Assembly: GCA_001724275.1 (NCBI GenBank) | Contig: MEDZ01000009.1 | Coordinates: 172,543-231,214, forward strand | From: Gemmatimonadetes bacterium SCN 70-22 | GTDB lineage: Bacteria > Gemmatimonadota > Gemmatimonadetes > Gemmatimonadales > Gemmatimonadaceae | DNA length: 58,672 nt | Direction: 5' to 3' | In this document: positions 1 through 58,672 of the stretch, one piece after another | Layout: the number at the start of each line of letters is the position of its first letter | Position numbering within the stretch: position 1 is the first letter of the stretch | Made by a program: the position numbers and the translations under genes | The notes under the pieces: model-generated | Seen by the model: the letters and a program-made list of their open reading frames with translations, nothing else | What the model was told of the DNA's origin: nothing | Databases searched by the model: none

Positions 1-1
1 C

Positions 2-1126
2 GAGTCGCACGACGCCCCTCCCGTCCGCGGCGCGCCTCGGCGGATTGCGGCTGACGAGCGACTCTCCGCCGACGATCCAGCGCTCATCCTGTACACGTCC
101 GGATCGACCGGCGCCCCCAAGGGGGCCATCCTGCCCCATCGCCAGCTCTTCTACAACGGCGTGGCCACGACCACGGCTTGGGAGCTCGGGGCCGATGACA
201 TCGCGCCTGTCGCGACCCCGTTCTTCCACACCGGCGGGTGGAACGTCTTCGCCACCCCGCTGTGGCAGCGCGGGGGGCGCGTGGTGCTCTTCGACCACTT
301 CGACCCATCCACCTTCCTGCAGGAGCTCGCGGAGGAGCGGTGCACCGTCGCCCTCACCGTCCCGACGCAACTCATCATGCTCCTCGAGGACGCGGCGTGG
401 GGAACGCCGATACCGTCCCTTCGCCACTTCATTTCCGGTGGCGCGCCATGCCCGGCGAGCGTGATGGAACGCGTGCGCGCGGCAGGCTACGGGATGAAGG
501 AGGGATATGGGCTCACCGAGTGCGGCCCCAACTGCTTCGCGATGCCGCTGGACGAGGCGGCGCGGCGTGCCGGCAGCGTGGGATGGCCGGTCCCCTTCCT
601 GGAGATGCGCCTCGCACGCGCGGACGGGTCGGTGCCGGCGCCTGACGAGGCGGGCGAGCTCCTGCTGCGCGGCCCGCAGATGTTCGCGGGCTACTTCGAC
701 GCCTCCGATCGTACCGCCGACGTGATCGACGCCGACGGGTGGCTCCACACCGGCGACCTCGCGTCGCGGGATGCCGATGGTGCCTATCGCATCTGCGGCC
801 GGCGGAAGGAGATGTTCATCTCGGGAGGCGAGAACGTTTATCCGGGCGAGGTGGAGGCGGTGCTGATCGGGCATCACGCGGTCGCGGAAGTCGTCGTGGT
901 CGGGGTGCGCGATGTCCGGTGGGGCGAGGTGGGGCGCGCCTTCGTGGTGCCGCGCGGCGGAGCGGCCGTGATTGCCGAGGACCTCCTCGCGTGGGCGCGC
1001 TCACGCCTGGCGAGCTACAAGGTGCCGAAGGCGGTCACCGTCCTGCCGTCGATCCCGAAGCTCGGCTCGGGAAAGGTGGACCGTGGCGCACTGGCGGCCA
1101 TCGCCGCCGGGGAGGAGACGCATTGA
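2..1126 (+). CDS. Acyl-CoA synthetase / AMP-dependent ligase, 5' end missing
   Basis: The frame is open from the window edge, so the N-terminus is cut off; about 374 residues remain of a family that usually has about 500-550. The ANL adenylating-enzyme motifs appear in order: the P-loop YTSGSTGAPKG near nt 92-124, YGLTECGPN, WLHTGD, the hinge region GRRKEMFISGGENVYPGEVE, and the C-terminal lysine motif GSGKVDR. By family knowledge the enzyme activates a carboxylic acid with ATP and transfers it to coenzyme A in the cytoplasm, usually for fatty-acid use; the substrate cannot be read here. Its stop overlaps the probable TTG start of the next gene, which suggests translational coupling. The class is secure, the substrate open. 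Confidence 0.93.
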   Translation, partial: ESHDAPPVRGAPRRIAADERLSADDPALILYTSGSTGAPKGAILPHRQLFYNGVATTTAWELGADDIAPVATPFFHTGGWNVFATPLWQRGGRVVLFDHFDPSTFLQELAEERCTVALTVPTQLIMLLEDAAWGTPIPSLRHFISGGAPCPASVMERVRAAGYGMKEGYGLTECGPNCFAMPLDEAARRAGSVGWPVPFLEMRLARADGSVPAPDEAGELLLRGPQMFAGYFDASDRTADVIDADGWLHTGDLASRDADGAYRICGRRKEMFISGGENVYPGEVEAVLIGHHAVAEVVVVGVRDVRWGEVGRAFVVPRGGAAVIAEDLLAWARSRLASYKVPKAVTVLPSIPKLGSGKVDRGALAAIAAGEETH

Positions 1127-1722
1127 CGGGACGCGAAGTGACCAAGGGCGCCACCGTGCGCGCGACCCTTTCGTACATCGAGGCGCTGCACGGTGCGGAG
1201 GTGGCAGCAACGGTGCTGTCGATGCTTCCACGGGAGCAGCGGGACCGCCTTGCCGCGATCGATCCCACGGCCGAGCTGCCGTACGAAGACCTGGTCGCCC
1301 TGTGGCGCGCGGCCGACGCGCGGCTGGGCGGGCGCGACCCCGAGTGGATGGAGCGGTCGGGCGCGCACTCGATCGAGTCGACCGGGGTGAGGCTGTACAG
1401 CGGCATCCTGCGCAAGCGATCGCCGCACGAGTTCCTCACGCAGAGCGTGTCGCTCTTCCAGCTCTACTACTCGCCCGGTGACATGGAGGTGGTGGAGGAA
1501 GAGGGGACACGCGCGGTGTTGCGGCTGACGGGGTTCGACTCGCAGGACCCGTTGTTCTGCCGCCGGCAGACGGGGGGGCTGCGGCAGGCGCTCCTCCTGG
1601 CGGGGGGAGAAGCTCCACGGGTCAAGCATGTCCGCTGCGTGCACGCGGGCGATGCCTTCTGCGAGTGGGAGTTGACCTGGCAGGACGGAGGGAAGCACGC
1701 CAGCGCGCCGGGCGCGGGCTAG
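1123..1722 (+). CDS. TIGR02265/V4R-like small-molecule sensor protein (tentative)
   Basis: A 199-residue soluble protein. I start it at TTG 1123, which overlaps the upstream stop (ATTGA) and has a GGAGG about 7 nt before it; GTG 1138 is an alternative. The C-terminal half carries a pattern seen in V4R/heme-NO-binding-like and TIGR02265 (DUF2378) proteins: a cysteine in FCRRQTGGLRQ, then VRCVHAGDAFCEWELTW with two spaced cysteines before the last strand. The N-terminal half contains helices such as ATLSYIEALHGAEV. Members are thought to bind small ligands, but no function is assigned here. Overlap with the acyl-CoA ligase suggests joint expression. The family match rests on motif shape only. 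Confidence 0.6.
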   Translation: MTGREVTKGATVRATLSYIEALHGAEVAATVLSMLPREQRDRLAAIDPTAELPYEDLVALWRAADARLGGRDPEWMERSGAHSIESTGVRLYSGILRKRSPHEFLTQSVSLFQLYYSPGDMEVVEEEGTRAVLRLTGFDSQDPLFCRRQTGGLRQALLLAGGEAPRVKHVRCVHAGDAFCEWELTWQDGGKHASAPGAG

Positions 1723-1789
1723 CGACGACGTTGTATGGGTGCGGGGCGGCTGCTCGCCTTCGAATCCTGACGGGGGATGCGGACGTATG

Positions 1790-1809
1790 GACCGGTCGGA
1801 GGTCCGGTC
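1790..1809. promoter_or_regulatory. Inverted repeat GACCGG-N8-CCGGTC upstream of ADOP permease
   Basis: GACCGG (1790-1795) and CCGGTC (1804-1809) form a 6-bp inverted repeat about 30 nt before the chosen ATG at 1838. It could be an operator or a weak leader hairpin. No regulator gene lies nearby, so this is only a structural note. Confidence 0.25.
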
Positions 1810-1837
1810 GCCCGTTTCGCCCATCGTCCCGCCTGCC

Positions 1838-4282
1838 ATGTCGACACTCGTCCACGACGTTCGGTTCGCCGCCCGCCTGCTTCTCAAGAAGCCGCTGTTC
1901 ACCGCGCTGGCGGTCGCCACCCTCGCGCTCGGGATCGGGCTCAACACCGCGGTCTTCTCGGCGGTCGATGCGCTCCTGCTCCGCCCCCTTCCGGGGGTGC
2001 GCGACGCCAACGACCTGGCGCAGATCTACCGCACCTGGCCGGGCGGGATGCAATTCGGCTCCAACTCCATCCCGCACTGGCGCGACCTGCGCGAGCGGAG
2101 CCGCGACGTCTTCACCGATGCCGCCGCCTGGGCGTTCACGCGCCTCAGCATCTCGGCGGGGGAGCGTCCCGAGCAGGTGATGGGGCAGATGGTCTCGGCC
2201 AACTTCTTCTCGGTCCTTGGCGTGGACGCGGTGCGCGGGCGGGTCTTCGCCCCGTCGGAGGACGTGGGCGAGCTGGCGCATCCGGTGGCGGTGCTCAGCT
2301 ACGCGGCGTGGCAGCGCCGGTTCGGCGCCGCCGAGGACATCGTCGGGCGCACCGTTCGCGTGAACGGCGTGGCGTACACGGTAGTCGGCGTCACCCCGCG
2401 GGACTTCCACGGGCCGCTCCCGCTCGTGACCCCGGAGATGTGGGTCCCGCTGGCGCAGCTCAAGCAGGTGAGCCCCGGCAATGCCGATGCGGCCGAGCGG
2501 CGCAACGAGAACTTCCTGAACGTCGTGGCGCGGTTGAAGCCGGGCGTCACCATGGGACAGGCGCGGGCGCAGATGGCGACGCTCGCCACCCAGCTCAAGG
2601 AGGACTACCCCGATGCGTATGCGCAGACGGGCATCCACCTCGTGCCGCAGGCGGAGGCCGGGATTCACCCGATGTTCCGCTCGGCGCAATTGGGGCTGAC
2701 GGGGGTGGTGCTGGCGGTGGTGGTGATGCTCCTGCTGGTGGCATGCGTGAACGTCGCCAACCTCTTCCTGTCGCGCGCCCAGGAGCGGTGGCGCGAGATG
2801 GCGGTGCGGTTGAGCATCGGGGCGCGCCGCGGGATCCTGGTGCGGCAGCTGCTCACCGAGAGCGTCATCTTCTCGATCGTGGCCGGCGCCGTCGGGTTGC
2901 TGGTGGCCTGGTGGGCGATCGCCCTCGCCAACCGGGTCTCGATCCCGCTGGACCTCGACTTCACCCCGGACCTGCGGCTGAGCCTCCCCGTCCTGCTCTT
3001 CTCGTTAGGTATCTCCCTGGTGACGGGTGTGTTGTTCGGGCTGGCGCCGGCGTTGCAGGCCACGCGGCCGGCGCTCATCCCGGCGCTCAAGGGCGAGGCG
3101 CCCGCGGGAGGGTCGCGATCGCGGCTGAGCCGGACGCTCGTGGTGGCCCAGATGGCGCTCTCGCTCGTCCTTCTCACCTGCGCGGGGCTCTTCCTGCGCA
3201 ACCTCTCGGCCGCCACGCGCGCCGACAAGGGATTCGTGAGCGACGGTGTCCTGATGGCGACCGTCGACCCGGAGCTGCAGGGGTACGGCCGCGGGCGTGG
3301 CGAGGAGTTCTACGAGCGGCTCGTCGCGCGGCTCCGCGCGCTCCCCGGCGTGCAGGGGGTGGGGATGACCAACTCCCCGCCGCTCGGCCTCTACAACTCG
3401 GATCGCGGCGTGCGCGTGCCGGGCTACACGCCGGCCGAGAACGAGGGGATGAACATCGACTATTCCGTCGTGTCGCCCGGGTACTTCGAGACGCTGGGGA
3501 TCCCGCTCGTCGCGGGACGTGGCTTCGAGGGGCGCGACGACAGCACGGCAACGCAGGCCATCGTCGTCAACGAGCAGTTCGTGAAGCGGTTCTGGCCCGA
3601 CGGGAACGCGATCGGGCGCATCGTCCGCACGGGGGGGCGCGACCGCACCGTGATCGGGGTCGTCCCCACCGGGAAGTACCGCCGGCTCGGGGAGGCGCCC
3701 ACGGCGTACATGTACTTCCCGCAGGCGCAGGAGTGGCGGGGGCAGATGACGATCGTCGTGCGCACGGCCGGGGAGCCCACCGCCATCGTCCCCGCCCTGC
3801 GGGCGGAGGTGGCCGCGCTCGACGCCGACCTCCCGGTCTCGGAGGTGCAGGCGATGTCCGAGTTCCTCGGCCTCGCCCTGCTTCCCGCGCGGCTGGCCGG
3901 GACGACGCTCGGCGTCTTCGGGGTGCTCGGATTGCTCCTGGCGGCCGTGGGGATGTATGGCGTCATGTCCTACGCCGTCTCGCAGCGCACGCGCGAAATC
4001 GGGATCCGCATGGCGATCGGCGCGGCGCGCGGCGAGGTCGTGGCGATGGTGATGCGCCAGGGGCTCACGATGGTGGCGATCGGCGGGGCGATCGGCCTGG
4101 TGATGGCCCTCGGCGCGGCGCGCCTGATCCGGGGCGTGCTGTACGGGGCGGGAGCGGCGTTCGACCCGCTCACCTACGTCGTCGTGCCGTTGGTGCTGGC
4201 GGTGGTGGCCGCGCTGGCCACGTGGGTCCCGGCGCGCCGGGCCGCGAGCATCGATCCGGTGCTGGCGATCCGGGCGGAGTAG
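1838..4282 (+). CDS. Orphan MacB/FtsX-type ABC permease (ADOP family)
   Basis: 814 residues from ATG 1838, which opens directly on the family start STLVHDVRFAARLLLKKP; the frame also runs upstream, but that part reads as non-coding. The order is TM1 near residue 25, a long periplasmic MacB_PCD domain, a three-helix FtsX domain, a second periplasmic domain, and a last FtsX domain ending RRAASIDPVLAIRAE. Such duplicated permeases without their own ATPase are the acidobacterial duplicated orphan permease (ADOP) type, common in Acidobacteria and Gemmatimonadota. The role is unknown; efflux or mechanotransmission with a shared ATPase is inferred. One CGTTAGGT octamer lies in frame at 3003-3010. 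A strong hairpin follows the stop. Confidence 0.9.
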   Translation: MSTLVHDVRFAARLLLKKPLFTALAVATLALGIGLNTAVFSAVDALLLRPLPGVRDANDLAQIYRTWPGGMQFGSNSIPHWRDLRERSRDVFTDAAAWAFTRLSISAGERPEQVMGQMVSANFFSVLGVDAVRGRVFAPSEDVGELAHPVAVLSYAAWQRRFGAAEDIVGRTVRVNGVAYTVVGVTPRDFHGPLPLVTPEMWVPLAQLKQVSPGNADAAERRNENFLNVVARLKPGVTMGQARAQMATLATQLKEDYPDAYAQTGIHLVPQAEAGIHPMFRSAQLGLTGVVLAVVVMLLLVACVNVANLFLSRAQERWREMAVRLSIGARRGILVRQLLTESVIFSIVAGAVGLLVAWWAIALANRVSIPLDLDFTPDLRLSLPVLLFSLGISLVTGVLFGLAPALQATRPALIPALKGEAPAGGSRSRLSRTLVVAQMALSLVLLTCAGLFLRNLSAATRADKGFVSDGVLMATVDPELQGYGRGRGEEFYERLVARLRALPGVQGVGMTNSPPLGLYNSDRGVRVPGYTPAENEGMNIDYSVVSPGYFETLGIPLVAGRGFEGRDDSTATQAIVVNEQFVKRFWPDGNAIGRIVRTGGRDRTVIGVVPTGKYRRLGEAPTAYMYFPQAQEWRGQMTIVVRTAGEPTAIVPALRAEVAALDADLPVSEVQAMSEFLGLALLPARLAGTTLGVFGVLGLLLAAVGMYGVMSYAVSQRTREIGIRMAIGAARGEVVAMVMRQGLTMVAIGGAIGLVMALGAARLIRGVLYGAGAAFDPLTYVVVPLVLAVVAALATWVPARRAASIDPVLAIRAE

Positions 4283-4306
4283 GGAGGGGCGGACGGGAGG
4301 CGGGAA

Positions 4307-4329
4307 CGGCGGCGCCCCTGGCGCCGCCG
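4307..4329. terminator. Bidirectional terminator hairpin between convergent genes
   Basis: A perfect 10-bp GC stem (CGGCGGCGCC / GGCGCCGCCG) with a CCT loop sits 25 bp after the + strand permease stop and faces the helicase coming from the other strand. There is no U-tract, so the mechanism is uncertain. Confidence 0.6.
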
Positions 4330-4495
4330 CCCCGGCATGACGAGGCGTGCGTCAGCGTCCCGTCGGGTGGACGCTCGTCGGGCGGCCGAAGATGCGGTCC
4401 ATCGTCGTCGCCATGGTCGGGCTCCACTGGCTGGACGCGACGAGTAGGGCGAAGTCCCGCGCAGGGGCGACGCCGGCGAGCGCATCGTACGCCCG

Positions 4496-5947
<1,452 letters not shown>

Positions 5948-6079
5948 GCGATAGTCATGACGGGAGATGCGCTGGCCGGGGCGATCGGGGATCGCGGGCG
6001 CGCAGGGTGGTGCGAATGGATGCCAAGGAAGCTCGCCTGTCGCGGCGCGCGGTGCCACTGGGCGAGGGGCGCGGTCGAT

Positions 6080-6085
6080 TAGACT
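6080..6085 (+). promoter_or_regulatory. Possible -10 element (TAGACT) for a leaderless start
   Basis: TAGACT lies 7 nt before the GTG start at 6093, with no Shine-Dalgarno sequence between. This spacing would place transcription initiation at or close to the start codon. Similar TANANT/ATG spacings occur at 7312, 28470 and 37664. Confidence 0.35.
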
Positions 6086-6092
6086 TCCCGCG

Positions 6093-7268
6093 GTGAGTCG
6101 CCGATCCGCCCCCGCCCGCCATGCGGCCTTCGCCGTCAGCGCACCTGGCCTGGCCCCACTCGCCGCGCGCGAGCTGGTCGGGCTCGGCTTCACCGTGGGG
6201 GGGGTGGAGTCGGCGGGCGTCGCCTTCGAGACCGATGCGCGCGGGCTCTGCCTGGCCAACGTGCACCTGCGTACGGCCAGCCGCGTCCTCGTGAGGGTCG
6301 ACGAGTTCCGCGCCGCCACGTTCCACGAACTCGAGAAGCGGACGGCGCGCATCGACTGGGCGAGCTGGATCGCGCCGGGGCGAGGCGTGTCGCTGCGCGT
6401 CACCTGCCGCAAGTCGCGGTTGTATCACTCCGGGGCCGTGGCGGAGCGGGTGGCGGGGGTGCTGGCGCCGCTGGCCGGGCGGGTGGTGCACGGGACGGGG
6501 GGCGCCGAGGGCGAGGATGCCGACGAGGGGGGCGAGGCCCAGCTGGTGGTGGTTCGCCTGCTGAACGATCGCTGCACGATCTCGCTCGACAGCTCGGGGG
6601 CGTTGCTGCACCAGCGCGGCTACCGATTGGCGACCGGGCGGGCTCCGCTGCGGGAGACGTTAGGCGCGGCACTCCTCCTGGCGTCGGGATGGGCACCGGG
6701 CACCCCGCTGGTCGACCCCTTCTGCGGCGCGGGGACACTCGCGATCGAGGGGGCGATGCTGGCACGCCGGATCGCTCCCGGGGTGGGGCGCCCGTTCGCC
6801 CTGGAGCGGTGGCCGGGTGTGGACCCGGCCACGGTGTCGCGGATTCGCGAGGAGGCGCGCTCGCGCGAGCTCGCGGACGCCGGCGCCCCCCTCCTGGCCA
6901 GCGACCGCGATGCCGGGGCGGTGGAGGCCGCGCGTTCCAACGCCGAGCGCGCCGGCGTCCTGGGAGACATTTCCTTCGCGGTGCGCGCCGTGTCGCACCT
7001 GGCCCCCCCGGGCGGGAGTGCGGCTCCCGGGGCGATCGTGACCAATCCGCCGTACGGTGTGCGGGTGGGCGAGGGGGAGCTGCGCAACCTGTACGCCCGC
7101 ACCGGCGCGGTGCTTCGGGAGCGGTTTCCCGGGTGGCGCCTGGCGATCGTCTCCGCCGACCGGCGGCTCACCGGGCAGCTCGGGATCCCGCTCGCCGATG
7201 CCGTCCGGACGAGCAACGGGGGGATTCCGGTGACGTTTGCGGTGGGGGACGTGCCGGGCGAAGGGTGA
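6093..7268 (+). CDS. THUMP-type class I SAM-dependent RNA methyltransferase (RlmL/YpsC N-terminal type)
   Basis: 391 residues from GTG 6093. The N-terminal part (about 10-180) resembles the ferredoxin-like/THUMP RNA-binding region of RlmL/YpsC proteins (FAVSAPGLAPLAARELVGLG; conserved end LLHQRGYR, 171-177). The catalytic part has the SAM motif DPFCGAGT (208-215) and the N6/N2-methyltransferase motif NPPYG (318-322). By family it methylates a guanine N2 in 23S rRNA; the second methyltransferase domain of E. coli RlmL is absent, so it matches the shorter YpsC-like form. Start choice: the sequence before 6093 does not resemble the family. TTA leucine 190 lies in a CGTTAGGC octamer. Confidence 0.88.
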   Translation: MSRRSAPARHAAFAVSAPGLAPLAARELVGLGFTVGGVESAGVAFETDARGLCLANVHLRTASRVLVRVDEFRAATFHELEKRTARIDWASWIAPGRGVSLRVTCRKSRLYHSGAVAERVAGVLAPLAGRVVHGTGGAEGEDADEGGEAQLVVVRLLNDRCTISLDSSGALLHQRGYRLATGRAPLRETLGAALLLASGWAPGTPLVDPFCGAGTLAIEGAMLARRIAPGVGRPFALERWPGVDPATVSRIREEARSRELADAGAPLLASDRDAGAVEAARSNAERAGVLGDISFAVRAVSHLAPPGGSAAPGAIVTNPPYGVRVGEGELRNLYARTGAVLRERFPGWRLAIVSADRRLTGQLGIPLADAVRTSNGGIPVTFAVGDVPGEG

Positions 7269-7311
7269 GCGGGCCGGACGGCGGGTGCGCTCCCTCCGTC
7301 GTGTCCACTGA

Positions 7312-7317
7312 TTAAAT
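7312..7317 (+). promoter_or_regulatory. Possible -10 element (TTAAAT) for sucA
   Basis: An AT-rich TTAAAT stands out in GC-rich DNA 10 nt before the sucA ATG at 7328. There is no Shine-Dalgarno sequence, so a leaderless or very short-leader transcript is plausible. No convincing -35 box is seen. Confidence 0.4.
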
Positions 7318-7327
7318 TGCCCGCATC

Positions 7328-10078
7328 ATGTCGAGCGACCCCATTACCGGCGTCTACAACGACGCATACATCGCTGAATTGTACGAGGCTTACCGGCGTG
7401 ATCCCGCGTCGGTCGAGGCCTCGTGGCGGCAGTATTTCCGCTTTGCCGAGGCGCTTGGCGGCGCCGGCGCGCCCATCGCAACGGCCCCGGTGGCCGTCGC
7501 ATCGTCGGACCCGGCCTACCTGCGCAAGGTGGCGGGGGCGGCGGCGCTGGCGCAGTCGATTCGCCAGTACGGCCACCTGGCCGTGCGCCTCGACCCGTTA
7601 GGCACTCCGCCGCCCGGGGCCATCGAGCTGACCCCGGAGTACCACGGGATCACCGAGGCCGACCTGGCCGAGGTCCCCGCCGCGGCGCTGGGGCTTCCCG
7701 GGGCGACGGCGGCCGATGCGACCGCGCGCCTGCGCGGGATCTACTCCTCGCGCCTGGCGCTCGAGCTGGGGCACATCGAGGAGGAGGGCGAGCGGGAGTG
7801 GTTCCGCAAGGTCCTCGAGCTGGACGGGCTCGATCTTGCCCTCTCGCCCGACGAGAAGAAGGCGGTGCTCGAGCGGCTGACCCAGGTGGACGGCTTCGAG
7901 CGCTTCATCGCGCGCGCCTACGTCAACGTGAAGCGCTTCAGCATCGAGGGGACCGACGCGATGGTCCCGATGCTCGATGCCGCCATCGACCAGGCGTCGC
8001 GGCTCGGGACGCGCGAGGTCGTGATCGGGATGGCGCATCGCGGGCGCATCAACGTCCTGGCGCACACCCTCGACAAGCCGTACGCGAAGATCTTCAACGA
8101 GTTCGACGGCAAGCACGCCGATCTCGGGAGCAGCGAGACGGGCGACGTGAAGTACCACCTCGGGGCGACGACCGAGAAGCGGTTCGCCGACGGTCGCACG
8201 GTGGGGGTCATGCTGGTCCCCAACCCGAGCCATCTCGAGGTGGTGAACCCGGTGCTGATGGGGGTGGCGCGCAGCCGCATTGCCGAGTTGGGGCACGGCG
8301 ATTCGGCGGTCCTCTCCGTGGCGATCCATGGCGACGCGGCCTTCCCGGGCGAGGGGATCGTGGCCGAGACGCTGAACATGTCCAAGCTGGCCGGCTTCCG
8401 GATCGGCGGGACGCTGCACATCATCGCGAACAACCAGGTGGGCTTCACGACCAACCCGTCGGACTCGCGCTCGACGTACTATGCGAGCGACCTGGCCAAG
8501 GGGTTCGAGATTCCGATCGTGCACGTGAACGCCGACGATGCCGAGGCGTGCGTGGCCGCGGTGCGGCTGGCGATCATGTACCGCGCGGCGTTCGGGAAGG
8601 ACTTCCTGATCGACCTGGTGGGGTACCGGCGCTGGGGGCACAACGAGGGCGACGAGCCCACGTACACGCAGCCGGCGCTGTACGCCAAGGTGCGGCAGCA
8701 CCCGACCCCGCGACAGCTCTGGGCCAAGCGGCTGGTGGGGGAGGGGGTGGTGAGCGCCGACGAGGTGGAGGCGCTCGACAAGCAGCTGCAGGACCGCTTT
8801 GACGAGATCCTGGCCGAGTCACGGCGCGAGGTGACGCTGGAGGGCGAGGATCAGGAGCCGCTGAAGCCGACGCCGACGTCGATTCCGGCGGTGGACACGT
8901 CGGTGCGCCGGGAGACGCTGGTGGCGCTCAACGAGCGCCTGCTCATCTGGCCGTCCGACTTCACGCCGCACCCGCGCCTGGCCAAGCAGCTGGAGCGCCG
9001 GCGCGAGGCACTGGGCGACGCCGGCGGGATCGACTGGGGGCACGCCGAGGCGCTGGCGTTCGCCTCGCTGGTCAGCGAGGGGGTCCACGTCCGGATCACG
9101 GGCCAGGACGCCGAACGCGGGACGTTCACCCACCGCCACGCGGTGCTCAACGACGTCAACACGGGCGCGAAGTACGCGCCGCTGCAGCACATCCCCAACG
9201 CCCTGGGGCGCTTCGAGATCTACAACTCCCCGCTGAACGAGATGGGGGTGCTGGGCTTCGAGTACGGGATGGCGACGGCCGCGCCGGAGGCGCTCGTGCT
9301 GTGGGAGGCGCAGTTCGGCGATTTCGCCAACATGGCGCAGCCGATGATCGACCAGTTCATCGCCGCCGACCGCGCCAAGTGGGGACAGGACTCGGGGGTG
9401 GTGCTCCTCCTCCCGCACGGCTACGAGGGGCAGGGGCCCGAGCATTCCTCGGCGCGCCTCGAGCGCTTCTTGCAGCTGTGTGCCGAAGGGAACCTGCGGG
9501 TGGCCTATCCCTCCACGTCGGCGCAGTACTTCCACATCCTGCGCCGGCAGGCGCGGCTCGCCATTCGCCGCCCGCTGGTGCTGATGCAGCCCAAGAGCAT
9601 GTTGCGCCTGGCGGCTGCCACCTCGCACCTCGACGACCTGGCACAGGGGCGCTTCTTCCCGGTGATCGACGACCCGCAGGTCACCCGGCGCGAGGAGGTC
9701 ACGCGCCTGGTCTTCTGCACCGGGAAGCTCTACTACGAGCTGGTGGCCCGCGATCACCCGTCGCACCTGGCGGTGGTGCGCGTGGAACAGCTCTATCCGT
9801 GGCCGCACGAGGATGTCTCGCGCGTGGTCGACCTGTACCCCAACATCGCCGAGATCGTCTGGGCGCAGGAGGAGCCGAAGAACATGGGGGCCTGGAGCTA
9901 CGTCGCCCCGCGCCTTCGCGCCTCGGCCGGCAACGCGCTGATCATCCGCTACATCGGACGCCCGGAGCGCGCGAGCCCGGCCGAAGGGTACGCCTCGTCG
10001 CACGCGGTCGAGCAGGCCCGCATCGTGGGCGACGTGCACGCCCAGCCGATCATTCCGCGGCGGTCCATCGCGAGATAG
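7328..10078 (+). CDS. sucA: 2-oxoglutarate dehydrogenase E1 component
   Basis: 916 residues, close to the 933 of E. coli SucA. The N-terminal E2-binding segment (residues 1-45, NDAYIAELYEAYRRDPASVE, WRQYF) is present. The thiamine diphosphate region contains GMAHRGRINVLAH, HGDAAFPGEG and NNQVGFTT, and the transketolase-like second half has YNSPLNEMGVLGFEYGMA and GYEGQGPEHSSARLERFLQL. The protein decarboxylates 2-oxoglutarate and passes the succinyl group to the SucB lipoyl domain in the TCA cycle. SucB and Lpd are not in the window, so sucA stands alone. A strong hairpin follows 55 bp after the stop. Confidence 0.97.
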   Translation: MSSDPITGVYNDAYIAELYEAYRRDPASVEASWRQYFRFAEALGGAGAPIATAPVAVASSDPAYLRKVAGAAALAQSIRQYGHLAVRLDPLGTPPPGAIELTPEYHGITEADLAEVPAAALGLPGATAADATARLRGIYSSRLALELGHIEEEGEREWFRKVLELDGLDLALSPDEKKAVLERLTQVDGFERFIARAYVNVKRFSIEGTDAMVPMLDAAIDQASRLGTREVVIGMAHRGRINVLAHTLDKPYAKIFNEFDGKHADLGSSETGDVKYHLGATTEKRFADGRTVGVMLVPNPSHLEVVNPVLMGVARSRIAELGHGDSAVLSVAIHGDAAFPGEGIVAETLNMSKLAGFRIGGTLHIIANNQVGFTTNPSDSRSTYYASDLAKGFEIPIVHVNADDAEACVAAVRLAIMYRAAFGKDFLIDLVGYRRWGHNEGDEPTYTQPALYAKVRQHPTPRQLWAKRLVGEGVVSADEVEALDKQLQDRFDEILAESRREVTLEGEDQEPLKPTPTSIPAVDTSVRRETLVALNERLLIWPSDFTPHPRLAKQLERRREALGDAGGIDWGHAEALAFASLVSEGVHVRITGQDAERGTFTHRHAVLNDVNTGAKYAPLQHIPNALGRFEIYNSPLNEMGVLGFEYGMATAAPEALVLWEAQFGDFANMAQPMIDQFIAADRAKWGQDSGVVLLLPHGYEGQGPEHSSARLERFLQLCAEGNLRVAYPSTSAQYFHILRRQARLAIRRPLVLMQPKSMLRLAAATSHLDDLAQGRFFPVIDDPQVTRREEVTRLVFCTGKLYYELVARDHPSHLAVVRVEQLYPWPHEDVSRVVDLYPNIAEIVWAQEEPKNMGAWSYVAPRLRASAGNALIIRYIGRPERASPAEGYASSHAVEQARIVGDVHAQPIIPRRSIAR

Positions 10079-10087
10079 GACGCGGTC

Positions 10088-10136
10088 GGACGAGAGGACG
10101 ATCGGACGAGCAGACGAGCAGACGAGAAGACGAGAG
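10088..10136. repeat. Low-complexity (GAC)GAG repeat run
   Basis: Degenerate repeats of GACGAG/CAGACGAG directly after sucA and abutting the terminator hairpin. The same motif family, as GCTCGTC, recurs inside two coding regions (28541-28576 and 50257-50291). Confidence 0.6.
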
Positions 10137-10169
10137 GGGGCCGGCGCGAGCGTGTGCGCCGGCCCCCTC
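10134..10169. terminator. Bidirectional terminator hairpin, sucA / symporter
   Basis: A perfect 14-bp stem (GAGGGGGCCGGCGC with its complement) and an 8-nt loop lie between the convergent sucA and symporter genes. It is the strongest hairpin noticed in the window. Confidence 0.75.
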
Positions 10170-10190
10170 GTCGTGCGGCCTCGCGGTCCC

Positions 10191-10290
10191 CAGCAGTCCC
10201 CAACGGTCCCTGACAGCACCTAACAGCACCTAACAGTACCTAACAGCACCTAACCGTACCTGACAGTACCGAACAGTACCTAGCAGTACC
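10191..10290. repeat. Ten-copy 10-bp tandem repeat (TAACAGTACC type)
   Basis: Ten consecutive 10-bp units vary around TAACAGTACC / TAACAGCACC; the first two (CAGCAGTCCC, CAACGGTCCC) are the most divergent. The array ends 7 bp before the symporter stop codon at 10298. Read on the minus strand the unit contains GTTAGGT, which shares the TTAGG core with the CGTTAGGC octamer found across the window. The 10-bp period is close to one helical turn. Confidence 0.85.
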
Positions 10291-10297
10291 TGCGCGT

Positions 10298-11971
10298 TCA
10301 CGCCCGCGGTCCGCGGGTGGCGGCGCTGACCGCCATCCCGGCCACCACCACCGCGACGGCCCCGACCAGGTTGTGCCACAGGAACGAGACCTGGGGGAGC
10401 CCGAACGAGACGGCGGCCACGCTCCCCATCCCGGCCAGGAGCCCCACGAAGGCGCCCGTGGCCGTGGCGCGCCGGATCATGGCAAGGATGAAGACGCCCA
10501 GGATCGAGCCGTAGAAGAACGAACCGAAGCGGTTCACCACCTCGATCAGCGAGCCTAACGTGGCGGCGTACACCGCCACGATGCAGGCGAAGATCCCCCA
10601 CACCCCGGTCGCCGCCTTCGAGATCGCGAGATAATGGGCGTCGCTGGCGTCCGGACTCACCCATCGGCGGTAGAAGTCGATGACCGTCGCCGTGGACAGC
10701 GAGTTGAGCTCGGCGGCGATGCTCGACATCGCCGCCGCCATCACCGCGGCGATGAAGAAGCCGGCCAGCCCCAGCGGGAGCTGGTCGAGGACGAAGCGCG
10801 GCATGATGTAGTTGACGTCGCGCGACGACTCCCCGGTGACTCGCTCGGCGACCGCGAGCGCCTCGGTCCGGACGGCGTTCACCCCGGCCTCGGCGGCCTG
10901 GAAGCCCTCCCGCGCCTGGGCCGCCGCCGGCTGGGCCTCGCGCGATGCCGCCAGCGCCCGCGCCGCCTGCGCCCGCGAGGCCACCGCCGTGTCGTAGCGC
11001 GCTTGCAGCTGTGCGAACGCCGCCGGCTGCGCCTCGCGCACGCTCCGCTGGTGCGCCGGGTTCCACAGGAGCGGGGGGGGCTGGAAGAGGTAGAAGACGA
11101 AGACGAGGATTCCGATGAGGAGGATCAACGCCTGCAGCGGGATCTTCCAGTAGGCGCTCATCAGGAGCGAGCTCCGCGCCTCGGGGACCGACTTGGCCGT
11201 CAGGTAGCGTTGCACCTGGCTCTGGTCGGTCCCGAAGTACGAGAGCATCAGGAACGTCCCGCCCAGGACCCCCGACCAGAAGGTGTAGGTCTGCGAAAGG
11301 TCGAAGGAAAAGTCGAACGGCTGCATGCGCCCGGCGGCCCCGGCGATGCGCAGCGCCGCATCGGGCGAGACGGGGAGCTTCACGACCAGGACGACGACGA
11401 TGGCCAGCAGCGAGCCGACGATGATGAACATCTGCTTGACGTCGGCCCAGGTCACCGCCTGCACGCCGCCAATCATCGTGTAGAGCACCGTCGGGATCCC
11501 GATGAGTGTCACGCACCACGCGAGCGGCCAGCCGAAGATCGCCGAGAACACCACCGCCGGGGCGGCGATGATCGTCCCGCACGACATGCCGCGCGAGATG
11601 AGGAAGAGGAACGACGTCAGCGAGCGCGTCTTGGCATCGAAGCGCCGCTCGAGGTACTCGTAGGCGGTGAAGACCCGGGCGCCGTGCAGGAAGGGGACGA
11701 GCGTCACGCCGAGGATGACCATCGCCAGCGGGAGCCCGAAGTAGAACTGCACGAAGCGCATCCCGTCGGTGGCGCCCTGCCCCGTGGTCCCGATGAGCGT
11801 CACCGCCGAGAGCTGCGTCGCCATCACCGAGAGCCCGACGGCCCACCAGGGGAGGGAGCGGTTGGCGAGGAAGTACCCCTCGATCCCCTTGGTCGTCCGC
11901 GATGCGCGGATGCCATCGACCAGGACGTAGAGGAGATAGGCGATGACGATGACCCAGTTGAGCGGATGCAT
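10298..11971 (-). CDS. Sodium:solute symporter (SSS family)
   Basis: 557 residues from ATG 11971 (MHPLNWVIVIAYLLYVLVDG); the upstream part of the frame lacks family features. About 13 hydrophobic segments are visible, with SSS hallmarks: FLANRSLPWWAVGLSVMATQLS near residues 35-55, GGVQAVTWADVKQ in the middle, and AAAMSSIAAELNSLSTATVIDFYRRW after the long loop. The loop between TM7 and TM8 holds an Ala/Gln-rich, probably coiled-coil insertion (RSVREAQPAAFAQLQARYD onward). It moves an organic solute (sugar, amino or organic acid) with Na+; the substrate cannot be told. A 62-residue membrane protein lies 14 bp upstream on the same strand. TTA codon at 10555 lies in CGTTAGGC. Confidence 0.92.
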   Translation of the reverse strand: MHPLNWVIVIAYLLYVLVDGIRASRTTKGIEGYFLANRSLPWWAVGLSVMATQLSAVTLIGTTGQGATDGMRFVQFYFGLPLAMVILGVTLVPFLHGARVFTAYEYLERRFDAKTRSLTSFLFLISRGMSCGTIIAAPAVVFSAIFGWPLAWCVTLIGIPTVLYTMIGGVQAVTWADVKQMFIIVGSLLAIVVVLVVKLPVSPDAALRIAGAAGRMQPFDFSFDLSQTYTFWSGVLGGTFLMLSYFGTDQSQVQRYLTAKSVPEARSSLLMSAYWKIPLQALILLIGILVFVFYLFQPPPLLWNPAHQRSVREAQPAAFAQLQARYDTAVASRAQAARALAASREAQPAAAQAREGFQAAEAGVNAVRTEALAVAERVTGESSRDVNYIMPRFVLDQLPLGLAGFFIAAVMAAAMSSIAAELNSLSTATVIDFYRRWVSPDASDAHYLAISKAATGVWGIFACIVAVYAATLGSLIEVVNRFGSFFYGSILGVFILAMIRRATATGAFVGLLAGMGSVAAVSFGLPQVSFLWHNLVGAVAVVVAGMAVSAATRGPRA

Positions 11972-11985
11972 GTGAGCGCGATCCC

Positions 11986-12174
11986 TCAGTTGCCGTAGCG
12001 GGCCTGGAGCCACCACAGGACGAGCAGCGCGACGACCTGCATGCTCATTACGCGGACGAGGGTGCGCCGGAAGCGCGCCGATCCTTCAGGATCGCTCCCG
12101 TCGGAGGCAGGCCCTTCGGGGGCGGGGGGTACGGTCACGGTGCGCTTGGTCGGCAGGTCGTGCGGGTCCGTCAT
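11986..12174 (-). CDS. Small single-span membrane protein upstream of the symporter
   Basis: 62 residues from ATG 12174 (MTDPHDLPTKRTVTVPP). The first 40 residues are polar and rich in Pro/Ser/Glu; residues 44-58 (VMSMQVVALLVLWWLQ) form one membrane span. It ends 14 bp before the symporter start on the same strand, so both are probably on one transcript. Several SSS transporters have short membrane partners (YhdT with PanF, YjcH with ActP, DUF4212), but I see no direct similarity. An accessory-subunit role is inferred from position only. Its codon use and good context support a real gene. Confidence 0.65.
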   Translation of the reverse strand: MTDPHDLPTKRTVTVPPAPEGPASDGSDPEGSARFRRTLVRVMSMQVVALLVLWWLQARYGN

Positions 12175-12411
12175 GGGTGCGCCGGTCGGTTGGGAGGTCG
12201 GGAAGAGAATGTACCGCCGGGGACAGGGGCAGGCATCCACGCCCCCTCCCTCGTGAGGTGACGCGCGCGTGACGCCGGCGGACCATTCTCAGGGGAGCGC
12301 GCGTCGGGTACTCGGTGCCGCGCCGACACCCGCGACCTAGGGTGCAGCCAGATGATGCGATGCGCAACGCGATGATGTTGCGCTCACACCGCCTCCTCCG
12401 AGATTGGCACC
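12175..12411. other. Divergent intergenic region, promoters unresolved
   Basis: 237 bp between the small membrane protein (-) and the first exported protein (+). It should hold both promoters, but I see no clear -10/-35 pair or strong palindrome. Confidence 0.3.
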
Positions 12412-13710
12412 ATGCTCCTCATGCGACTCCTTCTCCTCACGATCGTCTCGCTTACCCTCGGCTGCGGGACCCCTGGCGCCGCCCCATCCCGGCAACTGTC
12501 GCGCACGGTCGGCGCCGGCCTCGGCGCCGTCTGCACCGCGCGCGTCGTCGACTCCTCGCTGGCGAGCGTCGACGGCGGAGGAGACGTGTACGTCGAGCCG
12601 CAGACCATCTCCCCAGCCCCCGATGGGAGCTATCTGCTGGCTGGCATGCCCAACTACGTCGGCCGTTCGTCGCCCGGACGACCCAAGGTCAGTCAGGTAC
12701 GCGATAGCGTCTTCGGTGCCATCCGGTCGCGCAGCGGGCGCTGGACCCTTGTCCCCCTCCCTCCTCCCGTGCGCCGATTCGGGGGGGCTCGCGCCACCGC
12801 CATTGGCGATGGGCGCTGGGAGGTTGTCTTCGTGCAGCTGGGGGAGCTCCCCACCTCCGGGGACCTCGAACAGGCGCGGGACGCCTGGTACGGCATCGTG
12901 ACGGCCGACGGATGGGAGCAGCTGGAACGCATCCCCCTCCCGGATAGAATGCTGGCCGACTACCAGAACCCGACGCGCCTGATGCGCTCGGGCGACACGC
13001 TGACCTGGGCGTTCCGCATCACGCGCCCCGACGAGGTCTGGCTCCGACCGGTCGGAGTGGTACAGCGCGTCGGTCCACCGCGTCGCGGACACTGGAAGTT
13101 CCACTTCATCGACCTCGAGATCATCGCCGTGACGGGGCTCCTCTCGCCCGGCGGCAAGCCGCGCGTGCTCGTGGAACACGAGGCCCGGATGTCCACGGGC
13201 GAGATACAGGGCGTCCGCTTCGCCCTCGCGCCCGATCCTGTCGCGGTGGACACCGTGATGGAGCCTACTACGCTGAACCGGTTCAACCGCCAGCTCGATG
13301 TCACTCCTGATGGAACCACGTCGCTCACCTGGATGCCGGAGCGGACGGACTCCGTGATGCGGCGCATCAGCATCACGCTCGGCCCAGACGGCGAAGTTCC
13401 GGTGTCCAGAACCGTCACCGGCTTCTACCCGCGGGTCAATCGCATCGAAGGACGCCGGGATGACGCCGCGTGGACATTCGTTGCCGACGCGCGCGACAGG
13501 CAGAACAACGGACGCCTCGAATTCGTGCGCGTCACCGCCGATACGCAGGTCGTGTTGGCGACGCTTCCCCACCGCTACGTCGGGCTGGCCACCCTGGCCC
13601 CGCGTACCAGCAGACTGTTGCAGTTCACCGGCCCCGTGCTCGGCGGAGATTCGAGCGAGGCCCGCATCGCATCGCTGCTCACCACCGTCGACTTCGCATG
13701 TCGGGACTGA
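12412..13710 (+). CDS. Exported protein of unknown function, possible lipoprotein
   Basis: 432 residues; ATG 12421 (MRLLLLTIVSLTLGCG) is an alternative start 9 nt downstream. The N-terminus is a short hydrophobic signal ending in a cysteine (TLGC), an imperfect lipobox. The mature part is rich in beta-strand patterns, with motifs such as GDTLTWAFRITRPDEVWLRP and LDVTPDGTTSLTWMPERTDS that suggest repeated strands or a beta-propeller-like fold. I do not recognise the family. It is followed on the same strand by two more exported unknown proteins, so the three may form an operon. No catalytic signature is visible. Confidence 0.8.
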   Translation: MLLMRLLLLTIVSLTLGCGTPGAAPSRQLSRTVGAGLGAVCTARVVDSSLASVDGGGDVYVEPQTISPAPDGSYLLAGMPNYVGRSSPGRPKVSQVRDSVFGAIRSRSGRWTLVPLPPPVRRFGGARATAIGDGRWEVVFVQLGELPTSGDLEQARDAWYGIVTADGWEQLERIPLPDRMLADYQNPTRLMRSGDTLTWAFRITRPDEVWLRPVGVVQRVGPPRRGHWKFHFIDLEIIAVTGLLSPGGKPRVLVEHEARMSTGEIQGVRFALAPDPVAVDTVMEPTTLNRFNRQLDVTPDGTTSLTWMPERTDSVMRRISITLGPDGEVPVSRTVTGFYPRVNRIEGRRDDAAWTFVADARDRQNNGRLEFVRVTADTQVVLATLPHRYVGLATLAPRTSRLLQFTGPVLGGDSSEARIASLLTTVDFACRD

Positions 13711-13785
13711 GTTGATGCAGCACGAGCCTTCGCCGGGACGCACGCACCACCGCTCCCGGCGCACCAAGACGGGAGTCACCCTCCA

Positions 13786-14580
13786 ATGCTTTCCATCATC
13801 AGGCGTCTCGCCTGTGTCGTTGCCGCCACCACTGTCGGCGCCGGCTGCAGCGAACGCGCGCCGCTCGCATCGCTCACGATCCCCTCGCCGCGCTCGGCGA
13901 CCGACCTGCCGCTGGTCATCCCGAGCGGTGACCTGTTGGCCACTCCGCGCCTCGACGGACGAACCATCGTCACCCCGTTCGATTCGAGCCGAATACCCGC
14001 CGGTGCCGGATCCTGGAGGCAAGTGACCGCGGACGGTCACACCAGCACGGCCTCCACCTCCGACGACTGGGCCATCATCCGGAACCAGAGGAGTCGCGCC
14101 TACTTCACGCAGGGAAACGGTGTCACCGTCGCCGGCGCCGAAGGGAGCATGGATTTCTTCGGAACACACGGGGAAAACCACACCACCATCAGCGTCTCGA
14201 CGCCGACCGGCTCCCTGCTCAGCGCGTCGAACACGGGGAAGTATTCTCAGCCGCTCCCGTGGTGGAACACCCTGGTGACGCACGCCCTGCTGCCCCTGGC
14301 CGGCAATTGCGGCTACAACGCATTGGCCTCGACCAATCACAGGGCATGGCAGTTCATCCTGCTGCCGCCGTTCCACACCGTCGGTGACGCCTACGAGGAT
14401 TCCCACTCGAGCCCTCTACCGCTCCCGGCCTGCCCGACGGGTATCGACATCACCAACACCGGCGGCGAGGGCGATTCCCGCATCACGGACGCACAGTGGC
14501 AGATCTGCTACTGGCTGGTCTGGTACGACTCGAACGGCGTCGAACTGTGGCGCGAGTTCATGTACTGCACCGCACTCTAG
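13786..14580 (+). CDS. Exported protein of unknown function, probable lipoprotein
   Basis: 264 residues from ATG 13786. Residues 1-21 form a signal with a cysteine at its end (TTVGAGCSERAP), consistent with lipid anchoring though the box is not canonical. The rest is rich in Ser/Thr/Gly with aromatic residues, including HGENHTTISVSTPTGSLL, and it ends in a stretch with two cysteines (WQICYWLVWYDSNGVE, then MYCTAL). No known domain is recognised. It is 75 bp downstream of the previous exported gene and 33 bp upstream of the next. Confidence 0.75.
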   Translation: MLSIIRRLACVVAATTVGAGCSERAPLASLTIPSPRSATDLPLVIPSGDLLATPRLDGRTIVTPFDSSRIPAGAGSWRQVTADGHTSTASTSDDWAIIRNQRSRAYFTQGNGVTVAGAEGSMDFFGTHGENHTTISVSTPTGSLLSASNTGKYSQPLPWWNTLVTHALLPLAGNCGYNALASTNHRAWQFILLPPFHTVGDAYEDSHSSPLPLPACPTGIDITNTGGEGDSRITDAQWQICYWLVWYDSNGVELWREFMYCTAL

Positions 14581-14613
14581 TCCCTGCACGCGACTCCCTC
14601 CCGAGGTGACATC

Positions 14614-15150
14614 ATGATTCGCCCGACCTTCCATCCGCGCGCCCGCGTCTCCGCCTTGGCCTCCCCCGTGGCCCCCGCGATCGCGACCACCCGCCCGCAC
14701 GCCATCGCGGCGTCGTGGCTCCGGTTCCTGCTCCCGGCCGTCGCCTTCCTGGTGCCGTTGCAGCTCGCGGCCCAATCCGCGGCGCCGACGCGCACCATCG
14801 TCTCCCTCGCGGACTCCCTCCCCATCCCCAACGCCCAGGCGGTCGTCCTCTTCCACGCCCCACCGTCGGGCGACAACGTCATCCTCCTCCCCCGCGCCAC
14901 GGTCTCGGCCAACGCCCTGGGCGCCGCCCTCAAGGTCCTGCGCAAGCTGGATCGCGAGCACGGTGGCTCCGGCCGGTCGGCGATGATCCCCATCGAGGGA
15001 ATCCTTCCGCCGCGGAACCAGTCCGCCGCCGAGCGCGCGTCGCTGCGTGCCATCATCGCCGAAGTCGCACAGCAGCCCATGACGCGCGTCGGGTCGCTCG
15101 GGATGGGGCAGTGGATGCCGCTCGCGCCGGGCAAGGTCCAGCTGCGCTGA
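14614..15150 (+). CDS. Exported protein of unknown function
   Basis: 178 residues. An extended positively charged N-terminus precedes a hydrophobic segment (WLRFLLPAVAFLVPLQLAAQS), which looks like a signal peptide cleaved after LAA-QS at about residue 54; a later start inside the N-terminal arm is possible. The mature part of about 125 residues (RTIVSLADSLPIPNAQAVVL) may be alpha/beta. No family is recognised. It is the last of three exported genes on the same strand. Confidence 0.65.
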   Translation: MIRPTFHPRARVSALASPVAPAIATTRPHAIAASWLRFLLPAVAFLVPLQLAAQSAAPTRTIVSLADSLPIPNAQAVVLFHAPPSGDNVILLPRATVSANALGAALKVLRKLDREHGGSGRSAMIPIEGILPPRNQSAAERASLRAIIAEVAQQPMTRVGSLGMGQWMPLAPGKVQLR

Positions 15151-15286
15151 GCGAACGAAGGACGGCCAGTGGCGGCGCTCCGACCAGGAGCGCCACCACC
15201 GGCCGCGACGAGGCTGGGAATGGCTGCCCGTCGGCGCCGCGGACTACATTGCCATAGCTCGCGCGTAGCCTATCGCCCTCGTCGCC

Positions 15287-18175
15287 ATGTCGCTCCCGTC
15301 GGTCCTCCGCCGTCACGCCGCGCTCGTCGTCCCCTTCGGCGCCTCCCTCGTCGCGCCCTTCGGCGCCTCCCTCGTCGCCCCGTTCCGCGCCTCCCTCCTC
15401 GCCAGCGCCATCGCTCGCGCCGCAACCCAGGGGCGGCGCGTGCGCGTCGCCTTGGCTGCCGTTGCCGCGGTCTCGGCAATCGTCGCGGCAGCTCCGCATG
15501 CCCTGGCGGCCCAGGACCGCGGCGCCGCCGCACTCGGGCCGCTGGTCGAAGGACTCGGCGTTTCCGCGCGCGTCCTCGTGATCGCGGCACACCCCGATGA
15601 CGAGGACACCCAACTCATCACCTGGCTGGCCAAGGGGCGACACGTCGAGACGGCCTACCTCTCCCTGACGCGTGGCGACGGCGGACAGAACCTGATCGGC
15701 AACGAGCTCGGTGAGGCGCTGGGAGCCATCCGCACCGAGGAACTCCTCGCGGCCCGGCGTCTCGACGGGGGGCAGCAGTACTTCACCCGCGCCTTCGACT
15801 TCGGCTTCTCCAAGAACGCCGAGGAAACGCTGACCCAGTGGCCGCGCGACTCCATCCTGCGCGACGTGGTCACCGTGGTGCGCCAGTTCCGCCCGCACGT
15901 GATCGTCGCCGTCTTCTCGGGGACACCGGCCGACGGCCACGGGCACCATCAGGTGTCGGGGATCTTCGCCCGCGAGGCGTACGACGCCTCGGGCGACACG
16001 GTGCGATTCCCCCGTTCGGCGACCGCCGGACATGGACCGTGGACGGTGTCCAAGTTCTATCGCAGTGCCCTGTTCCGGAACCAGGATCGGGCCACGCTCC
16101 GCATCAACGTGGGCGAGTACGACCCGGTGCTCGGGCGCTCCTACAGCGAGATCGCCAGCGACTCGCGTTCCCAGCACAAGTCGCAGGCAATGGGGGCGTT
16201 GCAGCTGAAAGGGGTCCGCTACGACCTGCTGCTGCGCGAGGCGTCGCGCGCGGCCGGCGCTCCGGTCGATGCCACCAGGGAACACGGGCTCTTCGACGGG
16301 ATCGACACCACCTGGGCGCGCTTTGCACCGCAGATGAGGTCGGCATCGCAGCGCTCGGCGCTCGATTCCCTCCCCGGGGCCTTTGCGAGGGCGCGCGAGA
16401 CGCTCGATCTCGTGCACCCGGCGCGTACGCTCCCCGCACTCCTGGACGTGGCGCGCCTCCTGCGCGCACTCTGCCCGCCCCCTTCCATGTCGCCGTGCCT
16501 TCGCGCTCCCGTCGGCGCCCCCGGCGACGTGCCGCACCTGCGCGAGCGCTTCGCGGCCGGCGACGCCGCGGTCCAGCCGCTCGCCGATCACGGCGACCTG
16601 GCCCAGGCCTGGGCGCAGGCCCTTGCGCGCACCGACCGCGCCATCGCCCTCGCCGCGGGCATCGCCGTGGAGGCCACCGCCCCGCGCGAAGTCTGGGCGG
16701 TTGGCGAAAGCGCCCCGGTCGTGGTGCGTGTGTACAACCGGGGGCGCCGAGCGGTGACCATACGGCACGAGGAGGCAGTGGCCGAAGGGACGGAGGCGCC
16801 GAGCGTCTGGCGGCGACAGGACGTGACCCTTGGGGCCGACAGCGCGGCCACCGATACCATCGAGGTGCCGCTGGCGTCGGTGACGCAACCGTGGTGGCTG
16901 GCGGCGCCGCGCCGCGGAGCGATGTTCACCCCGCGCGTGACCGGGCGCTCCGAGGGGTCGCGCCGGGGCGCGGCCGTGGTGCGGCTGCAACTGGTCCTCG
17001 CCGACTCCCTGGTGCACGGCATCGAGGTGCCGGTCGTGTACCGCTACGCCGATCCCATCAGGGGAGAGCTCCAGCGCCCCATCGCCGCCGCACCGGCGGT
17101 CACCGTCTCCCTCGACGCGGCCGTGGCCTATGCGCCGGCCAACCAGCCCATCGCACGCGCCATCCGCGTCTTCGTCCGGTCCCACGCATCGGAGGCGCGC
17201 GAGGTCACGGTGCGCTTGCAGCTCCCGGCGGGGCTGGCGGCCGACAGCGCCCAGCGGGTGGTGCAGCTCCCGGCCAATGCACGCCCCCCCGCCCCGAGCG
17301 GCCCCGGGGCGGCGTTCGGGATGGGGGGAGCAGCCCCGCCGGAGGTCGTGCGCGTCGCCACCTTCAACGTGAGCGGGCGCCTGGCACCGGGCCGGCATGT
17401 CATCGCCGCCGTCGCCGCAAGCGGGGGCGAGTCGTTCACCACCGGCTACGCCGCCGTCGCGTACGACCACATCCGCACCCAGCGGCTCTATCGCCCCGCC
17501 ACGTTAGGCATCGAGGCGGTCGATGCGCAGGTCCCGCGCGGGCTGGCCATTGCCTACATCCCCGGCGTCGGCGACAACGTCGCCCCGATGCTGGAGCAGC
17601 TGGGGGTGAACGTCACGGTCCTCGACCCGGTGGCGATCTCGCGCACCGACCTCTCCCGCTTCGGCGCGGTGGTCGTCGGGACGCGCGCCTACGAGGCGAG
17701 CGACGAACTGGTGGCCAGCAACGCGCGACTCCTCGACTATGCGAAGGGGGGCGGGACCCTCGTCGTGCAGTACGGGCAGTACGAAATGACGCGCCCGGGG
17801 ATGATGCCGTACCCCATCACCCTCGCGCGCCCCGCCGACCGCGTGACGGTGGAAGGGGCGCCGGTGACGATCCTCGACCCGGCGTCGCCGGTCCTCGCCT
17901 CGCCCAACCGGATCACCACCCGCGACTTCGACGGGTGGATCCAGGACCGCTCGCTGTACATGCCGCGCACGTTCGACCCGGCGTACACCCCGGTCCTGGA
18001 GATGAACGACCCGGGCGAGACGCCCAACCGGGGGGCGATCCTGGTGGCCCCCTACGGCAAGGGGACCTACGTGTACACGACGCTGGCCTTCTTCCGGCAG
18101 CTGCCCGATGGCAACCCCGGCGCGGCTCGCCTCATGCTCAACCTCCTCGCGGCGCGCGCTGGCGTGCAGCCGTAG
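15287..18175 (+). CDS. PIG-L/LmbE family N-acetylglucosaminyl deacetylase, exported, with large C-terminal extension
   Basis: 962 residues. The zinc-binding PIG-L motif AHPDDE is at 101-106 and the second metal-binding segment GHGHHQVSG at 217-225; RTEELLAARRLDGG lies between them as usual. The family hydrolyses N-acetyl groups from GlcNAc-type sugars; an exported form probably acts on envelope or environmental glycans. The N-terminus has a signal region (VALAAVAAVSAIVAAAPHALAAQ, about 54-76) preceded by three 8-residue repeats. Residues 300-700 contain beta-sandwich-like segments, and the last 200 resemble a glutamine-amidotransferase-like fold (FGAVVVGTRAYEASDELV). It converges with the serine hydrolase with only 9 bp between stops. 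Confidence 0.88.
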   Translation: MSLPSVLRRHAALVVPFGASLVAPFGASLVAPFRASLLASAIARAATQGRRVRVALAAVAAVSAIVAAAPHALAAQDRGAAALGPLVEGLGVSARVLVIAAHPDDEDTQLITWLAKGRHVETAYLSLTRGDGGQNLIGNELGEALGAIRTEELLAARRLDGGQQYFTRAFDFGFSKNAEETLTQWPRDSILRDVVTVVRQFRPHVIVAVFSGTPADGHGHHQVSGIFAREAYDASGDTVRFPRSATAGHGPWTVSKFYRSALFRNQDRATLRINVGEYDPVLGRSYSEIASDSRSQHKSQAMGALQLKGVRYDLLLREASRAAGAPVDATREHGLFDGIDTTWARFAPQMRSASQRSALDSLPGAFARARETLDLVHPARTLPALLDVARLLRALCPPPSMSPCLRAPVGAPGDVPHLRERFAAGDAAVQPLADHGDLAQAWAQALARTDRAIALAAGIAVEATAPREVWAVGESAPVVVRVYNRGRRAVTIRHEEAVAEGTEAPSVWRRQDVTLGADSAATDTIEVPLASVTQPWWLAAPRRGAMFTPRVTGRSEGSRRGAAVVRLQLVLADSLVHGIEVPVVYRYADPIRGELQRPIAAAPAVTVSLDAAVAYAPANQPIARAIRVFVRSHASEAREVTVRLQLPAGLAADSAQRVVQLPANARPPAPSGPGAAFGMGGAAPPEVVRVATFNVSGRLAPGRHVIAAVAASGGESFTTGYAAVAYDHIRTQRLYRPATLGIEAVDAQVPRGLAIAYIPGVGDNVAPMLEQLGVNVTVLDPVAISRTDLSRFGAVVVGTRAYEASDELVASNARLLDYAKGGGTLVVQYGQYEMTRPGMMPYPITLARPADRVTVEGAPVTILDPASPVLASPNRITTRDFDGWIQDRSLYMPRTFDPAYTPVLEMNDPGETPNRGAILVAPYGKGTYVYTTLAFFRQLPDGNPGAARLMLNLLAARAGVQP
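15326..15397 (+). repeat. Three in-frame 24-bp repeats in the PIG-L N-terminus
   Basis: Copies at 15326-15349, 15350-15373 and 15374-15397 encode VVPFGASL, VAPFGASL and VAPFRASL. The array lies in the arm before the hydrophobic signal segment, so it may be a tolerated slippage expansion or a sign that translation starts further downstream. Confidence 0.85.
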
Positions 18176-18184
18176 GGAGGGGCG

Positions 18185-19777
18185 TCAGCGGCACGCCGGG
18201 GGCGGGGCAAGGCTCTCGTCCCGCCCGATGGGGCGCACGTCCAGGTACTGCACGCGTGCCGGGGTGGTGGGGGCCAGGGTGATGGCGATGCGCAGGTCGC
18301 CCGTGGCGCACCGCAGGCGCCAGCTCCCGCGCAACGCGTTCTCGGCGACGAACACCCCCTCGGGGGCGCAGCGGTCCCCCGCCTGCAGTCGCACGCGCTC
18401 GATCGCCGCGCGGCGCCGCACCTTGGACTCGTCGCGGTAGAGGTTCATCGCCGCGACGCTGTCGGCCAGGGCGTCGTCCCACCGGTTCACGAGGCGGGTG
18501 ACCTGGTGTTGCATCTGCACGAGGACCGGGGCGGGTTGCGGCTGGCGGGGCTCCAGCCCGCCGGTCCCGGCCAGCAGCTCCAGCGCCTGCTCGGCCACGT
18601 TCCCCCACCCCGTGTACGTCAGGTTCCCCATCGCCACGATCCCGACGCCGTGGTCCGGGAGCCAGCGCATCAGCGAGCCGAAGCCGGGGAGCCCCCCGGT
18701 GTGCGAGACCGAGCTCCGGAAGCGGCACGTCTGCCGCACCCCGAGCCCGTAGCCGTACCCGCCGGCGCTGAGGAAGACCGCCCCGGCCGAATCCTTCCCC
18801 GCGAAGGCGCCGTTGAAGCGCCATACCTGTTGCATCTCACGGCGCGAGGCGCGGCCGAGCACGCCCCCCTCCTCGCCGTCGCGCGGCGGCCAGGCGTCGA
18901 GCATGAAGCCGACCCACCGCCCGAGGTCGGCGGCCGAGGTGAGCATCCCCCCCATCGCCCCGAAGGCGCCGTCGGGGAGCTGCCCCTCCTCGAGCCACGC
19001 CCCATCCTGCCGCCGGTATCCGTGCGCCAGCCGTGCCGCCGGGACCGACGACGCCTCCAGCGTCGTCACCGTCATGCCTAACGGGACGAGGACCCGTTCC
19101 CGGACGTACCGGGCATACGGCATCCCCGACACCCGGGCAACGATGCGCCCGAGGATGGCGAAGCCGAAGTTGGAGTACTCGTAGGCCGTCCCCGGCGCCG
19201 TGGAGAAGGGGATCCCGGCGCGCATCATCTGCGCCATCTCGTCGTCGGTCGCCGCCAGCTGCTGGTCGCCCCATGGGTTGTCCTCGGGGAACCCCTCGGA
19301 ATGCGACAACAGGTGGCGAATCGTGATCCTCGGCGAGTCGGTGGTGGGGGAGCGCAGCGTCGCCAGCTCGGGGATGTAGCGCTCGACGGGATCGTCGAGC
19401 GACAACTGTCCGGCATCGCGCAGCTGGAGGATGGCCGCCGCGGTGAAGCTCTTGGTCATCGAGGCGATCCGGAACACCGTCGCGGTGTCCACCGGCGCCT
19501 GCGCCGACACGTCGCGCACCCCGGAGACGCCCACGTGCGCCAACTGGCCGTCGATCACGATCCCGTAGGCGATGCCCGGGACGTTGGACCGCTGCGCGAA
19601 GTCCCGCATCAGCCGGTCGATAGCCGGAAAGGCGGAGCGCAGCCTGGCGGCGCGCTGCGGGTCGGTGAAGGCGGGGGGCGGGGCGACGCTGGCATCGCGC
19701 CCCCCCTGCGCCCCGGCGCCGGCAGCCGCAAGGAGGATCGGGGCGGCGAAGAACAGACGGCGAATGGACATGGGCAT
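18185..19777 (-). CDS. Secreted beta-lactamase-fold serine hydrolase
   Basis: 530 residues from ATG 19777 (MPMSIRRLFFAAPILLAAAGAGAQ, signal peptide); ATG 19771 is an equal choice. The penicillin-binding/class C fold motifs are visible: SMTK (S-x-x-K nucleophile), YSN (Y-x-N), and HTGG (K/H-T-G). Further markers are IRHLLSHSEGFPE and LVPLGM. Family members hydrolyse beta-lactams, D-amino acid peptides or esters; the actual substrate is unknown. After about residue 400 there is an extra domain with two cysteines in the tail. The CGTTAGGC octamer at 19076 encodes the LG of PLGM. Confidence 0.9.
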   Translation of the reverse strand: MPMSIRRLFFAAPILLAAAGAGAQGGRDASVAPPPAFTDPQRAARLRSAFPAIDRLMRDFAQRSNVPGIAYGIVIDGQLAHVGVSGVRDVSAQAPVDTATVFRIASMTKSFTAAAILQLRDAGQLSLDDPVERYIPELATLRSPTTDSPRITIRHLLSHSEGFPEDNPWGDQQLAATDDEMAQMMRAGIPFSTAPGTAYEYSNFGFAILGRIVARVSGMPYARYVRERVLVPLGMTVTTLEASSVPAARLAHGYRRQDGAWLEEGQLPDGAFGAMGGMLTSAADLGRWVGFMLDAWPPRDGEEGGVLGRASRREMQQVWRFNGAFAGKDSAGAVFLSAGGYGYGLGVRQTCRFRSSVSHTGGLPGFGSLMRWLPDHGVGIVAMGNLTYTGWGNVAEQALELLAGTGGLEPRQPQPAPVLVQMQHQVTRLVNRWDDALADSVAAMNLYRDESKVRRRAAIERVRLQAGDRCAPEGVFVAENALRGSWRLRCATGDLRIAITLAPTTPARVQYLDVRPIGRDESLAPPPACR

Positions 19778-19883
19778 GGCGGGTCCCGGGTGGCGAGGGG
19801 TGACACGCGGATGTCGCGGCGGAGGCACGATAGCGCGCGGCGATGCGTCGTGCCATCGCCGCGGGCGCTGGGTCGTGGCCTGC

Positions 19884-21098
19884 CTACTGCGCCGCAGCCT
19901 CCCCGGGCGCGTCCTCCGCCGTCCACGGCCCCAGCTGCGGGGCATCGGGGAGCGACGGCGCCTCGAACTGCGGTGGCGGGGTCCGCAGGATCAACCCGGG
20001 GATGAGCGTGTTGACGAGCGTGTAGACGACGAGCGTCCCGTACAGCTCGCTCGACAGGGCGAACTGGTCGCGGAGGATGCTCCCGATCACCAGGGTGAAG
20101 ACCAGCGTCGGGACGATGGACAGCGCGACGCGGCGCCCCTCGTGCCACTCCTCGCCCAGCGCCAGCCGCCGGTGCAGGGCGACCGTGAACACCTTGAGCG
20201 GGACGAGGACCGCCACCAGCCCCAGCCCTAACGAGACGGAATACGGGGTGAAGAACTCGCGCTCGAGCGACACCCCGGCCTTGAAGAAATAGAAGGGGAT
20301 GAAGAACGAGGCGAACAGCTCGACCCCCGCCAGCAGCCGCTCCGAGCTCAGTGCCGGAAGCTCGGCGCGCAGCCGCACCGCCGACAGCCCGGCCACGAAC
20401 GCTCCCACCAGGTAGTACACGCCCAGCCGCCGCGTGATGAAGGCGCAGACGAGGGCGACGAGGATCAGGAAGGTGAACTCGGTGCGCGGCGCGTACGGCT
20501 CGATGACCTTGAAGAAGACGCGGTACAGCAGCGGCAGCACGGCGACCATGGCGACGAGCACCAGGGTGGAGATGCCGAGGTTCTGTGCGCTGGTGGATTG
20601 CACGAGGACGAAGAGGATGGCGAGCGCGACCAGCTCCGTCCCGATCGCCATCGACTTCACCCAGAACTCGCCTTGCGTCCCGAGCTTGAAGCTCGGGAGC
20701 GAATCGAGGATGAAGCCGGTCGATGGGGTGAGGAGCGCCAGGGCGAAGAGCGCCGCCGTGCGCGGGGCCAGCCCCAGGGCGACCGACGAGATCCACGTCC
20801 CGATCGCGATGAAGACCAGCTGGATCGCGATGTGCTGGACCAGGACGCCCACGCCCTTGCGCAACTCGCTGAAATCGACCTCGAGGCCCGCGAAGAGGAA
20901 GAGCGCGACGATCCCCAGCGTCGAGAAGAGCTGGACGGTGGCGTCGCCGTGGAAGAGGTCGAACTTCATCCCCGCCACGGCGCCGAGGGCGACGGCGGTG
21001 ATGGCGGCCGGGAGGCGGAAGCGCTGCAGGATCCGGGGGACGATGAACAGCCCCATGACGAGGATGCCATACAGGACCTCGGGCGAAATGTTCTCCAT
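19884..21098 (-). CDS. Monovalent cation:proton antiporter (CPA2 family)
   Basis: 404 residues from ATG 21098 (MENISPEVLYG). GGAGG lies 6 nt before this ATG; the earlier ATG 21104 would abut it, so 21098 is preferred. About 12 membrane spans are visible with the CPA2 pattern LFLFAGLEVDFSELRKG near residue 65 and LLTPSTGFILDSL near 125. The family exchanges Na+ or K+ for H+ across the inner membrane. No C-terminal TrkA domain is present; the tail (PPPQFEAPSLPDAPQLGPW) is short and polar. One in-frame TTA at 20229 lies in CGTTAGGG. It follows the ROK kinase on the same strand at a distance of 115 bp. Confidence 0.92.
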   Translation of the reverse strand: MENISPEVLYGILVMGLFIVPRILQRFRLPAAITAVALGAVAGMKFDLFHGDATVQLFSTLGIVALFLFAGLEVDFSELRKGVGVLVQHIAIQLVFIAIGTWISSVALGLAPRTAALFALALLTPSTGFILDSLPSFKLGTQGEFWVKSMAIGTELVALAILFVLVQSTSAQNLGISTLVLVAMVAVLPLLYRVFFKVIEPYAPRTEFTFLILVALVCAFITRRLGVYYLVGAFVAGLSAVRLRAELPALSSERLLAGVELFASFFIPFYFFKAGVSLEREFFTPYSVSLGLGLVAVLVPLKVFTVALHRRLALGEEWHEGRRVALSIVPTLVFTLVIGSILRDQFALSSELYGTLVVYTLVNTLIPGLILRTPPPQFEAPSLPDAPQLGPWTAEDAPGEAAAQ

Positions 21099-21213
21099 CA
21101 GCATCCTCCGTCGAGGTCCTGTCGATCGTCGTACGCCGCACACCCCACCCTGACCGTCGTCGCATCTTAGGCAGCCGATCGAACGTGGGCTACCGGTTCG
21201 CCCGGCGGAATCG

Positions 21214-22137
21214 CTATCCGGCGCCCCGCGTGGCCGGCGATCCCCCAACCGGCCAGAGCCAGGCCGCACCGCGCACTCCGCTCGAATCGCCGTGGCGGTT
21301 CCGCACCACGCGAGTCGCCACCGTGTCGGAGAAGACGTGGCGCGGGAGCTCCGCGGACACCGCCTCGGCGAGCCCCTGCACGTTCGACATCCCCCCGCCC
21401 AGCACGACGACGTCGGGATCGACGATGTTGATGACGGAGGCGAGCGCGCGGGCCAGGCGATCGACGTAGCGCGCGAACGATGCCTGGGCGGCGGCGCTCC
21501 CGTCCACGGCCGCACGGACGATCTCGGCGGGTGCGCGCGTCTCTCCCGTGTGGCGCTGGTGGTCGCGCGCGAACCCCGGCCCCGAGAGCCACGTCTCGAT
21601 GCACCCTTGCTTGCCGCAGTAGCAGGCGGGGCCCGGGTACTCGTCAGGCGCAATCCAGGGCAGCGGGTTGTGTCCCCATTCGCCCGCGATGCGATTGGCG
21701 CCCACCAGGCACTCGCCGTTCACCACGATCCCGCCCCCTACCCCGGTCCCGAGGATCACGCCGAAGGCGACCGGTGCCCCGGCCGCGGCACCGTCGGTGG
21801 CTTCGGAGAGGGCGAAGCAGTTGGCGTCGTTCATCAGGCGCACCGGGCGCCCGAGCGCGCGCGCCAGGTCGTCCCCCAGCGGGCGGCCGATGAGCCAGGT
21901 GGAGTTGGCGTTCTTCACCAGCCCGGTCCCGGGGACGACGGCCCCGGGGATCCCGACCCCGACCGTCCCCGGCTGCGCGGCGGTCGCCTCCACCTCCCCG
22001 ACCAGCCGCCCGATGGCCGCCACCGTCGCGTCGTAGCTTCGCGGGGTCGCGATGCGCCGCCGGACGACGACCTCGCCGGCGTCGGAGAGGGCGATGGTTT
22101 CGATCTTGGTGCCGCCGAGGTCGATCCCGATGCGCAT
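21214..22137 (-). CDS. ROK family sugar kinase (fructokinase / N-acetylglucosamine kinase type)
   Basis: 307 residues from ATG 22137 (MRIGIDLGGTKIE). The ATP-binding motif IGIDLGGTK is at the N-terminus, and the ROK signature includes GVGGGIVVNGECLVG, the histidine in GEWGHNPLPW and the zinc site CYCGKQGCIETW. The catalytic aspartate is in NDANCFALSE. It phosphorylates a free hexose in the cytoplasm; NPLPW and the zinc site fit fructokinase/Mak-like or NagK-like members, which I cannot separate. It is divergent from the P-type ATPase gene, with a 148-bp gap. Confidence 0.93.
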   Translation of the reverse strand: MRIGIDLGGTKIETIALSDAGEVVVRRRIATPRSYDATVAAIGRLVGEVEATAAQPGTVGVGIPGAVVPGTGLVKNANSTWLIGRPLGDDLARALGRPVRLMNDANCFALSEATDGAAAGAPVAFGVILGTGVGGGIVVNGECLVGANRIAGEWGHNPLPWIAPDEYPGPACYCGKQGCIETWLSGPGFARDHQRHTGETRAPAEIVRAAVDGSAAAQASFARYVDRLARALASVINIVDPDVVVLGGGMSNVQGLAEAVSAELPRHVFSDTVATRVVRNRHGDSSGVRGAAWLWPVGGSPATRGAG

Positions 22138-22285
22138 GCCGTGGTTGGTGGAGGCGCCGGAAGTTGCGGCCGCGCATGACACGAGGCCAGCGTTTCCCCC
22201 CTAGCCGAGCGCTGGCGGGGCGCGGTTGATTGCATGTGGGATTGCGCCCCCCTCGGGGGGACGCCGCACCCCATGGGGGCGATCG

Positions 22286-24925
22286 ATGCACGACGTGGGG
22301 CAACGGATGCCGTGGCATGCCCAGCCCGCGAGCGCGGTGGCCGCTGGATGGGAGGTCGATGCGTCGGTGGGATTGGCGCGGGTCGAGGCGACGCGGCGCC
22401 TGGCGCGCTACGGCCACAACCGGATTCGCGAGGCGACGCGGCGCTCGGTGCTGCGGATGATCGTCGACCAGGTGGCCGACATGATGATCATCGTCCTCGT
22501 GGCCGCTGCCGTCATCGCCGGGGCGGTGGGCGAGCCGGCCGATGCGATCGCGATCGTTGCCATCGTCGTCCTCAACGCGGTCCTCGGCTTCCTGCAAGAA
22601 TACCGGGCCGATCGCGCCATGCGGGCGCTGCAGGCGCTCGCCGCCCCCACCGCGCGCGTGCGCCGCGACGGGACGATGGTGACGATCCCGGCCGCCGAGG
22701 TGGTGCCGGGAGACGTGATCGTCCTCGAAGCCGGCATGATCGTCCCGGCCGACGTGCGCCTGACGAGCGCCTGGCACCTGCGCCTGGACGAGTCGGCGCT
22801 GACCGGCGAATCGCACCCGGTGGAGAAGGGGGTCGCACCGCCGGTGGACGCCGAGGCGGCGATCGGCGATCGGCGCACCATGGGCCACAAGGGGACGGTG
22901 GTGGCATTCGGGCGTGGGGAGGGGATTTGTGTCGCGACGGGGATGGCGACGGAGCTCGGGCGCGTCGCGGCGCTGCTCGGCGAGGCGGACGAGCTCCGCA
23001 CCCCGTTGCAGCAGCGGCTGCAACGCTTCGCGACGCAGCTCGGCCTGGTGGTGCTGGCGCTGTGCGCGGCCATCTTCGCGATCGGGCTGCTGCGCGGTGA
23101 GCCGCCGCTCCTGATGTTCCTGACGGCGCTGAGCCTGGCGGTGGCGGCCATGCCGGAGGCGCTCCCGGCGGTGGTGACCGTGTCGCTGGCACTCGGCGCG
23201 CGTCGCATGGCGGGCCGGCACGCCCTGGTGCGACGGCTCCCGGCGGTGGAGACGCTGGGGTCGGTGACGTACATCTGCGCCGACAAGACGGGGACGCTGA
23301 CGCAGAACCGGATGGCCGTGCGCGTGTGGCGCGAGGCGCCGGCGGCGACGACGGCGGCGGTCCCCACGCCGCCCCGCGCGCTGCTCGAGGCGATGGCGCT
23401 CAACTCCGACGTGGCCACCAGCCGCGAGGGGGGGCATCACGGCGACCCCACCGAGGTGGCCCTGCTGGAGTTCGCGCAGCGCCACGGCGTGGACTCGGCG
23501 GCACTGCGGCAGCGCCATCGGCGCCTGGGCGAGCTCCCGTTCTCGTCCGAGCGCGGACGCATGACGACGGTGCACGACGATGGGCGCGGCGGGGCGATGG
23601 TCCTGATGAAGGGGGCGCCCGAGCGGGTGGCGGCATGCTGCAGCCGGGTGCTGGCCGGGGGGGAAGCCGCACCGTTGCGTCTGGCGGACGTGATCGCGGC
23701 GGCCGACGAGATGGCCCGGGACGGATTGCGCGTCATGGCCTATGCCCGGCGCGACGATGCGGTGCGAAGCACGCACGCGCTGTCCGAGGCCGACGAGCGC
23801 GACTTCACGTGCCTGGGGCTGGTGGGGATTGCCGATCCCCTGCGCCCCGAGGCGTCGGCGGCGGTGCAGGAGTGCCGCGCTGCCGGCATCCACGTGGTGA
23901 TGATCACCGGCGATCACCGCGCCACCGCCGAGGCCATCGCCCGCGAGCTGGGCATCGCCGGCGGGGCGGCAGCCGCGAGCCTCACGGGCGCGGCGCTGGC
24001 CCGGCTGGACGACGACACGCTGGTGGAGAAGGCGGGCGACGTGCGCGTCTACGCGCGCGTGGCCCCGGAGCAGAAGATCCGCATCGTGCGCGCGTTGCAG
24101 GCACGCGGCGAGTTCGTCGCGATGACCGGCGACGGCGTCAACGATGCGCCCGCCCTGCGGCAGGCGGAGATCGGGATCGCCATGGGGCGCGTCGGGACCG
24201 ACGTCGCGCGAGAGGCGGCCGACATGGTCCTCACCGACGACAACTTCGCTTCCATCGTCGCCGCCGTGCGCGAGGGGCGGCGCATCTACGACAACATCCG
24301 CAAGTTCATCCGCTACATCCTGACGGGGAACTCCGCCGAGATCTGGCTCCTCTTCCTCGCGCCGCTGGTGATGCTCCCGCTCCCCCTGCTCCCCATCCAC
24401 ATCCTCTGGGTCAACCTCGTCACCGACGGCCTCCCGGGCGTGGCCCTCGCGCTGGAGGGCGCCGAGCGCGACGTGATGCGGCGCCCGCCGCGCGCGCCCG
24501 ACGAGAGCGTCTTCGCGCACGGGCTGTGGCAGCATGCGCTCTGGGTGGGGTTCCTGATGGGGGGGGTGGCGCTGGGGGCACAGGCGTGGGGCGTGCGCAC
24601 CGGCGGGCACTGGCAGAGCATGACGTTCACGGTGCTCGCGCTCTCGCAGCTGGGGCACGCGCTGGCGGTCCGGTCGGAGCGCGAGTCGTTCCTTTCCTTG
24701 GGGCTCGCGGGCAATCCGGTGCTCGCGATCACCGTGCTCGCCACGGTGACGTTGCAGCTGGCGACGCTGTACGTCCCGGCGCTGACACGGGTCTTCCGGA
24801 CGGCCCCGCTGGACGCGGGCGAGCTGGCCCTCTGCCTCGTCCTCTCGACGATGGTCTTCGTGGCGGTGGAGATCGAGAAGGCGTTCCTGCGGCGTGGCTT
24901 CCGCTATGGCCGGCGTGGGCGGTAG
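22286..24925 (+). CDS. P2-type cation-transporting ATPase (Ca2+-like)
   Basis: 879 residues from ATG 22286 (MHDVGQRMPWHAQP), preceded by a GGGGG run; an upstream in-frame ATG at 22226 gives an unlikely arm. The order is the N-terminal cation ATPase domain, the actuator motif TGES, membrane helix 4 with PEALPAVV, the phosphorylation site DKTGTLTQN (Asp333), the nucleotide domain (KGAPERV), and the hinge TGDGVNDAPALRQAEIGIAMG. The C-terminal six helices are present. The PEALP motif and length fit bacterial P2A/P2B-like Ca2+ or Na+ pumps. Ion identity is inferred. Confidence 0.93.
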   Translation: MHDVGQRMPWHAQPASAVAAGWEVDASVGLARVEATRRLARYGHNRIREATRRSVLRMIVDQVADMMIIVLVAAAVIAGAVGEPADAIAIVAIVVLNAVLGFLQEYRADRAMRALQALAAPTARVRRDGTMVTIPAAEVVPGDVIVLEAGMIVPADVRLTSAWHLRLDESALTGESHPVEKGVAPPVDAEAAIGDRRTMGHKGTVVAFGRGEGICVATGMATELGRVAALLGEADELRTPLQQRLQRFATQLGLVVLALCAAIFAIGLLRGEPPLLMFLTALSLAVAAMPEALPAVVTVSLALGARRMAGRHALVRRLPAVETLGSVTYICADKTGTLTQNRMAVRVWREAPAATTAAVPTPPRALLEAMALNSDVATSREGGHHGDPTEVALLEFAQRHGVDSAALRQRHRRLGELPFSSERGRMTTVHDDGRGGAMVLMKGAPERVAACCSRVLAGGEAAPLRLADVIAAADEMARDGLRVMAYARRDDAVRSTHALSEADERDFTCLGLVGIADPLRPEASAAVQECRAAGIHVVMITGDHRATAEAIARELGIAGGAAAASLTGAALARLDDDTLVEKAGDVRVYARVAPEQKIRIVRALQARGEFVAMTGDGVNDAPALRQAEIGIAMGRVGTDVAREAADMVLTDDNFASIVAAVREGRRIYDNIRKFIRYILTGNSAEIWLLFLAPLVMLPLPLLPIHILWVNLVTDGLPGVALALEGAERDVMRRPPRAPDESVFAHGLWQHALWVGFLMGGVALGAQAWGVRTGGHWQSMTFTVLALSQLGHALAVRSERESFLSLGLAGNPVLAITVLATVTLQLATLYVPALTRVFRTAPLDAGELALCLVLSTMVFVAVEIEKAFLRRGFRYGRRGR

Positions 24926-24998
24926 CGGCGCACGCGGCGGGGCTGGCGTCGGCGCCCGGCCGCTGGCCACCTTTCGGGACCGCCGCCCCCTCCCCGTC

Positions 24999-25793
24999 AT
25001 GACCGTCCGTCGCGCTTCCTCTCCCGCCTTCGCCGCCGCCGCCGCCCTGCTGGCCACGGTGTCCGTCTCCGCCTGCGACAACGCGCGCAGCGAGGCGCTC
25101 GACGCCCCGTTCGAGGTGGTCGCCGAGTTCCCGCACGACACCGGGGCGTACACGCAGGGGCTCGTGTGGGCCGACAGCGTCCTGTACGAGAGCACGGGGC
25201 GCTATGGCGATTCCGAGGTGCGCCGCGTCGACCTCCGCACGGGGAAGGTCCTCGCCTCGGCCCCGCTGGCGCACGACCGCTTCGGCGAGGGGCTCGCCCT
25301 GCTGGGGGGGCGCCTGTACCAGCTCACGTGGGAGTCGAAGGTCGCCTACGTGTACGACGCCGCCACCCTCGCGCTCGTCGACTCGCTCCCCTACGAGGGC
25401 GAGGGGTGGGGACTCGCGACCGACGGGACCTCGCTCATCATGAGCGACGGCTCCGATTCGCTGCGCTACCTCACCCCCGCCACCTTCGCCACCGAGCGCG
25501 TGGTGAAGGTGCGCTACCAGGACTCGCCGCTCTCCAAGCTCAATGAGCTCGAGTACGTGAACGGCGAGCTGCTGGCCAACGTGTACGAGTCCGACTGGGT
25601 GGCGCGCATCGACCCGTCCACCGGGGAGGTGCGCGAGCTGGTGGACTTCGCCGCGCTGTGGCCCAGGGGGGAGCGGCCGTACGGCACCGACGTGATGAAC
25701 GGGATCGCCCGCGCCCCGGCGCCGGGCGAGTTGCTCCTGACGGGGAAGCTCTGGCCCACGATGTACTCCGTTCGACTCAAGCGGGCCAAGTAG
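24999..25793 (+). CDS. Glutaminyl-peptide cyclotransferase, lipoprotein
   Basis: 264 residues from ATG 24999, 73 bp after the ATPase stop. The signal peptide ends in a good lipobox, VSAC with Cys26. The mature part is a five-bladed propeller of the glutamine cyclotransferase family: FPHDTGAYTQGLVW near the N-terminus, GEGLALLGGRLYQLTW, GEGWGLATDG, LNELEYVNGELLANVY and GTDVMNGIA. It converts N-terminal glutamine of proteins to pyroglutamate, here on the periplasmic face of a membrane. It may share a transcript with the ATPase, but no link is obvious. Confidence 0.92.
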   Translation: MTVRRASSPAFAAAAALLATVSVSACDNARSEALDAPFEVVAEFPHDTGAYTQGLVWADSVLYESTGRYGDSEVRRVDLRTGKVLASAPLAHDRFGEGLALLGGRLYQLTWESKVAYVYDAATLALVDSLPYEGEGWGLATDGTSLIMSDGSDSLRYLTPATFATERVVKVRYQDSPLSKLNELEYVNGELLANVYESDWVARIDPSTGEVRELVDFAALWPRGERPYGTDVMNGIARAPAPGELLLTGKLWPTMYSVRLKRAK

Positions 25794-25801
25794 GGCGTCG
25801 C

Positions 25802-25824
25802 GACCGGCGAGTCGGTCGCCGGTC
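25802..25824. terminator. Hairpin after glutaminyl cyclase
   Basis: A 9-bp perfect stem (GACCGGCGA / TCGCCGGTC) with a 5-nt loop, 8 bp after the + strand stop. Confidence 0.55.
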
Positions 25825-25831
25825 ACCCCGG

Positions 25832-25859
25832 CCGCCGTGGCACTCTCCCGCCACGGCGG
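25832..25859. terminator. Second hairpin between convergent genes
   Basis: A 10-bp perfect stem (CCGCCGTGGC / GCCACGGCGG) with an 8-nt loop. With the neighbouring hairpin it probably separates the + strand cyclase from the - strand nucleotide carrier. Confidence 0.55.
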
Positions 25860-25895
25860 TGACTTCGTCACGCTCCCGCCGCGGCGGTCACCCCG

Positions 25896-27254
25896 TCAAT
25901 CTCCCGCCGGCGCGCTGCCGCGCACGCCCGCGGTCGCCCCTCGCTCGCGCACCGCATACTGCCGCCCCAGCCATACCGTCAGCAGCAACCAGAGCGCCGA
26001 GAACGGGACCATGGTGAAGGCCAGCCCGGAGGCGGTGAGGCCGAAGACGGCCATCCCGGCGTACGACCACGCCCCCACCTGGTCGCCGACGCGGTACACG
26101 AAGGTGTCGGTGAAGTTCTTCGCCTTGTACTTGTCGGTGCGCGGAACCACGGTGAAGAGCGCCTCACGGGCCGGGCGCTGGATGGCGAAGTTCCCCGCGC
26201 GCCGCGCCACCTGGAAGACGACGAGGACCGAGAGGACGGGGGCGATCCCGAGGATCCCGAAGCCGACGAGCGTCAGGAGCGGGAGGAAGGCGAGCGCGAC
26301 CCCCACGCCCAGCCACTTCATCACGCGGCCGGTCAGGAAGAGCTGGGCGATGAGCGTCAGCGCGTTGGTGATCAGGTCCATGTTGGCGAAGACGCGCGTC
26401 CGCTCGTCGCGGTTGTCGCCGAACGCCGCCGCCACGATGTCGGCCTGCTGGAAGTACAGGAAGGTGGACGAGATGGTGTAGAAGAGGATGAGCGTCGCGA
26501 TGCCGAAGAGGTACGGCGACGAGAAGACGTGCCGGATCCCGTCCAGGATCCCGCCGCCGATCACGTCCTTCGACGCGTCGCGCCCGGCATCGGGGGGGTG
26601 GTCGCCCTCGGCCATCGCCGCGGCGCGCATCGCCCCCTCGTGCCGGTCGAGGACGCGCGCCGCCTGCACGGCCAGCTCGAGGATGGCCGCCGACACCAGC
26701 ATCAGCCCCACCCGCCCCACCACGTCGACGAGCGACGAGGTGATGGTGGCGCCGAGCATCGCGCCTAACGTCCCGCCCACCGCGACGAAACCGAACAGGC
26801 GCTTCCCCTGGCCGGGGCGGAACAGGTCGGTCACCAGCGACCAGAAGACCGAGACGACGAAGAGGTTGAAGACGCTGGTCCAGATGAAGAAGGCGCGCCC
26901 CGCCCAGACCGCCTGCGCGGGGTCGGCGCTGCGGAAGTAGAGGAAGAAGGCGACGAGGTTGAGGGCGAAGAAGCGATACGCCCACGTGACGAACCGCCGC
27001 CGCGTGAGGCGGCCCACGATGGCGGTGTACAGCGGGTGCACCAGGAGCATCCCCGCCAGCGTCCCGGTGAAGAGCCAGGCCAGGTTCTCCGCGCCGCTCG
27101 CCGCTCCGATGTCGTCGCGGATGGGGCGGATGACGTAGTAGGCGCACAGCACCAGGAAGTAGTACGCGGTGGACCAGAGCAGGACCGCCCCTTCCCCTTC
27201 GCGCGCCCCTATCGCCCCCCGCAACCGCAAGGACAGCCCGTTCGATGTCGTCAT
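25896..27254 (-). CDS. Nucleotide-exchange-carrier-like (NTT/Npt1-type) membrane protein
   Basis: 452 residues with about 11-12 spans. The start region LLWSTAYYFLVLCAYYVIRPIRDDIG matches the N-terminal signature of NTP/NDP exchange transporters of the Npt1/Tlc kind, and FFIWTSVFNLFVVSVFWSLVTD and RRAGNFAIQRPAREALFTVV are also typical. Classic NTTs exchange ATP for ADP in obligate intracellular bacteria and plastids. Related proteins in free-living bacteria have no agreed substrate, so the function here is unresolved. The TTA at 26766 lies in CGTTAGGC. The next gene on the strand (aldo/keto reductase) is 69 bp upstream. Confidence 0.85.
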   Translation of the reverse strand: MTTSNGLSLRLRGAIGAREGEGAVLLWSTAYYFLVLCAYYVIRPIRDDIGAASGAENLAWLFTGTLAGMLLVHPLYTAIVGRLTRRRFVTWAYRFFALNLVAFFLYFRSADPAQAVWAGRAFFIWTSVFNLFVVSVFWSLVTDLFRPGQGKRLFGFVAVGGTLGAMLGATITSSLVDVVGRVGLMLVSAAILELAVQAARVLDRHEGAMRAAAMAEGDHPPDAGRDASKDVIGGGILDGIRHVFSSPYLFGIATLILFYTISSTFLYFQQADIVAAAFGDNRDERTRVFANMDLITNALTLIAQLFLTGRVMKWLGVGVALAFLPLLTLVGFGILGIAPVLSVLVVFQVARRAGNFAIQRPAREALFTVVPRTDKYKAKNFTDTFVYRVGDQVGAWSYAGMAVFGLTASGLAFTMVPFSALWLLLTVWLGRQYAVRERGATAGVRGSAPAGD

Positions 27255-27323
27255 GGAATGTGCCTGGTGCTCGTCAGGCTCCCGGTCACGGGAGGATGAG
27301 GGGGTGGCCCCGGCCGGCCGCGC

Positions 27324-28319
27324 CTAACGCGGACGCGCCGGCGCCGGGGGGAGGGCGTCGACGAAGTCGGCGAGCGCCTTGCGCTGCGCCGGGGTCGGGA
27401 GCCGCCCCACGCCACCGCCGATGTTGTCGATCATGTGTCGCGCCTGGCTGGTGGCCGGCGTGACGGCGGTGATGGCCGGGTGCGAGACGACCCACTTGAG
27501 CAGGAGCTGCGCCCACGTCTTCGCGTCCACCTCGGCGGCCCAGTCGGGGAGCGGGCGGTCGCCGATGCGGCGGAAGAGCGAGGTGCGGCCGAAGGGGGCG
27601 TAGGCCAGGACGGCGATCTTGCGCTCCTGCGCCAGGGGGAGGATCACCTCCTCCACCTGCCGGTTGTCGGCCGCGTAGTCGATCCCGATGAAGTCGAGCG
27701 GCTCGCGCTTCATCACCTCGATGAGTCCGGGATACTGCGGCTCGAAGGTGGTGGTCACGCCGATGTAGCGCACGCGCCCGTCCTTCTTGTAGCCCTCGAG
27801 GACCGCCAGGTGCGTGGGGACGTCGGACATGTTGTGCACCTGGATCAGGTCGATCATCGGGCGCTTGAGGCGCGCGAACGACTGCTCCACCTGCGCGCGC
27901 GCCGCCTCGGGGTCGGCCTTGCCCCCCGAGCCGCGCCCGGCGGCGTTGAGCTTGGTGGCCCAGAACATCCTGCCGGCGATCCCGAGCTCATTCACGATCT
28001 CCCCCGCCACCTGCTCGGAGACGCCGTATCCCGGCGCCGTGTCGAAGAGCGTGGCGCCGCGCTCCACCATCGCCTTGAAGACCTCCTTGAGCGCGGTGAT
28101 CTCCTCGCTGCGGGCGACGGAAGCGAAGGTCGCCGAGCTCCCCAGCCCGATGACCGGGAGCATCTCGCCGGTGGAGGGGATGGCCTTCTTGAGGAGGCTG
28201 TCCTGCGCGATGAGCGCGCCGGGGCCGAAGTGCTGCAGGGCCCGCAGGAGGCCCGGGGAGAGGGCGAGGGCGGCGCCGCCGCCGGCGGCAGAACGGATCC
28301 AGGCGCGACGGTTCAGCAT
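27324..28319 (-). CDS. Aldo/keto reductase with Tat-type signal
   Basis: 331 residues from ATG 28317-28319 (MLNRRAWIRSAAGGGAALAL). The twin arginine and hydrophobic stretch suggest export by the Tat route. The AKR tetrad is visible: Asp and Tyr in LFDTAPGYGVSE, Lys in ATKLN, and His in DLIQVHNM. The protein should be an NAD(P)H-dependent carbonyl reductase, but export of such an enzyme is unusual and the cofactor is unclear. The stop TAG lies inside a CGTTAGGC octamer (27322-27329). The upstream open frame is rejected as it is low-complexity. Confidence 0.88.
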   Translation of the reverse strand: MLNRRAWIRSAAGGGAALALSPGLLRALQHFGPGALIAQDSLLKKAIPSTGEMLPVIGLGSSATFASVARSEEITALKEVFKAMVERGATLFDTAPGYGVSEQVAGEIVNELGIAGRMFWATKLNAAGRGSGGKADPEAARAQVEQSFARLKRPMIDLIQVHNMSDVPTHLAVLEGYKKDGRVRYIGVTTTFEPQYPGLIEVMKREPLDFIGIDYAADNRQVEEVILPLAQERKIAVLAYAPFGRTSLFRRIGDRPLPDWAAEVDAKTWAQLLLKWVVSHPAITAVTPATSQARHMIDNIGGGVGRLPTPAQRKALADFVDALPPAPARPR

Positions 28320-28483
28320 GGACGGTCTCCCGTGAGTGGACGACCGCTGGTGCGGTCCGGGATGGAGCGAGAGGGAACGGCCGAAAGCTACGCACGAGGT
28401 GCGTGGGGCGCTGCGGGAGCGCCCGAACACGTCCCTCCATCGCATGTTGCTCCCTCCTCCCGTGGGGCGTAGAATCGCCCACC
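28320..28483. promoter_or_regulatory. Divergent promoter region, AKR / DUF3179
   Basis: 164 bp between divergent starts. On the + strand TAGAAT (28470-28475) lies 8 nt before the DUF3179 ATG with no Shine-Dalgarno sequence, consistent with a leaderless transcript. I see no clear element for the AKR side. Confidence 0.4.
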
Positions 28484-29710
28484 ATGAGCCTCCAGGTTCC
28501 CGCCATCCGACCGCTGAACCCGCAGAGCCCGCGGAGTCGCCCGCTCGTCCGCTCGTCGTCTCGTCTGCTCGTCCTCTTCCATGCCGGTGCGCTTCTCCTG
28601 GCAACGTTCGAGTTCCTGAACGTCTGGTTCATCATGCCGCTCCCCGGGAGCCAGCGGATGCGCAGCATCGACGTCGCCTATGCGCTCTACCAATGGCGCT
28701 GGCCGCTGCGCCTCGCCTTCGGCGTGTTGCTCCTGGCGGGACTTCCGGCGGCGTTTCGGGCGACAGGGTGGAGGCGCTGGCTCGCGCCGGCGGCGCTCCT
28801 GGTGGTGGGGGGCGTGACCTACGTGACGAACTTCGTGATGGCCGCCGACCGGATGTTCCGGCAGCCGACGGTCGTCACCATGCTCCCGGCCGCCAGCAAC
28901 AAAGTCCCCGGCGACCGGCTGGTGGTGGGCGTCGAGGTGAACGGCGAGGCGCGGGCGTATCCGCTGATGTTCATCGGCTACCATCACCAGGTGCGTGACA
29001 CCGTCGGCGGCCGCGACGTGCTGGTGAGCTATTGCACCGTCTGCCGCACCGGGCGCGTCTTCTCGCCCCTCGTCGACGGCAAGAACGAGCGGTTCCGCCT
29101 GGTCGGGATGGACCACTGGAATGCGATGTTCGAGGACCGCGAGACGGGGAGCTGGTGGCGTCAGGCCAACGGCGAGGCGGTGACGGGGAGCCGAAAGGGG
29201 ATGACGCTCGAGGAGATCCCATCGCTGCAGGTGACGCTCGACCAGTGGTTCGCCTTGCACCCGGCGAGCCTCGTCATGCAGGGGGACCCCGCGTTCGCCG
29301 ACGAGTACGCGAAGGATTACTCGTTCGAGAACGGGACGAGCCGCAAGTCGCTGACGGGCACCGACACGACCTCCTGGGGCGAGAAGTCGTGGGTGGTGGG
29401 AATTGTGGCTGGCGGAAAGTCACGTGCGTACGACTGGAACCGCCTGCGGCGCGAGCGCGTGATCAACGACGTGCTCGGCGGGGTGCCGATCGTGCTGGTG
29501 CTCGCCTCCGACTCCGCGTCGTTCTATGCCTACATCCGCCCCGACTCGGCGACGCGGTTCGCGCTTCGGGGCGACTCGATCGTGAGCGGCGACGTGGCGT
29601 ATGCATTCACCGGCGGACGCGGACCTGCTTCCTCGCTCCCCGCGATTCCGGCCAGCCAGGAGTTCTGGCACAGCTGGCGGACGTTTCAGCCTTCGACGGG
29701 GAGGTACTAG
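28484..29710 (+). CDS. DUF3179 domain-containing membrane protein
   Basis: 408 residues from ATG 28484 (MSLQVPAIRPL). Three membrane spans (about 25-50, 70-95, 105-125) precede a soluble DUF3179 domain. Characteristic segments are VVGVEVNGEARAYPL, the cysteine pair SYCTVCRTG, FRLVGMDHWNAMFEDRETGSWW, and GEKSWVVGIVAGGKSRAY. The family is widespread but its function is unknown; the C-x-x-C may bind metal or be redox active. The first 25 codons run through a low-complexity GCTCGTC repeat (28541-28576) that also appears in noncoding DNA. The start could therefore lie slightly downstream. Confidence 0.88.
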   Translation: MSLQVPAIRPLNPQSPRSRPLVRSSSRLLVLFHAGALLLATFEFLNVWFIMPLPGSQRMRSIDVAYALYQWRWPLRLAFGVLLLAGLPAAFRATGWRRWLAPAALLVVGGVTYVTNFVMAADRMFRQPTVVTMLPAASNKVPGDRLVVGVEVNGEARAYPLMFIGYHHQVRDTVGGRDVLVSYCTVCRTGRVFSPLVDGKNERFRLVGMDHWNAMFEDRETGSWWRQANGEAVTGSRKGMTLEEIPSLQVTLDQWFALHPASLVMQGDPAFADEYAKDYSFENGTSRKSLTGTDTTSWGEKSWVVGIVAGGKSRAYDWNRLRRERVINDVLGGVPIVLVLASDSASFYAYIRPDSATRFALRGDSIVSGDVAYAFTGGRGPASSLPAIPASQEFWHSWRTFQPSTGRY

Positions 29711-29773
29711 GGGAGGAGGGGCGACGGTGGGGGGAGTCTGACTCGGACGGGGGATGGTGCAGCGGGAGTTTGA

Positions 29774-29853
29774 CACGGAGGGGCACGGGGGGACGCGGAG
29801 GTATGCAGCGGCGTCCATTCGTGTCCCTCCGTTTCCCTCCGTTACCCTCCGTG
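29774..29853. terminator. CCCTCCGT repeats forming a long imperfect hairpin
   Basis: Three 10-bp units containing CCCTCC (29821-29850) can fold back on the upstream CACGGAGGGG region; the outer 9-bp stem pairs 29774-29782 with 29845-29853. It lies between the convergent DUF3179 and AhpD-like genes, so termination is a plausible role. Confidence 0.45.
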
Positions 29854-29871
29854 ATAACGCTTTGCAGCTCG

Positions 29872-30522
29872 TCACCGCCCCAGCTGCTTCCTGAGGACTA
29901 TATCCCCCGGCGGCGCATACCCATGCGCCTTCATCCGCTCGCCAGACATCGCATACGCCTCCGCCCCCATGTCGCTCACCCCCGTCCCATCGATCCACCG
30001 GTTGTAGAAGTTGAACAGGGCACAGACGGTGACGGCGTCGTAGATGGCCTCCTCGCTCCACCCGGCCGCCTTCACCCGGTCCACGTCACCCTGCCCGACC
30101 GTGTTGCAGCTGGCGTTGACGGTGTCGAGGAAGGCGAACAGGACCTTCCACGCATCCTCGATGGGGGCGGTGCGATAGTCGGCGAGGACGGCGTCGACCA
30201 GCGCCTGGTCTTCGAGCAGCGTCGCCGCGACCGCGGCGTGCGACCCCGTTCAGAAGTCGCAGTCGTTGCGCTTCGAGGTCAGCGCCGCGATCAGCTCGCG
30301 CAGTCCCGCCGACAGCGGCGACGCCCCGCGCATCACCCCCTGCGTGAAGTGGGCCAGGAAATCCGTGCGGTCGGGCTTGTAGGCGAACAGGTGCCAGATC
30401 TGCGGCATCGGCTTCCCCTGCGCGCGCATCAGGGCGATCCGGTCGCCGTAGGTTCCCTTGCCGGCCCCCTGCTCGACCTCCGCGAGATACATCGGGTGCA
30501 TGGACACGTGGGTTGAGGACAT
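29872..30522 (-). CDS. AhpD-like (carboxymuconolactone decarboxylase family) peroxidase, predicted selenoprotein
   Basis: One reading frame of 216 residues interrupted only by a TGA at 30250-30252. From ATG 30522 (MSSTHVSMHPMYLAEVEQ) the residues read RELIAALTSKRNDC, D, F, UGA, T, G, S, H. This is the AhpD signature E-x11-C-x2-C-x3-H (Glu76, Cys88, position 91, His95) with UGA exactly at the second cysteine. Downstream the frame stays open for 125 codons of family-like sequence (AFLDTVNASCNTVGQGDVDR; FNFYNRWIDGTGV). A hairpin with a GGUC loop follows the UGA. I read position 91 as selenocysteine, a peroxide-reducing CxxU site. GTG 30537 is an alternative start. Sequencing error or pseudogene remain possible; selA/B/C/D are not in the window. 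Confidence 0.85.
30223..30238 (-). promoter_or_regulatory. Predicted bacterial SECIS hairpin
   Basis: In the mRNA, 6 bp (CGCCGC / GCGGCG) close a GGUC tetraloop whose first G is 18 nt after the UGA. Bacterial SECIS elements lie directly downstream of the UGA with guanines at the start of the loop, and the E. coli fdhF loop also contains GGUC at nearly the same distance. The loop and spacing are seen; the SelB-binding role is inferred. Confidence 0.7.
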
Positions 30523-30642
30523 CGAGACCTGCTGCACACGCGAATCTACGCCGCCAGCAATACCGGGCCAGCACCTCCGCCCATCCCCGCGGGGAACGAC
30601 GCGGGGCCCCGTCGTGAGGCCCCCTCCCGCATCCGCGCCTGC

Positions 30643-32109
30643 CTACCGGTCGTACAGTTCGGCCAGCTCGCGCAGCCGGTTGGTGATCTCGGGGGTCACC
30701 TGGTCCCACGAGAAGCGGAAGCGCCAGTTCCCGTGCTCGCGCCCGGGGACGTTCATCCGCCCCTCGCTCCCCACTCCAAGCACGTCCTGCATCGGGATGA
30801 GCGCCGTGTCGGCCACCGATGCCAGGGCGGCACGGATCAGGACCCAGTTCATCTCCGTCCCGTCGCTCGCCAGGTACCGGAGCGCGAAGGCCTTCTCGCG
30901 CGCCACGTCCGCCGCCGCGCGCGTGGAGTCGCCCCCTCCGGTGGAATGCCACCACCCAAGGGTCGTGTCGTTGTCGTGTGTCCCGGTGTACACCACCCGA
31001 TCGCGCGGGTAGCTGTGCGGGAGGAACTCCCGCACGCCGCGCTCGCCCCCAAATGCGAATTGCAGGATGCTCATCCCCGGGAAGCCGAGCTCCTCGCGCA
31101 GCGCCTCCACCGCGGGCGTGATCATCCCCAGGTTCTCGGCGACGATGGGGAGGGGGCCCAGCGCATCGGCGATGGCGCGGAAGAGCGCGCGCCCCGGCCC
31201 GGGAACCCACCGCCCATCCACCGCCGTCGACGCCGCGCCCGCCACCTCCCAGTACGCCTCGAAGCCGCGGAAGTGGTCGATGCGCACCACGTCGAACATG
31301 CGGAATGCGGCACGCATGCGGCGGATCCACCAGGCGTACCCCTGCGCCGCCATCGCCTCCCAATCGTAGATCGGGTTGCCCCACAGCTGCCCGGTCGCGC
31401 TGAAGTAATCGGGCGGGACGCCGGCCTGCACCAGGGGGCGACCATCCTCGCGCAGCCTGAAGAGCGCGCGGTTCGCCCAGACGTCGGCCGAGTCGTGGGC
31501 CACGTAAATGGGGAGGTCGCCCATCAGCTGCACGCCGCGAAGCGCCGCCGCCCCCCGCAGGGCGTGGAACTGCGTGAAGAAGAAGTACTGTTCCCGGCGA
31601 ATGCGCTCCACGTCGTCGCCGAGGCGGCTGCGCCAACTGTCGATTGCAGCCGGGTCTCGATGCGCCGCCCCGGGATCCCACGCGGTCCACGGCGCCCCGT
31701 CGTGCGCCGCCTTGAGCGCCATGAAGAGCGCGTAGTCCTCCAGCCACTCCCGCTCCTCCTCCACGAAGGCGTGGTACCGGTCGTTGGGGACGAAGCGGTC
31801 CAGGGCGCCGTTCACGAGGGCGCGCCGGTGCGGAATGACGCGCTCGAAGTCGACGGTGTGGGTGGGGAAGTGGCCACCGCCTCCCGGGACATGGATCAGG
31901 AGCGGGTTGCCGGCAAAGGCCGAGAAGCACTGGTACGGCGAGTCGCCGTACCCGGTGGGGCCGAGCGGAAGCACCTGCCAGAACTTCATCCCCGCTTCCA
32001 CCAGGAAGTCGAGGAAGCGGTGCGCTTCCGGGCCCAGGTCGCCGATGCCCCCAGCGCCGGGGAGCGACGTGGGGTGCAGGAGGATGCCGGCGGCGCGCGG
32101 GAGCGACAT
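30643..32109 (-). CDS. malQ: 4-alpha-glucanotransferase (amylomaltase)
   Basis: 488 residues, typical for the GH77 short form. It begins RAAGILLHPTSLPGAGGIGDLG, and shows the conserved regions WQVLPLGPTGYGDSPYQ, LMGDLPIYVAHDSADVWA, the nucleophile region VRIDHFRGFEAYW, the acid/base in IVAENLG, and GTHDNDT. It transfers alpha-1,4-glucan segments between maltooligosaccharides or glycogen in the cytoplasm. It stands without other glycogen genes in the window. About 100 nt upstream the motif GATAGAAT (revcomp of 32201-32208) may be a -10 element. Confidence 0.95.
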   Translation of the reverse strand: MSLPRAAGILLHPTSLPGAGGIGDLGPEAHRFLDFLVEAGMKFWQVLPLGPTGYGDSPYQCFSAFAGNPLLIHVPGGGGHFPTHTVDFERVIPHRRALVNGALDRFVPNDRYHAFVEEEREWLEDYALFMALKAAHDGAPWTAWDPGAAHRDPAAIDSWRSRLGDDVERIRREQYFFFTQFHALRGAAALRGVQLMGDLPIYVAHDSADVWANRALFRLREDGRPLVQAGVPPDYFSATGQLWGNPIYDWEAMAAQGYAWWIRRMRAAFRMFDVVRIDHFRGFEAYWEVAGAASTAVDGRWVPGPGRALFRAIADALGPLPIVAENLGMITPAVEALREELGFPGMSILQFAFGGERGVREFLPHSYPRDRVVYTGTHDNDTTLGWWHSTGGGDSTRAAADVAREKAFALRYLASDGTEMNWVLIRAALASVADTALIPMQDVLGVGSEGRMNVPGREHGNWRFRFSWDQVTPEITNRLRELAELYDR

Positions 32110-32289
32110 GAAGCGGTGGCGACGGTGGAGAGAGCGCGGAACGGGCCGGCGATGGCGTCAGGACATCAGGCGCGGGGAGCGCGTTGCGCCGGGCCCGCAC
32201 GATTCTATCGCCCGGTCTGGGCCTTGCCCATATGCCCCGCGTCAGGCGCGCGATGGCATGCTGGGCGAACGCGCGGCGCCGGGAGCGCC

Positions 32290-32373
32290 TCGCATGCGCC
32301 CCGGAATCGAATGCGCCCCGGGATCGCATTCGTCCAGAGATCGCATGCGCTCCGGGAGCGCTGGCGCCCGAGA
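32290..32373. repeat. 17-bp tandem repeat (TCGCATGCGCTCCGGGA type)
   Basis: Four 17-bp units at 32290, 32307, 32324 and 32341, and a degenerate fifth to 32373. Two of them contain the palindrome CGCATGCG. The array lies between the 3' end of the ADOP permease gene and the malQ promoter region. Confidence 0.75.
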
Positions 32374-32386
32374 CTGGTGGCGCCGG

Positions 32387-35041
32387 CTACTCCACGTACA
32401 CCGCGTCGCGCGGCGTCACGGCGAGGGCCCGCCGCGTCGGGAGCCACGTCGCCGCCAGCACCACCGCCACGATCGCCGCCGATACCGCGACCCCGGTCAC
32501 GACGGCGACCCACGGGGCGATCGGGAAGAACCGGGAGAAGGCGAGCCCCACGACGAGCATGAGCGGGAGGGCGGCGATGGCGCCGACGCCGAGCTGGCGC
32601 CCCCCATGGCCGACGAGGAGGCGCCGGATGCTCGCGTCGCTCGCCCCCAGGGCGCGCCGCACCCCGATCTCCCGCGTGCGCATCCCGATGGCGCGCGACA
32701 TCAGCCCGTAGGTCCCGCTCATCGCCAGGAGCAAGGCGAACGCGAAGCAGGCGGCGAAGAGGCGGGTGACGGACCGGGCGATGAGGGCCGACTTCTCCAG
32801 GACCTCGTCGTAGGTGACCACGCGCGAGGGGACGACGAGCGGGTCGATGGCCCCAACGGCGGCATGCAGCGCCGCCCGTGCCGCGGCGAGGTCGCCCCGG
32901 TGGCGAAAGAGGAGCGTCGCCTCCCGCGCGTCGTGCTGGGCGAGGGGGATGTAGACGGCGACGGCATTGCGATCGCGCGAGAACTCCTCGCCGTACGCCA
33001 CGTCGCCCACCACCCCGACGATGGTGCGCCACTGGTCGTGCCCCGCCTCGCCCGTCCCCGGGAGGCGGATGCGCTCGCCCACCGGCGAGCGCCCGGGCCA
33101 CCATCGTGCGGCCATCGCGCGGCTCACGACGGCGACCAGCGGCTGACCCGCCCGGTCCGAGGGTGCCAGCGCGCGCCCCTCGAGCGTCGCGATGCCTAAC
33201 GTCTCGAGCGGCCCCGCGACGGCCTGCACCCACGCGCGCGGCGGCCCGGCGGCCCCGCCCGGGGCCGGCGGCACCCGCCCGTCGCCGAACTCCAGCGCCC
33301 CGCTCCCGGCCGCGGCGAGCCCCTCCTGGAGCCGGACCCAGAAGGCGCGCCGGGCGTCGGCGGAGGGATGGCGTGCCGAGTCGGGGGCGATGCTGCTGGC
33401 CAGGAGGCGGTGGGTGTCGTAGCCCGGATCGATGTCGGCCAGGCGGTGCGCCGCGATCCCCGAGAGGACGCCGAAGAACATCAGCACGGTCACCGTAGCC
33501 ACCTGCGTGGCCACGAGGAGGCGCGCGGCGCGGGCGGCGCCGCGCCCCCCGGCACGCGCGCCGCCGTCGCGCAGGACGTCGTTGAAGCGCGTCCCCGAGG
33601 CGCGGACCGCCATCACCCCGCCGAGCGCGGCCAGGGTCAGGGTGACGAAGCCGCCAGCCGCAAGGATCGTCACCCCGTCCATGCGCCAGGTCCACCAGAA
33701 GGCGAGGTTCCCCTCCATGTTCGCGCGCGCCCACCGGTCGACCGCCCGCAGCCCCCATCCCGCGATCGCCGTCCCCAGCACGCCGCCGGCCAGCACGAGG
33801 ACCACCGGTTCCCACAGCGCCTGCATGGCCAGCCGCGCGCGCGAGGCGCCCAACGCCAACCGTACCGCCAGTTCTCGCCCCCGCTCGTTTGCCCGGGCCA
33901 GCAACAGGTTGGCTACGTTCACCCCGGCCAGGAGGAGGATCAGGACCGCCATCAGGTTCAGTATCCCGAAGACGTACGGCCCCTCGTCGCCCATCTGCGC
34001 CATCGGGAAGGTGCGCACCAGCACCCGGGGGGCCAGCGCCGACGAATCCGCCACCGGCGGCCGCGCGGCGCGGGCGCCGCGCAGGAGCGACTCCAGCTCG
34101 CGCGCCGCCCCCTCGCGCGTGGCCCCCTCGGCGAGCCTCCCGAAGACGTTCACCGCGTAGCGCCCCGGCTCGATCGCCTCGCGCACCGCGGCGCCTAACG
34201 GGACCCACGCCTCGGCGGCCACCGGGAAGCCGTACCCCGGCGGCATCACCCCCACCACCTCGGTCGGCGTCCCGTCCAGCAGCACCTGGCGCCCGACGAC
34301 GCCGGGGTCGGCGCCGAAGGCCAGCTCCCACGTACGATGCCCCAGGATGAGGACCGGGGGGGCGCCGGCCGCCTCGTCGTCCGGGCGGAACGGGCGCCCC
34401 AGCGCCGGCGGGGTGCGGGTGGCGTCGAAGAGCGTCCACTCCACCATCGTCACCTCGAGGACGCGGCGTGCCGCGGCCGCGTCGGCGCTCCCCATCACCA
34501 CTTCGCGCCCCCCCCAGCTCCCGACGTCGCGCAGGGTGGTGATCCCCGGCCGCAGCTGCGCCAGGTCGGCGGCGTCGAACGCGGTCACGCGCCCGCCTTG
34601 TACCTGCTGCACCCGCACGATCGCGGCACCGTCGCCCAGCGGGAGCGGGCGCAGCATGGCCGTGTGCAGGAACGAGAAGGTGAAGACCGTGACGCCGATC
34701 CCGCCGGAGAGGACGGCCAACGTGAGGAGGGCGAAGAAGGGGCTCCGCCGCAGGAGGCGGAGGGCGTAGCGCGCGTCCTGGAGGTGGAACATGCCGGCGG
34801 CGGCGGGGAGGGTGGCGAGCCGTGCGCGGCCACCCTGCACCAGCGTATCGGCCAGGGTCGCGATGGCGAGGCGCGCCACCGCCCCGTCCCCTCGCGACCG
34901 GGCGTGGCGCAGCTGGTCGGCGAAGGTCTCGTCCATGTCGCGCGCGAAATCGTCCCGGAAGTCGCGCGGATAGGCGCGGAGCAGGGCGCGATGGACGGCG
35001 CGCGCGGCGCGCTCGAGGCGATCGTTGCGTGGCATGGGCAT
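32387..35041 (-). CDS. Orphan MacB/FtsX-type permease (ADOP family) with N-terminal PadR-linked domain
   Basis: 884 residues. The first 85 residues (RAVHRALLRAYPRDFRDDFA, a cytoplasmic helical segment) are typical for ADOP proteins found next to PadR regulators. Then follow DARYALRLLRRSPFFALLTLAV (TM1), a periplasmic MacB_PCD domain, FtsX helices (LAGVNVANLLLARANERGRELAVRL), a second periplasmic domain, and the last FtsX unit ending ALAVTPRDAVYVE. No ATPase is nearby. ATG 35035 is an alternative start. It lies 9 bp after the PadR gene, so the two form an operon. Two TTA codons, both in CGTTAGGC (33194 and 34193), encode Leu-Gly. Confidence 0.92.
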   Translation of the reverse strand: MPMPRNDRLERAARAVHRALLRAYPRDFRDDFARDMDETFADQLRHARSRGDGAVARLAIATLADTLVQGGRARLATLPAAAGMFHLQDARYALRLLRRSPFFALLTLAVLSGGIGVTVFTFSFLHTAMLRPLPLGDGAAIVRVQQVQGGRVTAFDAADLAQLRPGITTLRDVGSWGGREVVMGSADAAAARRVLEVTMVEWTLFDATRTPPALGRPFRPDDEAAGAPPVLILGHRTWELAFGADPGVVGRQVLLDGTPTEVVGVMPPGYGFPVAAEAWVPLGAAVREAIEPGRYAVNVFGRLAEGATREGAARELESLLRGARAARPPVADSSALAPRVLVRTFPMAQMGDEGPYVFGILNLMAVLILLLAGVNVANLLLARANERGRELAVRLALGASRARLAMQALWEPVVLVLAGGVLGTAIAGWGLRAVDRWARANMEGNLAFWWTWRMDGVTILAAGGFVTLTLAALGGVMAVRASGTRFNDVLRDGGARAGGRGAARAARLLVATQVATVTVLMFFGVLSGIAAHRLADIDPGYDTHRLLASSIAPDSARHPSADARRAFWVRLQEGLAAAGSGALEFGDGRVPPAPGGAAGPPRAWVQAVAGPLETLGIATLEGRALAPSDRAGQPLVAVVSRAMAARWWPGRSPVGERIRLPGTGEAGHDQWRTIVGVVGDVAYGEEFSRDRNAVAVYIPLAQHDAREATLLFRHRGDLAAARAALHAAVGAIDPLVVPSRVVTYDEVLEKSALIARSVTRLFAACFAFALLLAMSGTYGLMSRAIGMRTREIGVRRALGASDASIRRLLVGHGGRQLGVGAIAALPLMLVVGLAFSRFFPIAPWVAVVTGVAVSAAIVAVVLAATWLPTRRALAVTPRDAVYVE

Positions 35042-35050
35042 CGGGCTCGG

Positions 35051-35407
35051 TCAGGGAATCGAGGCCGCAGGGATGAGCCGCGCGGCCCGCGCCGCGGCGA
35101 CCAGCCGGGCCATGCGCGTCGCCTCGGCCGCGGCCGCCTTCCGACCGAGCGCGGTGAGGGCGTAGTAGCGGCGCCGCTCGTCGCCCCCGTCGTCGGCGGG
35201 GCGCCGCTCGATGGGCGTCACCAGCCCCTCCTGCACCAGGCGGTGGAGGGCGCGGTACAGCGTCCCCGTCTCCAGCCGTATCGCCCCCTGTGATCGGGAC
35301 TCCGTCTCCTGGATGATGGCGTAGCCGTGACGCTCGCCGGGGGCGAGGGTGAGGAGGATCTCGAACTCGACGGGGCGGAGCGGGAGGTGGTCGCGGAGCG
35401 GTGGCAT
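35051..35407 (-). CDS. PadR family transcriptional regulator
   Basis: 118 residues from ATG 35407 (MPPLRDHLPLRPVEF). The winged-helix PadR pattern is clear: FEILLTLAPGERHGYAIIQETE, then LETGTLYRALHRLVQEGLV and ERRRYYALTALGRKAAAAE. PadR proteins are dimeric repressors that sense small molecules or membrane stress. It heads an operon with the ADOP permease, an arrangement common in Acidobacteria and Gemmatimonadota, and probably represses it. A near-perfect inverted repeat lies just upstream. Confidence 0.92.
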   Translation of the reverse strand: MPPLRDHLPLRPVEFEILLTLAPGERHGYAIIQETESRSQGAIRLETGTLYRALHRLVQEGLVTPIERRPADDGGDERRRYYALTALGRKAAAAEATRMARLVAAARAARLIPAASIP

Positions 35408-35415
35408 GCCGGGAC

Positions 35416-35434
35416 TACGTGCGCGGCGCACATA
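35416..35434 (-). promoter_or_regulatory. Candidate PadR operator (TATGTGCG-CCG-CGCACGTA)
   Basis: Two 8-nt arms with one mismatch around a 3-nt centre, 9 bp upstream of the padR ATG. The position over the probable promoter fits autoregulation. No binding data exist. Confidence 0.45.
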
Positions 35435-35475
35435 GGTTTCACCTCGTGTCGGCGGGGCCGTTCGGGGCTACTATC

Positions 35476-35540
35476 TCAGTCGTCGCGCGATCTCGGTCGT
35501 CGCGCGATCTCGGTCGTCGCGCGAGCTCAGTCGTCGCGCG
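35476..35540. repeat. 17-bp tandem repeat with TCGCGCGA palindromes
   Basis: Units at 35476, 35493, 35510 and a partial one at 35527 follow the pattern TCGGTCGTCGCGCGATC. The first three contain TCGCGCGA or a one-base variant. The array lies just before the ATG of the DUF2207 gene (35569); the 17-bp period is not a multiple of three, so it is unlikely to be coding. Confidence 0.85.
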
Positions 35541-35568
35541 TTGCGCCCACCTCGTTCCCCCCTCTCGC

Positions 35569-37614
35569 ATGGCCCGCGTCCGACCGTCCGCCAGCCCGTC
35601 ACCCGTTCCGCCACGGCGCCCGGCGTCGCGTCCGAGGTTGCGGCTGACGGCAGTCGCCACCCTGACCGCCGGCTTCCTCACGGCCGGCCCCCTCACGGCC
35701 GCCACGCTTGCCGCCACCTCGTCGCTCGGCGCCCAGGAGCGCGCGCTCCACTGGCCGTCGATCGCCGTCGAGGCCCGCCTCGACCGCGACGGGGTCCTCC
35801 ACGTGCGCGAGACGCAGGCCATGCGCTTCACCGGCGACTGGAACGGAGGGGAGCGCCGCTTCAACGTGAACGCCGGGCAGCGCCTCGACCTCGACGGGAT
35901 GGTGCGTCTCGACAGCGCCACCGGGCGCGAGGTGACGATGGTCGGCGGTGACCTCGACGTGGTCGACGGCTTCGACTGGGCGGGAAACCGCACCCTCCGC
36001 TGGCGGAGCCGCCTCCCCGGCGATCCCCCCTTCCACGACGCGCTGCGCACCTACCGGCTGGACTACTCGTACCGGAACATCCTTGTCCCTGACGGCGACG
36101 CCTACCGCCTGGACCACGACTTCGCCTTCACCGATCGCGAGGGGCCCATCGAGGTCTTCACGCTCCGCCTCACCCTCGACCCGGCGTGGCGCGCGCCCGA
36201 TGGCTTCACCGGTGAGTTCGGGCCGCTGCGCCTCGACCCGGGATACGGCTTCACGGTCGACATCCCGCTGCGATACCTGGGGGGCGGGCGCCCGGCGGGG
36301 GTCGTCTTCGGCGCCGACCCCATGCCGCGCTACACCCTGGCCTCCCTCCTGGTGGCGCTGGTCGTGGCCATGATCGTGCGGTTCGCGCAGCGCGAGCGCT
36401 CGTTAGGTCGATTCGCCCCGGGGGCTCCGGCCGACGTGATCGACGAGGCATGGCTGCGCCGGATCGTCTTCGCCCACCGCCCGGAGGTGATCGGGGCGGC
36501 CTGGGACGAGGAGACCGGCGCCGCCGAGGTGACCGCCGTCCTGGCCCGGCTCGAGCAGGAGGGGAAGATCGACAGCCGAGTGGAGCGCCGGCAGCTCTGG
36601 CTCTTCGGGCGCAACGTGCTGCACATGAAGCTCCTGGCCGATCGCGAGCAGCTGGGCGATTACGAGCGCTCGCTCATCGACGCCCTGTTCTTCGACGGGC
36701 GCACCGAGGTCGATACCGACGACATCCGGAAGCACTACGCCAAGTCCGGCTTCGCCCCGTCGACCAAGATCGAGGGTCCGCTGCAGCGACTGGTGGAGCG
36801 GATGGTGCCCGACGACGACGCTCCTCCGAAGCCCGGCTGGCGCCCCACCGCCGCCCTCGTCGTCGCCGCCATCGGACTCTTCGTCGCCACCGGGATCACT
36901 CGGCCGGACGACTTGCTCGTCGCGGTGGCCGGGGCCATGGCGGCGACCATCTGGTACGTCGTCATGCTGCTCCTGCAGGCCAGGCTCTGGCGCCCCCGCG
37001 TGGAGGGCGCGGCGGCGCACGCGCTCCGCTTCCTCGTCCCGATGGCGGTCCTCCTCGCCGCCTTCGTGCTGGTCGTGGTGCAGGGGCGCTTCCGCGCCGG
37101 CATCCTGGTCCTGGCCGGGCTCGCCGTGTTGCTGCTGGCGCTCTGCCGCAGCGCGCTGAACACGGCCATGTGGCGCCACGGTCCGGGGCGGATGCAGCTG
37201 CGCCGCCAGCTCGCCGCGGCGCGGCGCTACCTGGCGCGCGAGCTCCGCCAGCCGCAACCGCGCCTCCGCGACGCGTGGTTCCCGTACCTCATCGCCTTCG
37301 GCCTGGGCCCCCACATGGACAAGTGGTTCGCGGCCTTTGGCGGCGCCGCGCACGGCGCGGCGCGCTCCGCGACGTCGTGGGGGGACTCGTCCGCCCGACA
37401 CGGTGCCGGCCACTCGCCGTCGGGGAGCGGGAGCGCGACGTGGTCGGGGCTGGGTGGGGGGGGTGGCTTTGCCGGGGGCGGGTCGAGTGGGGCGTGGGTC
37501 GCGGCCGCCGGGGCCATCTCCGCCGGCGTCGCCAAGCCCGGCTCGGGCTCGAGCGGTGGCTCGGCGAGCAGCGGTGGGTCGAGCTCCGGCGGCGGCGGCG
37601 GAGGGGGGTGGTAG
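35569..37614 (+). CDS. DUF2207 domain-containing membrane protein with Gly/Ser-rich tail
   Basis: 681 residues from ATG 35569. A signal-like stretch (LTAVATLTAGFLTAGPLTAATLAATSS shortened here) is followed by the DUF2207 domain (VEARLDRDGVLHVRET; F-T-G-D-W near residue 85). A membrane span lies near 257-275, a cytoplasmic region follows (IVFAHRPEVIGAAWDEETGA), and four further spans occur between about 430 and 540. The C-terminus is glycine/serine rich and ends GGGGGGGW, as is usual in this family. Function is unknown. The start at 35569 avoids translating the upstream 17-bp repeat array. TTA at 36403 lies in CGTTAGGT. Confidence 0.85.
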   Translation: MARVRPSASPSPVPPRRPASRPRLRLTAVATLTAGFLTAGPLTAATLAATSSLGAQERALHWPSIAVEARLDRDGVLHVRETQAMRFTGDWNGGERRFNVNAGQRLDLDGMVRLDSATGREVTMVGGDLDVVDGFDWAGNRTLRWRSRLPGDPPFHDALRTYRLDYSYRNILVPDGDAYRLDHDFAFTDREGPIEVFTLRLTLDPAWRAPDGFTGEFGPLRLDPGYGFTVDIPLRYLGGGRPAGVVFGADPMPRYTLASLLVALVVAMIVRFAQRERSLGRFAPGAPADVIDEAWLRRIVFAHRPEVIGAAWDEETGAAEVTAVLARLEQEGKIDSRVERRQLWLFGRNVLHMKLLADREQLGDYERSLIDALFFDGRTEVDTDDIRKHYAKSGFAPSTKIEGPLQRLVERMVPDDDAPPKPGWRPTAALVVAAIGLFVATGITRPDDLLVAVAGAMAATIWYVVMLLLQARLWRPRVEGAAAHALRFLVPMAVLLAAFVLVVVQGRFRAGILVLAGLAVLLLALCRSALNTAMWRHGPGRMQLRRQLAAARRYLARELRQPQPRLRDAWFPYLIAFGLGPHMDKWFAAFGGAAHGAARSATSWGDSSARHGAGHSPSGSGSATWSGLGGGGGFAGGGSSGAWVAAAGAISAGVAKPGSGSSGGSASSGGSSSGGGGGGGW

Positions 37615-37663
37615 CCGGGGCCGGAACCTTTCGTCCCCGCCCGGGATTCCATCGACGTTGTTC

Positions 37664-37669
37664 GATATA
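37664..37669 (+). promoter_or_regulatory. Possible -10 element (GATATA) before ABC exporter
   Basis: GATATAG in GC-rich DNA, 15 nt before the ATG at 37685, with no Shine-Dalgarno sequence. It may give a short-leader transcript separate from the DUF2207 gene 70 bp upstream. Confidence 0.35.
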
Positions 37670-37684
37670 GCCCCCTCTGCGCCC

Positions 37685-39466
37685 ATGCCCATCCTCTTCG
37701 GCTACCTGCGGCAGTACTGGAAGCTGGTCCTCGTCGCCTTGCTCCTGGCGGCCACCAACCAGGTCTTCTCGCTCCTCGACCCGCTCATCTTCCGCCACAT
37801 CATCGACGAGTACGCGACGCGCTACGGCGATTACTCCCGCGCCGAGTTCTTCCGCGGGGTCGCGCTCCTCCTCCTGGCCGCGGTCGGGGTCGCCTTCGTC
37901 TCGCGGGTGGCCAAGAACTTCCAGGACTACGTCGTCAACGTCATCACCCAGCGTGTCGGCGCCCAGCTCTACAGCGACGGGCTGCGCCACGCGCTCGGGC
38001 TCCCCTACGCCGCCTTCGAGGACCAGCGCTCCGGGGAGACGTTAGGCAAGCTGCAGAAGGCGCGCACCGACAGCGAGCGGTTCGTGACGGCGGCCATCAA
38101 CATCGTCTTCACCACCCTCGTCGGCGTGATCTTCGTGATGGTCTATGCCTTCAACGTCCACTGGTCCATCGCCCCGGCCTTCTTCCTGACCGTCCCCCTG
38201 CTCGGGGGGCTCAGCTCGATCCTCAGCCGGCGCATCAAGTCGATCCAGCAGGTCATCGTCGCCGAGACGACCGCCCTGGCCGGGAGCACCACCGAGTCGC
38301 TGCGCAACATCGAGCTCGTCAAGAGCCTCGGCCTCACCGACCAGGAGGTGCAACGCCTCAACAACACCACCCAGAAGATCCTCAGGCTGGAGCTGAAGAA
38401 GGTGCGCTACATCCGCTCGCTGTCGTTCATCCAGGGAACGGCGGTGAACTTCATGCGCACCGCCATCCTCTTCCTGATGCTCTACCTGATCTTCGACCGG
38501 CAGATCACGGTGGGGCAGTTCTTCTCGCTCCTGATCTACTCGTTCTTCATCTTCGGCCCGCTGCAGGAACTGGGGAACGTGATCAACATCTACCGGGAGG
38601 CCGAGGCGTCGATGGCCAACTTCGAGCGGGTGATGCAGGCGCCGCTCGACCCCCGGCCGGCCCATCCCGTCGCCATCGACGCCCTGGAGGAGCTGCGCTT
38701 CGAGGACGTCTCGTTCACGCACCAGACGGCGACCACCCCCGCCATCAACGACATCTCGTTCACGGTGCGGCGCGGCGAGACCATCGCCTTCGTGGGGCCG
38801 TCGGGGTCGGGCAAGACGACGCTGGTCAAGCTCCTGGTGGGGCTCTACGCGCCGCGCACGGGGCACATTCGGTACAACGGGCACGACAGCTCGCGCATCG
38901 ACCTCGACCGGTTCCGCGAGCGGATGGGGCTCGTGACGCAGGATGCGCAGCTCTTTTCGGGGACCATCCGAGAGAACCTCCTCTTCGTGCGCCCGGATGC
39001 CACCGACGCCGAGTGCCTGGACGTGCTGCGCCGCGCCGCCGCGCAGCGCCTGCTGGCGCGCGCCGACCAGGGGCTCGACACCCTGATCGGCGAGGGCGGG
39101 GTGAAGGTGTCGGGGGGCGAGAAGCAGCGCCTCTCCATCGCCCGCGCCCTGCTGCGCAACCCGCACCTCCTGGTCTTCGACGAGGCCACCTCGGCGCTCG
39201 ATTCGCTCACCGAGGAGGAGGTCTCGCAGACGGTGCGCGAGGTCTCGGCGCGCGAGGATGCCGTCACCATCCTCATCGCCCACCGCCTGTCCACCGTGAT
39301 GCACGCCGACCGCATCTACGTCCTCGAGCGGGGCGAGATCGTCGAGTCGGGGCGCCACGAGGAGCTGCTGGCGGAGCGCGGGCTGTACCATGCCATGTGG
39401 CGCCAGCAGGTGGGCGAGCAGCGCGTGACCGGCGAATTCCGCGTCCCGGCGGGGGCGGGGCGTTAG
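37685..39466 (+). CDS. ABC exporter, fused membrane and ATPase domains (MsbA/LmrA type)
   Basis: 593 residues from ATG 37685 (MPILFGYLRQYWKLVLVALL). Six membrane spans in the first 320 residues are followed by the nucleotide-binding domain with Walker A GPSGSGKTT, the Q-loop in LVTQDAQLFSGTIRENLLF, signature VSGGEKQRL, Walker B LLVFDEATSALD and the H-loop IAHRLST. It is a homodimeric exporter by family; lipid or drug substrate is unknown. The stop TAG lies inside CGTTAGGC at 39461-39468, and one TTA codon uses the same octamer at 38040. Confidence 0.94.
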   Translation: MPILFGYLRQYWKLVLVALLLAATNQVFSLLDPLIFRHIIDEYATRYGDYSRAEFFRGVALLLLAAVGVAFVSRVAKNFQDYVVNVITQRVGAQLYSDGLRHALGLPYAAFEDQRSGETLGKLQKARTDSERFVTAAINIVFTTLVGVIFVMVYAFNVHWSIAPAFFLTVPLLGGLSSILSRRIKSIQQVIVAETTALAGSTTESLRNIELVKSLGLTDQEVQRLNNTTQKILRLELKKVRYIRSLSFIQGTAVNFMRTAILFLMLYLIFDRQITVGQFFSLLIYSFFIFGPLQELGNVINIYREAEASMANFERVMQAPLDPRPAHPVAIDALEELRFEDVSFTHQTATTPAINDISFTVRRGETIAFVGPSGSGKTTLVKLLVGLYAPRTGHIRYNGHDSSRIDLDRFRERMGLVTQDAQLFSGTIRENLLFVRPDATDAECLDVLRRAAAQRLLARADQGLDTLIGEGGVKVSGGEKQRLSIARALLRNPHLLVFDEATSALDSLTEEEVSQTVREVSAREDAVTILIAHRLSTVMHADRIYVLERGEIVESGRHEELLAERGLYHAMWRQQVGEQRVTGEFRVPAGAGR

Positions 39467-39534
39467 GCGGGCGCTCCCGTTTCGGGACGGCAGGTGTCAC
39501 CTTTCGGGAGGCCCAGCACCCGGAGGGAGCAGGC

Positions 39535-40824
39535 ATGAAGCGGCCCAGGGTCGTGATCATCGGCGGGGGGTTCGGCGGCATCGCCGCGGCCCGCGCCTTC
39601 AAGGGGAGCGAGGTGGAGGTCGTCCTCATCGACCGCGCCAACCACCACCTCTTCCAGCCGCTCCTGTACCAGGTGGCGACCGCCACCCTGGCGCCATCCG
39701 ACATCGCCGTCCCGATTCGCTGGATCCTGCGCAAGCACGCCAACGTGCGGGTGGTGATGGGCGAGGTGACGGCGATCGACGTGGACGCGCGGCAGGTGGT
39801 GGTCGACCATGGCGCCATCACCGAGTCGTTCGACTTCCTCATCGTCGCCGCCGGGGCGCGGCACGCGTACTTCGGGCACGACGAGTGGGAGCCCAGCGCC
39901 CCGGGGCTCAAGTCGCTCGACGACGCGCTCGAGATCCGCAACCGCTTCCTGCAGGCGTTCGAACTGGCGGAGCGGTGCGAGGACCCCGCCGAGCGCGGGG
40001 CGTTGCAGACCATCGTGATCATCGGCGGGGGACCCACGGGCGTGGAGCTGGCGGGGCTGATGGCGACCATCGCCCGCGACGTCCTGCAAAACGACTTCCG
40101 GTGCATCGACACGCGGCGCACGCGGGTGCTCCTCCTCGAAGGGGGGAATCGCCTCCTCCCCTCGTTCCCCGGCCACCTCTCGGCGGCGGCGTACCGGGAC
40201 GTGGCCGAGCTCGGGGTGGAGATCCGCCTCGACTCGATCGTGACGCGGATCGAGGACGATGCCGTGTACGTGGGCGACGAGCGGATCGCGACCCGCACCG
40301 TCTTCTGGGCGGCCGGCAATGCGGCCTCGCCGTTAGGCAGGATGCTCGGCGCCCCGGTGGACCGCGTGGGACGCGTCGTCGTCGAGCCCGACCTGTCGAT
40401 TCCCGGGCACCCGGAGGTCTTCGTGGTCGGCGACCTGGCCTCGGTGCAGCGAGGCGACGGGCGCCTGGTCCCGGGCGTTGCACCTGCGGCCAACCAGGAG
40501 GGGGCGTGGGCGGCGCGCAACGTCCTCCGCACGCTGCGCCGCCAGGAGCGCAAGGCGTTCCGCTACTTCAACAAGGGCGACCTGGCGACCATCGGGCGCC
40601 ACCGCGCCATCGCCGACTTCGGGACCATCGACTTCACCGGCATCCCGGCGTGGCTCCTCTGGCTCTTCGTCCACATCATGTACCTGGTGGGGTTCCGGAA
40701 CCGGGTGACGGTCCTGATCCAGTGGGCGTGGGCGTATTTCGCGTACCAGCGGGGGGCGAGGCTGATCACGGGGGCATCGGGTCACCGGAGCGGGAGGGAG
40801 GGCGCCGAGTCGGTGGACGGTTGA
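39535..40824 (+). CDS. ndh: Type II NADH dehydrogenase (NDH-2)
   Basis: 429 residues from ATG 39535, with GGAGGG about 8 nt upstream. The FAD-binding motif VVIIGGGFGGIAAARA is at the N-terminus; a second dinucleotide motif IVIIGGGPTGVELAGLMA binds NADH. HLFQPLLYQVATATLAP, FWAAGN and VFVVGDLAS are NDH-2 hallmarks. The C-terminal amphipathic/hydrophobic segment (WLLWLFVHIMYLVGFRNR) anchors it to the cytoplasmic membrane, where it passes electrons from NADH to quinone without pumping protons. It is 68 bp after the ABC exporter. Confidence 0.95.
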   Translation: MKRPRVVIIGGGFGGIAAARAFKGSEVEVVLIDRANHHLFQPLLYQVATATLAPSDIAVPIRWILRKHANVRVVMGEVTAIDVDARQVVVDHGAITESFDFLIVAAGARHAYFGHDEWEPSAPGLKSLDDALEIRNRFLQAFELAERCEDPAERGALQTIVIIGGGPTGVELAGLMATIARDVLQNDFRCIDTRRTRVLLLEGGNRLLPSFPGHLSAAAYRDVAELGVEIRLDSIVTRIEDDAVYVGDERIATRTVFWAAGNAASPLGRMLGAPVDRVGRVVVEPDLSIPGHPEVFVVGDLASVQRGDGRLVPGVAPAANQEGAWAARNVLRTLRRQERKAFRYFNKGDLATIGRHRAIADFGTIDFTGIPAWLLWLFVHIMYLVGFRNRVTVLIQWAWAYFAYQRGARLITGASGHRSGREGAESVDG

Positions 40825-40829
40825 CGGGA

Positions 40830-40848
40830 GCCCGGGCGGGGCCCGGGC
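40830..40848. terminator. Hairpin after ndh
   Basis: GCCCGGGC is repeated around a GGG loop (stem 40830-40837 / 40841-40848), 5 bp after the stop codon. Confidence 0.5.
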
Positions 40849-41027
40849 AGGCGGACACGCATCGTGCGACATGCGCGTCCTCCAACCGTTCGCCCCCCCG
40901 GCATCGGGCGCGAGCGATTGCGTGCGCGGTGCGCGAGGGGACAGACTTCGCGGCTGGACGCGGCGCGGGGGTGATGACGCACGTCATCACCGCCAGCCGC
41001 AAGGTGCCACTCCCACCACGTCGCCCG

Positions 41028-43517
41028 ATGTCCCCGTCGTTGCCCCGAGCGGCCGCCGCCGCGCTGGCCGCCGTTGCGCTCGCGCTCCTCATCGTCCCGA
41101 CGCCGTCGGGCGCGCAGTGGACCAACCGCTATCCGAAGAACGCGGGGTATGGCCACCAGGTCTACCTCGAGGGGTACGAGCTCCCGGTGATGTCGGCGGG
41201 GGTCCTCGACTACGCCGAGTCGCCCACGGGAGGGGCCGTCTTCGCCTCGCGCGGGTGGCTGTGGCGCCTCGACCGGGGGACGGGGATCGCGACGCGCCTC
41301 ACCAGCGGAGGGGGGGTGGACTCGCGCCCGGCGTGGTCGCCCGACGGGCGCTCGCTGGCCTTCGTCCGCGACGACTCGCGCACCCTGGCGATCATCCTCC
41401 GTGACATGGCGAGCGGGCGCGAGGTGGAGGTCGACCGCGGCATGGCGATGGACCCCGCCTTCAGCGCCGACGGCAAGGCGATCGTCTACGCCAACACCAC
41501 CAGCGGCGACCTTGACCTGTGGCGCTACGACATCGCGGCCGGGACCCGCACGCGCCTGACCACCGAAGGCGGGATCGAGTTGCGCCCCCAGCTTGCCCCT
41601 GACGGGAAGCGGATGGTCTACCTGTCCAAGTCGCGCGGCGGGGGCGACCAGGTGCGCGTGCGGACCCTGGCCGACGGGAACGAGCGCGCCCTCCTCGCGG
41701 GGAGCATCCTCTCGCAGACGCGCCCGGCACTCTCGCCCGACGGCAAGCTGGTCGCGTTCTCCTGGCCTGGCGACAAGGGGTGGGAGTTGCGGCTGACGTC
41801 GACCGAGCGCCCCGGGGTCTCCATCCTGCTGGTCGGCCGCGACGGCGGTCGCCCCATCGACCCCGCGTGGAGCGCCGACGGCAAGTGGGTCTACTATTCC
41901 GAGGGTGATGCGCGGCAGGTGGCGAGGCTGTACCGCGTCCCCGCCGTCGGCGGCGAATCGCAGGAAGTGGTGGTGCGCTCCTGGGACTGGGGGACGCCGA
42001 TGGGACGCATGGTGATCGAGACGCGCTGCCCGGCGTGCGGCGCGACCGACGAGTCGGCCGAAGCTGCCGCGACCGGCCCGGCGCGCCTCGCGGTCACCGA
42101 CGCCAACGGGCACCCGCTCATCCCCGCCGAGGGGATGGCGCGCTTCGACGGGCAGAACGGGCGGGTCTACTTCTACTCGTCAGGCACCGTCACCCTCGAG
42201 GTTCCGGCCGGCGAGGTGACCGTGCGGGCAGTGCGCGGGCTGGCGACGCGCGAGGAGTCGGCGACGGTGAGCGTGGCCCCCGGGAGAGCCGTCACCGCCG
42301 CGCTGTCGCTGGCCCCGCTCTGGAACGCACGCCGCGCCGGGTGGTACTCGGCCGACCACCACTTCCACCTCAACTACGGCGGCCAGTTCGCGTTGCAGCC
42401 GGAGGCGCTCCTCGGGCTGATGGCGGGCGAGGACCTCGACGTGGCGACTCCAATGATCGCCAATCTCCACAACCGCTTCGAGGACCAGTGGCTCTTCCAG
42501 TGGCGATCGTCAGGCGCCGACGGGCCGCTCGTGCGCTGGGCGCAGGAGGTGCGCTCGCACTTCCTCGGCCATATCGGGCTCCTCGGCACGGATCGCATGT
42601 TCTGGCCCTGGGTGTGGGGGCCGGGCTACGAAGTGTACGGTCGCGACGACCGCACCAACGGCGAGCCCATCGCCTTCGCCCGTGCGCAGGGCGGGGCGGG
42701 GTACTACGTCCACCCCATCACGGGCAACCGCAACCCGTTCACCGACGCCACCCTCGGCTCCATTCCCGTCGCCCTCGTGGCCGACGCCGCGCACGGCGCC
42801 ATCGACTTGTTGGAAGTCGTCTGCCTCTGGAGCAATTCCGTGGGGGCGACGGAGCTCTGGTACCGCCTGCTCAACGCCGGCTTCCCCGTCGCCCCGTCCG
42901 GCGGGACCGACGTGATGACCGACTTCCACCGCACCATGGCGGTCGGGACCACGCGCGTGTACGTGCGCCCCGACGGTCCCTTCAACTGGGAGACCTACTT
43001 CGCGGCGCTCCGGGGGGGGCGGTCGTTCGTGACCAACGGCCCCATGATCCAGCTGCGCGTCGGCCAGCAGCAGCCGGGCGACGTGATTGCATCTGGCGGA
43101 CGTGAGGTGCCGTTCGACCTCTCCGTCGCGTCGGCCGTCCCGGTGGACAGCATCGCCGTCGTGGTGAACGGGCGGACGGTGTGGAGCGGCGGCGCGCTCG
43201 GCGCATCGGGGAAGCGGAGCTTCACCGGCACGGTGCGGCTCCCGGCCGGTGGGTGGGTCGCCGCCCGCGTGGTGGGGCCCAAGGTCGATGGATGGCCGGC
43301 CATGGGGGAGTACACCTTCGCCCACACGGCCCCCATCTGGATCGGGAAGAAGGGGAGCACCGAGCCCGCCGCCCGTCGCGCCGCCGCGGCCGACCTGTTG
43401 CGCGCGCTGGGCGTGTCGACCCAGCGGCTGCGGGCCGGCTACGCCGGTGCCGAGATCCCCAGGCTCGAGGCGTACTTCGCCGAGGCCCAGGCGATCCTCG
43501 AGGGGCTGGCCAGATAG
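41028..43517 (+). CDS. Secreted beta-propeller / CehA-McbA (PHP-type) metallohydrolase fusion
   Basis: 829 residues from ATG 41028 (MSPSLPRAAAAALAAVALALL, signal peptide cleaved near SGA-QW); ATG 40974 is an alternative. Residues 40-320 contain TolB/WD40-like repeats (SRPAWSPDGRSLAFV, DPAFSADGKAIVYA, RPALSPDGKLVAFS, DPAWSADGKWVYYS). A short region with CPACG follows, then a beta-sandwich part, then the hydrolase domain beginning WYSADHHFHLNYGG with the H-x-H metal motif, and conserved GGAGYYVHP and PSGGTDVMTDFHR. CehA/McbA enzymes hydrolyse esters such as carbaryl; the true substrate here is unknown. Confidence 0.87.
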   Translation: MSPSLPRAAAAALAAVALALLIVPTPSGAQWTNRYPKNAGYGHQVYLEGYELPVMSAGVLDYAESPTGGAVFASRGWLWRLDRGTGIATRLTSGGGVDSRPAWSPDGRSLAFVRDDSRTLAIILRDMASGREVEVDRGMAMDPAFSADGKAIVYANTTSGDLDLWRYDIAAGTRTRLTTEGGIELRPQLAPDGKRMVYLSKSRGGGDQVRVRTLADGNERALLAGSILSQTRPALSPDGKLVAFSWPGDKGWELRLTSTERPGVSILLVGRDGGRPIDPAWSADGKWVYYSEGDARQVARLYRVPAVGGESQEVVVRSWDWGTPMGRMVIETRCPACGATDESAEAAATGPARLAVTDANGHPLIPAEGMARFDGQNGRVYFYSSGTVTLEVPAGEVTVRAVRGLATREESATVSVAPGRAVTAALSLAPLWNARRAGWYSADHHFHLNYGGQFALQPEALLGLMAGEDLDVATPMIANLHNRFEDQWLFQWRSSGADGPLVRWAQEVRSHFLGHIGLLGTDRMFWPWVWGPGYEVYGRDDRTNGEPIAFARAQGGAGYYVHPITGNRNPFTDATLGSIPVALVADAAHGAIDLLEVVCLWSNSVGATELWYRLLNAGFPVAPSGGTDVMTDFHRTMAVGTTRVYVRPDGPFNWETYFAALRGGRSFVTNGPMIQLRVGQQQPGDVIASGGREVPFDLSVASAVPVDSIAVVVNGRTVWSGGALGASGKRSFTGTVRLPAGGWVAARVVGPKVDGWPAMGEYTFAHTAPIWIGKKGSTEPAARRAAAADLLRALGVSTQRLRAGYAGAEIPRLEAYFAEAQAILEGLAR

Positions 43518-43520
43518 AGG

Positions 43521-44198
43521 CTACGCCAGCTTGAGCCGCTCGATGTCGCCCCGGGTGAAGACACGCGTCTCCTCGAAGAACTCGACCATCCCCGAGTCGA
43601 GGTCGTGCATGCCGCCGATGACGCCGATCTTCTCCTCCTCGATCATCTTCTCGAGGATGTAGGAGCGGTCGACGATGGAGTGCACCGAGCGCATCACGTT
43701 GATGCGGGACACGTTCTCCACGAAGCTCTTGTTCTTCGAGTGGCGCTGTCCGGGGTCGGTGACCGTGCGCTCCGCGTACACCGCCGGCTGCACCTTGGCG
43801 AGGAGCTCGGTCAGGTTCCCCATCTCCACGTGGTCGCAGGCCCCCTTCACCGCGCCGCACCCCGTGTGGCCGAGCACCACGATCAGCTTGCTCCCCGCCA
43901 CCTTGCAGGCGAACTCCATGCTGCCGAGGATGTCGGCGTTGACGATGTTGCCGGCGATGCGGATGGAGAAGATGTCGCCCAGTCCCTGGTCGAAGATCAG
44001 CTCCGCCGAGGTCCGGGAGTCGATGCAGGAGAGGATCGTGGCGAATGGCCACTGGCCTTCGCGGGTCAGGTTGGCCTGCTGCAGCAGGTCGCGATTGGCC
44101 TTGAGGTTGCGAACGAAACGCAGGTTGCCTGCGCGCAGGAAGTCGAGCGCCATCTGCGGCGTCGTGCTGGCCTGGGTCTGCTGGTCGTGAACTTTCAT
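43521..44198 (-). CDS. Beta-class carbonic anhydrase
   Basis: 225 residues. The zinc ligands and catalytic dyad are visible: Cys58, Asp60 and Arg62 in SCIDSRTS, and His111 and Cys114 in LGHTGCGAV. IRIAGNIVNADILGSMEFA is also typical. It interconverts CO2 and bicarbonate in the cytoplasm. It lies 3 bp from the convergent hydrolase stop. TATACT (44256-44261, minus strand) about 58 nt upstream may be the -10 element. Confidence 0.96.
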   Translation of the reverse strand: MKVHDQQTQASTTPQMALDFLRAGNLRFVRNLKANRDLLQQANLTREGQWPFATILSCIDSRTSAELIFDQGLGDIFSIRIAGNIVNADILGSMEFACKVAGSKLIVVLGHTGCGAVKGACDHVEMGNLTELLAKVQPAVYAERTVTDPGQRHSKNKSFVENVSRINVMRSVHSIVDRSYILEKMIEEEKIGVIGGMHDLDSGMVEFFEETRVFTRGDIERLKLA

Positions 44199-44255
44199 GC
44201 GGCGTTCGTCGGGGGCTCGCGGGGACAGGTTGGGGGTCGCGGCGTCTCAACGCGG

Positions 44256-44261
44256 AGTATA
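44256..44261 (-). promoter_or_regulatory. Possible -10 element (TATACT) for carbonic anhydrase
   Basis: TATACT differs from the sigma-70 consensus at one position. It lies 58 nt before the ATG at 44198. No clear -35 box is seen 17 nt further upstream. Confidence 0.4.
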
Positions 44262-44358
44262 GCGGGGTGGTTTCCGGTCCGGGCGTCTGGCCCCCCCCGC
44301 CGTTGCGACCGCCGGACTCGCCTCATCACGCCTGTCCCCCCAGCCTGTCCCCCCCGGC

Positions 44359-45830
<1,472 letters not shown>

Positions 45831-45958
45831 GCTATTCTAGCAACCAATCGCAACCGCTCTGTCGGATATCACCCCAACGCGGGGTCCGCGCACCGGTCGG
45901 GGCGGTCTGACCACGAGACAGCGCAGGGGGCATCCTGTCGGCGTGCTTCGCCAACGCA

Positions 45959-46044
45959 GGGATCGTCGCACCTCCCTGTCCCTCGCCTACGCTGCCGCCA
46001 GCGGGATCGTCGCACCTCACTGTCCCTCGCCTACGCCGCCACCG
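45959..46044. repeat. 44-bp direct duplication spanning the MFS stop codon
   Basis: Two copies, starting at 45959 and 46003, repeat with a 44-bp period and three or four mismatches. The right copy contains the last four codons and TAG of the MFS gene; the left copy repeats them downstream. Confidence 0.8.
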
Positions 46045-47392
46045 CCTTCGGCTTCACGAACTGGTCCAGCCCCAGCCCCAGGAAGACCGTCAGCAGCACC
46101 GCCACCGCCGAGGTATAGAACGGGATCCCCACCCCCAGCTTGTCGAAGGCGAACCCCGCCCAGAGCGGGACGAGGACGCGGGCGATTCCCCCGTATGTCT
46201 GCTGCAATCCCATGTACAGCCCGCGCTCGCGCTGGTCGATGACGCGCGACAGGAGCGCGGTGACGCAGGGGAAGGTGAAGGCCGTCCCCAGCGGGATGAA
46301 GGCCACCGCGAGGGCCAGGGTGGCGAAGTCCACCGAGAGCGGCATCCCCGCGATCCCGGTCGCCAGGAGGAGGACGCCGAAGCGCGAGAGGCGTGCCTCG
46401 CCGAAGCGGTCGACGGCGCGCCCGAGGAGGAGCACGCGCGTGAAGACGGAGATGGCCCCCACGTACATGAAGAAGTAGCCGATGTTCGACTCGTCCACCA
46501 TGTAGCGCGCCGCCAGGAACAACGGGAGCATCGCCGTCGCCCCCTGGAACGACCCCATGGCGATGGCGTAGATCCAGATGAGGCGCGACGACGCCTCGCC
46601 CGAGTGCGTGATGACCCGCCACACCGCCTCGCCCGACGTCTTGCGCGACGCCCCGGCCGGGTGCTGCTCCCGCGACTCGCGCAGGTAGTGGTACACGAAC
46701 CAGATGTTGATCACGCACAGCAGCGCCGCGACGATCCCCGGCGCCGCGCGCCCGATCATCAGCGTCCCCGCGCCGGGCATCAGGTCGCGCTTCCCCACCG
46801 AGATCGAGAACGACCCCAGCACGGGGCCCAGCGCGACGCCGAGGTTGGTGGCCGCCGACAGCCATCCCAGCGACCGGGCGCGCTCCTCGGGGGCGACGCT
46901 GTCGGCCACGTAGGCCTGGATCACTCCCACCGTCCCCCCGCCCGCCCCCTGCAGCACGCGGGACAGGAAGAGGAAGAAGAGCGAGGTGGCGAAACCGAAG
47001 ACGAGGTACGCCAGCGCCGACGCGCCTAACGCGATGAGGAGCGCGGGGCGCCGCCCGTGCCGGTCCGAGAAGCGCCCCCACATCGGGGCGCTCAGCAGCT
47101 GGGCGACGGTGAACGCCGTCACCAGGATCGCCTGGATCATCCCGATCCCGAGGTGCACCGGCCCCAGCTGCAACCCGTCGGTCGCCAGCTCGTGGGCGTA
47201 GAACGGGATGATCGGGATGATCATCAGCAGCCCGACCATGTCGATGAACGCCGTCGCCATCAGGGCGAACAGGCGGGGCGGGATCTTCCGGACTTCCTGG
47301 GCGAGGATGAAGAGGAGGCCGGCGGCGATCACCCCGCCGACCACCCGCACCACCGGCGACTGCAGTGCCTCCCCGATATGCAGCTGGACCAT
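46031..47392 (-). CDS. MFS transporter
   Basis: 453 residues with an extra N-terminal hydrophobic segment before the usual 12 spans. MFS signatures are present: MWGRFSDRHGRRPALL between helices 2 and 3, LSRVLQGAGGGTVGVIQAYVAD, and RSLGWLSAATNLGVALGPVLG, which resemble drug/multidrug efflux proteins. Its ATG lies 4 nt after the stop of the BMP-type permease gene, so it is probably translated with the importer operon. This suggests a role in handling the same substrates, which is inference. A TTA codon at 47028 uses CGTTAGGC. Confidence 0.88.
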   Translation of the reverse strand: MVQLHIGEALQSPVVRVVGGVIAAGLLFILAQEVRKIPPRLFALMATAFIDMVGLLMIIPIIPFYAHELATDGLQLGPVHLGIGMIQAILVTAFTVAQLLSAPMWGRFSDRHGRRPALLIALGASALAYLVFGFATSLFFLFLSRVLQGAGGGTVGVIQAYVADSVAPEERARSLGWLSAATNLGVALGPVLGSFSISVGKRDLMPGAGTLMIGRAAPGIVAALLCVINIWFVYHYLRESREQHPAGASRKTSGEAVWRVITHSGEASSRLIWIYAIAMGSFQGATAMLPLFLAARYMVDESNIGYFFMYVGAISVFTRVLLLGRAVDRFGEARLSRFGVLLLATGIAGMPLSVDFATLALAVAFIPLGTAFTFPCVTALLSRVIDQRERGLYMGLQQTYGGIARVLVPLWAGFAFDKLGVGIPFYTSAVAVLLTVFLGLGLDQFVKPKAVAA

Positions 47393-47396
47393 CGGC

Positions 47397-48296
47397 TCAG
47401 TCCGCGGCCTTGCCGAGCGCCGCGGGCGGCACCGCGCGCCCCACCACGCCGGCCACGGCCACGATGGTCAGGATATAGGGGATCATCTCCACGAATTGCG
47501 ACGGAATGAGCTGGAGCCCTTGTAGCTGGATCTGCAACGTCTCGGCGGCGGCGAACAGGAGGCAGGCAATCGCCACCCGACGGGGCTCCCACTTTCCGAA
47601 GATAACGGCCGCCAGGGCGATGAAGCCGCGCCCCGCCGTCATGCTATCGGTAAATTGGTGCTGCTCGAGCGCCAGGTAGGTCCCCCCCAGCGCCGCCAGC
47701 GCCCCTCCCCCCAGCACGGCGATCCACCTCACCTGGTTCACCGCCACCCCCAGCGACGCCGCCGCCTCCGGCTTTTCCCCCACCGCCCGGAGCCGCAGCC
47801 CGAACGGCGTCCGGTACAGCCCCCACCAGACGAACCACAGGGAGAGAACGCCGATCAGGACGAGCGGGTTCGCGAGCGAAGCCAGCACCCCCGTCTCCCC
47901 TCTCCCGTCTCCCGTCCCGGACAGCCAGTCGAACCCCGCCACCCGCGGCGAGTTCGACGACGAATCGAACGCCAGCCGCAGGAAGAAGCGCGTGATCCCG
48001 ACCGCCAGCAGGTTGATCGCGATCCCCACCACCACCTGGTCGGCGCGATAGCGGATGCAGGCGACGGCATGCAGCAGGGCGGCCAGGACCCCGCCCGCGA
48101 TCCCGCACAGCACCCCCACCCACGCCGATCCCGAGTAGTACGTCCCGATGGTCGCCGTGAAGGCCCCCGTCAGCATCCACCCCTCGAGCGTGAGGGCGAT
48201 GACGCCGGAGCGCTCGGAGAGGACGCCGCCCGCTGCGGCCAGCAGGTAGGGGATGGCGATGCGCAGCGTCTGGACGACGAAGGCGAGGACGATCAC
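47397..48296 (-). CDS. Nucleoside/simple-sugar ABC transporter permease, BMP-linked (YufQ-like)
   Basis: 299 residues from GTG 48296, which overlaps the preceding stop by 4 nt (GTGA). About 8-9 spans; typical segments are LSERSGVIALTLEGWMLTGAF and FIALAAVIFGKWEPRRVAIA. It belongs to the BPD_transp_2 family and forms the channel with the adjacent permease. A segment near residues 124-137 (SGTGDGRGETGVL) is encoded by a low-complexity TCTCCCGTC repeat, so this loop has an unusual insertion. Confidence 0.92.
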   Translation of the reverse strand: MIVLAFVVQTLRIAIPYLLAAAGGVLSERSGVIALTLEGWMLTGAFTATIGTYYSGSAWVGVLCGIAGGVLAALLHAVACIRYRADQVVVGIAINLLAVGITRFFLRLAFDSSSNSPRVAGFDWLSGTGDGRGETGVLASLANPLVLIGVLSLWFVWWGLYRTPFGLRLRAVGEKPEAAASLGVAVNQVRWIAVLGGGALAALGGTYLALEQHQFTDSMTAGRGFIALAAVIFGKWEPRRVAIACLLFAAAETLQIQLQGLQLIPSQFVEMIPYILTIVAVAGVVGRAVPPAALGKAAD

Positions 48297-49405
48297 GCGT
48301 CCCCCCCGCGCCGGACACGCCTCAGGAGGCGCTGCACCTCGGGGACGCTCGTCGCCACCGCGATGATCACCACCGCCGTGAGGACGTCGACCATCTGCTT
48401 GGGCACCACGGCGTTGACCGCCAGCCCCCCCTGCGACAGCGTGGCGAACAGGAGCGCCGCGATCACGACTCCCACCGGGTGGTTGCGCCCGACGAGGGCC
48501 ACCGCGATCCCCAGGAAGCCGGCCCCGGCGGCGAAGCCCTCCTCGTAGTACTGCTTGTAGCCGAGGACGTAGTTCGTCCCCCCCAGCCCCGCTGCGGCAC
48601 CCGCCAGCAGCATGGTACGGAGCCACACGCCACCGACCTTCACCCCGCCGTACTCGGCGGCCTCCGGCTGCAACCCCACCGCGCGCAGGTCGTAGCCGGC
48701 CCGCGTCCGGAACAGGTACCACCAGGCGAAGGCCGCCGCGGCGAGGGCGACGACGATCACGAAGTTGGCCGCCGATCCGCGGAACGACTCGACCACGCTC
48801 GACAGGCGCGGGATGGCCCCGGCGTTGATCTCCGCCGTGTGCAACGACTCGGCCACGTTGAGCTTCGTGGCGATGAGCCAGTTGAGGAAGGCGAGGGTGA
48901 TGAGGTTGACCATGATCGTCACGATCACCTCGCTCGCCCCGAAGCGCGCCTTGAGGTACCCCGGGACTCCGGCCACCGCCGCCCCGCCTAACGCGGCCCC
49001 CGCCAGGCACAGGACGATGGCGACGGCCGCCGGCGTCCCGGCGGGGACCAGCAGCCCCACCAGCGCCGCGCAGAACCCTCCCATCGCCAGCTGCCCCTCG
49101 GCGCCGATGTTGAACAGCCCCGCGCGCAGGGCGAGCGCCACCGAGAGCCCGGTGAAGGTCAGCGTCGTCGCCTTGTAGATCACCTGCCCCAGTCCGTACG
49201 CGTTCCCCCACGTCCCCTCGATCAGGAGCGCGAAGACGTCGGCCGGCGACTGGCCGAAGCTGAGGATCAGGATGTCGCCCACCACCGCGGCGATGAGCAG
49301 CGCCGTGGCGGGGGGGAGAAGGGCAGCGATGAGACGGGAGACGGGGGACGGGAGTCGGGAGGTCGAGGCCGTACGCGCGGCCACCTTCTCCATGCCGAGG
49401 CTCAT
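48293..49405 (-). CDS. Nucleoside/simple-sugar ABC transporter permease, BMP-linked (YufP-like)
   Basis: 370 residues from ATG 49405, with GGAGG 6 nt upstream and a 4-nt overlap with the ATPase stop (ATGA). BPD_transp_2 features: RAGLFNIGAEGQLAMGGFCAA, VPGYLKARFGASEVIVTIMVN and GRNHPVGVVIAALLFATLS. The N-terminal 20 residues (RTASTSRLPSPVSRLIAAL) come from a low-complexity GGGAGACGGG stretch. It pairs with the next permease. A TTA codon at 48990 lies in CGTTAGGC. Confidence 0.92.
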   Translation of the reverse strand: MSLGMEKVAARTASTSRLPSPVSRLIAALLPPATALLIAAVVGDILILSFGQSPADVFALLIEGTWGNAYGLGQVIYKATTLTFTGLSVALALRAGLFNIGAEGQLAMGGFCAALVGLLVPAGTPAAVAIVLCLAGAALGGAAVAGVPGYLKARFGASEVIVTIMVNLITLAFLNWLIATKLNVAESLHTAEINAGAIPRLSSVVESFRGSAANFVIVVALAAAAFAWWYLFRTRAGYDLRAVGLQPEAAEYGGVKVGGVWLRTMLLAGAAAGLGGTNYVLGYKQYYEEGFAAGAGFLGIAVALVGRNHPVGVVIAALLFATLSQGGLAVNAVVPKQMVDVLTAVVIIAVATSVPEVQRLLRRVRRGGDA

Positions 49406-51063
49406 GCGACGCCTCCTGCACCACCGGCACCGGGGGCCGCTCCCGTCTCCCGGCGTTCGACTCCCGCGTCCGTCCCGCGCCACTCCCCGGTCCGCGACGC
49501 CCCCGTCATGTACGCGCCGATGACTTCCGTGCTCGCCTCGCCCCGTGAGAACGTCGCCACCATCCGCCCCTCGTACATCACCGCCACGCGATCGGCCAGC
49601 GACAGCACCTCGACCAGGTCTGCGGAGACCAGGAGGACGCCCTTGCCGGCGTCGCGCGCCGCGCGGAGTTGCTCGTGGATGAACTCGATCGCCCCCACGT
49701 CGACACCGCGCGTCGGTTGGGAGGCCAGGAGGAGCGAGTAGTCGCGCCCGCGCATCTCGCGGGCGACGACGATCTTCTGCTGGTTCCCCCCCGACAGGGC
49801 GCGGGCCGGGAGCGCCGCGCTGGCCGGGCGGATGTCGAACTCGCGGATGCGCCCGGCGGCGTTCGCCTGCACCTCGGCGCGCTGCACGGCGCCTCGGCGA
49901 CTAAATCGATGCTGCAGCCCGAGGATGAGGTTGTCGGCGATGGAGTAGTCGAGCACGAGCCCGCGCCGGTGCCGGTCCTCGGGAATGTGCGAGAGCCCCG
50001 CCTCGCTCCGCTGGCGCACGCCGAGCGTGGTGATGTCGTCCCCGCCCAGTGCGATGCGCCCCGACGACGGCTTGCGCAGCCCGGCGATGGCCTCGACCAG
50101 CTCCGTCTGCCCGTTCCCCTCGACCCCGGCGATCCCGAAGATCTCCCCGGCGCGCACCTCGAACGAGACGTCGTCCACCTCGTCGGGCTTGCGCGACGAG
50201 GCGACCGTGAGGCTGGAGACGGCGAGGACGGCGGCGCCCTGTCGCCCGCGGGGCGGTGTCTCGTCATCCCGTCCGCTCGTCGTCTCGTCCTCCGCGACGA
50301 CCGTCGCCAGTCGGACGTCGCGCCCCACCATCATCCGGGCGATCGCCGCCGGTGTCGCATCATGCGTCGCCAGCTGCCCGACCGTCGCGCCGGCACGCAT
50401 GACCGTGATGGACGACGAGATCGCCACCACCTCATCCAGCTTGTGCGTGATGAGGATGACCGTCCCCCCCTCGCTCGTCAGGCGCCGCAGCACCCGCCAG
50501 AGCTCCGTGATCTCGGGGGGCGACAGCACCGCTGTCGGCTCGTCGAGAATCAGGATCCTGGCGCCACGGTACAGGACCTTGAGGATCTCCACCCGCTGCG
50601 CCTCGCCCACCGTGAGGTCGGCCACAAGCCGCCGCGGGTCGACCACCAGCCCCGTGCGCTCGCACAGCTCCCGCACCGCCCGCTCCGCGGCTGCAACGTC
50701 CAGCTGCACGCCGCGCGTGAGCTCCTGCCCCAGCACCAGGTTCTCGGCCACCGTGAGCGTGGGGACGAGCATGAAGTGCTGGTGCACCATCCCCACGCCG
50801 GCCGCGATCGCCTCGCGCGTCGACCACCCGGTCACGTCCCGCCCGTTCACCTCCACCGTGCCGGCGTCGGGGGTGAACATCCCCGACAGGATCCGCATCA
50901 GCGTCGACTTCCCCGCACCGTTCTCCCCCACCAGGGCGTGGATCTCGCCGCGGCGCACCTCGAGCGAGGCGTCGCGGTTGGCCTGCACCGCGCCGAAGGC
51001 CTTGGCGACGCCGGCGGCACGAACGGCGATCGGGGGGGCGTCCGTGGACGTGGCGCCGGTCAT
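49402..51063 (-). CDS. Nucleoside/simple-sugar ABC transporter ATPase, two nucleotide-binding domains (YufO/RbsA type)
   Basis: 553 residues. First domain: Walker A GENGAGKST, signature LTVGEAQRVEILK (degenerate), Walker B LILDEPTAVLSP. Second domain: degenerate Walker A GVEGNGQTE, signature LSGGNQQK, and a Walker B region LLLASQPTRGVDVG. Between them is an insertion rich in Glu/Arg/Gly (DETTSGRDDETPPRGRQG) encoded by a GCTCGTC-type repeat. It powers uptake of nucleosides or simple sugars with the two downstream permeases. Its binding protein is 4.5 kb upstream. Confidence 0.94.
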   Translation of the reverse strand: MTGATSTDAPPIAVRAAGVAKAFGAVQANRDASLEVRRGEIHALVGENGAGKSTLMRILSGMFTPDAGTVEVNGRDVTGWSTREAIAAGVGMVHQHFMLVPTLTVAENLVLGQELTRGVQLDVAAAERAVRELCERTGLVVDPRRLVADLTVGEAQRVEILKVLYRGARILILDEPTAVLSPPEITELWRVLRRLTSEGGTVILITHKLDEVVAISSSITVMRAGATVGQLATHDATPAAIARMMVGRDVRLATVVAEDETTSGRDDETPPRGRQGAAVLAVSSLTVASSRKPDEVDDVSFEVRAGEIFGIAGVEGNGQTELVEAIAGLRKPSSGRIALGGDDITTLGVRQRSEAGLSHIPEDRHRRGLVLDYSIADNLILGLQHRFSRRGAVQRAEVQANAAGRIREFDIRPASAALPARALSGGNQQKIVVAREMRGRDYSLLLASQPTRGVDVGAIEFIHEQLRAARDAGKGVLLVSADLVEVLSLADRVAVMYEGRMVATFSRGEASTEVIGAYMTGASRTGEWRGTDAGVERRETGAAPGAGGAGGVA

Positions 51064-51212
51064 GCGGGGCGCCGTTGCGGCGGAGGGGGAGTGCGCGGGG
51101 GCATGGGGGCGGGAAAGGTCGCGGAGCGGAGGGGGGAGGGGGAAGGGGGGACAGGGTGCTCGACCCGTCCTTCGACTACGTTCTCCGATGGCCCTCGCTT
51201 GCTGCCCGACCG

Positions 51213-51830
51213 ATGCCCGCCCCTGACGCCCGACGCGGATTGCCCGACTGCTACGCGATTCACGGCTACGCCATCGTCTCGGATGACGGCATGATCGCCA
51301 ATCGCGACGGAACCATGCCCGCCGCGCTCAGGAACGAAGCCGACTGGCGGTACTTTCAGGCGGGACTCGATCTCGCGGACCTGGTCCTGCTGGGACGCAA
51401 GAGTCACGAGAGCCACCCCGATCACCGCCGGCTGCGCCTCGTGGCGTCGACATCGGTCGAGTCCCTCGACAAGCGGTCGGATGCATGGTGGTGGAACCCA
51501 TCGGCCGTGCCGCTCGGCCACGTTCTCGAGACCATCCTTCCCGGTGGCGGACGCGTCGCGGTGCCCGGAGGACAAGGGGTATTCGACCTGCTGAGTGATG
51601 CGGGCGCCTTCTCGTACTTCCACCTGGCCCGCGCCGTCGGCGTCCGGATACCGAATGGCCATCCCATCTTCTCCGCGATCGCGCGCGGCATGACGGTCGA
51701 GTCGGTCCTGGCCCGGAGCGGCATGCGTCCCGGGGAGAGTTCCGTCATCGATCCCGTCGCGCCGGTCGTGCTGACCGTGTGGCAGCAATGCGCCAGCGAC
51801 GTGAGCTCGCTATCGCCCGCGCACCACTAG
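51213..51830 (+). CDS. Dihydrofolate reductase-like (RibD C-terminal fold) protein
   Basis: 205 residues from ATG 51213 (MPAPDARRGLPDCYAIH). The fold markers are HGYAIVSDDGMIANRDG, LDLADLVLLGRKSHE, and GGRVAVPGGQGVFDLL, close to the RibD_C/DHFR-like family. Such proteins use NADPH in some cases but many have no known substrate. The gene sits inside the otherwise minus-strand cluster and runs against it; its 3' end overlaps the convergent glycosidase gene by 21 bp. It may be an inserted gene, but its GC content is like that of its neighbours. Confidence 0.75.
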   Translation: MPAPDARRGLPDCYAIHGYAIVSDDGMIANRDGTMPAALRNEADWRYFQAGLDLADLVLLGRKSHESHPDHRRLRLVASTSVESLDKRSDAWWWNPSAVPLGHVLETILPGGGRVAVPGGQGVFDLLSDAGAFSYFHLARAVGVRIPNGHPIFSAIARGMTVESVLARSGMRPGESSVIDPVAPVVLTVWQQCASDVSSLSPAHH

Positions 51831-52769
51831 CCCCAGCGGCACCCGCCGCAGCCCTTCCCATCGGCGCGTCCCGGCCGGATCGCGAATCAGCATCTGCCCG
51901 GAGATCCCGCCATCGAGGAGGACCGCGTCGCGCGCGCCGAGTGCCCCCATCACCGCGGCCATCTCGGGAGTCGTGAGTCCGAAGGGGACGAAGTCCAGCG
52001 CCCCGCCGGCGCCGTCGAACCGAGTGAGTGCCACCAGCACCAGCCCGTCACGCGATTGGCCGATCGCGAGTCTCGCGTCGCGGTGTGCCACGTCGACCCC
52101 ACCTCCCGCCCCTCGCAGCTGGCGGGGGACGATGCCATCGTCGGCGAGCAGCGTCGGGTAGGACTGGAACGCGACGGCCACGCCCGACGTCGGGCGACCG
52201 CGGGCCAGGCTGTCACCGGAGATCCAGCTCACGCTCCCCGAGGAGTTCACGACGAGCGCGGTCGAGAGCGGGCCGCGCCCCGGCGAGAGGAACTCCTGTC
52301 CGCCCATCACGACCCACCCCCACGGGAGCGTGAGGGGGAACTGTCCGGCGTTCACGGCGAGGAGCACCGTGGAGTCGGCCCGGGCGATGGACCAGTCGGG
52401 GCGCTCGCGTCCCCGGGTGAATGCGGTGTCGAGCGAAATGCGCACCCTGCGCGGGTCGAGCCGGGCGACGATGAGCCGCACGCGCCACGCCTCGCCGCTC
52501 CCCGCCAGGCGCGCCTCGGCCCAATCGAGGCCGCTGGTGACCGTTCGCCACCGCAGCGCCCCTCGCAGCACCGCATCGGGTCCGTCCCAGCGGACCGGCG
52601 CCCGGTCCGAGCGCCACCATTCGCGCCACGCCCCGTCGCTCGACACCGAGAGGCGGGAATCTGGGAGCGACGGCTGGGGGAATGGAGAGGAGAATGCCGC
52701 TCGCCCGGCGCTGGCGAGCGCGACCCCGACAACGGCCGCGCCCCAGAGGCGCCGGAGCAGGAGCGCCAC
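51810..52769 (-). CDS. Exported phosphodiester glycosidase family protein (NAGPA domain)
   Basis: 319 residues from GTG 52769, 2 bp after the stop of the preceding gene. The N-terminus VALLLRRLWGAAVVGVALAS is a signal peptide. The NAGPA-type domain shows AVNAGQFPLTLPWGWVVMGG and, near the end, AVLLDGGISGQMLI (the LDGGxS motif). Related enzymes release GlcNAc from phosphodiesters or act on polysaccharides. The substrate here is unknown. It is translationally close to the coiled-coil gene, so the two are co-transcribed. Confidence 0.82.
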   Translation of the reverse strand: MALLLRRLWGAAVVGVALASAGRAAFSSPFPQPSLPDSRLSVSSDGAWREWWRSDRAPVRWDGPDAVLRGALRWRTVTSGLDWAEARLAGSGEAWRVRLIVARLDPRRVRISLDTAFTRGRERPDWSIARADSTVLLAVNAGQFPLTLPWGWVVMGGQEFLSPGRGPLSTALVVNSSGSVSWISGDSLARGRPTSGVAVAFQSYPTLLADDGIVPRQLRGAGGGVDVAHRDARLAIGQSRDGLVLVALTRFDGAGGALDFVPFGLTTPEMAAVMGALGARDAVLLDGGISGQMLIRDPAGTRRWEGLRRVPLGLVVRGR

Positions 52770-52771
52770 GC

Positions 52772-53647
52772 CTACATCGCCTGCGCGATGTCCGAACGGC
52801 GAGCGCTCAGCGCCGTGATCTCGGCGGACGTCAGGCCACGCTGCCGGGAGTTGGACTTGGCGCGCGAGAGGTACATCTCCATCCGCTCCCTGGCCATCGC
52901 GAATGCCCGGGGCGACAGCCCGCTCGACTTCGAGGCCTCGGCATTCGCCCCCTCCTCCATGCTCCGGAGCTCCTGGTCGAGCTGGTTGCGCTGGTTCTCG
53001 AGCGACTTGGCCTCCCTCTCGGCCGCGGTCTCTCCCGGAACCGCCCCGCACGACTTGCTCACGCTCGCCGAGTCGGCGGCCGTGGGGGCGACCAACGCCA
53101 GGAGCTCGCCCTGCAGCTTCTGGATCTCGCCGGCATCACCCTTCTGCTGTGCCACCGCCAGGCGCTGCGAGATGGCCTGCATCTTCTGCTGCAGCGCGGG
53201 GCTGGACATCATTTTGGTGGCCATCGCTTCGGTGTTGGCGTCCTGGAGCTTGCGGAACGCGTCATCCCGGCAACTGTTGATCTTGGACCGCTGCTCCTGG
53301 GCGCGGTCGATCTCGGCGCCGTGCTTGTTGAGGTGCTCCGACAGCTTCTCGGCGGCCGCGTCGCGCCGGGCCACGAGGGCGGGGCGCCCGGCCAGTTTGG
53401 CCCGGCTCTCCTGCAGCCCACGGATCACCCCGTCGATGCGTTCGGGGGTGAGCTCGACCGTCTCCGCGTCGAACTTGACCTCCTCGCCATCGAGGGCGGC
53501 GTTCGCCCCCGACTTGTCCCCGACCTCCTTGGCGACCTTCTCCTTCGCCTTCTTCATCAGGCCCCCCAGCTGTGCCTGGGCCGGGACCGCCATCGTCGCC
53601 AGGGCGAGAGCTGCAAGCAGCGGTGTGCCTAAGCGGAGAAAGCGCAT
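52772..53647 (-). CDS. Exported coiled-coil protein of unknown function
   Basis: 291 residues from ATG 53647 (MRFLRLGTPLLAALALATMA), with a signal peptide ending AQA-QL. The mature part is highly charged and helical, with heptad-like stretches (RAQEQRSKINSCRDDAFRKL; AAEREAKSLENQRNQLDQEL). Two cysteines are spaced about 90 residues apart. No known domain. It heads a small operon with the glycosidase. The codon pair at its start includes TTAGGC (CTTAGGC). Confidence 0.75.
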   Translation of the reverse strand: MRFLRLGTPLLAALALATMAVPAQAQLGGLMKKAKEKVAKEVGDKSGANAALDGEEVKFDAETVELTPERIDGVIRGLQESRAKLAGRPALVARRDAAAEKLSEHLNKHGAEIDRAQEQRSKINSCRDDAFRKLQDANTEAMATKMMSSPALQQKMQAISQRLAVAQQKGDAGEIQKLQGELLALVAPTAADSASVSKSCGAVPGETAAEREAKSLENQRNQLDQELRSMEEGANAEASKSSGLSPRAFAMARERMEMYLSRAKSNSRQRGLTSAEITALSARRSDIAQAM

Positions 53648-53887
53648 ACGGGGCGTCGCGGATGGTGCACGCATGTGGGGAGTCTCGAGGAAAGTGGCAG
53701 GAGGAATAGTGGCGCGGCGGCATCCCCGGCGCCACCGGCGCTCAGCGCGCCTTCGCCTGCCCGTTTGCCCACCCGTTCCACCATTCGATTCCCGCCCCCT
53801 TGCTCGCCCTTTTGCTCGCCGCCTCGCACGCTCCTGTGCTCTTTCATTTGTTCGCTCCTTCCCCACCACTGCGCTTCCGCGCCCGCC

Positions 53888-55438
53888 CTATCCTCCCGCC
53901 GGTGGCGCACCAGCGCACAGCCGCCGCAGGTCGTCGGCGCTGAGCCCGTCGACGACCGCAGCCCGGCCGCGGCGCCCCCCCACGTTCCACGAGGTGCTGC
54001 GCAGGCGCAGCCATCGTGTGCGCAGCGACGTCGCCGCCTTGCACGCCTCCGGCGACGGCGCCGCGCGCAGGAAGGCCGGCACCACCGTCGGCATGGCATC
54101 GCCGCCAAGGCGTGCGAGGTAGTCGTAGTCGACCTCCTCTCCCTTCGATGCGCGCGCCAGGTTCACCTGCGCGACGAGCCGGTCGGGATTCAGGACGTTG
54201 AGCGCTCCCAGCGTGGCGAAGCCCGAGATCAGCGTGATGGCCGCGAACGCCTGTGCCCGGCCGCGCAGCACGGTGAAGGCCATTGCCAGCGACACCACCG
54301 CGAGCCATGCCACCAGCGCCGTGGCATAGAGCCGGTCCTCGGTGAGCCCGAAGTGGCCCACGTAGAGGCGCATGCGCAGCAGCGCCGATGCGATGATGGC
54401 GGCCAGGAGGACGAGGAGGGCGAGCGACAGCAGCTGGTGCCGCCGCGCCACCCGCCCGTCGTCGATGGCGGCACCGGTGGCGAGGATCAACGGCAGCACC
54501 AGGACCGCGACCGTGACCAGCTCGAAGAAGCCGCGTCGCGCATACTCGGCCACGGTGAGCCCCGTGGTGGCCAGCACCACCTCGGCCCCGCCGAAGAGCC
54601 ACCGCAGCTGCAAGGCGACGAAGACCGCGAACAGCACCGCCACCGCGCCTAACGATGTGGTGACTTCCGCGAGCCCCAGGCGAAGCGGCAGCCGGGGGGG
54701 GAGCGCCGGGCGCCAGGTGTCGTCCAGCAGGGCCCCGCGCAGCCAGCCGGCCGACCACCACGAGAAGGCACCGACGATCACCACATGCTGGAAGATCCGC
54801 TCCATGTCCAGCGCCGGGAGCCGGAAGATGGAGGCGAAGACCGGGTCGGCGCGCGAGAGGAGGACCGCGAAGACGAGGACCAGTGGCACCGTGAGGAGCA
54901 CCGCGCGCAGCGCCGACCAGGAGGCGCCGCCGCGCACCGCCGGGAGGTTTCCCGGCTCCGCGTCGCGGAGGGCGAGGAGCGGGGCGCCGACCACGAGATC
55001 GCGGATGGTATAGATGCCCGCCGAGATCACGTCGCGCACGCGCGCGGCGAGGACGGACGGTGCGGGGAGCCCGGCTGCCGCCATCGCGAACATGGCGAGG
55101 GCCACGAGGGTCCCCAGCACGTTGGTGCCGCGCAACTCGTCCGAGTCGCGCCAGCTGAAGGCGGTGGCGCATGCGATCGCCGTGGCCAACCACGCCAGCT
55201 CTTCGCGCGTCGCGGCCGATTGCCGCTGCCTGGTCACGTACCAGGCGCCGAGTGCCAGCGCCAGCACCCAGAGCGTCCAGCCCAGCCCGTCCGGGGCGGC
55301 GTGGAGGGCGATGTCGGCCAGGACCCCGAGCGCGAGCCCCGTGGCCAGGATGCGCCGCGCGGCGGGTGCGCGTTGGCTGGTGGTCTGGCCCGGTCGGGGG
55401 TCCGGGGCGGCGATCGCGGCGTCCATTCGAGGCTCCAT
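53888..55438 (-). CDS. DUF4173 domain-containing multi-spanning membrane protein
   Basis: 516 residues, with about 11 hydrophobic spans and a soluble C-terminal tail of 100 residues. The pattern SRADPVFASIFRL and VAEYARRGFFELVTVAVLVLP are typical of the DUF4153/DUF4173 family, whose function is unknown. ATG 55426 is an alternative start. A perfect AT-rich palindrome lies 15 bp upstream, which suggests tight regulation. TTA at 54650 uses CGTTAGGC. Confidence 0.85.
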   Translation of the reverse strand: MEPRMDAAIAAPDPRPGQTTSQRAPAARRILATGLALGVLADIALHAAPDGLGWTLWVLALALGAWYVTRQRQSAATREELAWLATAIACATAFSWRDSDELRGTNVLGTLVALAMFAMAAAGLPAPSVLAARVRDVISAGIYTIRDLVVGAPLLALRDAEPGNLPAVRGGASWSALRAVLLTVPLVLVFAVLLSRADPVFASIFRLPALDMERIFQHVVIVGAFSWWSAGWLRGALLDDTWRPALPPRLPLRLGLAEVTTSLGAVAVLFAVFVALQLRWLFGGAEVVLATTGLTVAEYARRGFFELVTVAVLVLPLILATGAAIDDGRVARRHQLLSLALLVLLAAIIASALLRMRLYVGHFGLTEDRLYATALVAWLAVVSLAMAFTVLRGRAQAFAAITLISGFATLGALNVLNPDRLVAQVNLARASKGEEVDYDYLARLGGDAMPTVVPAFLRAAPSPEACKAATSLRTRWLRLRSTSWNVGGRRGRAAVVDGLSADDLRRLCAGAPPAGG

Positions 55439-55453
55439 TCGAGGATTGCGAAG

Positions 55454-55472
55454 TACTTTATGTTATAAAGTA
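55454..55472 (-). promoter_or_regulatory. AT-rich operator palindrome TACTTTAT-GTT-ATAAAGTA
   Basis: Two perfect 8-nt arms with a 3-nt centre in otherwise GC-rich DNA, just before the DUF4173 gene. It contains possible -10 sequences (TTATAA). A dimeric repressor or activator site overlapping the promoter is likely; the regulator is not in the window. Confidence 0.6.
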
Positions 55473-55567
55473 TCGACTCGCAAGGGCGTTATTTGCCCCC
55501 CGGCGGGAGTTCACCTGGCGCAGCGGTTGTCGTGTGGGGCGGGGGGGCGGGGGGGGCGGGGGACCGC

Positions 55568-56605
55568 CTATCGCGTGCTCGGCACCACGATCTTCCCGTC
55601 GATGATCGCCTGCCGCAGCGCTTCCACGCGCGCGTGCACCGAGTCGGGGATGAGCGCCCTGTTGTTGGCGTCGTAGATGTAGTCGACGCCTTTCTCCTTG
55701 AGCCCCAGCTGGAAGATCCCGCCGTGGAAGGTGCCGTCCTTCACCTGGTGGATGGCGTCGAATACCGCCTGGTCCACCCCCTTCACCATCGAGGTGAGGA
55801 TGAAGCCCGGGGCCTCGGCGTACTGGTCGGCGTCGACCCCGATGGCCAGCTTGCCGCGCCGGCGCGCCGCCTCGAAGACGCCGAGTCCCGTGGAGCCCGA
55901 GGCGTGGAAGATCACGTTCACCCCCGACTGGAACTGGGAGAGGGCGATCTCCTGTCCCTTGCCGGGATTGCGGAACGCTTCAGGGGTGACGCCGGCGTAC
56001 TGCGCGACGACCTCGCAGTCCGGGCAGACCGCCTTGACCCCCGCCTTGTAGCCCATCTCGAACTTGTGGATGAGGGGGAAGTCCATCCCGCCCACGAAGC
56101 CGACCTTCTTGGACTTCCCCACCAGCGCCGCGAGGGCGCCGACCAGGAACGATCCTTCCTCCTCGCGGAACTTGAGCGCCGCCAGGTTGGGTGGCGGCTG
56201 GATCGGGTTCCCCGCCGAATCGAGGGCGACCGCGTAGTCCACCCCGGCAAAGCGCGTGTTGGGGTATTCGCGGGCCAGCTGCGTGAGGTCGTCGGAGAAG
56301 ATGAAGCCGACGCCGATCACCAGGTCCATCCCCTCGGCCGCTAGGAGCCGGAGGCCGGCTTCGCGGTCCGACCCCTCGCCCGGCTCGATGAAGCGCACGC
56401 GGGCCCCCAGCTCGCGGTGTGCGCGCTCGGCGCCCAGGTAGGCGCCGTCGTTGAACGACTTGTCACCGCGGCCGCCCAGGTCGAAGACGATGCCGACGTC
56501 GAGCCCTTCGCCCGTGGGCGCCTGCTCGGCGCCCGAGGGGCGGACGAAGAGGAGGGCGATGTGGGTGGCGAGGAGGGCGCCGAGGACGAGGAGGAGCTTT
56601 CGCAT
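55568..56605 (-). CDS. BMP family ABC transporter substrate-binding protein
   Basis: 345 residues. The N-terminus MRKLLLVLGALLATHIALLF is a signal or signal-anchor without a lipobox cysteine, unlike the usual lipoprotein. BMP/PnrA features: VGIVFDLGGRGDKSFNDGAYLGAERA, VIGVGFIFSDDLTQLA, VGFVGGMDFPLIHKFEMGYKAG, VIFHASGSTGLGVFEAARRRG. The family binds purine nucleosides. It should serve the ATPase and permeases at 47397-51063, but four genes and 4.5 kb separate them. No Shine-Dalgarno sequence is seen. Confidence 0.92.
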   Translation of the reverse strand: MRKLLLVLGALLATHIALLFVRPSGAEQAPTGEGLDVGIVFDLGGRGDKSFNDGAYLGAERAHRELGARVRFIEPGEGSDREAGLRLLAAEGMDLVIGVGFIFSDDLTQLAREYPNTRFAGVDYAVALDSAGNPIQPPPNLAALKFREEEGSFLVGALAALVGKSKKVGFVGGMDFPLIHKFEMGYKAGVKAVCPDCEVVAQYAGVTPEAFRNPGKGQEIALSQFQSGVNVIFHASGSTGLGVFEAARRRGKLAIGVDADQYAEAPGFILTSMVKGVDQAVFDAIHQVKDGTFHGGIFQLGLKEKGVDYIYDANNRALIPDSVHARVEALRQAIIDGKIVVPSTR

Positions 56606-57048
56606 GGGGGGCGAAAGGTCGTGCGGGGGGAGGGTAGGGGGGAAGGGGGGTGGGGCAGGCGCGAGGGCTCGCGTCGTGGGATGGGCGAGGCGGCTGACCG
56701 TTGGGATGGAATCGTGCGAAAACGGCCCTGAGGGCGGCCGGCCCTTGGCCGGGACTCTCTGACAGTAGGGAGAGTTAGGCTGTCAGGGTTCGCATCCGAA
56801 TTCCCCGAGTGACTGGCCGAAATCGGCGCATAAGTCGAGGTAGTCGTGGCGCTTGCGCAACATATGGCTCGTTGAGCTTTGCGGCGTTAGCGTGCGAGTC
56901 GACGCACCCAAACAGCCTGGGCGCGGCGGTTCGGTGATTGAGAGGAAGTTTCTAATTCGAGTTAGCCAGCCGGCGACCTGCCGTTGCCGCATCGAAACCT
57001 CGTATCGGAGGCATCGTAGGAGTATCCATACCGGTCCGCGGAGGGGTG
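56606..57048. other. Gene-poor region at the border of the low-GC accessory segment
   Basis: About 440 bp between the BMP gene and the first small + gene. GC falls visibly from about 56760 onward. It holds a 7-bp inverted repeat (CTGACAG 56759-56765 / CTGTCAG 56780-56786) and a GTTAGGC at 56775-56781 that matches the GTTRRRY core of integron sites. No convincing gene is seen on either strand. Confidence 0.5.
56775..56781 (+). other. Possible integron core site GTTAGGC
   Basis: GTTAGGC fits GTTRRRY, the crossover box of attI/attC. It lies where GC content changes and upstream of the first cassette-like genes. No complete attI or attC structure surrounds it, and the same heptamer is common elsewhere here, so this is weak. 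Confidence 0.2.
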
Positions 57049-57357
57049 ATGCAAGTCGTCCATGGGAGGCTCGAGGGGCCGCTACTCGTCGACAGCGCGC
57101 TGGAGGTCTGTGGCACTGTCGTGGGCCCGCTTCGAGTCACCTCCACAGGGGTCCTCGTGCTTCGCGGGGTGTGCGAAGACGATGTCGTGATCGACGCGAA
57201 TGCGCGCGCGGAAATCTGGGGCATCGTCCAGGGGAACCTGATCAATCGTGGCGGCGAGGTGTGCAAGTTTGGGCTCGTAGAAGGCTATGTACAGCGGACG
57301 AGCGGCCAGACGGCAGTGTCGGCCGATTCGATCGTTCGGAAGGGTTACCGTTCATGA
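57049..57357 (+). CDS. Small beta-repeat protein, bactofilin-like pattern
   Basis: 102 residues from ATG 57049; GGAGGGG lies just upstream, and GTG 57046 is the alternative. The sequence has spaced G-x-L/V repeats (GRLEGPLLVDSALEVCGTV; GPLRVTSTGVLVLRG; VVIDANARAEIWGIVQGNLI) typical of right-handed beta-solenoids such as bactofilins. Similarity to a named family is not certain. Its stop overlaps the next start (ATGA), so both are one operon. It lies in the cassette-like region. Confidence 0.65.
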   Translation: MQVVHGRLEGPLLVDSALEVCGTVVGPLRVTSTGVLVLRGVCEDDVVIDANARAEIWGIVQGNLINRGGEVCKFGLVEGYVQRTSGQTAVSADSIVRKGYRS

Positions 57358-57662
57358 GCATCGGCAGTGAGCTGGGCGATCTCGCCATATTCCTCTGCGT
57401 CGTCTGCGTTCCGTTGGCGGTGGGCGCGGTGTTCATTCCGATTGGCCGTGCCCTCGCCGACCGCATCCGAAGCGATCGCACGCTTCGCGAGGACGCGGAT
57501 GCCGTCATTCGCGCGCTGCAGGCTGTGGATGCACGTCTCTGCGCCATCGAAGACGCTGCATCCCGGCATTCGGCAGCGTTGGAAGCTCTCGCCGCACGGC
57601 GACTCCCGGCACTCCCTGTTCAGGGCACCTTGACGACGCCTCGACCCACGACGCCCCACTGA
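57354..57662 (+). CDS. Small membrane protein with coiled-coil tail
   Basis: 102 residues from ATG 57354, which overlaps the upstream stop by 4 nt. One long hydrophobic segment (LAIFLCVVCVPLAVGAVFIP, residues 10-29) is followed by a charged helix with heptads (DADAVIRALQAVDARLCAIE) and a short Pro/Thr tail. No known family. Translational coupling with the beta-repeat protein suggests they act together, perhaps as a membrane anchor and a polymer. The first attC-like site begins 41 bp downstream. Confidence 0.65.
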   Translation: MSIGSELGDLAIFLCVVCVPLAVGAVFIPIGRALADRIRSDRTLREDADAVIRALQAVDARLCAIEDAASRHSAALEALAARRLPALPVQGTLTTPRPTTPH

Positions 57663-57702
57663 TGGAGCACGATGACGTGCGATCCAATCGGGGGGGGCGC
57701 TG

Positions 57703-57806
57703 GCTAACAACGCGTGGCACCTGACAGGCGATGCAAGGATTGCGCGCACTAGGGGTGCGCGCAATATGTTATAACTCGCCTGCAGGTGAACGCTAGCGTT
57801 ATGCCG
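57703..57806 (+). repeat. Integron attC-like recombination site (first)
   Basis: Imperfect palindrome of 104 bp. Outer boxes GGCTAAC (57703-57709) and GTTATGCC (57799-57806) pair with one bulge. Inner boxes CACCTGACAGGCGA (57719-57732) and TCGCCTGCAGGTG (57777-57789) pair perfectly except for one extrahelical A at 57725. A central 11-bp stem (57740-57750 / 57756-57766) closes the structure. This R"-L"-L'-R' order with an extrahelical base is the attC plan. GTTATGC deviates from the strict GTTRRRY. Confidence 0.75.
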
Positions 57807-57844
57807 CCATGGCACTGTGACCAGGATCTTCCTGTCTGAGCCTC

Positions 57845-58396
57845 ATGAAAGACTTCTCTCCGGAATACGAGCACGCCATTCACTCGTCCCTCGCCACCTT
57901 CGTGGCGAACGGGACGCGCGTCGCTTGTATTGGATACTTCTACAGAATGGGCGGTACCTGTCAGATGTGTCGACACACACCGATCGATTGGCACTACGTC
58001 CTGGAGAATCTCGACACTCATGCCACACTGATCGTCGGAAGTGAATGCGTCCGCAACTACGGCGTTGTCCTCCTGGGGTGGCAATGGTCACCCTACCGCA
58101 TCGCATTTCCAGCAGCGCTCCGAGCGTACACGCGCTGGCTACGCACTCCGGAACAGGTGGTGGAGTTCGACCACAGTCCCTTCTTCGACCACGCGACTGC
58201 GGACTTCCTTGCCGTCGTGCGCAGCGCAGTCCCGCCCGAAGAAATTCGGCATTATGTCTTCGTCCGCGCTACGCGCACTCCCGACCAACGAGAGCTCACT
58301 ACCGAGTGCTATCCGGAGCCCGTGAGTCGATCGAAGGGGAAGTGGAGCAGCGAGGATCTCATGCCCGAATGGCTCAGAGGAAAGAACCCGTCGTAG
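57845..58396 (+). CDS. Cassette-borne protein of unknown function with cysteine/histidine cluster
   Basis: 183 residues from ATG 57845. A possible metal site is formed by GTCQMCRHTPIDWHYVLEN with C-x2-C and two histidines, followed by LIVGSECVRNYG, whose cysteine could complete it. The remainder has no recognised domain. It is the only gene between the two attC-like sites and has their orientation, as expected of a gene cassette. The GC content is lower than that of the chromosomal genes. Confidence 0.7.
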   Translation: MKDFSPEYEHAIHSSLATFVANGTRVACIGYFYRMGGTCQMCRHTPIDWHYVLENLDTHATLIVGSECVRNYGVVLLGWQWSPYRIAFPAALRAYTRWLRTPEQVVEFDHSPFFDHATADFLAVVRSAVPPEEIRHYVFVRATRTPDQRELTTECYPEPVSRSKGKWSSEDLMPEWLRGKNPS

Positions 58397-58423
58397 TACG
58401 CACAACGAACCAGCGACGCGAAT

Positions 58424-58526
58424 GCGGCATAACACGCGCTGCAGCAGACCGCGGAGCTTTGGTTGGCGTCGGCTCCGCCGCCGCTCTATTTCCCATCGCG
58501 GCAGCTGAGCTAGAACGTTATGCCGC
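58424..58526 (+). repeat. Integron attC-like recombination site (second)
   Basis: 103-bp imperfect palindrome. The outer arms GCGGCATAAC (58424-58433) and GTTATGCCGC (58517-58526) are perfectly complementary over 10 bp. Inner boxes pair GCTGCAGCAGACCGCG on the left with CGCGGCAGCTGAGC on the right, leaving extrahelical G and A on the left. The R' sequence GTTATGCCGC matches the first site. The two sites bound a cassette of about 718 bp. Confidence 0.75.
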
Positions 58527-58548
58527 AGCTCCCTAAGAGAGGCGCACT

Positions 58549-58672
58549 GTGACGGTTCGAGTAGTCGCGGGAATAGCGGCACTGCTCCTCACCGTGTCAC
58601 TGCCGAGAGTGTGCCGCGCGCAGGATCCCGCGCGCTCAACTGGGGGGCCAGCCCTCCTACCGTTCCTGGGAT
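58549..58672 (+). CDS. Exported protein, 3' end beyond the window
   Basis: 41 codons are visible from GTG 58549, with AGAGAGG about 8 nt upstream. The reading begins VTVRVVAGIAALLLTVSLP and continues RVCRAQDPARST, a signal peptide cleaved near CRA-QD. The rest lies outside the window, so no function can be given. Its start 23 bp after the second attC-like site makes it a probable next cassette gene. Confidence 0.6.
   Translation, partial: MTVRVVAGIAALLLTVSLPRVCRAQDPARSTGGPALLPFLG

Follow-up and report, generated by a model that had tools for sequence, protein, structure and literature searches.

Does the TGA codon that stands in place of the second redox cysteine of an AhpD-like gene encode selenocysteine (Sec), and what would the resulting enzyme do? 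The gene, here termed AhpD-U, lies at 29872..30522 on the minus strand of the window, the whole stretch of 58,672 nt that was analyzed, and specifies 216 residues with Sec at position 91. Considering the conserved TGA, the presence of Sec machinery, purifying selection, a covarying hairpin, linkage to sel genes and the fold, we are almost certain that it encodes a CxxU selenoprotein of the AhpD-like type (carboxymuconolactone-decarboxylase, CMD, fold; TIGR01926), as the preliminary description of the locus had predicted.

Gene structure and protein family

The in-frame TGA, codon 91, occupies 30250..30252 (minus strand) within the active-site segment E76-x11-C88-x2-U91-x3-H95 (30238..30297, minus strand), whose string ELIAALTSKRNDCDFUTGSH fits the pattern E-x11-C-x2-U-x3-H exactly. 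The earlier statement that the AhpD signature is complete save for TGA at the second Cys is thus precise, and the strand, which had been left unstated, is minus. The frame was also said to be family-like on both sides of the TGA and open for 125 further codons, which agrees with our data: the gene runs on to a terminator TGA at 29874-29872, the read-through protein matches Pfam CMD in a profile search and scores 96 bits on the NCBIfam model TIGR01926 'peroxidase-related enzyme' (curated cut-off 81.8), and the codon-position GC pattern is equal on both sides of codon 91. At high GC, a simple model gives an open stretch of 125 codons a chance of ~7%, so that, taken alone, the stretch is weak evidence of recoding, and the strength of the sequence argument rests on comparison.

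The choice of start codon is uncertain. ATG 30522 is preceded by a Shine–Dalgarno-like AGCAGGT, and an alternative ATG at 30501 (Met8) corresponds to the position at which 58 of the 110 homologous loci begin. Scanning the window for coding-like TGA readthroughs returned AhpD-U and two other sites, both of which were rejected: the TGA at 35053 is an ordinary stop separating two genes, and the site at 8821 has an odd composition.

Conservation of the TGA codon

Relatives were gathered by a protein search in 198 related genomes together with a scan of named genomes, yielding 110 aligned loci from Gemmatimonadota, Acidobacteriota, Myxococcota and others, with a few genes represented twice because both collections contained them. 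Codon 91 is TGA in 109 of these loci and TGC, encoding Cys, in one (L070); neither TAA, TAG nor a frameshift was found at this codon among the close homologues aligned. The E, C and H of the signature are retained in 110/110, so that the active-site segment is constant apart from the single U-to-C replacement, and its columns in the protein alignment are invariant. Cys also occupies the Sec91 position in the solved relatives 2pfx, 6k40 and 2prr.

The TGC codon in L070 implies that Cys is workable at position 91, as would be expected if AhpD-U were a pseudogene or if a sequencing error had turned a Cys codon (TGC/TGT) into TGA. Such an origin has a negligible probability and is in effect refuted by the conservation of TGA in 109/110 loci; it is further opposed by the conserved, covarying hairpin described below and by constraint on the downstream half of the gene. 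Among three congeners, dN/dS amounts to 0.13-0.22 after the TGA and 0.04-0.07 before it, indicating from the substitution pattern that the downstream sequence is under purifying selection.

SelA co-occurs with the TGA codon, being present in 66/73 genomes with TGA-bearing matches vs 79/125 others (p 1e-5). Two strong TGA carriers that gave no SelA match, both assembled in many contigs, contain SelB. When SelA was checked via the loci in seven genomes, it was present in five Sec carriers and also in the genome with the Cys form, and absent in Roseisolibacter H3M3-2, the locus of which equals that of G044, a genome that has SelB.

The related genomes also contain weaker CMD-domain matches (E 1e-11 to 1e-37, ~25-45% identity), many of which have exactly one TGA; several AhpD-like selenoprotein subfamilies therefore seem common in the phylum.

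The SECIS hairpin

A 6-bp hairpin with a GGUC loop had been noted, its loop 18 nt after the UGA, and likened to bacterial SECIS elements. It is present at 30223..30238 (minus strand), with a CGCCGC/GCGGCG stem (5' arm 30238-30233, 3' arm 30228-30223) and the loop GGUC at 30232-30229. The loop begins at the 18th base past the UGA, and the stem pairs bases 12-17 with bases 22-27. The outer loop bases G and C act as a seventh pair, leaving GU. What characterizes a bacterial SECIS is a hairpin immediately following the UGA whose small apical loop includes a G, and the assignment of the present hairpin as such is borne out by the alignment, by pair counts with controls and by codon freezing. The stem is kept in nearly all homologous sequences; including the loop-closing pair, 99.1% of cells are paired, with two-sided changes in 4/7 pairs. 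These two-sided changes comprise 35 cells, vs 7.8 in shuffles, and all slid registers are worse, with far lower values. The loop-closing G-C is replaced by A-U in 25/93 sequences, and the loop types (GGUC 81, AGUU 21, AGGU/GGGU/GGGC 7) imply that loop bases one and four change together.

Codon usage within the hairpin is frozen in comparison with the rest of the same genes, with GCY at A5 (83/0), GCR at A6 (88/0) and GTY at V7 (82/0); the p values for this freezing of Ala and Val codons, 1e-16 to 1e-27, are inflated because the sequences are related. The Cys homologue L070 has GCC at the A6 codon, a codon found there in no Sec gene, and this one case would fit decay of the SECIS in L070. The fold energy of the single-sequence hairpin is ordinary (z -0.56 and -1.50). 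An Rfam scan of the whole window returned no match, a negative that is no argument against so short an element as a bacterial SECIS. In the E. coli SECIS, the loop contains G23 and U24 and the stem a bulged U17 (PMC8659212); the GU of the present hairpin lies at almost the same distance from the UGA, whereas the bulged U17 is absent here.

Selenocysteine machinery and genomic context

The preliminary description had proposed a search of the same genome for selA, selB, selD and tRNA-Sec, and all four are found in the source genome (4.7 Mb, 99.98% complete). SelA scores 528 bits, SelB 313 bits and SelD 384 bits, and the tRNA-Sec gene, with anticodon TCA (UCA), adjoins selD. These genes are located on contigs other than that of AhpD-U. 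SelD has an in-frame TGA of its own at the active site (CAGUAAK; L017, G000:C53 11412-12332), so the source genome contains at least one further selenoprotein gene.

The continuation of the frame beyond the UGA is also what would be seen if Cys or Trp were inserted instead of Sec, be it through an altered code or by a suppressor tRNA. AhpD-U itself, and likewise 45/110 homologues, terminates in TGA, the genome encodes a genuine tRNA-Sec along with SelA, SelB and SelD, and simple reassignment would not predict the constraint on the hairpin; on these grounds we rejected reassignment, to which we assign only a minute chance. Recoding of UGA as Sec at codon 91 is strongly supported by the combined comparative and genomic data.

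In the window, the upstream neighbor of AhpD-U is malQ (GH77); a convergent DUF3179 gene adjoins it as well, and this DUF3179 neighbor recurs in seven Gemmatimonadota loci. The intergenic segment between the convergent DUF3179 gene and AhpD-U (29774-29853) contains a 10-base repeat of the CCCTCCGT type in inverted arrangement; the arms of the inverted repeat are 28-32 nt long and 75-82% complementary, and the element is possibly a terminator or REP-like. In 18 acidobacterial loci, including L089, L095, L104 and L127, AhpD-U is immediately followed on the same strand by a gene for an MFS transporter.

In two genomes, G018 and G032, the AhpD-U homologue shares a single block of ~5-6 kb with selA, selB, selD and tRNA-Sec, a complete selenocysteine block (L133, G018:C4:449000-463000; L134, G032:C1:726000-742000). 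A search for SelA, SelB and SelD around the retrieved loci revealed linkage in these two genomes only, so the arrangement is not general. In the tree, acidobacterial sequences make up most of the part that contains the copy in the G032 block and a second copy from G018, a placement that suggests possible transfer. No other selA match occurs in the genome besides that of the block (L133/L134 entry), which scores 436 bits vs ~530 in most relatives. A further AhpD-like gene, distinct from the first, is present in L134 and likewise has an in-frame TGA (ACTF*TNAH, ~4336-4917).

Fold and proposed mechanism

An AlphaFold2 model of AhpD-U, built with an alignment of 47 homologues, has a pLDDT of 93.6 and an AhpD-like all-helical fold. 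Its best matches in the PDB, 2prr (E 5.7e-9), 6k40, 3c1l (TM 0.73) and 2pfx, are peroxidase-related AhpD proteins. In AhpD, the CxxC pair together with Glu and His forms the proton relay for peroxide reduction (PMC3141380). In AhpD-U, SelB docked on the hairpin that spans nt 12-27 after the UGA would deliver Sec-tRNA(UCA) to a ribosome that reaches codon 91, and translation would then run for the remaining 125 codons. Sec91 stands in for the second Cys of the CxxC pair. By analogy with AhpD, its selenolate would probably attack the hydroperoxide and Cys88 would resolve the resulting selenenic acid to a selenenylsulfide, with Glu76 and His95 serving as proton relay and a dithiol system of the cell re-reducing the enzyme.

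The same Cys-Sec pair could instead serve reductive dehalogenation or general disulfide/selenenylsulfide reduction, since CMD-fold proteins do other chemistry, the debrominase Bmp8 (6ohi/6ohj) having the same fold, and the solved TIGR01926-like proteins are mostly uncharacterized; the MFS transporter gene downstream in the 18 acidobacterial loci would also accord with such a role. The complete E-C-U-H relay agrees with AhpD (PMC3141380), and the closest structures are peroxidase-related proteins, which makes a selenoprotein of non-peroxidase function possible but rather unlikely. A peroxidase role of AhpD-U is the moderately probable assignment, judging from these analogies.

Discussion

AhpD-like CxxU selenoproteins were found in the Sargasso Sea in 2005 (PMC1088965), counted again in 2008 as GOS AhpD-like 1/2 (PMC2398784) and entered in a 2026 review as 'AhpD-like protein, TIGR01926, CxxU' (PMC13188914). 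The preliminary description was right that the class is known, and its suggestion that a member from this lineage and context may be undescribed overrated the novelty, given the 2005 report and the review entry. AhpD-U has in common with these proteins the CMD-type family, the TIGR01926 profile, Sec at the second redox position of CxxU and a SECIS directly after the UGA with G in the apical loop; the review, which gives MCB9421940.1 as an example, lists the same profile and motif. The published sets come mainly from marine metagenomes, whereas AhpD-U belongs to a Gemmatimonadota genome, with its close set in Acidobacteriota and Myxococcota. Among the papers searched, we found no description of AhpD-like CxxU selenoproteins in Gemmatimonadota or Myxococcota, which is a gap in description, the kind of protein being already known.

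The alkylhydroperoxidase-related (seleno)protein CFYUT (NF041238) likewise has CxxU in a CMD domain but represents a different subfamily, as AhpD-U scores 41.7 bits on this profile, far below the cut-off of 175. AhpD of Mycobacterium tuberculosis shares the E-x11-C-x2-[C/U]-x3-H relay on two helices and has Cys where AhpD-U has Sec; its global structural match is weak (1gu9, E 0.5) because the catalytic helix pair is located elsewhere in the chain (PMC3141380).

Gene callers that treat every stop codon as a terminator would split such genes in two. The comparison gives good support to a family of Sec enzymes that is present in Gemmatimonadota, Acidobacteriota and culturable Myxococcota (Myxococcus, Corallococcus). 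Its SECIS core, in most cases an RGUY loop whose closing pair covaries, is superimposed on the coding sequence of a conserved SHAAVAA peptide. More tentatively, and with less than even confidence, the family may be a core client able to travel with the Sec trait, in some Gemmatimonadota as part of a block of possibly acidobacterial origin; given that AhpD-U occurs there within a complete sel block, a genome may gain Sec decoding jointly with a substrate for it.
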